Shown in pieces: positions 1 through 49,293 of a stretch of DNA of 49,293 bases (within the stretch, counting starts at the first letter, position 1; each line of letters begins with the position of its first letter). Under the pieces are notes generated by a model. The model saw only the letters and a program-made list of their open reading frames with translations, made no database searches and was not told the origin of the DNA. Origin of the DNA: Nitrospirae bacterium CG02_land_8_20_14_3_00_41_53 (GTDB taxonomy: Bacteria > Nitrospirota > Thermodesulfovibrionia > Thermodesulfovibrionales > SM23-35); assembly GCA_002780895.1 (NCBI GenBank), contig PEUB01000092.1, positions 1 to 49,293 of the forward strand, given 5' to 3'. The translations under genes and the position numbers were made by a program.

Positions 1-2
1 GG

Positions 3-74
3 TTATTAAACGCAGAATTACGACTTGAAGGCTTATTGCTTGAGGCTGTTAAAGCTGCCGCCTTAGCGGCTTAG
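3..74 (+). CDS. C-terminal fragment of a CDS entering from the left edge (product unknown)
   Basis: Open frame from base 3 reads LLNAELRLEGLLLEAVKAAALAA then TAG at 72-74; convergent with the next gene. Too short to identify. Confidence 0.35.
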   Translation, partial: LLNAELRLEGLLLEAVKAAALAA

Positions 75-75
75 T

Positions 76-2805
76 TCAACAGATCATTATACTCTTCTTC
101 AGTTCTTTTAACCCCTTCACCCTCTCCCTTAACTCATTGACAAAGAACTGATAATCATCCATTCCCTCTGGTTTTCTGGAGATGTCTAAGTCATTTTTAT
201 AAAAAGGTCTTCCGAATATGACTTTCATCTCTGTAAATTTCGGCCATATTGCACCACGTGGCAAGGCATCAAATGAGCCTTTGATATAGGCCGGAACAAC
301 GGGCACATTAAGTTCCAGAGACAGTATGCCCACCCCCTTTTTGAATTCCATTATCTCACCATCATAAGACCTCCCCCCTTCAGGGAATATCAAAAGGGAT
401 TTCCCGTTTCTCAGGATATAAGATGACATCTGGAGTGCCTTGCTTAGATAGGTTTCAGGGTCTGCCGGAATAACATGGGCAAGCCTGGCAAATGACTCCT
501 TAAACGTACCTGTAAAGTATTTTTGAAAACCCAAGGGATATAAATCCCTGTATGATTTTGATGGAAGTGCAGCAACAACAGTAAATCCATCAAGATAGCT
601 CGTGTGATTGGGTGTGATGATATAAGGTCCTTTTTCAGGTATATTTTCAAGACCCGCGACTTTTAGTCTGAAAAATATTTCCATGATAATCTTTATCAGC
701 CTTAAACAAATAAGGATTATCAGCCAGTCTAAAAAACCGTGATGAAGTCCAACCTTTTTTCTGTCATCAAAATTAGGCTCTGCATTTAAGATGTCTTTCC
801 ACATTGGCATTTCTTCAATCCTACCAACACCACGTATTCCATATTCTTTTATCCTTGTAACAAGTTCCTCGACAGTCTGTACCTCAGATGCAAAGGTTTC
901 AGGAAGTTTCATTGAGAATGCCTTTTCGAGTGAAACAACAAGTTCTATTCTGGCCAATGAGTCAAACCCGAGGTCAAGCTCAAGATTGTCTGTTGATTGT
1001 ATTTGAATCTTCTCTTTCAGCAAAGATGTTATACATCTAACAACCCTCCTACCTATTTCATCTTCCACGAGTCTTCTGTCCTTACTCTTTGCTCTTCGCT
1101 CTTCGCTCTTTGCTTTTATGAGGTCTTTAATCATGAACCTTCTGAGTTTACCGAGAGGGGTTCTCGGCAAGGAATCAGGATAAATGGTGTATCCTTTTAC
1201 CCTCATATACTGCGGCATATGGAGTGAGATATTATTTACCTCCCATTTCAGGGTCTCATGTAGATTCCCGATCTGTGCCTTTTTTGCATACTCAAAGTCT
1301 GGCACTATTACTGCGTGAAGGGATTCAATAATATCTAATCCCCCCTTGCCCCCCTTTACTAAAGGGGGGGGTAAGGGGATTACACATATTTCCTTAATAA
1401 GAGGGATTTTCATATACTGTTTTTCAACATCCTCTGGATAAACATTTTTCCCTGAGCTTAGAACAATTACTTCTTTTAAGCGTCCTGTTATAAATAGATA
1501 ACCATCATTATCCATATATCCAATGTCTCCGCTAAAAAACCATCCCTCTTTTATTACCTGTTCTGTTGCCTGGGGATTTTTGTAATAGCCCTTCATAACC
1601 ATAGGCCCTTTTATTGTAATCTCACCCTCTTCCATTACACCCAACTCCTCATGACTTTCAGGATCTATTATCTTTATCTCTACAGATGGAAGGGGCCTGC
1701 CCGCAGAACCTGCCTTTCTCTTTGTAATCGGGTTAAATGTAACGACAGGCGAAGTTTCTGTCAGGCCGTAACCCTCAACAACTTTAAAACCAAATGCCTC
1801 AAGGTCTTTCATCACCTCAGGATCAAGTTTTGCACCTCCGCTTCCAAAGAACCTGAACCTTTTACCGAGTGCCCTGTGAATTGATTTGAAAATTAATCTC
1901 CCCATATTGATCCTTGAATTTTTTTTAAGATTCCCACAGAGCTTTAAAATGCCAATCATTATTTTTGGTAAAGGGCCGGGTAATTGCTTTATCCTATTCA
2001 GGATTCCATTTCTTATAAGTTCGAGAAGTTGTGGTACTCCAATAAGAATGGTTACTCCTTTATTCTTTATTGTTGACATGATTTCTGGGCCTTTCAGGCC
2101 TGGTGGGAATGTGATAGAAGCACCTAATAAAACCGGTACAAGGAATGTACACATAAATGGATAGGTGTGATGTAGCGGCAATATTGAAAGAACATTATCA
2201 TTATGTGTAACAATTTCAGCCTTTACAATAGCCTCTGCATCTGAACAGAAGTTTTTATGCGTAAGTTGTACTCCTTTTGGTATGCCTGTTGTGCCAGACG
2301 TGTATATAAGTGATGCAACATCTTCCCCAGAAACTTCCGGGTAATTATTAATTGCCGGGGTTTTGCATATATCCTTAAATTCGGGTGAATCGAAGTTTAT
2401 TAAAGTGAGAAGTGAGAAGTGAGAAGTGAGAAGATCTCTAACTGCTTTTCTTACATTTTCTTCAGTCTTTGAACTATGAAATACTAGTTTTGACCCAGAG
2501 TCAGCAAGAAGATTTTTTATATCATCAGATCCAAGCTGAGCATCTATTGGAACTGCAATCCCTCCTGACAAAGATATGGCAAGATATGAAGTGCACCATT
2601 CTGGCCTGTTCTCAGAAATAATTGCAATCCTGTCGCCCTTTTTTATTTTACTTTTTATAAGATAGGATGCGGTGCCTTTTGTGTTGCTTAAAAGCTCATT
2701 ATATGTGATTATCTTCCATGTCTGATCAAAGTAATTGAAGACGATATTGTCCTTGTATTTAATGGCTGAGTTTGAGAATTGCTTATAAATATTATATCCT
2801 GTCAT
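76..2805 (-). CDS. Long-chain acyl-CoA ligase / acyl carrier protein / 1-acyl-glycerol-3-phosphate acyltransferase (PlsC) fusion
   Basis: 909 aa; AMP-binding motif YTSGTTGIPKG, GYGLTETSP; ACP-like DLGFDSLARIEL; PlsC motifs NHTSYLDG and FPEGGRS. Confidence 0.93.
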   Translation of the reverse strand: MTGYNIYKQFSNSAIKYKDNIVFNYFDQTWKIITYNELLSNTKGTASYLIKSKIKKGDRIAIISENRPEWCTSYLAISLSGGIAVPIDAQLGSDDIKNLLADSGSKLVFHSSKTEENVRKAVRDLLTSHFSLLTLINFDSPEFKDICKTPAINNYPEVSGEDVASLIYTSGTTGIPKGVQLTHKNFCSDAEAIVKAEIVTHNDNVLSILPLHHTYPFMCTFLVPVLLGASITFPPGLKGPEIMSTIKNKGVTILIGVPQLLELIRNGILNRIKQLPGPLPKIMIGILKLCGNLKKNSRINMGRLIFKSIHRALGKRFRFFGSGGAKLDPEVMKDLEAFGFKVVEGYGLTETSPVVTFNPITKRKAGSAGRPLPSVEIKIIDPESHEELGVMEEGEITIKGPMVMKGYYKNPQATEQVIKEGWFFSGDIGYMDNDGYLFITGRLKEVIVLSSGKNVYPEDVEKQYMKIPLIKEICVIPLPPPLVKGGKGGLDIIESLHAVIVPDFEYAKKAQIGNLHETLKWEVNNISLHMPQYMRVKGYTIYPDSLPRTPLGKLRRFMIKDLIKAKSEERRAKSKDRRLVEDEIGRRVVRCITSLLKEKIQIQSTDNLELDLGFDSLARIELVVSLEKAFSMKLPETFASEVQTVEELVTRIKEYGIRGVGRIEEMPMWKDILNAEPNFDDRKKVGLHHGFLDWLIILICLRLIKIIMEIFFRLKVAGLENIPEKGPYIITPNHTSYLDGFTVVAALPSKSYRDLYPLGFQKYFTGTFKESFARLAHVIPADPETYLSKALQMSSYILRNGKSLLIFPEGGRSYDGEIMEFKKGVGILSLELNVPVVPAYIKGSFDALPRGAIWPKFTEMKVIFGRPFYKNDLDISRKPEGMDDYQFFVNELRERVKGLKELKKSIMIC
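1082..1114. repeat. Heptanucleotide tandem array (AGAGCGA/AGAGCAA on minus strand), intragenic
   Basis: ttactctttgctcttcgctcttcgctctttgct, period 7; encodes KAKSEERRAKSKDRR in the linker before the ACP domain. Confidence 0.8.
1337..1381. repeat. Intragenic GC-rich palindromic element, family A
   Basis: aatccccccttgcccccctttactaaaggggggggtaaggggatt; encodes PLPPPLVKGGKGGLD inside the acyl-CoA ligase. Confidence 0.85.
2404..2431. repeat. Heptanucleotide tandem array (AGTGAGA)x4, intragenic
   Basis: Four perfect copies; encodes LLTSHFSLLTL in the acyl-CoA ligase. Confidence 0.9.
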
Positions 2806-2911
2806 ATTCCTTTTAATTATTCATTATCTGAAAAGAGTTATGAAATAGCAATATGCTCAAATTATAAAACACCACAATATTGAACCATTAGAGACAAAAG
2901 GTTATAAAAGT

Positions 2912-2941
2912 TTGAGGAAAAAAATCCGAAATTGTTATAAT
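2912..2941 (+). promoter_or_regulatory. Putative sigma70 promoter for the activase gene
   Basis: TTGAGG (2912-2917), 18-nt spacer, TATAAT (2936-2941), upstream of ATG at 2962. Confidence 0.55.
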
Positions 2942-2961
2942 TTCAAAAAATTGGAGCAGGG

Positions 2962-5900
2962 ATGAGGTTCATCGGTCTTGATGCAGGCTCTGGTAGTGTG
3001 AAGCTTGTTATCCTTGATGAAAAAGGTAACAGGCTTTACAGTCATTACGAAAGGCACAAGGGGCTCCCGCTCAATGTTGCCCTCGAACTCCTTAAGACAG
3101 TAACGAGTAACAGGCCACTGGTCACTGGTCACTGGTCACTATCAATCACTGGCTCTGCCGGCAAGTTAATCGCTTCCATCCTTGGTATAGTATCTGTCAA
3201 CGAGATTGTCGCCCAGGCATATTCCACACACAAACTCTTTCCCTATATAAGGACGATAATCGAGATGGGAGGGGAGGATTCGAAACTTATACTCTTAGGT
3301 GAAAACGGCCGCTCTGTGAGAGACTTCTCCATGAATTCCGTCTGCGCCGCTGGCACAGGCTCCTTTCTCGACCAGCAGGCAGAAAGACTAAGGCTTACAA
3401 TAGAAGAATTCAGCGAGCTTGCGCTGAAATCAAAAAAGCCACCGAGGATTGCAGGAAGATGTAGTGTATTCGCAAAATCTGACATGATACACCTCCAGCA
3501 GATAGCAACACCCGTTGAAGATATTGTAGCCGGTCTCTGTTTTGCCCTTGCGAGGAACTTCAAAGGCTCTATATTAAAAGGCAGAAAGATGATACCTCCG
3601 GTATCTTTTCAGGGAGGAGTTGCAGCAAATAAAGGGATGGTCAGGGCCTTTAAGGAAATCTTCGAACTCGACGAGCTATTTATCCCTGAGGATTACGCAC
3701 TTACGGGAGCAATCGGCGCTGCTTTAAAGAACATGCATGAGGGCAGGATACAAAATTTTGACCTATCAAAGCTTGAGGAATTTCTAAAATTACCCAGGCC
3801 CATCGAGGCAGGGTACCCGCCCTTGATTGACTCTGATCAAGAATCAAGCATCACCCCCTCCCTCACCCTCCCCCCTCGAGGGGGAGGGCAGGGGTGGGGG
3901 GGCAGACCAAGCTCAGAACGAATTAAGGCATATCTCGGCATTGATATTGGTTCTATCAGCACTAATCTTGCTGTAATAGATGAGTATGGAAAACTCCTCT
4001 CAAAAAGATACCTTATGACAGCAGGCAGGCCTATAGAGGCAGTTAGACAGGGGCTTTCAGAGGTAGGTGAGGAGATTGGAGATAAGGTCCAGATAATGGG
4101 TGTTGGCACAACAGGCTCAGGTAGATACATGATTGCTGACTATGTTGGCGCTGATATGGTAAAGAATGAGATTACAGCCCATGCGGTAGCTGCGGTATTT
4201 ATTGATAAAACTATTGATACGGTCTTTGAGATTGGTGGACAGGACTCAAAATTCATATCACTTAAAGATGGCGTTGTCGTTGACTTCGAGATGAACAAGG
4301 CATGCGCAGCAGGAACAGGTTCTTTTCTCGAGGAACAGGCAGAAAAATTGAATATCTCGATTAAGGGAGAATTTGAAGAGTCTGCGCTTTCCTCTAAAAA
4401 TCCTTGCAGACTTGGCGAAAGGTGTACTGTATTTATGGGAAACTCCCTGTTGGCAAATCTCCAGAAAGGTGTTAACAGGAATGACCTTCTTGCAGGTCTC
4501 TCATATTCTATTGTCCAGAATTATATAAACAGGGTTGTTGCAGGAAAGGCGATAGGTGAAAATATAACTTTTTTAGGTGGTGTTGCCTTTAACAAAGCTG
4601 TTGTTGCTGCATTCGAGAATTACCTCGACAAAAAGATACCTGTTCCATCTCACCACGAGGTCGCTGGCGCAATAGGTATGGCATTAATTGCAATGAGAAA
4701 TGTAAAAGATAAGACTAAATTCAAGGGGTTTGAACTTTCAAAAAGGCCTTACGAGATATCATCATTTGAATGTAAAGGCTGCCCTAATATTTGTGAAATA
4801 AACAGGGTGAAGATTGCTGGCGAAACAGGCTTTCTCTTTTATGGAGGAAGATGCGAAAAATATGATATAAGAAAGAAAAAGACATCCAGCCTCCCCGACC
4901 TCTTTTCATTCAGAGATGAAATGCTGTGGAAAGAACATCTGCAAAGACACTCAATAGTCAATAGTCAACAGTCAGAAGTCAGCCCACCCACCCACCCCTC
5001 CCCCTCGAGGGGGGAGGGTAAGGGAGGGGGTGATAACTCCGAACTCAAAACTCAAAACTCAAAACCGAAGATCGGCATTCCCTATATCTTCTTCTTTCAT
5101 GATTATCTTCCTTTCTGGACAACACTTTTATGGGAGCTCGGATTTGATGTAGAGGTTTCTCCAAAGACGAATAGACAGATCATTAACCTCGGACTTGAAC
5201 GTCTTCTTTCAGAGGCGTGTTTCCCTGTGAAGGTTGCACATGGGCATATCAGCTATTTGCTTGATAAAAGTGTAGATACAATATTTTTACCGAGCTTTAT
5301 TAATCTCAACACACCAGAAGACCGCTTTGATAGGGGGTTTGCCTGCCCTCATATACAGACAATTCCTTACGTCTCAAAGGTTGCATTTGATGGAATAAAC
5401 ATAATTTCTCCGAAAATAAATTTAAGACTTGGCAAGAGATTTCTGTTAAACGAACTCAAGAATGCCTTTAAACCATTCGGCATAAGTAAATCTTCAATAT
5501 CTATAGCGATTGATAATGCACTTAAAGCGCAGGATGAGTTCAATAATGCTATAAAGGCAAAAGGTGATGAATTTTTATCATCAATTAAGGATATTACTAT
5601 CGCGATCATAGGAAGGTCGTATAATGCCCTTGACAATGGCGCAAATCTTGAAATACCTAAAAAACTTGCGGATCTCGGCATTTCTTCAATCCCCATGGAT
5701 TTCCTGCCACTCGAAAGATACACAATCGACAGTGAGTGGCCTAATATGTATTGGAGATCTGGTCAGATGATACTTAAGGCTGCAAGATTTATAAAAGATA
5801 CCCAAAATCTTTATGCTATTTATATAGGGAATTTTTTATGCGGACCTGACTCGTTTATTCTGAAATATTTCAAAAAGGAAATGGGCAGAAAACCCTTCCT

Positions 5901-7245
5901 GCATCTGGAGATTGATGAACACAGTGCAGATGCAGGCATAATAACAAGGTGTGAAGCATTCATTGACAGCATCCAGAACAAGGTTCAAGGTTCAAGGTTC
6001 AAGGTTCAAGGTAAAGATAAAAGTTTAAAGGATATCACATCTAACGCCTTACGTTTCACGTCTCACGTCTCACGTACCATTTACATACCCCGTATGTCAG
6101 ACCATGCATTTGCCCTTGCATCTGCATTTCAGCACTGTGGCATTAATGCCGAGGTTCTCCCTGAGTCTGATAAAGAGACCGCAGACATGGGAAGGAAATA
6201 TGTCTCGGACAAGGGATGTTATCCATGTACAGTCACCACAGGTGATATGATAAAAAAGGTCATGCAACCTGATTTTATCCCTGGGAAAAGTGCCTTTTTC
6301 ATGCCCTCTGGCACAGGCCCGTGTAGATTTGGTCAGTATAATGTATTCCACAGGATGGTTCTTGATAGCATTGGTTATGCGGATGTGCCTATATTTTCAC
6401 CAAACCAGGATACAACTTTTTACAGCGACCTTGGAATTGTTGGCAAGGATTTCACAATGCACGCATGGAGAGGTATTATTGCTTACGAACTTCTTAACAA
6501 ATGCCTCCATGAGGTTAGACCATACGAAAAAAATAAAGGGTTTGCAGATGAGCTATATAAAAATTATCTACAAAAGTTATACCTTTCTTTAAAAAGTAAT
6601 AATGGTAATTTAGAGGAAATCCTGAAGGATATAAGAGAAGACTTTGAGAACCTTCCCAAGCACAAAGACAGAAAACCTCTTATTGGAATAATTGGTGAGA
6701 TATTCGTTAGGTCCCATAAATTCTCTAACGAGAACCTTATAAGAAAGGTTGAGTCATTGGGTGGTGAGGTATGGCTAGCGCCAGTAGAGGAATGGATTTA
6801 CTATATAAACCTCATGGGCTTAAAGAAGGCATTGTTAAAAAAGGAATGGTCTGATATTATTAATTTCCTCTTGAAGAAATTCTTCCAGAAGAGGATAGAG
6901 CATAAACTTGCAAGACATTTTAACGGTTTTCTGAAAACATTGAAAGAGCCTGAAACGAAAGAGATACTTAATAAGGCATCACCTTATCTGCATAGCTCAT
7001 TTGAAGGTGAGGCTATTTTAAGTATCGGGAAATGTATTGATCTTTTAGAAAGAGGGGCCTCGGGCGTTATAAATGCTATGCCCTTTGGTTGCATGCCGGG
7101 TACTATTGTTACTGCAATCTTGAGAGGGGTGTACAGGGACTATGGCGTTCCATACATCAGTATACCTTATGATGGGACAGAGTCACCTTCAACAGACATA
7201 CAGATCGAGGCATTTATGGATCAGGCCAGAGAATATAGCAGATAG
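2962..7245 (+). CDS. 2-hydroxyacyl-CoA dehydratase activase-related protein (two BadF/BadG/BcrA/BcrD-type ASKHA domains plus C-terminal DUF2229/HgdB-like region)
   Basis: 1427 aa; GLDAGSGSVKLVILD and GIDIGSISTNLAVID nucleotide-binding motifs; MGGEDSK and IGGQDSK; CAAGTGSFL occurs twice. Confidence 0.93.
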   Translation: MRFIGLDAGSGSVKLVILDEKGNRLYSHYERHKGLPLNVALELLKTVTSNRPLVTGHWSLSITGSAGKLIASILGIVSVNEIVAQAYSTHKLFPYIRTIIEMGGEDSKLILLGENGRSVRDFSMNSVCAAGTGSFLDQQAERLRLTIEEFSELALKSKKPPRIAGRCSVFAKSDMIHLQQIATPVEDIVAGLCFALARNFKGSILKGRKMIPPVSFQGGVAANKGMVRAFKEIFELDELFIPEDYALTGAIGAALKNMHEGRIQNFDLSKLEEFLKLPRPIEAGYPPLIDSDQESSITPSLTLPPRGGGQGWGGRPSSERIKAYLGIDIGSISTNLAVIDEYGKLLSKRYLMTAGRPIEAVRQGLSEVGEEIGDKVQIMGVGTTGSGRYMIADYVGADMVKNEITAHAVAAVFIDKTIDTVFEIGGQDSKFISLKDGVVVDFEMNKACAAGTGSFLEEQAEKLNISIKGEFEESALSSKNPCRLGERCTVFMGNSLLANLQKGVNRNDLLAGLSYSIVQNYINRVVAGKAIGENITFLGGVAFNKAVVAAFENYLDKKIPVPSHHEVAGAIGMALIAMRNVKDKTKFKGFELSKRPYEISSFECKGCPNICEINRVKIAGETGFLFYGGRCEKYDIRKKKTSSLPDLFSFRDEMLWKEHLQRHSIVNSQQSEVSPPTHPSPSRGEGKGGGDNSELKTQNSKPKIGIPYIFFFHDYLPFWTTLLWELGFDVEVSPKTNRQIINLGLERLLSEACFPVKVAHGHISYLLDKSVDTIFLPSFINLNTPEDRFDRGFACPHIQTIPYVSKVAFDGINIISPKINLRLGKRFLLNELKNAFKPFGISKSSISIAIDNALKAQDEFNNAIKAKGDEFLSSIKDITIAIIGRSYNALDNGANLEIPKKLADLGISSIPMDFLPLERYTIDSEWPNMYWRSGQMILKAARFIKDTQNLYAIYIGNFLCGPDSFILKYFKKEMGRKPFLHLEIDEHSADAGIITRCEAFIDSIQNKVQGSRFKVQGKDKSLKDITSNALRFTSHVSRTIYIPRMSDHAFALASAFQHCGINAEVLPESDKETADMGRKYVSDKGCYPCTVTTGDMIKKVMQPDFIPGKSAFFMPSGTGPCRFGQYNVFHRMVLDSIGYADVPIFSPNQDTTFYSDLGIVGKDFTMHAWRGIIAYELLNKCLHEVRPYEKNKGFADELYKNYLQKLYLSLKSNNGNLEEILKDIREDFENLPKHKDRKPLIGIIGEIFVRSHKFSNENLIRKVESLGGEVWLAPVEEWIYYINLMGLKKALLKKEWSDIINFLLKKFFQKRIEHKLARHFNGFLKTLKEPETKEILNKASPYLHSSFEGEAILSIGKCIDLLERGASGVINAMPFGCMPGTIVTAILRGVYRDYGVPYISIPYDGTESPSTDIQIEAFMDQAREYSR
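3116..3140. repeat. Heptanucleotide tandem array (CACTGGT)x3.5, intragenic
   Basis: cactggtcactggtcactggtcact; encodes LVTGHWSL within the first ASKHA domain. Confidence 0.85.
3851..3902. repeat. Intragenic GC-rich palindromic element, family B (CTCGAG-centred)
   Basis: tcaccccctccctcaccctcccccctcgagggggagggcaggggtgggggg; encodes ITPSLTLPPRGGGQGWGG between the two ASKHA domains. Confidence 0.85.
4951..5063. repeat. Compound intragenic element: heptamer array (TCAAYAG)x3-4, family B palindrome, heptamer array (ACTCAAA)x3
   Basis: 4951-4978 tcaatagtcaatagtcaacagtcagaag; 4983-5032 CTCGAG-centred palindrome; 5043-5063 actcaaaactcaaaactcaaa. Encodes SIVNSQQSEVSPPTHPSPSRGEGKGGGDNSELKTQNSKPK. Confidence 0.88.
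5980..6076. repeat. Two heptanucleotide arrays, (AAGGTTC)x4 and (TCACGTC)x~4, intragenic
   Basis: 5980-6012 aaggttc repeated; 6049-6076 ttacgtttcacgtctcacgtctcacgta. Encodes NKVQGSRFKVQGKDK...ALRFTSHVSR in the activase. Confidence 0.88.
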
Positions 7246-7320
7246 AATATAGGAGACAGGAGAAAATTTACTTATGCTTTTACTGACTGCTAATTATTGT
7301 TTTTATAAGGAGGTAGATGT

Positions 7321-7419
7321 GTGGGAAACGTTGTAAAATGGCGTAAGAAGAAAATGAGTAAGCATAAACACGACAAACTGAGAAAGAAAACAAAATTCCA
7401 GCGGAGAAAGAGTAAATAA
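7321..7419 (+). CDS. AURKAIP1/COX24-domain small basic protein (bS22/mS38-like), 32 aa
   Basis: GTG start after strong SD (aaggaggt, about 7307-7314); translation MGNVVKWRKKKMSKHKHDKLRKKTKFQRRKSK matches the basic KKRRKKMSKHKHRKLLKKTRxQRRK pattern. Absent from the ORF track because it is below 60 aa. Confidence 0.82.
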   Translation: MGNVVKWRKKKMSKHKHDKLRKKTKFQRRKSK

Positions 7420-7434
7420 GGCACTGATTAAGAA

Positions 7435-8484
7435 ATGCTCTTAGAATCATACTTGTCCAAATATAAAATGTTTACGCCATTTATGACGACAGGTATTGGA
7501 AGTCTACCATATACGGAACCTGAAAAAGCATGCAAGCTCGTGCTTGATACATTTGACATACCCTTCTGGCCTCAGCTTCCTAAGTTATCATTTCGTGAAT
7601 CAATGATACCCCAGTTCTCTGAAGGTATGCCGTTTATAAAGATTGATGAGCGAAAAGAAACCATATGGATAGAAAGAAACAGAAGTGATGCCCTTACAAG
7701 GTTCTACGAAACCTATTCAGAAGACTGGAAGGTTGCTATTTCTGAAAGCTATGCAAAAGGGCTTTATACATTTATAGGACTGTTAAAGAATAAGAGGTTA
7801 AAAACCCTTAAAGGACAGATTACTGGTCCGCTGACATTTAGCCTCGGACTAAAAGATTCTGTGGGAAGACCAGTCTATTTTGACGAAGAGCTCCGGGAGA
7901 TTTCTCTTATGTTACTTAAGGCAAAGATTAGATGGCAGATAGAAATATTAAAGCCCTATGGTGAAGAAATAATTATATTTATAGATGAGCCTATTCTTTC
8001 TGCACTTGGAAGTACAAGTTATATTGGTGTAGACCCTGAAGAGACCCTGAGATTGTTAAGAGAAATAACAGATGCCATTAAGAATGCAGGGGGTATCCCC
8101 GGGATTCATTGCTGTGGTAAAGCTGACTGGCCATTGGTAATAAACAGTGATATCAGGATTATCAGTTTCGATGCATATGAGTATATTGAGACAATCTCGA
8201 TGTATCCAGCAGAATTCACAGAATTTTTTAAGGGTGGTGGATATCTTGCATGGGGAATCATACCGACAACTGATTCAATAAGAGAAGAAAGCCTTGACTC
8301 GATTAAGAGGCGTTTTGATAACAGCGTGGATAGATTATCGAAGTCAATACCAGCAACCTTGTTATTATCACAGATAATGCTGACACCCTCATGTGGCACA
8401 GGATCAAAGAGTATAGAAGAGACGTTGAAGGTTTTTAAGACTTTGGTTGAATTAAAGGGGTTAATAAAGGGTAGTTCACTATGA
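7435..8484 (+). CDS. UROD/MetE-like superfamily protein (cobalamin-independent methionine synthase C-terminal-like)
   Basis: 349 aa; TTGIGSLPYTEPEKAC start, GIHCCGKADW and TPSCGTGS metal-binding-like motifs, FIDEPILSALG. Confidence 0.75.
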   Translation: MLLESYLSKYKMFTPFMTTGIGSLPYTEPEKACKLVLDTFDIPFWPQLPKLSFRESMIPQFSEGMPFIKIDERKETIWIERNRSDALTRFYETYSEDWKVAISESYAKGLYTFIGLLKNKRLKTLKGQITGPLTFSLGLKDSVGRPVYFDEELREISLMLLKAKIRWQIEILKPYGEEIIIFIDEPILSALGSTSYIGVDPEETLRLLREITDAIKNAGGIPGIHCCGKADWPLVINSDIRIISFDAYEYIETISMYPAEFTEFFKGGGYLAWGIIPTTDSIREESLDSIKRRFDNSVDRLSKSIPATLLLSQIMLTPSCGTGSKSIEETLKVFKTLVELKGLIKGSSL

Positions 8485-9101
8485 AAGGAATATTTATTTC
8501 ATTTGAGGGAATTGAAGGTGCGGGTAAGACAATTCAGTCAAAACTCCTTTGTGAATATCTCCTAAAGAAAGGATATAAAGTTATACTTACAGAAGAACCT
8601 GGGGGCACTCGAATTGGGCTCAAGATTAGAGAGTTACTCCTTTCTGTAGAAAATAAGGGGATGACGCCTGTTACAGAATTGTTGCTCTATAATGCTTCGC
8701 GTGCACAACATATAAAGGAGGTTATTCTTCCTGCACTAAAAAGAGGTTTTGTTGTCATAACAGACAGGTTTGTTGATTCGACAGTAGCCTACCAGGGTTA
8801 TGGAAGGGGGATAGATTTAAGTCTCATATATTCTATCGAGAAAGTTGTAACCGGAGGTGTAAAACCTGATATTACAATACTCTTTGACATTGATGCAGAG
8901 ATTGGTTTAAAGAGAAATAGAGGTATTAAAAAGTCAGACAGGTTAGAACTCGAGGATGTAGGGTTTCATAAACGGGTAAGAAGTGGTTATCTCGAGATTG
9001 TATCAAAAGAACCTGAGAGAATAAAATTAATAGATGCCTCAGAGGGCATAGAGGAAATACATAGCAAAATAGTTAGCATAGTTATGGATTTTATTAACTA
9101 A
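8481..9101 (+). CDS. tmk: Thymidylate kinase
   Basis: FISFEGIEGAGKTIQSKLL P-loop, TEEPGGTRIG, DRFVDSTVAYQGYGRG. Confidence 0.96.
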   Translation: MKGIFISFEGIEGAGKTIQSKLLCEYLLKKGYKVILTEEPGGTRIGLKIRELLLSVENKGMTPVTELLLYNASRAQHIKEVILPALKRGFVVITDRFVDSTVAYQGYGRGIDLSLIYSIEKVVTGGVKPDITILFDIDAEIGLKRNRGIKKSDRLELEDVGFHKRVRSGYLEIVSKEPERIKLIDASEGIEEIHSKIVSIVMDFIN

Positions 9102-9250
9102 GATGCAGACATTGTTCAAAAATTTATTTAACTCGATAAATTTATTGAAAATATCTCTATTTGTTATATTCGATAAAATATTCCGAAAACCATTAGTTAT
9201 AGGTACACTAAGGTATCGAAAAATAAATTTTTCCACAACATCTGCATCTT
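9100..9250. repeat. 151-bp inverted-repeat (MITE-like) element, AT-rich interior
   Basis: Left end AAGATGCAGAcattgttcAAAAATTTATTTaactCGATA; right end TATCGaaAAATAAATTTTTccacaacaTCTGCATCTT; termini are reverse complements over about 30 nt with few mismatches. Confidence 0.7.
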
Positions 9251-9277
9251 CCATTTGTATTATTTGGGTTAATTAAT

Positions 9278-10330
9278 ATGGCGTTCAGAGACATTATAGG
9301 ACAGGACATGGCAATAAACATACTTCTTAGAACCATTCAGAGAGGTAGGTTACCATCGTCGTATCTATTTATAGGAGAATCAGGCATTGGCAAGAAATTT
9401 ACTGCCATCAATCTTGCAAAGGCGGTGAATTGCCTTAATCCCCCCATCCCCCCTTTAGAAAAGGGGGGTGAGGGGGGATTTGATCAGGGGAGGTATGGGG
9501 GGATGAATGAGTATTCACTATTCACTGACTGTTGCGATGAATGTCCCTCGTGTAAGAAGATTAATGCTGGAGTTCATCCTGACTTTTTACTCATTTCACC
9601 TGAAGGTGGTCAGATTAGGATTGAGGAGATACGGGCGGTCAACGACATACTTTCTTTTAAACCGTTTGAGGGCAGGAATAAGGTTGTTATTGCAGATGAA
9701 GCAGATACTATGAATCCATTTGCAGCAAATGCATTTCTTAAAACCCTTGAAGAACCTCCAAAAGACAGCCTGATAATCCTTATATCATCAAACCCCGACC
9801 GCCTGCCAGATACAATAAGGTCTCGATGTTCAAAGGTAAACTTTACGCCCCTTTCTCACGAGGCATGCAGAAAAGTCATAAAGATCAGCAGTCAAAAATA
9901 CAGCAAAAAGACATCTGAAGTACTCTCGACTCTCGTCAGGCTTTCAATGGGAAGGCCGGGTCTTGCAATCGCAGGAAACCTTATAGAAGATAGGGCATGG
10001 TTTATAAAACTCCTGAAAGGGATGCTAAATGTAGAAAAAGATGGTTGGACATCTAAAGAAGAAATGGAAAGATGGTTCGACATTTTACTTATCCTTTTCA
10101 GAGATATGGCTATAATAAAGATAACTCAGGATGAAACAAACCTTATTAATATTGATTTTAAAGACTATTTAAATAAGTTAAGCAGTTCGATAGATTTAAA
10201 GGTTATAATAGAAAATTATCAAAAAATAAATATATTAATGAGATATTTCAAGTTCAATCTAAACAGATCCCTCACATGGAACTATACAGCTTCATTGCTG
10301 AGAAAGACAATGGATGTTAAATATGCCTGA
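9278..10330 (+). CDS. holB: DNA polymerase III delta' subunit
   Basis: MAFRDIIGQDMAINILLRTIQRGRLPSSYLFIGESGIGKK; CDECPSCKKI zinc module; LKTLEEPPKDSLIILISSNPDRLPDTIRSRC. Confidence 0.92.
   Translation: MAFRDIIGQDMAINILLRTIQRGRLPSSYLFIGESGIGKKFTAINLAKAVNCLNPPIPPLEKGGEGGFDQGRYGGMNEYSLFTDCCDECPSCKKINAGVHPDFLLISPEGGQIRIEEIRAVNDILSFKPFEGRNKVVIADEADTMNPFAANAFLKTLEEPPKDSLIILISSNPDRLPDTIRSRCSKVNFTPLSHEACRKVIKISSQKYSKKTSEVLSTLVRLSMGRPGLAIAGNLIEDRAWFIKLLKGMLNVEKDGWTSKEEMERWFDILLILFRDMAIIKITQDETNLINIDFKDYLNKLSSSIDLKVIIENYQKINILMRYFKFNLNRSLTWNYTASLLRKTMDVKYA
9437..9525. repeat. Intragenic palindromic element (family A) followed by a short heptamer repeat (TATTCAC)x2
   Basis: 9437-9480 aatccccccatcccccctttagaaaaggggggtgaggggggatt; 9512-9525 tattcactattcac; encodes NPPIPPLEKGGEGGFDQGRYGGMNEYSLFTD inside holB. 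Confidence 0.85.
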
Positions 10331-11213
10331 AGTAATCGGAGTACGTTTCAAACCCTGTGGAAAGATATACGACTTTGAGGTAAACGGTATAGATGTAAAC
10401 AAAGGTGACCTTGTAGTCGTAGAGTCAGAGCTCGGCCTCAACATAGGCAATGTCGTCATTGATCGTCATACGGTGGAAGAGTATGAAAGAAAGCTGAAAA
10501 AGATTATTCGCAAGGCAACTGAAGAAGACCTTCATCAGAGACAAGAAAACAGGAACCTCGAGATTGAAGCTATGAATAACTGCCTTGAGAGGATAATGGC
10601 ACGTGGGCTTCCAATGAAGCTTATCTGGACGGAGGTAACCCTTGACAGAAGACGTATTATTTTCTATTTCACCGCAGAAAAGAGGATTGACTTCAGGGAG
10701 CTCGTCAAGGACCTTGCTGCAAAGTTCAAGACAAGGATAGAGATGAGACAGATAGGTGTTAGGGATGAGGCAAAAATGATAGGTAGTTTCGGGATATGTG
10801 GCAGGGAACTATGTTGTACAAGATTCCTGACATCGTTTGAACCTATTTCTATCAAGATGGCAAAGAGGCAGGAACTAGTCCTGAACACGGGTAAGTTATC
10901 CGGAGTCTGCGGAAGGCTCATGTGTTGCCTGGGATTTGAGTATTCTGAGACATTCCCAGAGGACGTTGCCCTGTCAGAGGAAAATTCCATGTCTATTTCC
11001 GAAGATGCAGAGCCACTTGAAATGATTGTCACCTCAAGTGACATTCTTGAAGAAGTAGAAGAACCTGTAGCCCAACCCGGTATTGTCGGGATTGACTCGC
11101 ACCGAGAGTCGCAACGCCCTGCGCCTCAACCTGAACAGCAAGAACATAAAGGAAAATACAAGAAGTTTAAAAGGCACAGGAAAAAACGCAACAGAAAACT
11201 TACTAACCAGTGA
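10323..11213 (+). CDS. ricT: PSP1-domain protein, RicT/YaaT family (start probably at the second Met of the ORF)
   Basis: Cysteine signature GICGRELCCTRFL and SGVCGRLMCCLGFEY; PSP1-like N-terminus; lysine-rich tail. Confidence 0.88.
   Translation: MPEVIGVRFKPCGKIYDFEVNGIDVNKGDLVVVESELGLNIGNVVIDRHTVEEYERKLKKIIRKATEEDLHQRQENRNLEIEAMNNCLERIMARGLPMKLIWTEVTLDRRRIIFYFTAEKRIDFRELVKDLAAKFKTRIEMRQIGVRDEAKMIGSFGICGRELCCTRFLTSFEPISIKMAKRQELVLNTGKLSGVCGRLMCCLGFEYSETFPEDVALSEENSMSISEDAEPLEMIVTSSDILEEVEEPVAQPGIVGIDSHRESQRPAPQPEQQEHKGKYKKFKRHRKKRNRKLTNQ
11084..11106. repeat. Family C dispersed repeat, intragenic in ricT
   Basis: tgtcgggattgactcgcaccgag; compare 14087-14110 and the reverse complement at 16506-16530. 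Confidence 0.65.
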
Positions 11214-12847
11214 GAAATAAGTTTTTCATTACCACACCTATATATTATGTAAATGACATCCCGCATATAGGCCATGCATATACAACTGTGGCAGCCGATA
11301 TCCTTGCGAGATATAACAGGGTAAAAGGCAAAAAGGTATTTTTTTTAACAGGCGCTGATGAGCACGGCCAGAAGGTTGAAAAGGCAGCGCAGGAGAAAAG
11401 CCGGTCACCAAAAGAGCATGCTGACCTTATGGTGGAGAATTACAAAACACTCTGGTCAAAACTCGATATTAAAAACGATGTCTTCATACGCACTACAGAT
11501 TCAGAACATGTAAAGACCGTACAATCGCTACTGCAAAAGTTATGGGAAAAGGGTGAAATAGAAAAAAGGTTATATTCGGGGTGGTACTGCATACCGGATG
11601 AACGATTCTGGACTGATAAGGAAGTCGTAACTGGTAATTGTCCGGATTGTAAAAGGCCTGTAGAACGTATTACCGAGGAAAACTATTTTTTCTTGATGTC
11701 AAAGTACCAGGAAAGGCTTTTAAAATACATTGATGAAAATCCGTATTATATACTTCCAGAAACACGGAAAAATGAGGTTCTCGGGTTTTTAAAAAATAAC
11801 CCACTCGGTGACCTCTGCATATCAAGACCAAAGCATAGACTTTCCTGGGGTATATCACTGCCTTTCGATGACAGCTTTGTAACCTATGTATGGTTTGATG
11901 CACTTATAAATTACTACTCAGCGACAAAGTATCTTGCCCCAGAACACAGAGTACAGGACACAGCCCCCCCCACCCAGCCCTCCCCCTCGAGGGGGGAGGG
12001 GAAGGGTGGGGGTGAAAATCTCACATCTGAAGACTGGTGGCCTCCCGAACATCACCTGATAGGTAAGGACATCCTAATAATACATGCTATTTACTGGTCA
12101 ACTATGCTGATGGCACTTGAATTATCTCTGCCAAAAAACATCTTTGCACATGGGTGGTGGACTGTTGAAGGGAAGAAGATGTCCAAGTCTGTTGGCAATG
12201 TTGTCGACCCTAATAAAGTTGTGGAAAAATACGGTGTTGATGCCTTCAGATACTTTCTTTTCAGGGAAGTACCATTTGGCCTTGATGGAGACTTCTCTGA
12301 TGAGGCAATGATAAAACGTATCAACACTGACCTTGCGAATGACCTTGGAAATCTTCTATACAGGACACTGGTAATGATCGAAAAGTATTTTGAAGGAAAA
12401 ATCCCTCAGCCGCCTCCTTATGACATTAATGGATCAGTTGATGTGCTTAGAGAAATTCACCTTAAAAATCGCATAGAGAGTATCAAGGAAAAATTTGATG
12501 TTTTAATGGAAAAATTATCGTTTGGTCACGCCCTCGATAAAATCTGGGAGGCAATTAATGATGCAAATAAATTAATCGAAGATGAAGCTCCATGGAACCT
12601 GAGGAAGGCAAATAATATTGATAAACTCTCAAGTGTGCTTTATACACTTGCTGAGGCGATTAGAATCATAGCGGTCTATCTCTTCCCTTTTATGCCAGCA
12701 GCAGCAGAAAAGATGTGGGAACAGCTTAATGTTGAAGAAAAACTATCAAAAATAAATCTTGATAATGGCACAAGATGGGGAAGACTGAAACCCGGGACAA
12801 CGATCAGAAAAGGTACGGCACTGTTTCCAAGAATAGAAAAAGGATAA
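11210..12847 (+). CDS. metG: Methionyl-tRNA synthetase
   Basis: FITTPIYYVNDIPHIGHAYTT, CPDC motif, KMSKSVGN; GTG start overlaps the ricT stop. Confidence 0.97.
   Translation: MRNKFFITTPIYYVNDIPHIGHAYTTVAADILARYNRVKGKKVFFLTGADEHGQKVEKAAQEKSRSPKEHADLMVENYKTLWSKLDIKNDVFIRTTDSEHVKTVQSLLQKLWEKGEIEKRLYSGWYCIPDERFWTDKEVVTGNCPDCKRPVERITEENYFFLMSKYQERLLKYIDENPYYILPETRKNEVLGFLKNNPLGDLCISRPKHRLSWGISLPFDDSFVTYVWFDALINYYSATKYLAPEHRVQDTAPPTQPSPSRGEGKGGGENLTSEDWWPPEHHLIGKDILIIHAIYWSTMLMALELSLPKNIFAHGWWTVEGKKMSKSVGNVVDPNKVVEKYGVDAFRYFLFREVPFGLDGDFSDEAMIKRINTDLANDLGNLLYRTLVMIEKYFEGKIPQPPPYDINGSVDVLREIHLKNRIESIKEKFDVLMEKLSFGHALDKIWEAINDANKLIEDEAPWNLRKANNIDKLSSVLYTLAEAIRIIAVYLFPFMPAAAEKMWEQLNVEEKLSKINLDNGTRWGRLKPGTTIRKGTALFPRIEKG
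11963..12015. repeat. Intragenic GC-rich palindromic element, family B
   Basis: agccccccccacccagccctccccctcgaggggggaggggaagggtgggggtga; encodes PPTQPSPSRGEGKGGG in MetG. Right half is identical over about 34 nt to the copy in cheW2. Confidence 0.88.
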
Positions 12848-12864
12848 AAAATAAGGGGTTTACA

Positions 12865-12894
12865 TTGACAAGTGAATTATTGAATTGTTAAAAT
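12865..12894 (+). promoter_or_regulatory. Putative sigma70 promoter of rpsU-nif3-dnaG-rpoD
   Basis: TTGACA (12865-12870), 18-nt spacer, TAAAAT (12889-12894). Confidence 0.6.
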
Positions 12895-12932
12895 TACGTT
12901 CAATTTTTTAAACAGGGAGGAGGGGTATATGG

Positions 12933-13130
12933 ATGCCCTATGTAAGGGTACGTGAGAGTGAATCTTTTGAAAATGCGATTAAAAAGTTTAAAAGACAGTG
13001 TGAAAAAGAAGGAATCCTCTCAGAGATAAAGAAAAGGGAGCATTATGAGAAGCCAAGCGTAAAGAAGAAAAAAAAGGCGATTGCTGCTCGTGAGAAAGCC
13101 ATTAAAAAGGTCAGGCTGGCGGTAAGATGA
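12933..13130 (+). CDS. rpsU: 30S ribosomal protein bS21 (copy 1)
   Basis: [45 protein letters not shown]; strong SD gggaggagggg. Confidence 0.93.
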
Positions 13131-13137
13131 GAATCAT

Positions 13138-14115
13138 ATGAAGCTAAGAGACATTTACACAAAGGCCATAGAAACCGGGATAGAAAACGATCCTCGTGGC
13201 AGAGACATAGTCCTGAAGTATCTGGAACGCAGTAAAAAAGACTTTGATGAGCTTAAACCAGATGAAAGGGAACTTTTTGACCAGGAGTCTTTCCAGAATC
13301 CATATTCTGATTCAAGGATTCTCTATGGGACGGGTGATGAAGAGATTAAAAGTATCCTCGTCGGCATAGATATTGAGGTTGGGGAGATACTGCTCGCTGA
13401 TAACCTGAGGTCAAAAGGCAGACGAGTTGACCTCCTCCTTTCGCATCACCCTGAAGGAAGGGCATATGCAAACCTTTATACTGTAATGCAGATGCAGTCA
13501 GATATATTAAACAGATTTGGTGTCCCTATTAATATTGCTGAGGGACTTATGGATGTGAGGATAAAAGAGGTAGAGAGAAAGTTGATGCCAGTTAACCATG
13601 CAAGGGCGGTAGATGCAGCAAGGCTTCTCGGCATCCCCTTCCTTTGTCTTCATACGCCGGCTGACAATATGGTCGCAAGCTATCTCCAGCGTCTATTTGA
13701 TGAAAAGAAACCATATCTTTTGTCTGATGTGCTCGATATTCTCAAAAACATCCCCGAATACAAATCTGCAGGGACAAATAGTGTCAGCCCAAAGATCATT
13801 CTCGGTTCAAAGAACAGGAAGGCTGGAAAGATCTTTGTCGATATGACAGGTGGCACAGAGGGGGCGAAGGATATATTTGAAAGCCTCACAACAGGTGGAG
13901 TGAGCACAATAGTAGCGATGCACATCAGTGAGGATCACCGTAAAGAGGCGGAAAAAAACCACCTGAATGTTATTGTTGCAGGGCATATTTCGAGTGATAC
14001 TATTGGTCTGAACTTACTCATAGATGAGATTTCAAAAGATGATTCATTGGAAATATTAGGGTGCTCCGGGTTCAATAGATTTAGCAGGTCGGAATCGACT
14101 CGCAACCGAGCTTAA
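13138..14115 (+). CDS. Nif3-like dinuclear metal center hexameric protein
   Basis: DLLLSHHPEGRAYANLYTVMQMQ, GIPFLCLHTPADN, IVAGHISSDTIGLNLL; NIF3-type metal-binding residues. Confidence 0.83.
   Translation: MKLRDIYTKAIETGIENDPRGRDIVLKYLERSKKDFDELKPDERELFDQESFQNPYSDSRILYGTGDEEIKSILVGIDIEVGEILLADNLRSKGRRVDLLLSHHPEGRAYANLYTVMQMQSDILNRFGVPINIAEGLMDVRIKEVERKLMPVNHARAVDAARLLGIPFLCLHTPADNMVASYLQRLFDEKKPYLLSDVLDILKNIPEYKSAGTNSVSPKIILGSKNRKAGKIFVDMTGGTEGAKDIFESLTTGGVSTIVAMHISEDHRKEAEKNHLNVIVAGHISSDTIGLNLLIDEISKDDSLEILGCSGFNRFSRSESTRNRA
14087..14110. repeat. Family C dispersed repeat at the 3' end of the nif3-like gene
   Basis: ggtcggaatcgactcgcaaccgag; GTCGGAATCGACTCG is exactly reverse-complementary to CGAGTCGATTCCGAC at 16506-16530. 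Confidence 0.65.
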
Positions 14116-15815
14116 TGAAGACTGAAAGGCTACTCGAAGAAATAAAGTCTAGAATAGACATCGTTGATTTTATATCCGATTATGTCCAGTTAAAGAAATC
14201 AGGCCAGAACTATAAAGGTCTCTGTCCCTTCCACTCTGAAAAAACCCCCTCGTTTATGGTCAACCAGGCCAAACAGATATTTCACTGTTTCGGATGCGGC
14301 ATTGGCGGTGACGTAATTAGTTTTTTGATGAAACATGACAACCTCTCGTTCAATGAAGCGACAAGATATATTGCTAAAAAGGCTGGTATTGAGATAACCG
14401 AACCCAGGTTTGATAAAGGTACATCTGAAAGGCGTGAAAAAATACTCCATATCCAGAGTGAGGCAATGAAATTTTTTATCAGGAACTTAAAATCTTCAGA
14501 GTCGGCACAGACATATCTTAAGAACAGGGGGGTTAATGAAACATCCATTGATAGTTTTCACATAGGCTATGCGACTAATGAATGGGATGCACTATTTAAA
14601 TATTTAAAAAACAGAGGCTACACCGATTCCTTGATAAAGGATGCCGGGCTTGCTGTCGCTTCCGCCTCAGGCGGAGAAAAAAGTTACAGGGATGTGTTCA
14701 GAGGACGTATTATCTTCCCGATATTTAACCTTCATAATGATGTTATAGCCTTCGGTGGCAGGGTTATGGATGATTCCATGCCAAAGTATCTTAATTCTCC
14801 TGAGACCGAGATATTTAAAAAGGGAGATACCCTATTTGCAATCAACTCGTCAAAGGATGAGATAAGGAAGAAGGGTTATGCCATTATCGTTGAGGGGTAC
14901 CTTGATGCTATAGTATGCCGCCAATACGGGTTTAAAAACACAGTAGCACCGTTAGGGACAGCCCTGACATTACGGCAACTACATAGGCTCAAATTACTGG
15001 CTAAAAAAGTAGTTTTGGTCTTTGACGGCGATGAAGCAGGCATTTCTGCTGCAAGAAGGTCTCTATCAATCGTTTGTGAGAGCGACTTCAGGGCAAGGAT
15101 CTTATTATTACCCGAAGGTGAAGACCCCGATAGTTTTTTGAGGAAAAACGGCAGTCAACCTTTTAAGAAAATGCTTTCCGATACCGTGTCAATGATAGAG
15201 TTTCTCCTGAATACGTCAGTGGAAGATAGAATAGATAATGTAAGGGAAGCACTCGGGATGATCGCAGTGGTAAAGGACCTGATTATAGCGGATGAAATGT
15301 TAGGTGAACTTGCTGACAGGTCAAGGATCAATGAATCTGTCCTTAGAAGTGAACTTAAAAAGATAAAAAGAAAACCTGGTCTACATACTGCTAAAGGATT
15401 CGAGCCAGCCAGAAAAACTTTGGACAGAGAAGAATACCTTCTTTTGAGTGCGATTATTACATTCCCTGAAAAAGCTGATAATGTGATTCCAAAACTCGAC
15501 ATTGAAGACCTAAAGGATGAAACCATCAGATCTATATTTAAAAAAATTAAGACATCTGTAGATAAATTAAATGTAAACTCACTACTAATTAAGTCTGATG
15601 ACACAGAAAGGGCCCTGATTACAGAACTCTCGCTTAACCCTGGATTTGATTTAGAACATGTTGACAGAAATATCAATGACTGTCTGCGTAGAATAGCACA
15701 GCGAAGATTCGAAGAGAGAGGGAAATTGGCATTGTCAAAGGAACCTGACGATGCAGCACTTCATAATTCATTACTGAAAGAAAAGCGTAGACTTATTAAA
15801 GAGGCACATTTATGA
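14115..15815 (+). CDS. dnaG: DNA primase
   Basis: [36 protein letters not shown] zinc finger; EGYLDAI and FDGDEAG TOPRIM motifs. Confidence 0.97.
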
Positions 15816-17386
15816 AACATTATTTTGACTATTTTAACGAGTATGATGAAGAGAGAGATGCAATTTTTAAGGCTGATGTGAGTGATGAGGCCATAGAAGA
15901 GGGGAAAAAGATACCTCATTTCATAGAAGGCGAAAAAGACCCTATACGCATCTATCTAAAGGAGATGAGCAGTGTGCCACTGCTCACAAGAGAGGGCGAG
16001 ATTGAGATTGCTAAGAAAATAGAAGATGGAAAAGAGAAAGTTTACAGGGTAACATTTTCGCTGCCCTTTGTTCTGAAAAAACTTATAACCCTAGGCAGGA
16101 TGGTCAGAAATGGAGAGGCCCCGCTTACAGATCTCATTCAGAATAGCGAAGAAGAAATAGAGGAAGACCTGCTCTTGGAGAGAAAAAGATTTTTTGAAAT
16201 TGCAAAGAAAATAAATTACCTGAATCAGAGAAGAAAGGGATATCTTAAAAAATTAAAGGAAAATATACCACTTAATACACCGAATAAAGCTTCTAAGAAA
16301 GTTTCTCACAAGGGGGGAAAATATACCCAGAGCGAATTAATCAAGTTACTCGAAAGAAACAGGGAGCAGATACTTGAAAAAGTACATTCCCTCAGATTAA
16401 AAGAAGACGTTGTAACAGTATTCTCTGAAGAATTGAAACGGTCAGTTGCAGAGGTAGATGCCCTGAATAGGAAGATTATAAGTACAGGGGAAATAGCAAA
16501 ACATTCTCGGTACGAGTCGATTCCGACAGGATTTGATATTGGAAACGAACGTCAGTTGTGTAAAAAGAAAATCGAGAAAAAAGAAATCTTGTTTGGTATG
16601 AAGTTTGATGAGATGAAAAAAGCCCTGAGGGTTCTGATACAGGGTGAGAGGAAAGTATTTGAGGTAAGGAAATCTTTGATAGAAGCCAATCTGCGGCTTG
16701 TAATAAGCATTGCTAAACGATATTTAGGCAGAGGGTTGAGCTTCTCAGACCTTATACAGGAAGGAAATAGCGGGCTTATGAGAGCTGTTGATAAGTTCGA
16801 GTACAAACGCGGCTATAAATTCAGCACATATGCTACATGGTGGATCAGACAGGCGATAACAAGGGCGCTTGCAGATCAGTCGAGAACAATAAGGATACCT
16901 GTACACATGGTTGAGATTATTAACAAGATAACAAAGGTTACAAAGGAACTTGTACAGGAAATGGGGAGGGAGCCAACACCTGTTGAAATTGCTGAGAGAT
17001 TGAAAATTCCTGTTGAAAAGGTGAATGGGATACTAAAGATATCAAAAGAACCTATCTCTCTCGAGACCCCTATCGGGGAAGAAGAAGACAGTCATCTTAG
17101 GGATTTTATAGAGGATAAGGCGATGTTATCGCCACTTGATTTTGCGATACAGGGCGATATGAAAAAAAAGATAGACAAGATTCTGTGCTCGCTAACCCAT
17201 AAGGAAGAAAAGATTATAAGAAAAAGGTTCGGCATCGGTGGAAACATCCCACATACCCTCGAAGAGGTGGGACTGGAATTTGATGTTACCCGTGAGAGAA
17301 TAAGACAGATAGAAGGAAAGGCGATCAGAAAATTAAAACACCCCTCCCGGAGCAAATGGCTCAGGGAATTTATCGAAAAGCCTTGA
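15812..17386 (+). CDS. rpoD: RNA polymerase sigma-70 factor
   Basis: [93 protein letters not shown]. Confidence 0.96.
16506..16530. repeat. Family C dispersed repeat (inverted orientation) inside rpoD
   Basis: ctcggtacgagtcgattccgacagg. Confidence 0.55.
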
Positions 17387-17444
17387 CCTAAAAATAGCAA
17401 CAAGTTTATAGTAATAAGTCGATACCCAATTTGAGCAATTTTTA

Positions 17445-17520
17445 GGGCCCATAGCTCAGTTGGAAGAGCTACCGGCTCATAACCGGTTGGTCCCAGGTTC
17501 GAGCCCTGGTGGGCCCACCA
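17445..17520 (+). tRNA. tRNA with CAT anticodon (elongator Met, or Ile2 if the wobble C is lysidinylated)
   Basis: GGGCCCA...TGGGCCC acceptor stem, anticodon arm ccggctcataaccgg, T arm ccaggttcgagccctgg, encoded CCA. Confidence 0.96.
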
Positions 17521-17533
17521 GCTCGATACGAAT

Positions 17534-17563
17534 CGATTTCGGCTGATTTCAATCAGGAAATCG
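17534..17563. other. Hairpin downstream of the tRNA
   Basis: CGATTTCggCTGATTtcAATCAGGAAATCG. Confidence 0.5.
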
Positions 17564-17624
17564 GTTAAGGGTTTAAAGTCGAAAGCTTAAAGTAAACCCG
17601 CCAAAGGCGGGTAAAAGAGAAAAG

Positions 17625-18335
17625 GTGAAGGAACAACTCGAACGATTAATAGAACTTCAAAAAATTGATTCAAAAATCCTTGATAAAAAGCGCATGATAG
17701 ATGAGATTCCCTTAAGGATATCCGAAGCAGAATTTCCCCTTAATGAGTCCCAGACTGCTATTGATAAGATAAAACAAAGGCATGACTCCCTTGAATTAAA
17801 GAAACGCGGCAAGGAGAAAGAATTAGATGATATAAATGAAAAGATTAAAAAACTAAAAGCCCGGACTACAGAGATAAAAACAAATAAAGAATATCAGGCA
17901 CATCTAAAGGAGATAGAGTCTATAGACAAGGAGCGTTCTACTGTTGAGGATGAGATACTCATTGTTATGGAGGAGATAGATACCTCTTCAAAAGAAATAG
18001 AATTAGGTAGAGCAAAGTTCAGGACTGAGAAGGATAAGATCGAGGCATTAAAGAAAAAACTTGAGAGCGAAATGTTGGAGGCAGAGAGAGAACTCTTGCC
18101 ACTTAAGGAAGCAAGGTCAAAGATTGTTGGTGTTATTGACGAAGAAATATATAAACGGTATATAAGCTTGTTTGAATCATATAATGGGGTAGCAGTAATA
18201 GAGGCAAAAGATGAAATATGCCAGGGATGCAATATGAACATACCACCCCAGCTCTTTGTCGAAATAAAAAAGGATGAAGAGATTATCCATTGCCCTCAAT
18301 GCCGCAGAATACTCTACTATAAAAACAGCACATAA
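17625..18335 (+). CDS. Coiled-coil protein with C-terminal C4 zinc ribbon (CT398-like family)
   Basis: Long coiled coil, then CQGCNMNIPPQLFVEIKKDEEIIHCPQCRRILYY; GTG start. Confidence 0.88.
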   Translation: MKEQLERLIELQKIDSKILDKKRMIDEIPLRISEAEFPLNESQTAIDKIKQRHDSLELKKRGKEKELDDINEKIKKLKARTTEIKTNKEYQAHLKEIESIDKERSTVEDEILIVMEEIDTSSKEIELGRAKFRTEKDKIEALKKKLESEMLEAERELLPLKEARSKIVGVIDEEIYKRYISLFESYNGVAVIEAKDEICQGCNMNIPPQLFVEIKKDEEIIHCPQCRRILYYKNST

Positions 18336-18450
18336 TTTTTTAACACCAAAAGGAAGATAAAACCACAATATAAAAGACTCTTCCAAAAAATAAATGCTTA
18401 TTATATAATAATAAGAGATTATTATAGGTCAGAGCAGGAGAGGTGGTCGC

Positions 18451-18474
18451 CCCGCACTTCTGAAAAAAGTGCGG
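18451..18474. repeat. CCGCACTT..AAGTGCGG hairpin element in rnpB (P3 position)
   Basis: cccgcacttctgaaaaaagtgcgg; exact reverse complement of 18565-18588. Confidence 0.85.
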
Positions 18475-18564
18475 AGAGGAAAGTCCGAACTCTACAGGGC
18501 AAGGCGCTCCATAATACGGAGTGGGGGTAACCCCAAGGAAAGTGCCACAGAAAGGGAAACCGTC

Positions 18565-18588
18565 CCGCACTTTTTTCAGAAGTGCGGG
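18565..18588. repeat. Inverted copy of the same hairpin element in rnpB (likely P12 position)
   Basis: ccgcacttttttcagaagtgcggg. Confidence 0.85.
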
Positions 18589-18710
18589 GTAAGGGTGAAA
18601 AGGTGAGGTAAGAGCTCACCAGTTGAGATGGCAACATCTTAAGCTTGGAAAACCCCGCCTTGAGCAAGGTCGAATAGGTTCCGCCTGGAGAAGGGCCCCT
18701 TCGAATCCCC

Positions 18711-18729
18711 GTCCCGACTTTGTCGGGAT
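18711..18729. repeat. Third short palindrome in rnpB
   Basis: gtcccgactttgtcgggat, between P15 and the P16/P17 3' strand. Confidence 0.6.
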
Positions 18730-18836
18730 CGAGGAGGCGGAATGGGTAGCGACCGCAAGAGTCTGGTGGCAACACCGGACCTTAGATGAATGACCACGCA
18801 AACAGAACTCGGCTTATAGCCTGCTCTGACACTTAA

Positions 18837-18878
18837 ATTCACCCTCACCCTAACCCTCTCTCGTCGAGGGAGAGGGAA
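18837..18878. repeat. Intergenic palindromic element, family B-like
   Basis: attcaccctcaccctaaccctctctcgtcgagggagagggaa between rnpB and the LysR gene. Confidence 0.75.
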
Positions 18879-18896
18879 CTTTGGGAAAAGATAGAA

Positions 18897-19805
18897 ATGG
18901 AAGATCATAAACTAAAAGTCTTTTGCACAGTAGCCGAGACAAAGAGTTTCTCAAAAACCTCTGAAATTATACATCTCACACAGCCTGCTGTAAGCCTTCA
19001 GATTCAAGCCCTCGAAGAAAGATACGAGACAAAATTATTTGACAGATCATCAAATACTGTTACCTTTACCCCTGCAGGGGAGGTTCTGTATAAACATGCA
19101 AAAGAAATCCTTGCACTTTATGCAGCTGCAGAAAAGGTTATAGGAGAAATAACAGGCCTTGTTAAAGGAAGTATAAATATTGGTGCATCTTCGACTATAG
19201 GTGACTACCTCCTTCCGAGTGTTATCACAGATTTCAGGAAAACGCATCCCAAGATAAAGATACACCTTCTTGTTGGAAATACAAATAGAGTTGTCGAACT
19301 GCTTAATTCAGGCAATATTAACCTTGGCCTTGTAGCTGGTGATGTTACAGGACAGAAGATGTTTGTTGAAAAACTGATCCCCGACGAACTCCTGCTGGTT
19401 GTATCGCCTTCTCATCCCTGGGTAAAGAAGAAAGAAGTCTCTATATCAGACCTTGTAAAGGAACCTTTTATCTTCAGGGAAGCTGGCTCAGGCACAAGAC
19501 AGATTATAGAAAAGTTTTTCAAAAAATATGGGATTACGCCACGGGACATGAAGATATCCATGGTTCTCGGCAGCACAGAGGCTATAAAAGATGCGGTTGA
19601 GAATGGATTGGGTGTCTCGATAATCACACGCTGGGCTGTAAGAAAGGAAATTAAGTATGGAACACTTTATCTGCTTGGATTCAAAGAGGAGAAGATGGTG
19701 AGGAACATTTCACTCGTCATTAACAAGAATTTAGTCTCTTCCCCCGCTGTGGACGCATTCCTTACATGCCTGAAGTCATACCCATTTGATAAGTTGCTGT
19801 CTTAG
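18897..19805 (+). CDS. LysR-family transcriptional regulator
   Basis: N-terminal wHTH LKVFCTVAETKSFSKTSEIIHLTQPAVSLQIQALEERYETKLFDR and a LysR substrate-binding domain. Confidence 0.93.
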   Translation: MEDHKLKVFCTVAETKSFSKTSEIIHLTQPAVSLQIQALEERYETKLFDRSSNTVTFTPAGEVLYKHAKEILALYAAAEKVIGEITGLVKGSINIGASSTIGDYLLPSVITDFRKTHPKIKIHLLVGNTNRVVELLNSGNINLGLVAGDVTGQKMFVEKLIPDELLLVVSPSHPWVKKKEVSISDLVKEPFIFREAGSGTRQIIEKFFKKYGITPRDMKISMVLGSTEAIKDAVENGLGVSIITRWAVRKEIKYGTLYLLGFKEEKMVRNISLVINKNLVSSPAVDAFLTCLKSYPFDKLLS

Positions 19806-19820
19806 AGACAGCGACCAGGT

Positions 19821-20921
19821 CTATTCCTCTATCTTTCTAAATAGATAAACCGCGACTATTCCGAATATTATTGGCACTATCCATGCAGCAATGATTGGCG
19901 GCACCACTCCTGCATATCCCATGGAGAGCATCAGTGTGTATGTAAACCAATAGACAGTACTTATAAGTAGTCCAAGACCTGCTGCGAAAAGGCCTCTGCC
20001 AATCTTGCTATTCATTGAAAGGGATATGCCGAGAAGAATCATAAAGAGGTTTATCAAGGGGTATGATATCTTCGAGTGAAGGTCTACTATGAGTTTGGTG
20101 TTCCTGAACCCTGATTTTTTCAATCTCTGTGTATATCTGTATAATTCACTTATCCCCATCTCTGCTGGTGTTTTAATCTCTTTACTAAAGAAATCAGGAG
20201 ACTCAAGATATAAAAATACCTTCTCCGATATCCTGTCGATCTTTCCACTTTCAATGTCATAAATAATTACATTTTTAAGTTTCCATATACCCTTTGAACC
20301 TTTCCGCCTCAGCGGATCTCCGAGAACTTCTTCCCATTTTGCTTCTTCCGCTTCTATCCTTTCCTTTAGGAAACCTTTCTCAAAAAGGAAAATGCTAACA
20401 CCCTTTGCAAGTCTTTTTTCCGGGATGTAAAGTTCGATCCTGACTGGAGAGCCGTCTGTGGCCTTTAGCCAGAGAGAACCCTCTTTAAATATGATTTTTT
20501 TATCCTTTTTTGTAAGAGTATTTTTTAATTCAGTCGATCTTCTTGAAAAATCAGGAACAACAATCTCTCCAATAATAAAGGCGAATATACTTACCAATAT
20601 GCCAGATATAATAAATGGATAGAAGAGGGCCTTTAATCTCCCACCCGTGGCCTTTATTACTACAAATTCTCTGTTCCTTGATGCCTGGCTGAATATAAAA
20701 AGACTGCATATGAGAACGGCAGCAGGAAGAAGGTAAAGGAGATATTTAGGAAAGTTGAAAAAGGTGTACATCAACAGATTTTTAAAAGAAGGCCTGTTAG
20801 GCATAAAATCGCTTATCTTTTCGATGAGGTCGAGGATACTGAATATGAGGGCAAGTCCCGTACCTATAATGGATAGGAGCTTTAAGAATTCTTTAAGATA
20901 ATGCCTCTGTAATATTAGCAT
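19821..20921 (-). CDS. lptG: LPS export permease LptG (YjgP/YjgQ family)
   Basis: Membrane protein MLILQRHYLKEFLKLLSIIGTGLALIFSILDLIEKISDFM; paired with a paralogue. Confidence 0.85.
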   Translation of the reverse strand: MLILQRHYLKEFLKLLSIIGTGLALIFSILDLIEKISDFMPNRPSFKNLLMYTFFNFPKYLLYLLPAAVLICSLFIFSQASRNREFVVIKATGGRLKALFYPFIISGILVSIFAFIIGEIVVPDFSRRSTELKNTLTKKDKKIIFKEGSLWLKATDGSPVRIELYIPEKRLAKGVSIFLFEKGFLKERIEAEEAKWEEVLGDPLRRKGSKGIWKLKNVIIYDIESGKIDRISEKVFLYLESPDFFSKEIKTPAEMGISELYRYTQRLKKSGFRNTKLIVDLHSKISYPLINLFMILLGISLSMNSKIGRGLFAAGLGLLISTVYWFTYTLMLSMGYAGVVPPIIAAWIVPIIFGIVAVYLFRKIEE

Positions 20922-20977
20922 TTTTAGTAAAACCCTGAATGTTTCATAATTATTTAAAGCACTAAGGGTTGTGTTAG

Positions 20978-22042
20978 TTACTTATTACTTGCCCTCCTGA
21001 AGAGGTATAGCCCCAATAGTCCTATTATTATTGTAGGTGTCCATGCTCCAACATAATGAGATATCTTACCAGCCTTAACGAGATTTTCACCGTATATCAG
21101 AAGTACATAATAGATAGTGAATACCCCTAACCCCAGGGATAGACCACCAAGTCTGCCAGATTTTCCCCCCATGAGAGAAAGGGGTGGTCCTAAGAAAATA
21201 ATAATTATGCATAATAAAGGCAATGATAGCCTCCTGTGGAGTTCAAGCTGTAGGGATGAAGCATGGTTAGACCCTTCCCTCATCTCCTTTATTAGTTCAA
21301 AAGGGGTAAGCTCTGTATTCTTCCTGGATGGAATATCTGATTCGAGTCTGAGTATCATATTATATCTTTCAAAAAACAATTCAGTTGTACTATCCCCTTT
21401 TGCAATATGAATATATCCTTCTCTAAGGTAAAGGTTTGTATTCAAACCCTCTGACATATATATCTTCCCATCTTTCGCCATCAGGACCTTCGGTTTATTC
21501 TTATCCCTACCATCATATATAAATATGTCTCTGAAGGTGTCTTGAGATGGCTTTTCCCTTATCATAATAACAATGTCTTTGAATAATGTATTGAAAGTGC
21601 CCTCCTCGATTGCCATGGGGAGACGGGCTGTGATGACGCTCTTTATCTCGTTTTTGAGCCATATACTACTTTTTGGTCCAATGTATAAACTCACGGCAAT
21701 GTTCAGAAAAAAGCATAAGGTTCCAAGTATAAAAACTGGTTTCGAAATACCATTAAAGCCCATGCCACTGACTCTTAATATTACAAGTTCATTATCAAGA
21801 TTAAGACGTCCATAAGTAAGAAGCACAGAGAGTAGAAGTGCCATTGGGATTGTAAGTAAAAGTAACTGCGGTTGCAGGTAGAAAATAAGTTTGGCCATAT
21901 CTATCATCGATGCACCGACGCCTGATAGAAATCTGGACAGCTTGAGCAGCTTTTCCATCATCAGGATAAGGTTTAAAAATGCGAGGGTAAGTATAAAGGT
22001 AAAGGTTAATTCCTTTAGTATTGACCTGTGTATTATTTTCAT
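20978..22042 (-). CDS. lptF: LPS export permease LptF (YjgP/YjgQ family)
   Basis: MKIIHRSILKELTFTFILTLAFLNLILMMEKLLKL; YjgP/YjgQ architecture. Confidence 0.85.
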   Translation of the reverse strand: MKIIHRSILKELTFTFILTLAFLNLILMMEKLLKLSRFLSGVGASMIDMAKLIFYLQPQLLLLTIPMALLLSVLLTYGRLNLDNELVILRVSGMGFNGISKPVFILGTLCFFLNIAVSLYIGPKSSIWLKNEIKSVITARLPMAIEEGTFNTLFKDIVIMIREKPSQDTFRDIFIYDGRDKNKPKVLMAKDGKIYMSEGLNTNLYLREGYIHIAKGDSTTELFFERYNMILRLESDIPSRKNTELTPFELIKEMREGSNHASSLQLELHRRLSLPLLCIIIIFLGPPLSLMGGKSGRLGGLSLGLGVFTIYYVLLIYGENLVKAGKISHYVGAWTPTIIIGLLGLYLFRRASNK

Positions 22043-22096
22043 AAGACTTGAATAATCATATTAGTTCGAAGGAATTTCGGCAAGAAAAAATTAAGG

Positions 22097-22134
22097 ATTA
22101 AAGAGGAGGCTTTTATAAACGCCTCCCCTTTAAT
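22097..22134 (-). terminator. Hairpin terminator of the dnaJ-hspR-clpB operon
   Basis: attaaagaggaggcttttataaacgcctcccctttaat immediately after clpB. Confidence 0.7.
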
Positions 22135-24770
22135 CATGCTTCTATCTTTACAGCCATATCTTTACTAAACGTAATTTTATCTTTTTCAAAATCAACCTCA
22201 ACTGTATCTCCCTCTTTGAATGTCCTGTCAAGGATTTTCAAGGCAAGGGGATTTAATATCTCTCTCTGCAAAGCCCTCTTTAAAGGTCTTGCTCCGTAAC
22301 CCGGGTCAAAGCCAATATCTGCAAAATACTCTTTGGCAGTATCTGTCAGCTTTATATCAACATTTTTCTCTTTGATATATCTCTTCATCCTGTTCACCTG
22401 TATCTCCACAATCTGTTTTAGAAGTTCCTTAGTCAAAGGGTTAAATACGATAATCTCATCAACCCTATTCAGGAATTCAGGCCTGAAAAATGTCTTCAGG
22501 TCTTCCATAATCTTTTCCTTCAATTCAGCAAAGCTACTGACCCAGTAAGCATCCGGCCTCTTTGCCCTTTCTTCGAGCATCTCCTGTATATGTGCGCCAC
22601 CTATATTTGATGTCATGATGACTACTGTATTTCTGAAATCAACTGTCCTTCCATGGCTGTCAGTCAGCCTTCCATCATCAAGTAGTTGTAACAAAAGGTT
22701 GAATACCTCCGGATGGGCCTTCTCAACCTCATCAAACAAGATTACAGAATAGGGTTTCCTCCTCACAGCCTCAGTGAGCTGTCCACCTTCTTCATAGCCT
22801 ACATACCCCGGAGGTGCACCGATAAGCCTTGAGACTGTGTGTCTTTCCTGATATTCAGACATATCTATTCTTATCATTGCGTTTTCGTCATCAAATAAAA
22901 ACTCTGCAAGCGCTCTTGCAAGCTCAGTCTTTCCAACACCAGTAGGTCCCAAAAAGATAAAAGAGCCTATAGGCCTGTTAGGGTCCTGTATGCCTGCACG
23001 TGCCCTTCTAATTGCATTTGATACTGCCTCAATCGCCTCATCCTGTCCAACAACCCTTTGCCTAAGACGCTCATCCATCTGAAGCAGCTTCTGGACCTCA
23101 CCTTCAAGCATCCGGGATACAGGTATACCTGTCCATTTAGAAACGACCTCTGCAATATCTTCTTCATCTACCTCTTCCTTCAACATCTTCCTTCTCTTCT
23201 GTGCCTCAAAAAGCTTTTTATTTTCTTCTTCAAGCGCCCTCTGGAGTTCGAGTAATTTTCCATATCTGAGCTCTGATGCCTTTGTCAGGTCTCCTTCACG
23301 CTCTGCCCTTTCTGACCCTATCTTTGTCTTCTCAATCTGCTCTTTGTGTTCTCGCATCCTTGCAATAATCTCTTTTTCACTCAACCACTGAGTCCTTAGT
23401 TCATCACGTTTCACCTGAAGCTCAGCCATTTCTTTCACTATCTTGTTGAGTTTATCTTTAGATTCCTTTGATTCCTCTCTCGTTACTGAATGTCTCTCTA
23501 TCTCCATCTGCCTGAGCCTTCTTTCTATCTCATCAAGTTCTATTGGCATACTATCTATCTCCATCCTGAGTTTTGATGCAGACTCATCAATAAGGTCAAT
23601 TGCCTTATCAGGAAGAAACCTGTCTGTGATATATCTGTTTGATAGTACTGCAGCAGAAATCAATGCCGAATCCTTAATCTTTACACCGTGATGAACCTCA
23701 TATCTTTCCTTAAGGCCGCGAAGCATTGATATTGTGTCTTCAACGCTCGGCTCCTTTACAAGTACAGGCTGAAACCTTCTCTCAAGTGCAGTGTCTTTTT
23801 CTATATACTTTCTGTATTCATTAATGGTCGTTGCACCAATACACCTGAGGTCTCCTCTCGCAAGGGGTGGCTTCAAGATATTTGACGCATCAATTGCACC
23901 CTCAGCTGCACCAGCACCAACAATCGTGTGAAGCTCATCTATGAATAAAATAACCTTCCCCTCTGCCTGCTCAATTTCCTTCAAGACCGCCTTCAATCTT
24001 TCCTCAAATTCTCCCCTGAATTTTGAGCCGGCCACGATAGCTCCCATATCGAGCGCAACCACCTTTTTGTCCTTTAATGTCTCCGGCACATCACCTGCAA
24101 CTATCCTCTGTGCAAGCCCCTCTGCAATAGCAGTCTTACCAACGCCAGCCTCTCCAATAAGCACAGGATTATTCTTTGTCCTTCTCGACAGCACCTGTAT
24201 TATCCTTCTTATCTCATCGTCTCTACCGATAACAGGGTCAAGTTTTCCTTTTTTTGCAAGTTCTGTGAGGTCACGGCTGTATCTCTTAAGCGCCTGATAT
24301 TTTTCTTCAGGAGTTGGATTTGTCACGCGCTGTGCGCCCCTTATCTCTCTCATGGCCGAAAGGACCTTATCAGCAGATGCCCCATATCTTTTCAAGAGCT
24401 CAGAACATGGCCCGCCTATTGATATAAGTGAAATAAGAAGATGTTCAACACTCATATATTCATCTGTAAGATGTTCTGCCTCTTTAGTTGCATTTTCAAA
24501 TACCTCTTTTAATCTTGGCGATATATAGATCTGTCCTAAAGGCGTTGCACTAATAACCTTCGGGAACTTATCTATTATCTCTTCAACATCACGTTGCAAT
24601 GAAGCTGTATTAATCCCGAGCCTCTTGAGTATCTGAGAGGCAACGCCTTCTTCGTCCTCAAGTAGCGCCCAGAGCAGATGTTCGGCATCAATCTGCTGAT
24701 TGCCCTTTTTCTCTGCAAACCTCTGCGCCCCTTGTATCGCCTCCTGACTTTTTATCGTAAATTTATCCAT
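22134..24770 (-). CDS. clpB: ATP-dependent chaperone ClpB
   Basis: Two AAA+ modules ([39 protein letters not shown]), coiled-coil middle domain, 878 aa. Confidence 0.97.
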
Positions 24771-24787
24771 TATTAAAAACCCTCCTT

Positions 24788-25138
24788 CTATTCCTCTGAA
24801 AAAATCCTCTTAAACCTCTTGATAAAATCCCTTCTTATATCTTCTTCAAGAAAACTCATCATCTCTTCCATTTCTTTTTGAAAAATCTCTAACCTGTGTC
24901 TGAGTCTCAGAATTATGTCAACCCCTGACCTGTTAACACCGAGCTCTCTTGTAAGCCGAAGGATCATGGCTAATTTCTCAACATCTTCCTCGGAGTAGAG
25001 TCTTGATCTTTTTGTTCTGCAGGGAGTAATCAGTCCTTCCCGTTCATATAGCCGCAATGTCTGGGGATGTACACCCAACATCCTCGATACTACGCTTATC
25101 ATGAATAAAGGTTGTTTTTTATCCTTTGAGTTTATCAC
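24788..25138 (-). CDS. hspR: MerR-family heat-shock repressor HspR
   Basis: [44 protein letters not shown]; between dnaJ and clpB. Confidence 0.9.
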
Positions 25139-26220
25139 CTTTGTAATAACCCCTTTCGTGGATTTTCCTTATATAAAGCCTCTATTTCTTTTATGGCATC
25201 TCTTGCCCTGTTATTCATGTCCTTCGGCACCACTATCTTTATGTCAACATACTGGTCACCCCTTAATCCTGTTTTTGCTGAAGGGAACCCCTTTCCTGAT
25301 AGTTTAAACCTTTGGCCACCTTGTGTACCTGGTGGCAGTGTCATTGCTGCTATACCGTCTATTGTAGGAACTTCGATCTTTGCTCCGAGGGCTGTCTCAC
25401 CAAATGTCACAGGTAGATCAAGGTAGATGTCATCACCTTTTCTCTTAAATATCGGATGGTGCCTCACAGTAATTTCTATATGGAGGTCACCTGCCGGGCC
25501 GCCACCTGATCCTGCGCCTCCCATGCCCTTTAATTTAACTCTGGAGCCGGTGTCAACACCTCTTGGTATTTTTACATTGATCGTCTCTGTATGAAAATTC
25601 TTTCCTCTTCCACCACATGAAGGGCAGACCTTTGTTGCCCTCCTGCCACTGCCCTTGCAAGCAGTGCATGGCTGGGACATCATGAAGAAGCCTTTTGATG
25701 TTTTTATGCTTCCCGTGCCTTTACATGTATCGCATATATGGGAAGACTCGGCCCCTGAACCATTACATGACCTGCATGTAACCTCCCTGTTAAATGTGAT
25801 TGTCTTTGTCACGCCTGAGAATGCCTCTTCAAGGGAAAGTTCAAGGCCCATGACCATATCAGACCCTTTAGCATGTATTGCCTCTGACCTTGCCCCAAAG
25901 AGATCAGAAAAAAAATCACCTAACCCACCAAAATCAGAGGTATCTCTGAAATCATAAGTCCTGGACCCTTCGAACCAAGGTCCTCCGCCTCCAAATGGAG
26001 AACTGCCAAACTGGTCATACTCAGCCCTCTTTTTCTGGTCACTTAATACTTCATATGCCTCATTTAGCTCTTTAAATTTATGCTCTGCAGCCTTATCCCC
26101 GGGGTTCAAGTCAGGGTGATATTTGCGCGCAAGTTTTCTGTATGCCTTCTTTATCTCATCCTGAGAGGCGCTTTTACTTACTCCAAGTATATTATAATAA
26201 TCTTTTACAGCAGGAGCCAT
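25135..26220 (-). CDS. dnaJ: Molecular chaperone DnaJ
   Basis: J domain [31 protein letters not shown]; four CxxCxGxG-type zinc motifs. Confidence 0.95.
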
Positions 26221-26240
26221 CTTATACCTTAATAGTTCAT

Positions 26241-26270
26241 ATCATATAACTTGAGTTAATCTTTATCAAG
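26241..26270 (-). promoter_or_regulatory. sigma70 promoter overlapped by a HAIR-like HspR operator
   Basis: Minus strand TTGATA (26264-26269), 17-nt spacer, TATGAT (26241-26246); inverted repeat CTTGAGT-N7-TATCAAG at 26250-26270 versus HAIR CTTGAGT-N7-ACTCAAG. Confidence 0.78.
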
Positions 26271-26356
26271 TACTTTGTTATGATACCTTTAATTATATCT
26301 TTAAAATTGTACGGTCAAGATGTTACCGCACAGGGGGAGTTTCACTGATACAATCC

Positions 26357-26923
26357 TCAGTAATCTATTCCTTTCTGCGGCTCTATCCCCTGTCTGTAAG
26401 CATGCTTTATCTCTTTCATTTCTGTAACTGTATGGGCTCTTTTTATCACCTCGGGATGGGCATCCCTTCCGGTTAAAATAAGGTGCATAAGTTGGGGCTT
26501 ATTTTCTATCAATTCCAGTACCTGGGGTAGATCTACAAGTTTCAATTGAAGGGCGTTGTTGATTTCATCAAGAATTAAGATATCAAATTTTTTTGACAGC
26601 ATCTTCTCCTTTGCAAGTTTTAATGCATCCTGAGCATTAGCCCTGTGCTCTTTGTAAGGGTATGGGTTCCCCTTTATTCCACAGAACCCCTTCCCTGTGA
26701 GATGAAGTTCAACATTTGGAGATAGTCTTTTTATTCCGTCAATCTCACCTGAATAGATATCGCCTTTCATAAACTCAATAATGCAGACCCTCATATTGTA
26801 CCCGATAGCCCTCAACGCTATGCCTAATGCAGAGGTTGTTTTCCCTTTCCCGTGCCCGGTTATAACTATAATAAGACCAACCTTTTCTTTCGGTTCAAGG
26901 ACTTTAAGATTGATTTCGTCCAT
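26357..26923 (-). CDS. cobO: Cob(I)yrinic acid a,c-diamide adenosyltransferase
   Basis: ITGHGKGKTTSALGIALRAIGYNMRVCIIEFMKG; LILDEINNAL; LTGRDAHPEVI. Confidence 0.92.
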   Translation of the reverse strand: MDEINLKVLEPKEKVGLIIVITGHGKGKTTSALGIALRAIGYNMRVCIIEFMKGDIYSGEIDGIKRLSPNVELHLTGKGFCGIKGNPYPYKEHRANAQDALKLAKEKMLSKKFDILILDEINNALQLKLVDLPQVLELIENKPQLMHLILTGRDAHPEVIKRAHTVTEMKEIKHAYRQGIEPQKGIDY

Positions 26924-26934
26924 AGATTTGACCT

Positions 26935-28251
26935 CTACTTTTTCCCTTCATGTTCTGTTTTAATCCTTCCATCTCTTACTCTTTCCCTAATCGTTATTGT
27001 ATTTTCATGGGCATTTAAACCTTCTACTGACGCAATTGTCTTAACAGTCTCTGCGAGTTTTGAAAAACCATCCTTTGTGAAACTCAAAAGATTTGAACGT
27101 TTTACAAAATCATAAACGCCGAGTGGTGATGAGAACCTTGCTGTCCCCCCTGTTGGAAGGGTATGGTTCGGGCCTGCTGAATAATCCCCTAATGCCTCAG
27201 GTGTCCACTCTCCAAGAAATATCGCACCCGCATTCTTAATCATAGGTAAAACATTCATTGGCTCTTCAGTCATAACCTCAAGATGTTCAGGTGCGATATG
27301 GTTTGATAGCTCTGCAGCGTCTTTTATATCTTTTGTAATTATTATAGCGCCGTAATTATCAATAGATTTTTTTGCAATCTCTTTTCTCTTTAGCCTGCCA
27401 ACTTGTCTCTCAAGCTCTTTGTCAACAGCATCTGCCACCCTTCTGGAATCAGTTATTAATATAGATGATGCAAACTCATCGTGTTCTGCCTGGCTGAGCA
27501 AGTCAGCTGCAACAAATGCCGGGTTTGCCGAATCGTCTGCAATAATCAATATCTCGCTTGGCCCTGCAATCATATCTATATCCACAATCCCAAAGACCAT
27601 CTTCTTTGCTGTTGCTACATAGATATTCCCGGGACCTACAATCTTATCAACCTTCTTTATCGTCTCTGTTCCATATGCCATTGCCCCAACTGCCTGTGCT
27701 CCGCCAATCTGATAAACCTCTTTAATCCCGAGCAATTTTATTGCAGCCATCACATATGAATTTATCTCGCCCTTTGGAGTAGGTACACATAGGGCTATTT
27801 CTTTTACACCCGCCACCTGAGCAGGGATAATGTTCATCAAAACGGTAGATGGATAGGAAGCCTTACCCCCTGGTATATATACACCGATCCTTCCAATTGG
27901 CATTATCAACTGCCCGAGGGTTGTGTCTCCTTCAGAAAAAGTCCAGGATTCCTCTTTCTGCATTTTATGAAAAGCCTTTATCCTTCTTGCAGAGAGTTTA
28001 ATGGCTTTTACTGCTTTTGCATCTGCCTTTTCTGCATATCTTGATATTTCATCTGGCCTTATTCTCAATCCCTTTGCCTTCAGGAAATCAAATGCCTCTG
28101 TATATCTAAGGACTGCCTTGTCCCCATTTCTCCTCACATCATCAAGGATAGCCTTAACCTTAAGCTCAATCTCCTGACTACCTCCCGCTGCACGTTCCTT
28201 GAGAACCTTGAGGAAAGCCATCATTGCCTTATTGTTTCTTATAACCCTCAT
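26935..28251 (-). CDS. hisD: Histidinol dehydrogenase
   Basis: GRIGVYIPGGKASYPSTVLMNIIPAQVAGVKEIALCVPTP; DMIAGPSEILIIAD; AGPNHTLPTGGTARFSSPLGVYDF. Confidence 0.96.
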   Translation of the reverse strand: MRVIRNNKAMMAFLKVLKERAAGGSQEIELKVKAILDDVRRNGDKAVLRYTEAFDFLKAKGLRIRPDEISRYAEKADAKAVKAIKLSARRIKAFHKMQKEESWTFSEGDTTLGQLIMPIGRIGVYIPGGKASYPSTVLMNIIPAQVAGVKEIALCVPTPKGEINSYVMAAIKLLGIKEVYQIGGAQAVGAMAYGTETIKKVDKIVGPGNIYVATAKKMVFGIVDIDMIAGPSEILIIADDSANPAFVAADLLSQAEHDEFASSILITDSRRVADAVDKELERQVGRLKRKEIAKKSIDNYGAIIITKDIKDAAELSNHIAPEHLEVMTEEPMNVLPMIKNAGAIFLGEWTPEALGDYSAGPNHTLPTGGTARFSSPLGVYDFVKRSNLLSFTKDGFSKLAETVKTIASVEGLNAHENTITIRERVRDGRIKTEHEGKK

Positions 28252-28314
28252 TGGAGATAATTCTAACCCTTAAGCGCCGATTATTCAAGAATAATGTATG
28301 CTATATTTTGAACC

Positions 28315-29082
28315 ATGAGAAAAATCAAGCTCCTCCTCGAGTATGACGGCACAGCCTATCAGGGCTGGCAGGTACAGAAAAAGGGGCTCACCATTCAGGG
28401 CGTCGTTGAGGAAAAAATATTAAAAATAACCGGAGAAAGATCGAGGGTTATCGGTGCAAGCAGGACTGATGCAGGCGTTCATGCACTCGGCCAGGTGGCA
28501 GTATTCAGGACTGAATCGAGGCTTGACCCGGAAACCATAAAAAGGGCATTGAATGCCCTGCTCCCTCAGGACATCAGGGTTCTTGATACATCTGAGGTTG
28601 ATGATTCATTTAATCCGAGAGATAGTGCTGTTAAAAAAAGTTACTTTTATATCATCGCAAACCAGAGAGAATCATCAGCATTTATATACAGATATGTATG
28701 GATAATTCAGCAGCCCCTTGAGCTAAAGTCTATGGTAGAAGCAGCGCAGGTACTCATAGGCACGCACGATTTTTCTTCTTTTAGAGGTACTGGCAGCAGC
28801 ATAAAAAATGATATCAGGGAAATTTTTTCTCTGAATGTAGAAAGGTTTTGGGAAATGGATTTTATGACTTCGAGTATAAAGGGCGAATTCATAAAGATTA
28901 GGATAGAGGCTAATGGTTTTCTCAGGCATATGGTCAGGAATATTGTTGGTACCCTTGTTGAGATTGGCAGGGGAAGGTTTACGGCTGAGAGGATACAAGA
29001 GATTCTAAAATCACATGATAGAAGGCTTGCCGGGCCAACTGCCCCTGCAAGCGGCCTTTTCCTTGAAAGGATTGTGTATTAA
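28315..29082 (+). CDS. truA: tRNA pseudouridine synthase A
   Basis: LEYDGTAYQGWQVQKKGLTIQGVVE; GASRTDAGVHALGQVAVF; GFLRHMVRNIVGTL. Confidence 0.96.
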   Translation: MRKIKLLLEYDGTAYQGWQVQKKGLTIQGVVEEKILKITGERSRVIGASRTDAGVHALGQVAVFRTESRLDPETIKRALNALLPQDIRVLDTSEVDDSFNPRDSAVKKSYFYIIANQRESSAFIYRYVWIIQQPLELKSMVEAAQVLIGTHDFSSFRGTGSSIKNDIREIFSLNVERFWEMDFMTSSIKGEFIKIRIEANGFLRHMVRNIVGTLVEIGRGRFTAERIQEILKSHDRRLAGPTAPASGLFLERIVY

Positions 29083-29188
29083 ATACCAAATAGAGGTTTC
29101 TCCTTCAGTAAAAAGTCTGAATCTTTGGAGAAAAATTTATCAGTAAAGCATATAATCTGCTCTTCAACAGATAACAGCATCATATGTA

Positions 29189-29217
29189 TTGACATAAAAT
29201 TGGCCCTTATATAGAAT
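29189..29217 (+). promoter_or_regulatory. Putative sigma70 promoter for a leaderless response-regulator transcript
   Basis: TTGACA (29189-29194), 17-nt spacer, TAGAAT (29212-29217); ATG at 29224 lies at the expected +1. Confidence 0.55.
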
Positions 29218-29223
29218 TTTACT

Positions 29224-29799
29224 ATGAGAAACAAGATATTGCTCGTTGAAGACTCAAAGGTTGTGCAGCAGATGTACAGGAATAAGTTGACATTCGAGCA
29301 ATTCAATGTGCTTACAGCAGATAACGGTATGGAAGCGATTAAGATCCTCTCGCAGGAAAAACCCGACATTATTCTTCTGGATCTTATGATGCCTATCATG
29401 GATGGGTACAAAGTACTTCAGGTTGTAAAAACAGACCCGAAACTTTCGAGCATCCCGGTATTGGTCTTTTCTGCAAAGGGCCAGTCTGATGAAGTAGAGA
29501 AAGCTCTTAACCTCGGCGCTGCAGGTTATATTGTAAAAGCAACCACCAAGCCTAATGAGGTTGTCGAACAAATAAGAAAGGTGCTAAGCCAAAAACCTAA
29601 AGTCCAGGAATTCACACACTATATTGTTGAAGTCAGGGAAAACGCCTATGATGCAAAAAAACTGGCATCAGACTTTAATTTAAATGACCTGAGATGCCAG
29701 AAGTGTCAGGCACCTCTGCTCCTCGATTTGATCCCGGATTTTTCACACGAAACCCCCTGGTTTACCGGAAAATTCTTCTGCCCGAGGTGTCAGAGCTGA
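29224..29799 (+). CDS. Response regulator receiver domain with C-terminal zinc-ribbon-like domain
   Basis: Receiver ILLVEDSK...DIILLDLMMPIMDGYKVL...VLVFSAKGQ; C-terminus LRCQKCQAPLLLDL...GKFFCPRCQS. Confidence 0.88.
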   Translation: MRNKILLVEDSKVVQQMYRNKLTFEQFNVLTADNGMEAIKILSQEKPDIILLDLMMPIMDGYKVLQVVKTDPKLSSIPVLVFSAKGQSDEVEKALNLGAAGYIVKATTKPNEVVEQIRKVLSQKPKVQEFTHYIVEVRENAYDAKKLASDFNLNDLRCQKCQAPLLLDLIPDFSHETPWFTGKFFCPRCQS

Positions 29800-29823
29800 C
29801 TTTTTTTCCATTAATCCTCCGCT

Positions 29824-30891
29824 TTACAAATCATCGATCCGCTCTGTTTCCCTGACTAATTTTACTATCTCAACAGGTATCTCAGATATAGGCAAGACCC
29901 TCCCCGCAGCACCTGCTTTTATTACCTCTGAAGGCATACCGAAGACAACAGCAGTATCCTCTGATTCTGCTATAGTATACCCCCCTCTCTTTTTAATTTC
30001 CAGCATCCCTTCTAATCCATCGCTACCCATACCTGTAAGAACAACTCCCATCGTCTTGGGCCCAAAAACTTCTGCAGCAGATGACATCATCATATCAACT
30101 GATGGTATATATTTATCTGTATTCTTTGATTCTTTAATTGTCGCGACTATCCTTTGCCCTTTTTTTCTAAAAAGCATATGGAAACCACCAGGACAAATAA
30201 GAACCTTACCCCTCTCCACCTCGTCACCGTCTCTTGCTTCCTTTACGCGGACCTTTGAAATTCCATTAAGTCTTTCAGCGAATGAGGCAGTAAAACCCCT
30301 TGGCATATGCTGGCTTATCACAATACCTGCTGGGAAATCGGATGGAAGTCTTGTAAGTATTATCTTGAGTGCAGCAGGTCCACCTGTTGATGCCCCGATA
30401 GCGACGGCTTCTATACCATGTTCCAAACTTTCTGAGGATGTCTGTTGAGTTCTCTCTCCCTCAAGAAGTTTGAGGTTTTTACTCAGTCTATCCATACGAA
30501 AGTCTTTTATCCCCTTCACCTTGCTAAGTAAATCCTTCTCCATGTTCTGAAATTCAACTGAGTTCATCTTTGGAGGCTTTGCTATAAAATCAGCTGCACC
30601 GAGTTCGAGTGCCTTAAATACAGTCTTTGAGTCGGAATACGAGCTGACAATTATCACTGGTGTTGGTCTCTTTTTCATCAGCCATCTGAGGAAACTGAAG
30701 CCATCCATCCCAGGCATCTCAAGGTCTAATGTTATAAGGTCAGGCATGAGTTTAAGGGTCTTTGCCATTGCATCTACGCCGTCTGACGAGATACCTGCCA
30801 CCTCGATGCGAGGGTCTTTCTCGAGCATTTTTCTTATCGTCTGCCTGCTATAGGCAGAGTCATCAACAACAAGAACATTAATCTTAGACAT
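29824..30891 (-). CDS. cheB: Chemotaxis response regulator protein-glutamate methylesterase
   Basis: Receiver plus GASTGGPAALKIILTRLP, ISQHMPRGFTASFAERL, LTGMGSDGLEGM. Confidence 0.96.
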   Translation of the reverse strand: MSKINVLVVDDSAYSRQTIRKMLEKDPRIEVAGISSDGVDAMAKTLKLMPDLITLDLEMPGMDGFSFLRWLMKKRPTPVIIVSSYSDSKTVFKALELGAADFIAKPPKMNSVEFQNMEKDLLSKVKGIKDFRMDRLSKNLKLLEGERTQQTSSESLEHGIEAVAIGASTGGPAALKIILTRLPSDFPAGIVISQHMPRGFTASFAERLNGISKVRVKEARDGDEVERGKVLICPGGFHMLFRKKGQRIVATIKESKNTDKYIPSVDMMMSSAAEVFGPKTMGVVLTGMGSDGLEGMLEIKKRGGYTIAESEDTAVVFGMPSEVIKAGAAGRVLPISEIPVEIVKLVRETERIDDL

Positions 30892-31768
30892 CTCTATGAA
30901 CCCCTTTTTTTATAGGCTTCTGATAAACCATATCATGTTTAAAATGTCTAAGTGTAAAGGCAGTGGATAGATTTATAAGAGATTCAGCATGGCCTAACAG
31001 GAAATAACCTCCATCCATAAGCCTTTCATGGAATATCTCGATAACTTTTTTCCTTGACTGCTGATCAAAATATATTAACACGTTTCTACAGAATATCACA
31101 TCCATTTTGCCTATCAATTTTACCTTGAAAGGGTCAAGAAGATTTAGATAGCTGAAATTTACATGCTGTTTTACACTGTGTGATATCCTGAAAAGGCTGT
31201 CTTCTTCCTTGAAATATTTGTCAATAAAATAAGGCACTGTTGTCCTGAAGGAGTTCTTTCTGTAAATTCCACTTCTTGCAACCTGTAGTACCCTCTGGTT
31301 TATATCACTTCCTAATATCTCTATATCCCAGTCACAAAAATTGCCATTTTCGATCACGAGCATTGCAATAGTATAAGGCTCCTCGCCTGTAGAACAACCT
31401 GCGGACCATATCCTAAGCCTCTTCTTATCTTTATTTATATCCCTGAGCTCAGTCAGTATCTCCTCGCTGAATGTCTCAAGCTGGCTCTGCTCCCTGAAGA
31501 AATATGTCTCATTAACAGTTAGGATGTCTATTATCGATGCGAGTTCTTCGTCACGATTCCTGTCATAAAGCAGATGCCTGAAATAGTCCCTGAAGCTACT
31601 AAAGTGATGGTTCCTCACCCTCCTTGAAAGCCTCTTCTCAAGGAGATACCTTGACTCATCATCGAAATATATTCCAGAGTAATCCCTTATCAAATCCCTT
31701 ATGAGCCTGAATACATCTTCAGGCAGATGTATTAACTCTTCACTTTCAAACACCGAGGCTCTCTTCAA
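30884..31768 (-). CDS. cheR: Chemotaxis protein methyltransferase
   Basis: LRIWSAGCSTGEEPYTIAML; VIFCRNVLIYFDQQSRKKVIEIF; GGYFLLGHAESL. Confidence 0.95.
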   Translation of the reverse strand: MKRASVFESEELIHLPEDVFRLIRDLIRDYSGIYFDDESRYLLEKRLSRRVRNHHFSSFRDYFRHLLYDRNRDEELASIIDILTVNETYFFREQSQLETFSEEILTELRDINKDKKRLRIWSAGCSTGEEPYTIAMLVIENGNFCDWDIEILGSDINQRVLQVARSGIYRKNSFRTTVPYFIDKYFKEEDSLFRISHSVKQHVNFSYLNLLDPFKVKLIGKMDVIFCRNVLIYFDQQSRKKVIEIFHERLMDGGYFLLGHAESLINLSTAFTLRHFKHDMVYQKPIKKGVHRDV

Positions 31769-33734
31769 CCACCTTTTTCACTATAGGGTCCTCTTCAAAG
31801 TCGAGGAGTTTTTCGAGTTCCTTCTTTATAACCACTTTCACTTTCGCCATTTTGCCTAACACCTCAACAGCAGACATCCTGGTCGCCCAATCTTCATCTT
31901 TCAGAAAAGGAATCAATTCTTCCTCTACATCATTAAAGGATGAAAGTGCTTTTATTGCGGTTCTTCTGACCTCTCTGTCCTCAGAAACAAGCATCCGGAG
32001 TAAAGCAGATCTTGCCTCGTCTCCACCTATCTTGCTTAAAGACTCTATTGCTGTTGCTACAACAAAACCATTTTTATCAGATAGTAGCTCTATAAGGAGT
32101 TTAACCGCCCTTGCATCTTTGAGCATACCGAGGGCATTTGAGACCGCAACCCTTACAGAGTCGTCTGAATCAGAAAGAAGAAGAGATAGGGACTCGAAGA
32201 TACCTTTACCACCAATATGGCCAAGGCTGAGGGCTGATAATACCCTTATGTCAGGCTCCTCATCTGTAAGCGCAAGGATGAGAAATCTAATGGACTCTTC
32301 TGTTTTAAGATGAGAAAAGGCATCAACAACAGCCTTCCTTACACCAATATTCCCATCCTTAAGTGTAAATCCCAATGCCGGCACCGCCTCAGTAGTGCCT
32401 ATTCTTCCAAGCAGCACAGCCGCATTTTTCCTCAGTGCCGGGTTTGCACTATCAAGTAAATATATTAGTTCAGAGACAGAAAGACCTGACCTTAGATTTG
32501 AAAGTGCATCAACTGCAGCCTCTTGCACATCCTCATATTGATCAGCTAAAAGTCTTTTTATAGGACTTATAGCTTTAAAATTATTGAGTTTTGAAATTGC
32601 TATTACAGCAAGAGAGCGGATATGTCCATCCTCGTTTCCCAGCAGCTTTTCAAGGGTGTCGTAGTAAACAGGAGAGGCTATTCTACCAGCAACCTCGCAT
32701 ATGAACCTTTTCTGGTAAAGGTTATCTGTATCAAAAAGCTTGAGCAGAGATTCTGGTCTGTCCTTGCCTATAAAGACAAGCGCTTTTTTGACATCTTCTT
32801 TGAATTTTTCGTCTTGTGATAGCTCAAGGAGGGGATTGTATGCCCGTTCATCTTTCATCAGGCCGAGTATGAGTATCGCAGATATTCTCACATCAGGTTT
32901 TTTTGACCACGCATGAGTAACGAGTATATCCAGGACCCGATCGCCAAGAAGCCTTTTTATCTCACCTGTTATAAATTCCTCGCTAAGACCTTTATGATAA
33001 AATCTTTCAATTCCCCGAAGGGCGTCTTCCTGTATAGTCTTTGAAGAATCCTCTATAAGGGGGACTACATATCTAAGCGTCTCGGGGTCAGCAATAAGAC
33101 TCAGGGCCTTTATAGCGGGTTCCCTGAGTGTCTTCTTATCCAGTGCCTTTATTAATGATGAGATTGCCTTCCTGTCTCCGATCCTGCCGAGTGCATCAGC
33201 AGCAGGATAGGCTGTCCATATGTCGCCACTTTCGAGTATCTCTATCAGGGCATCTACAACAGATGATTCACCTGCCTTGCCGATATGCTCTATAGCTGTA
33301 GCCCGTACATTTTCATCTTCATCCTTTAATGCATCGAACATGAGTGGCAGGGACCTGCTATCCTTCAATTCCCCCAAGATGTCTATAATGAATTTTCTTA
33401 CATCCTTATTAGGTGTATTGAATGCCTCGATTAAAAAAAGCATTGCCTTTTTATTAAGCCTCACAAGCGCTTCTATCGCGGAATTCCTTGCGCCTGCATT
33501 GTCTTCACGGTAAAGAAGATTTATTAATCCTTCTATGTACGTCTCGACCGGATGCTCCTCGAGAAGTATATCTGCAGCCGTGTTCCTGACCCTCCAACTC
33601 ACGTCCTCCATAGCGCTCAGGAGCAAATTTACATAAATATCACCAGACCTTCCCCTGAGGCTCTTAATGACATCCCTCCTGACCTCAACATCATCGTCTT
33701 TAAGTAGGCTTTCCAGATCCTGCATCTTCTTCAA
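31746..33734 (-). CDS. HEAT-repeat protein (PBS lyase-type repeats) in the che operon
   Basis: 662 aa of about 30-residue repeats such as ALKDEDENVRATAIEHIGKAGESSVVDALIEIL. Confidence 0.92.
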   Translation of the reverse strand: MKKMQDLESLLKDDDVEVRRDVIKSLRGRSGDIYVNLLLSAMEDVSWRVRNTAADILLEEHPVETYIEGLINLLYREDNAGARNSAIEALVRLNKKAMLFLIEAFNTPNKDVRKFIIDILGELKDSRSLPLMFDALKDEDENVRATAIEHIGKAGESSVVDALIEILESGDIWTAYPAADALGRIGDRKAISSLIKALDKKTLREPAIKALSLIADPETLRYVVPLIEDSSKTIQEDALRGIERFYHKGLSEEFITGEIKRLLGDRVLDILVTHAWSKKPDVRISAILILGLMKDERAYNPLLELSQDEKFKEDVKKALVFIGKDRPESLLKLFDTDNLYQKRFICEVAGRIASPVYYDTLEKLLGNEDGHIRSLAVIAISKLNNFKAISPIKRLLADQYEDVQEAAVDALSNLRSGLSVSELIYLLDSANPALRKNAAVLLGRIGTTEAVPALGFTLKDGNIGVRKAVVDAFSHLKTEESIRFLILALTDEEPDIRVLSALSLGHIGGKGIFESLSLLLSDSDDSVRVAVSNALGMLKDARAVKLLIELLSDKNGFVVATAIESLSKIGGDEARSALLRMLVSEDREVRRTAIKALSSFNDVEEELIPFLKDEDWATRMSAVEVLGKMAKVKVVIKKELEKLLDFEEDPIVKKVVEESLGV

Positions 33735-34179
33735 AAATCCCTTCTGATTCCTTTAGTATTATCTTCTCCTCTGATGTAAGGAGATCATCTATGTTAAGAA
33801 GAATTATTATTCTGTCACCTTTTTTCCCCAGACCGGTAAGATACTTTCTTTTTAACCCCTTAAATATAGACGGTGGGCCTATTATCTCTTCAGTGGTGAG
33901 GGAAATTATCTCTTTTATCTCATCTACGAGAAGACCGATTTTCTCGCTATCGTACTGTACTATAATTATACGCTCCTTTTTTACAGAGGGCTGAAAGCCA
34001 AACCGCTTTCTGAGATCAAGAAGAGGTATTACCTCACTCCTAACAGTTATAACACCGGATAGAAAATCGGGAAGTTCAGGCAGCGAATGTATCTTTTGTG
34101 TCTTAAGGATTTCAACAATCCTGTTGATTTCGACACCAAAATCTTCTCCGCCGATCTTAAATACAGCAAACTTTTTCAC
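33700..34179 (-). CDS. cheW: CheW-domain protein (copy 1)
   Basis: FAVFKIGGEDFGVEINRIVEILKTQKIHSLPELPDFLSGVITVRSEVIPLLDLRKRF. Confidence 0.92.
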   Translation of the reverse strand: MKKFAVFKIGGEDFGVEINRIVEILKTQKIHSLPELPDFLSGVITVRSEVIPLLDLRKRFGFQPSVKKERIIIVQYDSEKIGLLVDEIKEIISLTTEEIIGPPSIFKGLKRKYLTGLGKKGDRIIILLNIDDLLTSEEKIILKESEGIFEEDAGSGKPT

Positions 34180-34223
34180 CCCATCTCCTTTTTACCTTTC
34201 AACTAACTTTCTTAACCCTGCTT

Positions 34224-37121
34224 TTATATCAAACCTAACCTTGACATCATATTCCTTACATTTGCATATTCAGCGTCAGATGCCTCTTCAAATCCAGTGT
34301 AACGTCCATATATAGAACCGAGGACTGAAGAACCTTCAGGTGTTGCGTCTGTCAGCGCTGTGAGTGCCGCCCTTATGGAAGCTTTATCCCTTTCAGACAA
34401 GGCCTTGCTGACGCATATACTGAATCCTGGTAAATCTTCAGAGAATTTAATTATCTTGATAGCTTTGTCCCTGAACTTATATGCTATGCTCTCTGTTACA
34501 CCACCAGCGTCAAAGTTACCTTTAAGTACTGCATTTAATACTGCCTCGTGAGGACCGAGATAATCGTAATAAAGTAAATCCTTCAGGTCTATTCCAGCCT
34601 CAAAAAGCATAATCCTTGGTGCTATATAATTGGACAATGAGTGCGGATCTCCAAAGGCAAATGTATGTCCTTTGATGTCTTCAACAGAATTTATATTACT
34701 GTCACTCTTCGCTATAATTACTGAATGATAAGATGATTTCCCTTCTGTCAATGCCTTTACAAGCACATCAACTCCATATTTCTTATTCGCTTCTATATAA
34801 GTGGTTGGCGTCATAAAACAGAGGTGTGTCATGCCTTGACCTATGTCTCTTATGGCGCCCTCGTAATCAGATACCGCTCTCAATTCAATCCTCTTACCGA
34901 TTTTTTTACTAAGGTATTCGGCGAGCGGGTTGAATTTTTTTAATACCTCGACAGGTGATTCACCACCAATAGGCTCAATCCCAAACCCTATAACATCGGC
35001 AGGCGCACTGACAGCTAAACTCTCTTCTAATAACTTAATCCCTTGCATCTCCTTAGTTACAAGTTCAGTGTTTCTGAATAAACCTTTTAGTGATCGGTTA
35101 ATATCGAATACGATGTTCATATTTGCCTTTGGAATATCCTTTATCTTCTCGATAGACCTGAATATCTGGCTCGAACCTGACTTCTGCTCATTAACAGCCC
35201 TGGCAATTTTCTGACTCTTCTCTGACACAAGCTCTATTGCCTCAGATATCTGCTTGGTATTTGTTAGTTGTTCACCAGTTGCTGCCTTAACATGATTAGC
35301 AACATCCCTCATCTTCTCTGTAGCCTTAGTGAGAAGAAGGGCGCCCTTGCTTTGCTCCGAGGTAGCCTTTGCAACCTGAGCTACCATATTTTTTACCTTT
35401 TCCATGGCCTCTGAAACAAGCCTTGTTGCCCTTGCCTGTTCAGCTGTTGAACGCTCGATAGAAAAGGCCATCTCTGCTGATTGTTTAGAGCTCTCTACTA
35501 TCTTCCTCAGGGCATCTCCTGCGTCCTTCGTAACCTTGAAACCCTCCTCTACAGACCTGAGACCTTCATCCATTGCGAGGATAGCATCTCTAACTTCTTG
35601 CTGTACAGCCTGAATAAGTGAGGCTATCTCATGCGTTGAGAAGGATGTCCTCTCCGCAAGATCTTTTATTTCATCAGCAACAACCGAAAAACCCTTGCCA
35701 TGCTCGCCTGCCTGTGCAGCGAGTATGGCTGCATTCAGGGCAAGCAGTGTTGTCTGGTCTGTTACATCATCTATAACATTTAAGATCTTGCCTATTTCAT
35801 CTGACCTCCCACCAAGTTTTCTCATATAATTGGCTGTTTTTTCGACTGATGATTTGATGTTCTGCATTCCTTCTATTGTCTTTTCCACTGAAGCCATCCC
35901 GAATGTGGAGGCATCATTTTTAACCTTTTCCGATAGCATCGCAGATTCTTTGGCACTCTGCTCCACTTCTTTAACAGAAGAAGAAATCTCTTCTGCAGCA
36001 GCAAGTGTCTCTTCTGATGCTGCAGCAAGATCTTCTGCCTTATTGGCTACTTCTTTTATTGTTGCAGACAGTTCTTCGATGGAGGCTGACGTTGAATCAA
36101 CCGTTGTTGAGAGTTCCTGCGCGCTGTTTGCAACCTGACTTATGCTCGTGACCATTTCTTCCATCGAGGCTGCCGTCTCTTCTGTAGAGGTTGCAAGACG
36201 GTCTGTGCTGCCTGAAATCTCTGCTGCTGCTGAATTCATCTGTTCTATAGAAGTCGCTATATTTGCTATTGCTTCTGATTCAAGCTTTGTGCCTTCTGAA
36301 ACTTTCTTGAATTCGACTTCTACTTTTGCGGCAACGTCCGAAGCCCGTTTTGAGCCGTTCTTAACCCTAAGAAGAATACTTCCGAGAGCCTTCACAGATG
36401 TATTGATAGCCTTACTCAGCCTTCCTATCTCATCACTTGTCGTAATATTCAAACTGAGAGATAGGTCTCCATCAGCTAATGATTTAGCAGCTTTTTCGAT
36501 AGTATGTAATGGCACTATCACAAGCTTCCTTAATATAATCCAGAAAAAAAAGGTGCTTACAGCAATGCCAATTATCGAGATGATTGTAGTCCATAAGATA
36601 AAATTCATACTCTTTCCATAAATCTTTTCGAGGGATATTGCAACCTTAACACCGCCTAATATAGCACCTTCCTGGGCATGACATCCCTTACAATAAGGAG
36701 CGTTTTCGAGCGGTTTATAAAAAACAAGAGACTTCTCAGATTTATAAGATAGTGGAGTATTTTTAGCAGAAAGGGCCTGCATGACAGATGATTCGGTTGC
36801 TGGTGAATCTTTCTTAAATGCCTCTTTGCCTTGTAAATTTAATATCTTAATATCCTCAATCCCTTTTACAGTTTTTAGGCCATCAATAATCTGTTTCGAT
36901 ATCGCTGCCTTTTTTTCAACAGACTCATGCATTACCCGGGTAATATCCATTGCGACAATTGTAGCTGTTGCGTCCAAATTTTCTTCGGCTGTAGAATAAA
37001 GATTGTCTCTTACGCGAAAAGATAAAATGCCAGCCCACAGGATGCCAACTACCAAGAGCGATATGACAAAAACCATATACTTTACTTCGAGTCTTTCTCT
37101 TACAAGCCTTACAATCTTCAT
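34224..37121 (-). CDS. Methyl-accepting chemotaxis protein with periplasmic CxxCH motif, HAMP, MCP signalling domain and C-terminal PhnD-like substrate-binding domain
   Basis: 965 aa; TM1, YCKGCHAQEG, TM2 FILWTTIISIIGIAVSTFFFWIIL, HAMP, NAAILAAQAGEHGKGFSVVADEIKDLAERT; C-terminal NPLAEYLSKKIGKRIELRAVSDYEGAIRDIGQGMTHLCFMTPTTYIEA. Confidence 0.92.
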   Translation of the reverse strand: MKIVRLVRERLEVKYMVFVISLLVVGILWAGILSFRVRDNLYSTAEENLDATATIVAMDITRVMHESVEKKAAISKQIIDGLKTVKGIEDIKILNLQGKEAFKKDSPATESSVMQALSAKNTPLSYKSEKSLVFYKPLENAPYCKGCHAQEGAILGGVKVAISLEKIYGKSMNFILWTTIISIIGIAVSTFFFWIILRKLVIVPLHTIEKAAKSLADGDLSLSLNITTSDEIGRLSKAINTSVKALGSILLRVKNGSKRASDVAAKVEVEFKKVSEGTKLESEAIANIATSIEQMNSAAAEISGSTDRLATSTEETAASMEEMVTSISQVANSAQELSTTVDSTSASIEELSATIKEVANKAEDLAAASEETLAAAEEISSSVKEVEQSAKESAMLSEKVKNDASTFGMASVEKTIEGMQNIKSSVEKTANYMRKLGGRSDEIGKILNVIDDVTDQTTLLALNAAILAAQAGEHGKGFSVVADEIKDLAERTSFSTHEIASLIQAVQQEVRDAILAMDEGLRSVEEGFKVTKDAGDALRKIVESSKQSAEMAFSIERSTAEQARATRLVSEAMEKVKNMVAQVAKATSEQSKGALLLTKATEKMRDVANHVKAATGEQLTNTKQISEAIELVSEKSQKIARAVNEQKSGSSQIFRSIEKIKDIPKANMNIVFDINRSLKGLFRNTELVTKEMQGIKLLEESLAVSAPADVIGFGIEPIGGESPVEVLKKFNPLAEYLSKKIGKRIELRAVSDYEGAIRDIGQGMTHLCFMTPTTYIEANKKYGVDVLVKALTEGKSSYHSVIIAKSDSNINSVEDIKGHTFAFGDPHSLSNYIAPRIMLFEAGIDLKDLLYYDYLGPHEAVLNAVLKGNFDAGGVTESIAYKFRDKAIKIIKFSEDLPGFSICVSKALSERDKASIRAALTALTDATPEGSSVLGSIYGRYTGFEEASDAEYANVRNMMSRLGLI

Positions 37122-37144
37122 AAAGTCCTCCTAATCACTACCCT

Positions 37145-37780
37145 TTAAATCTTTATTGCATCTTCCATGTGTATTATTGATATGAAACGCTTATCTATTA
37201 CAGCTACACCCTCAATAAATCTAATTTCTGTTTCTGTAAGATGAGAAGGTGGTGGTAAGATTTCAGTCTTTGCAATGCGAACAACACCCAGAACCTTGTC
37301 TATTACTGCGCCAATTGGTCCTTTGGTCCCTTTGATTATCAATATCTTTCCCCTGTGGTCAATGTCTGAAGGTTTGTCTTTAAGGAAAAGTTTGGTCTTG
37401 AGGTCTATCACAGGAATAACCTTGCCCCTGAGCGAGGTTATTCCAAGGAGATAGTTCGGCATCTTTGGAACCATTGTTATCCTCTGATATCTTCGTATTT
37501 CCTCGAGCTCAGAGATTCTGAAGGCAAATTCTTCCTTCAAAAGGCTGAAGGTGAGTATCTCGATTATATCGGTTTCTTCTTTTATTTCAGTGTCTACCTT
37601 TTTTACTTTGTGGTCTGTAGTCTGGAGTTCGTAGTCTGGAGTCTGGACCTCGGGGCTTTCACCCCCACCCTTCCCCTCCCCCCTCGAGGGAGAGGGATGG
37701 GTGGGGGGGCTGACTTCTGACTTTTGAGTATCGGCTGTTTCTGTGTCTTTCAGCTTTTTCCTAATTTTCGCGATATCCAT
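37145..37780 (-). CDS. cheW: CheW-domain protein (copy 2) with N-terminal extension carrying a repeat-derived insert
   Basis: FSLLKEEFAFRISELEEIRRYQRITMVPKMPNYLLGITSLRGKVIPVIDLKTKL. Confidence 0.9.
   Translation of the reverse strand: MDIAKIRKKLKDTETADTQKSEVSPPTHPSPSRGEGKGGGESPEVQTPDYELQTTDHKVKKVDTEIKEETDIIEILTFSLLKEEFAFRISELEEIRRYQRITMVPKMPNYLLGITSLRGKVIPVIDLKTKLFLKDKPSDIDHRGKILIIKGTKGPIGAVIDKVLGVVRIAKTEILPPPSHLTETEIRFIEGVAVIDKRFISIIHMEDAIKI
37613..37710. repeat. Compound intragenic element: heptamer array (GTCTGGA)x5 plus family B palindrome
   Basis: 37613-37647 gtctgtagtctggagttcgtagtctggagtctgga; 37659-37710 tcacccccacccttcccctcccccctcgagggagagggatgggtggggggg; encodes QKSEVSPPTHPSPSRGEGKGGGESPEVQTPDYELQTTDHK. 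Confidence 0.88.
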
Positions 37781-38579
37781 TCAAGCCGAGCTCCTTTGCT
37801 GCATCTTTAATAAGAGATTCGTCTATAATCCGCAGTTCTTTACCAAATCCATCAAGAAGGGCAGAGGTAGCAAGACTGTTTATCACCCTCGGTATCCCGC
37901 ATGAGTATTGATAAAGTCGTTTCAGGGCTCCGTCTGTAAACAGAGTCTCTTCCATACCCGATACCCTTAATCTGTGCTCTACATAGCCTCTTATGTCACT
38001 TTCAGTTAAGGGTCTAAGATGATAGAAAAGCCCTATCCTCTGCCTTAATGGGAGATATGTCTTGTGGTTCAACCTCCTCCTCAAGTCTGTCTGGCCGACA
38101 AGTATAAGGCTGAGAAGGTTTGTGTAGTCAAGCTGGAAGTTCGTAAGGAGCCTTATCTCCTCAAAGGTATCCTTATTAGGTATCAGCTGTGCCTCGTCTA
38201 TTATAATTACCGGGGATATCCCTGTCTCGTAGTCCTTGTAGACCTTTTCATAAATTGTATCAAGCAGGTTGTCCTTAAAATTGTAAGGGACATCCATATT
38301 AAAACGCTTTGCAACTGTCCTCAAAAATTGAACTGGCGTAAGTCGCGGATTTATTATAAGTATTACCCTGTACTTTTCGCCGAGGGAATCCATCAGTGCC
38401 CGCGTAAGTGTAGTCTTGCCACTGCCGACCTCTCCTGTAAGCAAGATTAACTCCTTCTCCTCAACAGCATATTGCAACCTCGCCAGTGCCTCCTCATGAT
38501 TCTTGCTTAGAAAAAGGAATTTCGGGTCAGGTGTCTTAGTAAAAGGTCTCTGCTTTAACCCGTAGAATTCCTCATACAT
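37761..38579 (-). CDS. ExeA/GspA-like AAA+ ATPase
   Basis: MYEEFYGLKQRPFTKTPDPKFLFLSKNHEEALARLQYAVEEKELILLTGEVGSGKTTLTRAL; VIIIDEAQ; no C-terminal peptidoglycan-binding domain. Confidence 0.9.
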   Translation of the reverse strand: MYEEFYGLKQRPFTKTPDPKFLFLSKNHEEALARLQYAVEEKELILLTGEVGSGKTTLTRALMDSLGEKYRVILIINPRLTPVQFLRTVAKRFNMDVPYNFKDNLLDTIYEKVYKDYETGISPVIIIDEAQLIPNKDTFEEIRLLTNFQLDYTNLLSLILVGQTDLRRRLNHKTYLPLRQRIGLFYHLRPLTESDIRGYVEHRLRVSGMEETLFTDGALKRLYQYSCGIPRVINSLATSALLDGFGKELRIIDESLIKDAAKELGLNGYREN

Positions 38580-40533
38580 ATGACATGCCTTCCTGCTTTA
38601 TTAAAGATTTTTCTATAAGAGACTCAACATCAAGGACGAGAATGACCTCATGCTTCCCTATCTCTGCAGCTCCTGCAAAACCACTCACGCCTTTAAAATA
38701 TTCACCCAGCGACTTTATCACGATCTCTGGTTGCCCCAGGATCTCATCTACAAGAAGTCCTAATTTTCTCATGCCAAGCCCTACAATAACAGCAAATGAC
38801 CTGTCGCTTTGGGCAGTTTCCAAGTTAAATATTTTCCCGACATTCATTATCGGAAGCATTTCGCCTCTGATATAATAAACATCTTTATGCTCTATAGTCT
38901 GAATATCTTTATGCTCTATTAAAATGGTCTCGGATATCGCTGTCAAAGGTAAGGCAAACTTCTCTTTACCAACCCTTACAATAAGTGCCTTTATTATTGC
39001 AAGGGTAATCGGAAGTGTAAGTGTAAAGGTTGTCCCTTCATCCTTTTTCGTGTAGACCTCTGTAAAGCCGCCAAGTATGGAAAGTTTTTCCTTGACAACA
39101 TCCAGGCCGACACCCCTTCCAGAGATCTCACTCGCGACCTCCTTTGTGCTAAAACCAGGGGCAAATATGAAATCAATAATCTCTCTTTCTTCGAGATTGG
39201 CATCGGGTTCAAGCAGCTCCTTTTCTATAGCCTTCTTCCTGACCTTTTCTACATCTATGCCTTTGCCGTCATCTATCACCTCGATCACTACATGACTTCC
39301 CCTCTGAAATGCCTTTAAAACAATTCTGCCATGTTCTTTCTTACCCTTTGTCTTACGCTCTTCAACTGTCTCTAACCCGTGGTCGATGGAATTTCTCACC
39401 AGGTGCATAAGTGGATCAACTATCTCCTCAGCCAATGATTTATCAAGCTCAGTATCCTCGCCATACAGCGAAAGGTCTATCTCCTTTTCTATCTCCCTCG
39501 AATAACGCCTGATTACCTGCGCAAGCCTGGAGAATATCTGACCTATTGGAACCATCCTTATTGCAAGGACCTCATCCTGTAGCTCTGCGAGCCTCCTTTC
39601 AAATGTTTGCGAAATCTTATGAATATCACGTATAAAAGGAGAATAGCGGTGTACCTCGGACATTTCTGATCCGATCCTTTTTACAGCGTCTTTTGCAAGG
39701 GTAAGCTCCCCTATTGTATTGAGTATCCTGTCAAGTTTATCTATATCAACCCTTACAGTGGTTGTTGCACTTTTTATAGACCGTTCCTGTTTTTTCTGCG
39801 GTTGGGGTCCGGTTTGCTTTGACTGGACGAGTACTTCTATATCGCCCCCTGTTTCTTCCTTTAGCTCATTCAGGTGGTCACCGCTGGCAAACATAAGGTT
39901 GAACCCGATAGAGCCGTTAGGCACCTCCGCGGACGTAGGTAGAGTGGATATAAGCTCCCCTCTCGATTTTATTGTTTTTGTTATTTCCTCGAGTGACGTG
40001 TCAAAGGTGGAAAGTTCAAATATTGCCTTCAAGAGGTAGATACTTTTGCCATCTTTTATACTCGTCTTAAGCCTGTGTTCCTCATATTCTGAGAGTACCT
40101 TTATTATAGAATCGTCAATAAGGCCCTTAATATTAGGACCCCTAGCGCTCTCCTTTATTGATGACCTGAAAGACGTTATCTCATTAATATGCTCTGTTAA
40201 ATCCTGTTCCTTATCTTCCTTAACCGCGTCAACGGCAGATCTCAGTATGTCGAGATTCTTAAAAAGGAAATTTATTACATTATCAGTCACTTCTATCTTT
40301 CCAAGTCTTATGTCATCTAATAATGATTCGAGGGCGTGACTGAGGTTTGTTATACCCTGGCTTCCAAAGAGCCCTGAAAGCCCTTTGAGTGTATGCATCG
40401 AACGAAAGAATGCATTGACCGTATCCGGGTTCAAAGCTGTCTGATATGTATCCTGAATCTCGAGAATCATCTGCTGGGACTCGAACAATAGGTCCTCAGC
40501 CTCTGCTATAAATTCCTTCTTAGATGCTTTCAT
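38572..40533 (-). CDS. cheA: Chemotaxis histidine kinase CheA
   Basis: Hpt MHTLKGLSGLFG; HLVRNSIDHGLE; GRGVGLDVVKEKL; CheW-like C-terminus. Confidence 0.95.
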   Translation of the reverse strand: MKASKKEFIAEAEDLLFESQQMILEIQDTYQTALNPDTVNAFFRSMHTLKGLSGLFGSQGITNLSHALESLLDDIRLGKIEVTDNVINFLFKNLDILRSAVDAVKEDKEQDLTEHINEITSFRSSIKESARGPNIKGLIDDSIIKVLSEYEEHRLKTSIKDGKSIYLLKAIFELSTFDTSLEEITKTIKSRGELISTLPTSAEVPNGSIGFNLMFASGDHLNELKEETGGDIEVLVQSKQTGPQPQKKQERSIKSATTTVRVDIDKLDRILNTIGELTLAKDAVKRIGSEMSEVHRYSPFIRDIHKISQTFERRLAELQDEVLAIRMVPIGQIFSRLAQVIRRYSREIEKEIDLSLYGEDTELDKSLAEEIVDPLMHLVRNSIDHGLETVEERKTKGKKEHGRIVLKAFQRGSHVVIEVIDDGKGIDVEKVRKKAIEKELLEPDANLEEREIIDFIFAPGFSTKEVASEISGRGVGLDVVKEKLSILGGFTEVYTKKDEGTTFTLTLPITLAIIKALIVRVGKEKFALPLTAISETILIEHKDIQTIEHKDVYYIRGEMLPIMNVGKIFNLETAQSDRSFAVIVGLGMRKLGLLVDEILGQPEIVIKSLGEYFKGVSGFAGAAEIGKHEVILVLDVESLIEKSLIKQEGMSYV

Positions 40534-40915
40534 ACATTATTGCCTGTCTTATAACTTCCTGAAGTTCATGTGCTTTAAAAGGCTTAGTAATATACGCCTT
40601 AGCACCCAATGCCATGCCCCTCTTTTTGTCCTTCTCGCTTCTCTCTGTGGTAACTATTATCAAAGGCAGGTGGCTGTATCTTGGATTATTCTTCATGAAG
40701 TTTATTAGCTCAAGACCATTTATATCAGGCATATTTATATCAGTTATAACAAGATCAAATTCTTGTGTCGGTAAGAGTTTCAAGGCATCAAAGCCGGAAC
40801 CAGCCTCGACTGTATTAAAGTCTCCCATTTCTTCTATAACAGCCCTGATGAGTGCCCTTGTTGTTGTGGAATCTTCAACAATTAGAATAGACTTGGTGGA
40901 TTGTTCACTTTGCAT
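40520..40915 (-). CDS. cheY: CheY-like response regulator
   Basis: ILIVEDSTTTRALIRAV...FDLVITDINMPDINGLELI...IIVTTERSEKDKKRGMALGAKAYITKPF. Confidence 0.92.
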   Translation of the reverse strand: MQSEQSTKSILIVEDSTTTRALIRAVIEEMGDFNTVEAGSGFDALKLLPTQEFDLVITDINMPDINGLELINFMKNNPRYSHLPLIIVTTERSEKDKKRGMALGAKAYITKPFKAHELQEVIRQAIMYESI

Positions 40916-40970
40916 CTTGTATAAATCTTAACAGATTAAAATAAAAAAAACATTATAGTTTGGATGCATT

Positions 40971-41016
40971 ACTACAGCTGTAGTCGAGTATATCAGGTAA
41001 AATTATGGTGTGTCAA
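40971..41016 (-). promoter_or_regulatory. Putative promoter of the che operon with a palindrome at +1
   Basis: Minus strand TTGACA (41011-41016), 18-nt spacer, TATACT (40987-40992); perfect palindrome ACTACAGCTGTAGT at 40971-40984 covers the expected start site. Confidence 0.6.
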
Positions 41017-41091
41017 CGAAGTGTATATCTAACGAAAGATGTATTTATAATCAGAAAGATATAAGATGTGGCAGTTACTTTAGGATAAAAC

Positions 41092-41298
41092 CTATCTGAT
41101 CGGTTTGTGCTGCCTTCTCAGCCTTGCGTTCTTAATTCTTCTCTTTTGCGCTTCTCTTTGCTTTCTTCTCAGCTTGATAGAGGGTTTCTCATAGAACCGC
41201 CTCTCTTTGAGTTCTCTCAGAAGGCCGTCCTTCTGGATCTGTCGTTTTAGAATCTTTAAAGCCCTTTCAATGTCATTTCCGTTTACTCTTATCTCCAA
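41092..41298 (-). CDS. rpsU: 30S ribosomal protein bS21 (copy 2)
   Basis: MEIRVNGNDIERALKILKRQIQKDGLLRELKERRFYEKPSIKLRRKQREAQKRR. Confidence 0.93.
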   Translation of the reverse strand: MEIRVNGNDIERALKILKRQIQKDGLLRELKERRFYEKPSIKLRRKQREAQKRRIKNARLRRQHKPIR

Positions 41299-41413
41299 TT
41301 ATCTGATTCCCTTCCTTCGTCGTAACGAAACCAAATCCCTTGGCCTCATTAAACTATTTCACTGTCCCGTTGTATATCATTACATTATCTTTGTAATTTG
41401 GTCTTACTAAAAA

Positions 41414-41447
41414 AAAGGCCGCAGCGTCTAAAGTCTTTGCGGCCTTT
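41414..41447. terminator. Rho-independent-type hairpin
   Basis: aaaggccgcagcgtctaaagtctttgcggccttt with flanking A-run and T-rich tail. Confidence 0.7.
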
Positions 41448-41515
41448 ATTTAACAAAAACTTCCAAAACTGTAGCTATTTTGGCATGCGGCACAACAAAA
41501 TGTCAAATAAATCCA

Positions 41516-41578
41516 AGCACCTTGACCGCAGGGTATTCCCCGACACTTCTCGGAAGTGCGGGGTATTCTCAAGGTGCT
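41516..41578. other. Nested hairpin / terminator-like structure upstream of hisH
   Basis: Outer stem AGCACCTTGA/TCAAGGTGCT (41516-41525 / 41569-41578) enclosing ccccgacacttctcggaagtgcgggg, followed by cttttttag. Confidence 0.65.
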
Positions 41579-41635
41579 GGATAAACTTTTTTAGAATTGC
41601 GTCCTGAGAACTCCTATCTATTGTATAATAAAAAC

Positions 41636-42247
41636 ATGATTGCGATTGTGGATTATGGAATGGGGAACCTTAGGAGTGTTGAGAAAGGGTTCCTTAAAGT
41701 AGGGCTTAATGCGAGGGTTGTATCAGACCCAAGGGCAGTGGATAATGCTCAGGGAGTTGTACTTCCAGGCGTCGGAGCATTTAGAGATTGCATGAAAAAC
41801 CTTAAGGGAATGTCACTCATTGAATCAGTTGTGAGGTCAATTCGGAAAGGCAAGCCGTATCTCGGCATCTGCCTTGGACTTCAGGTTTTGTTCACTGAAT
41901 CAGAGGAATTCGGCATTCACAAGGGGTTTGATATCTTAAAGGGGAAGGTTGTTAGATTTCAGATAAATCTTAAGGTGCCGCATATGGGCTGGAATAATGT
42001 GAAAATTCAAAGAAGGCCGCCGATTTTTGACGGCATACAAGACAAGGCATTTTTCTATTTTGTCCACTCCTTCTATGTCGTGCCTGATGATAATGATGTA
42101 GTTGCAACAACGACTGATTATGGTATAACCTTTGCTTCTATGGTCTGGAAGGAGAATATCTTTGCAACCCAGTTTCACCCTGAAAAGAGTCAGGAAACTG
42201 GTCTAAGGATATTAAAAAATTTTGGAGATTTTGTCAGGAAGGCTTAG
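41636..42247 (+). CDS. hisH: Imidazole glycerol phosphate synthase glutaminase subunit
   Basis: MIAIVDYGMGNLRSVEKG; PYLGICLGLQVLF; FATQFHPEKSQETGLRIL. Start trimmed from the ORF start at 41597. Confidence 0.95.
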   Translation: MIAIVDYGMGNLRSVEKGFLKVGLNARVVSDPRAVDNAQGVVLPGVGAFRDCMKNLKGMSLIESVVRSIRKGKPYLGICLGLQVLFTESEEFGIHKGFDILKGKVVRFQINLKVPHMGWNNVKIQRRPPIFDGIQDKAFFYFVHSFYVVPDDNDVVATTTDYGITFASMVWKENIFATQFHPEKSQETGLRILKNFGDFVRKA

Positions 42248-42255
42248 AATATCTT

Positions 42256-44256
42256 CTACCTGCCCCATAAAACCGTCTTATCCTTGCCCTCCATCTTTCC
42301 CCTGTAGAGCGCCTTATCAGAATTCCGTATTAGTTCCTTCCTGTCCTTCCCATCAGATGGAAATGTTGCTACACCTATGCTTGTGGTAATGTTATTCCTA
42401 GGAAAGACCTTCCAGGTGCAGGGCAATTGTTCCTTGATGGACCTCCTTATCCTTTCAGCAACCAAGAATGCCTCCTCTTTCTCTGTCTGGGGCATGATGA
42501 GTGCAAACTCCTCTCCTCCAAATCTGGCTATTACATCAATAACACGCAGGCTTTCCTTTGCTATATTAGCGATATTTTTTAATGCCTCATCACCTGCAAG
42601 ATGGCCCTCTGTGTCATTGAAGAGTTTAAAGTCATCTATGTCTATCATAGCCAGCGAAAAGGATAGGTTGTGACGCTGAGAACGCTGGAGTTCTTCAAAA
42701 AACCTCTCCTCGAAATACCGTCTGTTGAAAATACCAGTTAAGGAGTCTGTGATGCTGAGCTCCCGAAGATGTCCTGCGAGGCTCCAGTACATTGACCTTT
42801 CGAGTGCGATAGATGCGTATGATGCAAATGAGCGGAGTATTGCCATGTCCTCTTCTAAGAAAACCTCTCCTGTTATCTTGTCGGCGATGTTAAGCACCCC
42901 TATGGTCTCATCCCCTATCTTAAGTGGTATGCTTATGAATGAGCCCGTCCTGTAATTCGGCCTCCTCCTGAGCTGAATCCTCTCGTCTTTTTCGATATCA
43001 TCCACTATGAGTGGTATACCTTCACTGAATACCTTACCTGCAATACCCTCGCCTATCTTGATCTTTATTTCCCTGAGGAGACCTTTGTTTATCCCCTTTG
43101 CAGCCTTTATGGTGAGGAAGTCCTCTTCAAACAGCATTAAAGAGCCCTTCTCTGCATCTGTCAGATTCACTGAGGTGTCCACTATGGTCTCATAAAGCAT
43201 CTCTGGTTCCTTAACAGGGTTGAGGCGTGTGGCAGCTATATTCAATACATCTATATCCTTTATCCGTTTGTCATAAATTCCCTGCAGCTCTATGAGTCTG
43301 AAGATGAAACCTGTAATCCTGCATAGATCTGAAATAATATCCGCATCCTCCTGTTTGATATTGGAGTTAAAGGTGCCCAGGAGTCCGGTTACCTTACCAT
43401 CCGATTTTATAGGGAATACATAAATAGATGTGACCTCATCACTTAAACCTAATCTTAATATCTCCATCACATCTTCAGAATATAAAGGCCTCTGTTTTTC
43501 AACCACCTCGGATACCATACCTGAAACTTTTAATGGCACTGATTGCAGATGTTCTTTCAGCCTGCCTGCAGCCCTTCGAGGCCTGAATAATGGTGAGCCT
43601 GCCGAATCATCCTTAATCATGACAGAGATACTATCTGCATTGAACAGGAAAAGCATAATATCAACTAAAATGTCATAGACCCCATCTGCCTGTTTATCTA
43701 ACTTCATGTCAGATATCAGGCTGAGGATGGTCTTCATTGACCTGTACCTCTTCTCATTCAGGATGCCTTCATAGCTGCTCTTGAGAAAAAGATTAAATAT
43801 GGACTGGATATGCCTCGCAGTATCCTGAATGTCTGCATAATCCCTGATGATAATCTCCTGAGACCATGATTTAAGTTGGTTTAAAGGCAGACCATAAGAC
43901 TCTGCATCCTTTACATAAAGATCCTCAAACTCCTTCTGAGAAAGGTATACACCACCACCTGCGACAACAAAGACTGAATCATCAACACGGAGAGGTATAA
44001 AGAAATGGTACTGCCCTGAAGGACCTTTAAAGATAGATACGTTCCTTCTTTGAATCGCCTTCTCTATACACCCCTTTAAAAAGTCGTTATATTCATCCCG
44101 GCCCCTCGAGGATGACCTGATAACTGACAAAAGCTTATTCTCTTTAATAGGAGGCAGGATGATATTCCCTTTCTCTCCGTAAATGGAAAGAGAGAGACCT
44201 GTCAGGTTTGAGAGGTAGGTCTGCAAAGAAGATATGTTGTTATCAATAAACTCCAT
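42256..44256 (-). CDS. Diguanylate cyclase with N-terminal PocR-like sensory domain and GAF domains
   Basis: GGDEF domain TDSLTGIFNRRYFEERF...VIARFGGEEFALIMP; GAF segment KGSLMLFEEDFLTIKAAKGI; N-terminal FKGPSGQYHFFIPLRVDDSVFVVAGGGVYL. Confidence 0.88.
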   Translation of the reverse strand: MEFIDNNISSLQTYLSNLTGLSLSIYGEKGNIILPPIKENKLLSVIRSSSRGRDEYNDFLKGCIEKAIQRRNVSIFKGPSGQYHFFIPLRVDDSVFVVAGGGVYLSQKEFEDLYVKDAESYGLPLNQLKSWSQEIIIRDYADIQDTARHIQSIFNLFLKSSYEGILNEKRYRSMKTILSLISDMKLDKQADGVYDILVDIMLFLFNADSISVMIKDDSAGSPLFRPRRAAGRLKEHLQSVPLKVSGMVSEVVEKQRPLYSEDVMEILRLGLSDEVTSIYVFPIKSDGKVTGLLGTFNSNIKQEDADIISDLCRITGFIFRLIELQGIYDKRIKDIDVLNIAATRLNPVKEPEMLYETIVDTSVNLTDAEKGSLMLFEEDFLTIKAAKGINKGLLREIKIKIGEGIAGKVFSEGIPLIVDDIEKDERIQLRRRPNYRTGSFISIPLKIGDETIGVLNIADKITGEVFLEEDMAILRSFASYASIALERSMYWSLAGHLRELSITDSLTGIFNRRYFEERFFEELQRSQRHNLSFSLAMIDIDDFKLFNDTEGHLAGDEALKNIANIAKESLRVIDVIARFGGEEFALIMPQTEKEEAFLVAERIRRSIKEQLPCTWKVFPRNNITTSIGVATFPSDGKDRKELIRNSDKALYRGKMEGKDKTVLWGR

Positions 44257-44325
44257 GGGTACCTCGTGACTCCTTGTAAAGTTGTTGCATTAAGCTCATG
44301 ATACTCAATTTTAATAAAGTGATGG

Positions 44326-44649
44326 CTATATCATAAACCTTAGGCCGACCTGGTATTCCCCGGGCATCTCTTCTCTCACCCATCTAACCTGTGCCAGGAC
44401 CGGTATCGTGACTGGAGGCTCGGATAACGGGAACCATACCTGAAGCACAGTCCCTTCCTCAAGCGCCTGTCTCTCCGTCCGGATCCTCATCCCGCCGCTA
44501 CTTAAGTTTAAGATCTCACCGTGGACGGCAACCTTATCCGGAGGACGCCCTGACTCACCCAATGCCATATAGCTTACAGGGCGGGTGTAAGGATAACGAA
44601 TACTCACTCTCTTCTCCTCCGTCTGCCAACCCATATGGGAATCCTCCAT
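44326..44649 (-). CDS. PilZ-domain protein
   Basis: EKRVSIRYPYTRPVSY...GEILNLSSGGMRIRTERQALEEGTVLQVWFPL. Confidence 0.85.
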   Translation of the reverse strand: MEDSHMGWQTEEKRVSIRYPYTRPVSYMALGESGRPPDKVAVHGEILNLSSGGMRIRTERQALEEGTVLQVWFPLSEPPVTIPVLAQVRWVREEMPGEYQVGLRFMI

Positions 44650-44719
44650 CTGGTATTTGTGAAAACTTTACATTTACATTTTATCTGGAATTTGTAAAAC
44701 ACATTACATTACATTCTCT
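44650..44719. repeat. Imperfect tandem duplication (about 35-bp period) in the intergenic region between the PilZ and LuxR-type genes
   Basis: ctggtatttgtgaaaactttacatttacatt then ctggaatttgtaaaacacattacattacatt. Confidence 0.6.
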
Positions 44720-44823
44720 TCGCCCTTGTGTAAATAACCAAAATTGGGTCGGCTCTAAAGAGGCCACCCAAAAGTGTATATACCGAGCTTGATTTCCTAT
44801 GAATCTTATGATATATGTAAATC

Positions 44824-45444
44824 ATGGTTGACATCTCTTCTGACAGGATTCAGGGGATATCGTCTCCTCCCGCCGCTTTCATTTTCTATCGTCCACAGAC
44901 CGAGGCGGCGAAGGAACAGGTGTTCTACAACGCAGAGACCTATCACATCCTTTCTCTGTCATCTTCACTTTCAAAAGAGGAGACGTCCTCCTTCCCTGAT
45001 ATCTCTTTCCTTTGTTCAAGATGGAAAGAGTTACTCGACAAAGAGCTTGATGAGCTGAAGGAGTCTGGCGAAGGTGAGAAGGGGACAGGTTTTATTGATA
45101 TGCTTCAGAGCCGGCGGAGGCGATATACCGTGAAGGGTATAGTCCTCTCAGGCCAACCATCAGCATTACAGCAACAAGAGAAACAGTATTTATTCATTCT
45201 CGAAAGGTTCAATCCAGATAGTGTGAATCTTTCCATGATTTTTCGGCAATGGAATCTTAATCATCGGGAAGAGGATATAGCGCGATTGCTCCTCGCAGAC
45301 CGCAGTAATAAGGAGATAGCTCATGCCCTTGGTTTGAGCCTCAATACGGTTAAGGGGTACATGAAGCTTTTGATGCGAAAGCTTGGCGTCAACAGTCGTG
45401 CAGGAATCATTGCCAACTTCCTCACCGGAAGGAATCCCTCCTGA
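44824..45444 (+). CDS. LuxR-type HTH transcriptional regulator with uncharacterised N-terminal domain
   Basis: C-terminal DIARLLLADRSNKEIAHALGLSLNTVKGYMKLLMRKLGVNSRAGIIANFL. Confidence 0.85.
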   Translation: MVDISSDRIQGISSPPAAFIFYRPQTEAAKEQVFYNAETYHILSLSSSLSKEETSSFPDISFLCSRWKELLDKELDELKESGEGEKGTGFIDMLQSRRRRYTVKGIVLSGQPSALQQQEKQYLFILERFNPDSVNLSMIFRQWNLNHREEDIARLLLADRSNKEIAHALGLSLNTVKGYMKLLMRKLGVNSRAGIIANFLTGRNPS

Positions 45445-45499
45445 CCCGAAAAGGTGGCAGGATTACACTATAGTGAAGGCATTAAATAAAATTACATAA

Positions 45500-45589
45500 T
45501 TCACCCTCCCCCAACCCCTCCCGTTAAGGGAGGGGTATAGTAAAACAGTTCCCTCTCCCCTTGCGGGAGAGGGGTAGGGTGAGGGGGAT
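45500..45589. repeat. Two tandem intergenic GC-rich palindromic elements
   Basis: 45500-45540 ttcaccctcccccaacccctcccgttaagggaggggtatag; 45550-45589 tccctctccccttgcgggagaggggtagggtgaggggg. Confidence 0.8.
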
Positions 45590-45611
45590 ATAAACTTATT
45601 TTTTGCTTTCA

Positions 45612-46076
45612 CTATATATCTTTTTGTAACTGCTGCAAAAGGTCGCCGATACTCAATTTTAATAATGGATGCTTTATATCAGGTGCAATCTCACATAGAG
45701 GCCTTAAGACAAAATCCCTCTCATGCATTAACGGATGTGGGATTTTTAGATTTTTGTTGTTTAAGACAATATTGTCAAAAAGTAAAATATCAAGGTCAAT
45801 AATACGCGGCCCCCATTTTGATGAATCTTTTCTGCCCATCTCTCTTTCAGTATCCTTTAACATTCTTAAGAGCTCCTCCGGCTTAAGTCCTGTCTCTATT
45901 TCTATTGCCATATTTATAAACAGTGGTTGATCTTTTACACCCCACGGCTCGGTCTCATATAGAGAAGAGCGCTTCGTGACAATGATTCCTTTTTCTTGCA
46001 GAAGTTCTATTGCGCGTAGACAGTTTTCCTGCCTGTTGCCGAGATTAGAGCCAATACCAATGTAAACAACAGACAT
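45612..46076 (-). CDS. folK: 2-amino-4-hydroxy-6-hydroxymethyldihydropteridine diphosphokinase
   Basis: VYIGIGSNLGNRQENCLRAIELL; SSLYETEPWG; WGPRIIDLDILLFDN; IPHPLMHERDFVLRPL. Confidence 0.96.
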   Translation of the reverse strand: MSVVYIGIGSNLGNRQENCLRAIELLQEKGIIVTKRSSLYETEPWGVKDQPLFINMAIEIETGLKPEELLRMLKDTEREMGRKDSSKWGPRIIDLDILLFDNIVLNNKNLKIPHPLMHERDFVLRPLCEIAPDIKHPLLKLSIGDLLQQLQKDI

Positions 46077-46078
46077 TT

Positions 46079-47257
46079 TTAAAGGATTCCACTAATCCTC
46101 TTGACTGCCTCTTGAATCCTATCCACAGGTGCTGTTAATGCAAATCTTACATAACCTTCTCCAGTTTCTCCAAACCCATTACCAGGCGTTGCAAGCACCC
46201 CTGCTTTGTCAAGCATGTGTGTTACCAAGCCCATTGAATCAAAATGAGAAGGTACTTTTACCCATATATAAAAGGTAGCCTTCGGCTTAATAAGATGCAT
46301 ACCAAGTTTTCTTAATCCGTTGTAAAGTACATCCCTCCTTTCATGGTAAGTCTTCCTTATTGCTGACAGGATATCATTGTCCATACCAAGGGCAACTATG
46401 GCTGCCTCCTGTATGGCCTGAAAAACGCCTGAATCAAGGTTTGTCTTTACCTTTCCGAGACCTGCTAAGACTTCCCTGTTTCCAACAGCAAAACCTATCC
46501 TCCAACCCGTCATATTATATGTCTTTGAAAGTGAATGAAACTCGATGCCCACATCCTTTGCATTGGGTGCCTGCATAAAACTTAAAGGCTCCTTATCATA
46601 GTATATCTCTGTGTACGAGGCATCGTGGCAGACAATGATGTTGTATTTTGAGGCAATTTTTACCACCTCTTTATAAAATTTTGTTGGTGCAATTGCTGAG
46701 GTAGGATTATTGGGATAGTTTATAAAAATGAGTTTTGTCTTAAGTAATACCTTTTTTGGTATTATGTCGAAATCAGGCAGAAAATCATTTTCTTCCCCGA
46801 GAGGCATTGTGTAGCTCCTCCCGCCGGCAAACAAGGTGCCAGTTGAATAAACAGGATACCCGGGTGATGGTACAAGCACTGTATCCCCTGGATTTACAAA
46901 TGCCAAAGGGATATGGCCTATACCTTCCTTCGAACCAATTAATGAGAGCACCTCTGTCTGAGGGTCAAGTTTAACACCGAATCTCTTTTTATACCATCTC
47001 GCAACAGCCTCTCTAAAAGATAGCATACCTTCGTATGACGGATATCGGTGGTTAAAAGGTTTTTCAACAGCTTCTTTCATAGCATTAACTATGAGAGACG
47101 GCGTAGGGATATCCGGGTCACCGATGCTCAGATCTATGAGGTCAGCACCCTTCTCTATTGCCTTCTGTTTCATCCTGTCTATAGAGGCAAAAAGGTAAGG
47201 TGGAAGATACTTAATGCGAGAGGCGAATTCAAAAGGAACCCTTTTCTTCAAGACCAC
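46079..47257 (-). CDS. dapL: LL-diaminopimelate aminotransferase-type class I/II aminotransferase
   Basis: ADLIDLSIGDPDIPTP; YPSYEGMLSFREAVARWY; HSLSKTYNMTGWRIGFAVGN. Confidence 0.85.
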   Translation of the reverse strand: MVLKKRVPFEFASRIKYLPPYLFASIDRMKQKAIEKGADLIDLSIGDPDIPTPSLIVNAMKEAVEKPFNHRYPSYEGMLSFREAVARWYKKRFGVKLDPQTEVLSLIGSKEGIGHIPLAFVNPGDTVLVPSPGYPVYSTGTLFAGGRSYTMPLGEENDFLPDFDIIPKKVLLKTKLIFINYPNNPTSAIAPTKFYKEVVKIASKYNIIVCHDASYTEIYYDKEPLSFMQAPNAKDVGIEFHSLSKTYNMTGWRIGFAVGNREVLAGLGKVKTNLDSGVFQAIQEAAIVALGMDNDILSAIRKTYHERRDVLYNGLRKLGMHLIKPKATFYIWVKVPSHFDSMGLVTHMLDKAGVLATPGNGFGETGEGYVRFALTAPVDRIQEAVKRISGIL

Positions 47258-47370
47258 CTCCTGTGTTTTTCCCTAACTATTATATACCATGTGCTATAAC
47301 CTGTTAAAAAGGTTAAGCTAAAATACCTGATAACATGAGGAAGACTCTGGACAAAAATTTGTCATGAGAC

Positions 47371-47406
47371 AAAGATAGGGCACTAAAATTTTAGTGCCCT
47401 ATCTTT
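47371..47406. terminator. Perfect 36-nt palindromic terminator
   Basis: aaagatagggcactaaaattttagtgccctatcttt, downstream (minus strand) of the 47416-47832 gene and upstream of dapL. Confidence 0.8.
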
Positions 47407-47415
47407 TAAGTAAGA

Positions 47416-47832
47416 TTATTTTGCTGACTTTGCTGGCTTTGCTGGCACTGTCTTTTTCTCTGCAGGCCGGATAGTGATACTTTTTGCAGCAATACTTTTT
47501 GCTACATTCTTGCCATCAATCTCGGTGTACTTAGCCTTTACCTTATCACCAACCATTATATCAGCAAGGGCTTTCTTTTCTTTACCGATCTTTATAACGG
47601 TTTTGTCATTTGTTGAAAGTACCACCTCTTTTTTCTTACTCTTTACAGTAAGGGTCCCAGCTGTTGCATCAACAGTGACAACCTCGCCTGAAACCTGCTT
47701 TACTTTTGCCGGTGCCTCTTTCTTTTCAGCAGGTGCAGTTGCAGTTGCTGCCTTCTTCTCCGCTGCAAAGGATATCGAGGTAAGGGCAAATACAAAGAGT
47801 ACTGCAACGATAATCGCTATTGCCTTTTTCAT
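47416..47832 (-). CDS. Secreted small lysine/alanine-rich protein with OB-like (DUF5666-like) core
   Basis: Signal peptide MKKAIAIIVAVLFVFALTSISFAA; VSGEVVTVDATAGTLTVKSKKKEVVLSTNDKT; SD aaaggaggt precedes the ATG at 47832. Confidence 0.75.
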   Translation of the reverse strand: MKKAIAIIVAVLFVFALTSISFAAEKKAATATAPAEKKEAPAKVKQVSGEVVTVDATAGTLTVKSKKKEVVLSTNDKTVIKIGKEKKALADIMVGDKVKAKYTEIDGKNVAKSIAAKSITIRPAEKKTVPAKPAKSAK

Positions 47833-47981
47833 CAAAATCACCTCCTTTCATCATAGAGTGTATTCGGTTTATAACCCAAACTATTACCTTCAAAGATAAT
47901 TAATATACAATAAGTATGCCAGGTTGGAAGTACCTAATAACTATAGGATATATATAAATACCCTCTATATTTTATCCTTTT

Positions 47982-49293
47982 TTAGGGAAGGGTATCCTTT
48001 TTTAGGGAATTGAGATTAAATTTCTCCCACCTGTACCAGAAGGTCTTATAGCTCATTCCAAGAAGCCTTGCTGCCTTTGTTGCAACGCCGTTTGCCTTTA
48101 ACATGGCCTTTTTTAGGAGTTCTTTTTCAAGCTCCTCAAACATTATTCCTTCGTCCGGGAGATCGAAATCAGTAATTCCCATCCCCTGTGAAAACCTGAG
48201 TTCACTCTTTATATCTTTAAGGTTTATAAATGGACTCTCGCTCATAAGTACTGCACGTTCTATGACAGATTCGAGTTGTCTTATATTCCCTGGCCAGTGA
48301 TATTCGATAAGTGCCTTCATTGCATTTTCTTCCACTCCCTTAACTCTCTTTCCAAATTCTTGGTTATATTTCTTTATGAAAAATTCTGTTAGTGCAAAGA
48401 TGTCTTCCTTTCTTTCGCGTAAAGGTGGAAGTTCTATAGTCACCACTTTCAGCCTGTAGTATAGATCTTCTCTAAAATCTCTTTTCTGCAATTCTTTTTC
48501 AAGGTCTTTATTTGTAGCAGCGATAATTCTAATATCAACCCTGATCGTATCCCTTCCCCCAAGTCTCCTTATCTCTTTGTCCTGCAGTACACGTAATATT
48601 TTAGACTGTGTCATCTGGGGTAAGTCTCCCACCTCATCCAGAAAAAATGTGCCGCCGTTTGTAGCCTCGATAAGCCCTATTTTCCTTGAAAGTGCACCAG
48701 TAAATGCCCCTGGTTCATAGCCAAAAAGTTCGCTTTCAAGAAGGTTCTCTGGAATTGCAGCGCAATTTATTGCTGTGAATGGTTTTGTTCGCCTCGAGCT
48801 GTTGTAGTGTATAGCCCTTGCCCCAAGTTCCTTGCCCGTGCCACTTTCACCGAGTATAAGCACAGTTACAGTGCTTGAAGAAACCTTTTTCATAATCTCT
48901 ACTGCTTCCACCATTTTTATTGAACTGCCGATAATACCTTCTATTTTGAACCTGTCAAATAGAGCCTTCTGAAGCTGTAAATTTTCTTTCAAAAGTTCAA
49001 CCCTTTCAACCGCCCTTTTAACCGTTATCAAAAGTACATCCTTATCAAGAGGCTTGGTGAGATAGTCAAATGCCCCCTTTTTAATTGCCTCTACAGCCGA
49101 GGATATTGTGCCGTATGCAGTCATGATGACCACTGATGGCTCAAAAGGCTCTCTGGGAATGGAACCAATAAATTCTATACCGTCCATCCTTTCCATCTTG
49201 AGGTCAGTAAGGACTACGTCGGGGGTAAACTCCTTCACAATCCTCAGTCCTTCCTCAGATGATGAAGCAGTATATGTCTCATATCCTTCATCA
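47982..49293 (-). CDS. NtrC-family sigma54-dependent response regulator, N-terminus truncated by the window edge
   Basis: Receiver frame stays open to 49293 (DEGYETYTASSSEEGLRIVKEFTPDVVLTDLKM); GESGTGKELGARAIHYNS, GAFTGA, C-terminal Fis-type HTH. Confidence 0.95.
   Translation of the reverse strand, partial: DEGYETYTASSSEEGLRIVKEFTPDVVLTDLKMERMDGIEFIGSIPREPFEPSVVIMTAYGTISSAVEAIKKGAFDYLTKPLDKDVLLITVKRAVERVELLKENLQLQKALFDRFKIEGIIGSSIKMVEAVEIMKKVSSSTVTVLILGESGTGKELGARAIHYNSSRRTKPFTAINCAAIPENLLESELFGYEPGAFTGALSRKIGLIEATNGGTFFLDEVGDLPQMTQSKILRVLQDKEIRRLGGRDTIRVDIRIIAATNKDLEKELQKRDFREDLYYRLKVVTIELPPLRERKEDIFALTEFFIKKYNQEFGKRVKGVEENAMKALIEYHWPGNIRQLESVIERAVLMSESPFINLKDIKSELRFSQGMGITDFDLPDEGIMFEELEKELLKKAMLKANGVATKAARLLGMSYKTFWYRWEKFNLNSLKKDTLP

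What the first reader, a model, noticed from the sequence alone, without database searches (positions are those of the whole stretch)
18428..18830. RNase P RNA decorated with three mini-palindromes, two of them exact inverted copies
18451-18474 and 18565-18588 are perfect 24-nt reverse complements, each also a self-hairpin (CCGCACTT-loop-AAGTGCGG). They occupy what look like the peripheral P3 and P12 helices. A third palindrome (gtcccgactttgtcgggat) lies at 18711-18729. The two copies could pair with each other over 24 bp, giving an alternative rnpB fold that might couple distant domains or act as a switch.
Basis: partly seen in the sequence, partly recalled or inferred. Interest (0 to 1): 0.75.

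Follow-up and report, generated by a model that had tools for sequence, protein, structure and literature searches.

The report
Travelling mini-palindrome in RNase P RNA
The RNase P RNA gene of this Nitrospirota bacterium carries two inverted copies of a ~26-bp palindrome in the outer helices P3 and P12, and relatives carry the same palindrome in other helices of RNase P RNA, in tmRNA, in 23S rRNA and once inside a protein gene, so it looks like a tiny dispersed repeat tolerated in structural RNAs rather than a regulatory switch.

Summary
rnpB is intact (RF00010, 270.9 bits), and 18450-18474 and 18565-18589 are a perfect 25-nt inverted repeat (shuffles reach at most 9). They are the native P3 and P12 helices, which covary across 16-17 family members; only their sequence is foreign. 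The palindrome CCGCACTT-loop-AAGTGCGG occurs in 4 of 20 family genomes (1-4 copies each; reversed-pattern control 0): rnpB P3, P9 and P12, the tmRNA PK3 stem, the 23S H98 region, a conserved mRNA leader, one intergenic place, and an integrase gene. There, empty-site alignment shows an in-frame 30-bp insertion, a 26-bp palindrome plus a duplicated TTTA. Best reading: a dispersed mini-palindrome that replaces outer hairpins of stable RNAs; one rnpB copy was made from the other, inverted. The switch is unsupported: P3-P12 complementarity is unique to this genome, absent in the sister, and would break core helices, although a nested model does favour the 25-bp duplex by 16 kcal/mol. The mobilising machinery is unknown; no half-site flanks the 11 RAYT-like genes examined. 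Side finding: protein-only RNase P (HARP) and rnpB are almost mutually exclusive in this order, and one relative keeps a truncated rnpB remnant.

The parts
18431..18831 (+). rnpB, RNase P RNA class A, complete
   Evidence: cmscan RF00010 270.9 bits, model 1-367 of 367
18450..18474 (+). P3 helix made of the palindrome (copy 1; loop CTGAAAA); arm 1 of the 25-nt inverted repeat
18565..18589 (+). P12 helix made of the inverted copy (copy 2; loop TTTTCAG); arm 2 of the inverted repeat; hairpin spans 18564-18588
18711..18729 (+). Second palindrome type, TCCCGAC-TTT-GTCGGGA, in the P17 region; near-identical to the P12 hairpin of relatives (21-nt identity CCGTCCCGACTTTGTCGGGAT with G015 P12)

Best explanation
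P3 and P12 of this rnpB are two paralogous copies, in opposite orientation, of a ~26-bp dispersed mini-palindrome, (C)CCCGCACTT-loop-AAGTGCGGG(G). Shown: the copies are identical including the asymmetric loop; the same palindrome sits in several structural RNA genes of relatives; and it was inserted in frame into an integrase gene in one of them. Inferred: it spreads at low frequency as a non-autonomous palindromic insertion or by hairpin-to-hairpin template switching. It persists mainly where a hairpin tip is already present and harmless (rnpB P3, P9, P12; tmRNA PK3; 23S H98), because a self-pairing insert keeps the host RNA's architecture. In this genome one rnpB copy was made from the other; a palindromic stem gives no preferred orientation, so the copy came out inverted. 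The RNA most likely folds as an ordinary class A RNase P RNA with both hairpins as outer helices.
For: 25-nt identity including the 7-nt asymmetric loop against at most 9 in shuffles. Family survey: the pattern is in 4 of 20 genomes, 11 exact sites, reversed control 0 in all. Seven of the 11 lie in rnpB, tmRNA or 23S, which make up about 0.2% of a genome; this count includes the two sites given in the finding. G006 has it in P3, P9 and P12 of one rnpB. G010 has it in place of the tmRNA PK3 stem and at the 23S H98 position. The G010 integrase has a 30-bp in-frame insertion, CCCCGCACTTCAGCAAAAGTGCGGGG plus TTTA duplicated, against empty sites in G004 and G001. G309, another family of the class, has it in rnpB P12. 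P3 and P12 are covarying helices with free sequence: P12 pairs 1-7 standard in 14-17 of 17 genomes, P3 pairs 1-7 in 12-16 of 16, many pair types.
Against: Copy numbers are low (1-4 per genome) and no transposase is tied to it: no CCGCACTT half-site lies near any of the 11 Y1/RAYT-like genes looked at. Only one insertion has a clean empty site and a target duplication; the stable-RNA cases are in-place replacements, not simple insertions. Loops differ between most copies while stems agree, which is odd for recent copies. The leader copy (C143) belongs to a hairpin conserved in all 19 family members with the gene, so that copy is not an insertion and the leader may be the source. G001's P12 copy probably came by recombination of part of rnpB, so it is not an independent gain. 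A 10-bp stem is expected to recur by chance among hairpins of very large collections, so the scattered hits carry little weight.
Confidence: 0.66

Rival explanations
1. RNA switch or domain coupling: P3 and P12 pair with each other over 25 bp, or kiss through their complementary 7-nt loops, giving an alternative rnpB fold with a regulatory role.
For: The loops CUGAAAA and UUUUCAG are exactly complementary. In a nested nearest-neighbour model the duplex state is favoured (-183.6 against -167.4 kcal/mol).
Against: The complementarity is not conserved in any relative, including the sister G008. The model leaves out the P4 and P6 pseudoknots, tertiary contacts and the protein. Local hairpins form first during transcription (general knowledge). 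The duplex would break core helices of what should be the only RNase P here, since no HARP was found in G000.
Confidence: 0.05
2. Purely intragenic event: P12 was overwritten by an inverted copy of the P3 hairpin (or the reverse) by template switching or gene conversion within rnpB, with no mobile element involved.
For: Loop identity ties the two copies directly to each other. The P17 hairpin matches the ancestral P12 hairpin of relatives over 21 nt, so within-gene hairpin copying may have happened more than once.
Against: It does not explain the same stem in the tmRNA, 23S rRNA and integrase gene of G010. It is probably the last step of the story, not the whole.
Confidence: 0.17
3. Shared functional RNA motif: the hairpin is a binding site, for example of the small Lys-rich protein whose mRNA leader carries a related conserved hairpin, and was acquired by rnpB, tmRNA and 23S because it binds that factor.
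For: The leader hairpin YYCCGCAYTT..AARTGCGGR is conserved in 19 family members. In G006 the leader and rnpB P9 hairpins differ by one base over 28 nt.
Against: Most family members with the leader and the protein have no such hairpin in rnpB or tmRNA. A binding site does not explain an in-frame insertion in an integrase.
Confidence: 0.05
4. Ordinary P3 and P12 helices whose similarity is coincidence.
For: P3 and P12 are native and hypervariable.
Against: 25 nt of exact inverted identity against at most 9 in shuffles, and recurrence in other RNA genes.
Confidence: 0.02

Closest known systems
Rickettsia palindromic elements (RPE)
   Same: Short palindromic repeats found in protein genes in frame and in RNA genes, with no known mobiliser (own knowledge; Amiri 2002 is cited in PMC5799277)
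   Different: RPEs are about 100-150 bp and many per genome; here ~26 bp, 1-4 copies, Nitrospirota, mostly in stable RNA helices
Repetitive hairpin-forming elements and double-hairpin elements of mitochondrial DNA (PMC2800124)
   Same: Tiny hairpins (8-18 bp stems) that also sit in rRNA genes at non-critical places and are not removed from the RNA
   Different: Mitochondrial and mainly intergenic; here bacterial, concentrated in rnpB, tmRNA and 23S
STRR sequences in rnpB of heterocyst-forming cyanobacteria (Vioque 1997, cited in PMC2858038)
   Same: Genome-dispersed short repeats lodged in RNase P RNA
   Different: STRRs are tandem repeats, not single palindromes that replace a helix
REP sequences and RAYT (TnpA_REP) transposases
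   Same: Palindromes of similar size; RAYT-like Y1 transposase genes are present in this genome
   Different: REPs are many and extragenic and flank their RAYT; here few, mostly within RNA genes, and not near the RAYT-like genes examined
Haemophilus uptake signal sequence AAGTGCGGT
   Same: Shares the letters AAGTGCGG
   Different: No AAGTGCGGT in the window; not a high-copy motif here

Membership tests
RNase P RNA class A (RF00010) | Full-length covariance-model match above the gathering score | tested here: met
   270.9 bits against 100, model 1-367
RNase P RNA class A (RF00010) | P3 and P12 conserved as helices | tested here: met
   Covariation across 16-17 family members
REP/RAYT system | Palindromes flanking a RAYT gene | tested here: not met
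   No half-sites within the 11 RAYT-like neighbourhoods of G000, G010 and G006 examined
REP/RAYT system | Many extragenic copies | tested here: not met
   1-4 copies per genome, most inside RNA genes
Rickettsia palindromic elements | Self-complementary insertion read in frame in a protein gene | tested here: met
   30-bp in-frame insertion in the G010 integrase with empty sites in G004 and G001; one case only
Rickettsia palindromic elements | RPE size class and Rickettsia host | tested here: not met
   About 26 bp, in Nitrospirota MAGs; RPE sequences themselves were not compared
Cyanobacterial STRR in rnpB | Tandem short repeats | tested here: not met
   The two copies start 113 nt apart and are inverted
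Haemophilus-type uptake sequence | Over-represented AAGTGCGGT | tested here: not met
   0 in the window; 5 AAGTGCGG/CCGCACTT half-sites in 49 kb, 4 of them in these hairpins

The most novel reading that the evidence does not exclude
Helix swapping: a lineage-wide process copies one palindromic hairpin in place over existing hairpin tips of the most abundant structured RNAs (RNase P RNA, tmRNA, 23S rRNA), by an RNA- or single-strand-DNA-templated exchange, keeping function while renewing the helix sequence.
Probability: 0.3. Interest if true: 0.75.

Novelty: new variant of a known kind. Interest (0 to 1): 0.52.

Why it matters
It gives a concrete route by which outer helices of ribozymes and rRNA change sequence in one step while staying paired, which is usually credited to slow compensatory mutation. 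The G010 integrase insertion, with its duplicated target, suggests that a ~26-bp palindrome with no coding capacity can move; if confirmed it would be among the smallest mobile sequences.

Tried and rejected
Haemophilus-type uptake sequence: rejected. RAYT/REP: RAYT-like genes present but no palindrome near the 11 examined. HARP making rnpB dispensable in this genome: rejected, no PF08745 match in G000. Independent gain in G001: weakened, its P8-P13 tract looks recombined from a G000/G006/G008-like rnpB. The G004 palindrome CCCGACTAAAAGTCGGG, found while testing the third palindrome, belongs to a longer repeat (GTGAAGCTCCCCGAC...GCTTCCATGNAAGGAAAA) and is unrelated to rnpB. The IMG/VR scan gave no answer.

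Full report
OBSERVATION. A covariance-model match to RNaseP_bact_a covers 18431-18831 (270.9 bits, full length). The repeat finder gives one inverted pair, 18450-18474 and 18565-18589, 25 nt and 100% complementary with 90 nt between the arms. Each arm is itself a hairpin, CCGCACTT-CTGAAAA-AAGTGCGG and CCGCACTT-TTTTCAG-AAGTGCGG. The Rfam alignment places them at P3 and P12. Sixty composition-preserving shuffles of this rnpB gave at most 9 nt. The third palindrome (18711-18729) is in the variable P16/P17 region.

NATIVE HELICES, BORROWED SEQUENCE. In the family, P3 and P12 are always helices but their sequence is nearly free. P12 pairs 1-7 are standard in 14-17 of 17 genomes with several pair types; P3 pairs 1-7 in 12-16 of 16. 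The commonest P12 is of the TCCCGAC-TTT-GTCGGGA type, for example in G015. The window's P17 palindrome has that same sequence; G006 and G008 carry near-identical ones in P17. P12 and P17 therefore share one hairpin type, and P3 and P12 of this genome share another.

THE PALINDROME ELSEWHERE. CCGCACTT-N-AAGTGCGG occurs 3 times in this 2.0-Mb genome: P3, P12 and C143:23769. Of 20 family genomes 4 have it, with 11 exact sites, while the reversed pattern gives none. Seven of the 11 are in rnpB, tmRNA or 23S. G006 has it in P3 and P9 and, with one mismatch, in P12 of one rnpB. In G010 it replaces the stem of the tmRNA PK3 hairpin with almost no change in length; the loop still reads UUCCCA, which could pair with the downstream UGGGGA (the pseudoknot itself is inferred). 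In G010 23S rRNA it sits in the position of H98, where G013, G016 and G019 have short GGGAGCAAUCCC-type hairpins (H98 is assigned from the position in the model). A contig binned as WOR-3 (L079) has the same palindrome at the same 23S position. Outside the family, G309 has it in rnpB P12.

A REAL INSERTION. The G010 integrase reads ...ALKFY-PALQQKCGVY-YGTM... in one open frame. Aligned with G004 and two copies in G001, the difference is exactly 30 bp: a 26-bp palindrome CCCCGCACTTCAGCAAAAGTGCGGGG plus a duplicated TTTA. It can also be read as 28 bp plus a 2-bp duplication. This is the clearest evidence that the palindrome moves, and it is a single case.

LIMITS. The C143 copy lies in a 5' leader hairpin present next to the same gene in all 19 family members with that gene, so it is inherited and may be the source. 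G001 P12 looks like part of a recombined P8-P13 tract, since the sister G015 differs there while G000, G006 and G008 match. Y1/RAYT-like genes occur in 19 of 20 family genomes, but the 11 neighbourhoods examined have no half-site, so no mobiliser is named. The genomes compared are mostly draft assemblies from metagenomes.

SWITCH IDEA. Forced P3+P12 hairpins give -167.4 kcal/mol and the 25-bp duplex -183.6 in a model without pseudoknots. The duplex is therefore a possible misfold, and the exactly complementary loops could nucleate it. Against a role: no relative keeps the complementarity, and the duplex breaks helices needed for activity. No HARP gene was found in this genome, so rnpB is presumably essential.

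MECHANISM COMMITTED TO. A dispersed mini-palindrome entered rnpB; one hairpin was then copied onto the other site in inverted orientation; both are kept because a self-pairing tip does no harm (0.66). That two copies are identical and that relatives carry the same stem in other RNA genes is shown; the route of movement and the neutrality are inferred.

KNOWN KINDS. It works like Rickettsia palindromic elements and mitochondrial hairpin elements (PMC2800124), and resembles the STRR case in cyanobacterial rnpB (Vioque 1997, cited in PMC2858038). It fails the REP/RAYT and uptake-sequence tests. I found no paper describing this palindrome; the held library is incomplete.

SIDE FINDING. In 60 relatives rnpB and HARP are almost mutually exclusive: both in G029 and G056 only, neither in G046 and G054 (rnpB was searched with strict filters, and the partial G016 rnpB is counted as present). 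In the family only G003 and G010 have HARP, and they are the two without an intact rnpB. G010 keeps a remnant of about 185 nt in the orthologous place, lacking P3 to P15. A 2024 review says HARP replaced the RNA enzyme only in a small thermophilic group and otherwise coexists with it (PMC10941002).

Noticed in passing
G010:C93:18658-18835 (L223) and G010:C78:20268-20822 (L249); 60 relatives: Protein-only RNase P (HARP, PF08745) and rnpB are almost mutually exclusive in this order, and G010, which has HARP, keeps a truncated rnpB remnant lacking P3-P15 between the same neighbour genes as the window's rnpB.
   Followed up: partly
window 11978-12000: A palindrome CCCTCCCCCTCGAGGGGGGAGGG lies in frame inside the methionyl-tRNA synthetase-like ORF 11210-12847 (peptide PPTQPSPSRGEGKGGG); similar repeats at 3866, 4996, 45551 and just after rnpB at about 18843.
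   Followed up: no
G000:C143:23766-23800 (L003 about 1498-1532) and orthologues L226-L244: A leader hairpin YYCCGCAYTT..AARTGCGGR is conserved 5' of a small Lys/Ala-rich ORF (MAKAAKKAAKKATKKTAKKK) in all 19 family members with the neighbouring gene, with compensatory changes (e.g. CACAC/GTGTG in G003).
   Followed up: partly
L028 (G001 rnpB), about 100-130 nt from P8 to P13: The G001 rnpB tract matches G000/G006/G008 and not its close sister G015, suggesting partial recombination of rnpB between species; G001 P3 also carries a large multi-hairpin insert.
   Followed up: partly
L016, L019, L029, L295 (rnpB of G029, G007, G004, G309): P3 or P12 of other relatives carry longer composite repeat inserts (e.g. 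GCACC..GGTGC, AGTTAGAAGTGAAAAGT.., GAGGC..GCCTC), so rnpB outer helices are repeated landing places.
   Followed up: no
L178-L193 (G004, G006, G016): A dispersed repeat GTGAAGCTCCCCGACTAAAAGTCGGGGCTTCCATGNAAGGAAAA, about a dozen copies in G004, possibly an insertion-sequence end.
   Followed up: no
window 47371-47406: A 36-nt palindrome with a 16-bp perfect stem, AAAGATAGGGCACTAAAATTTTAGTGCCCTATCTTT.
   Followed up: no
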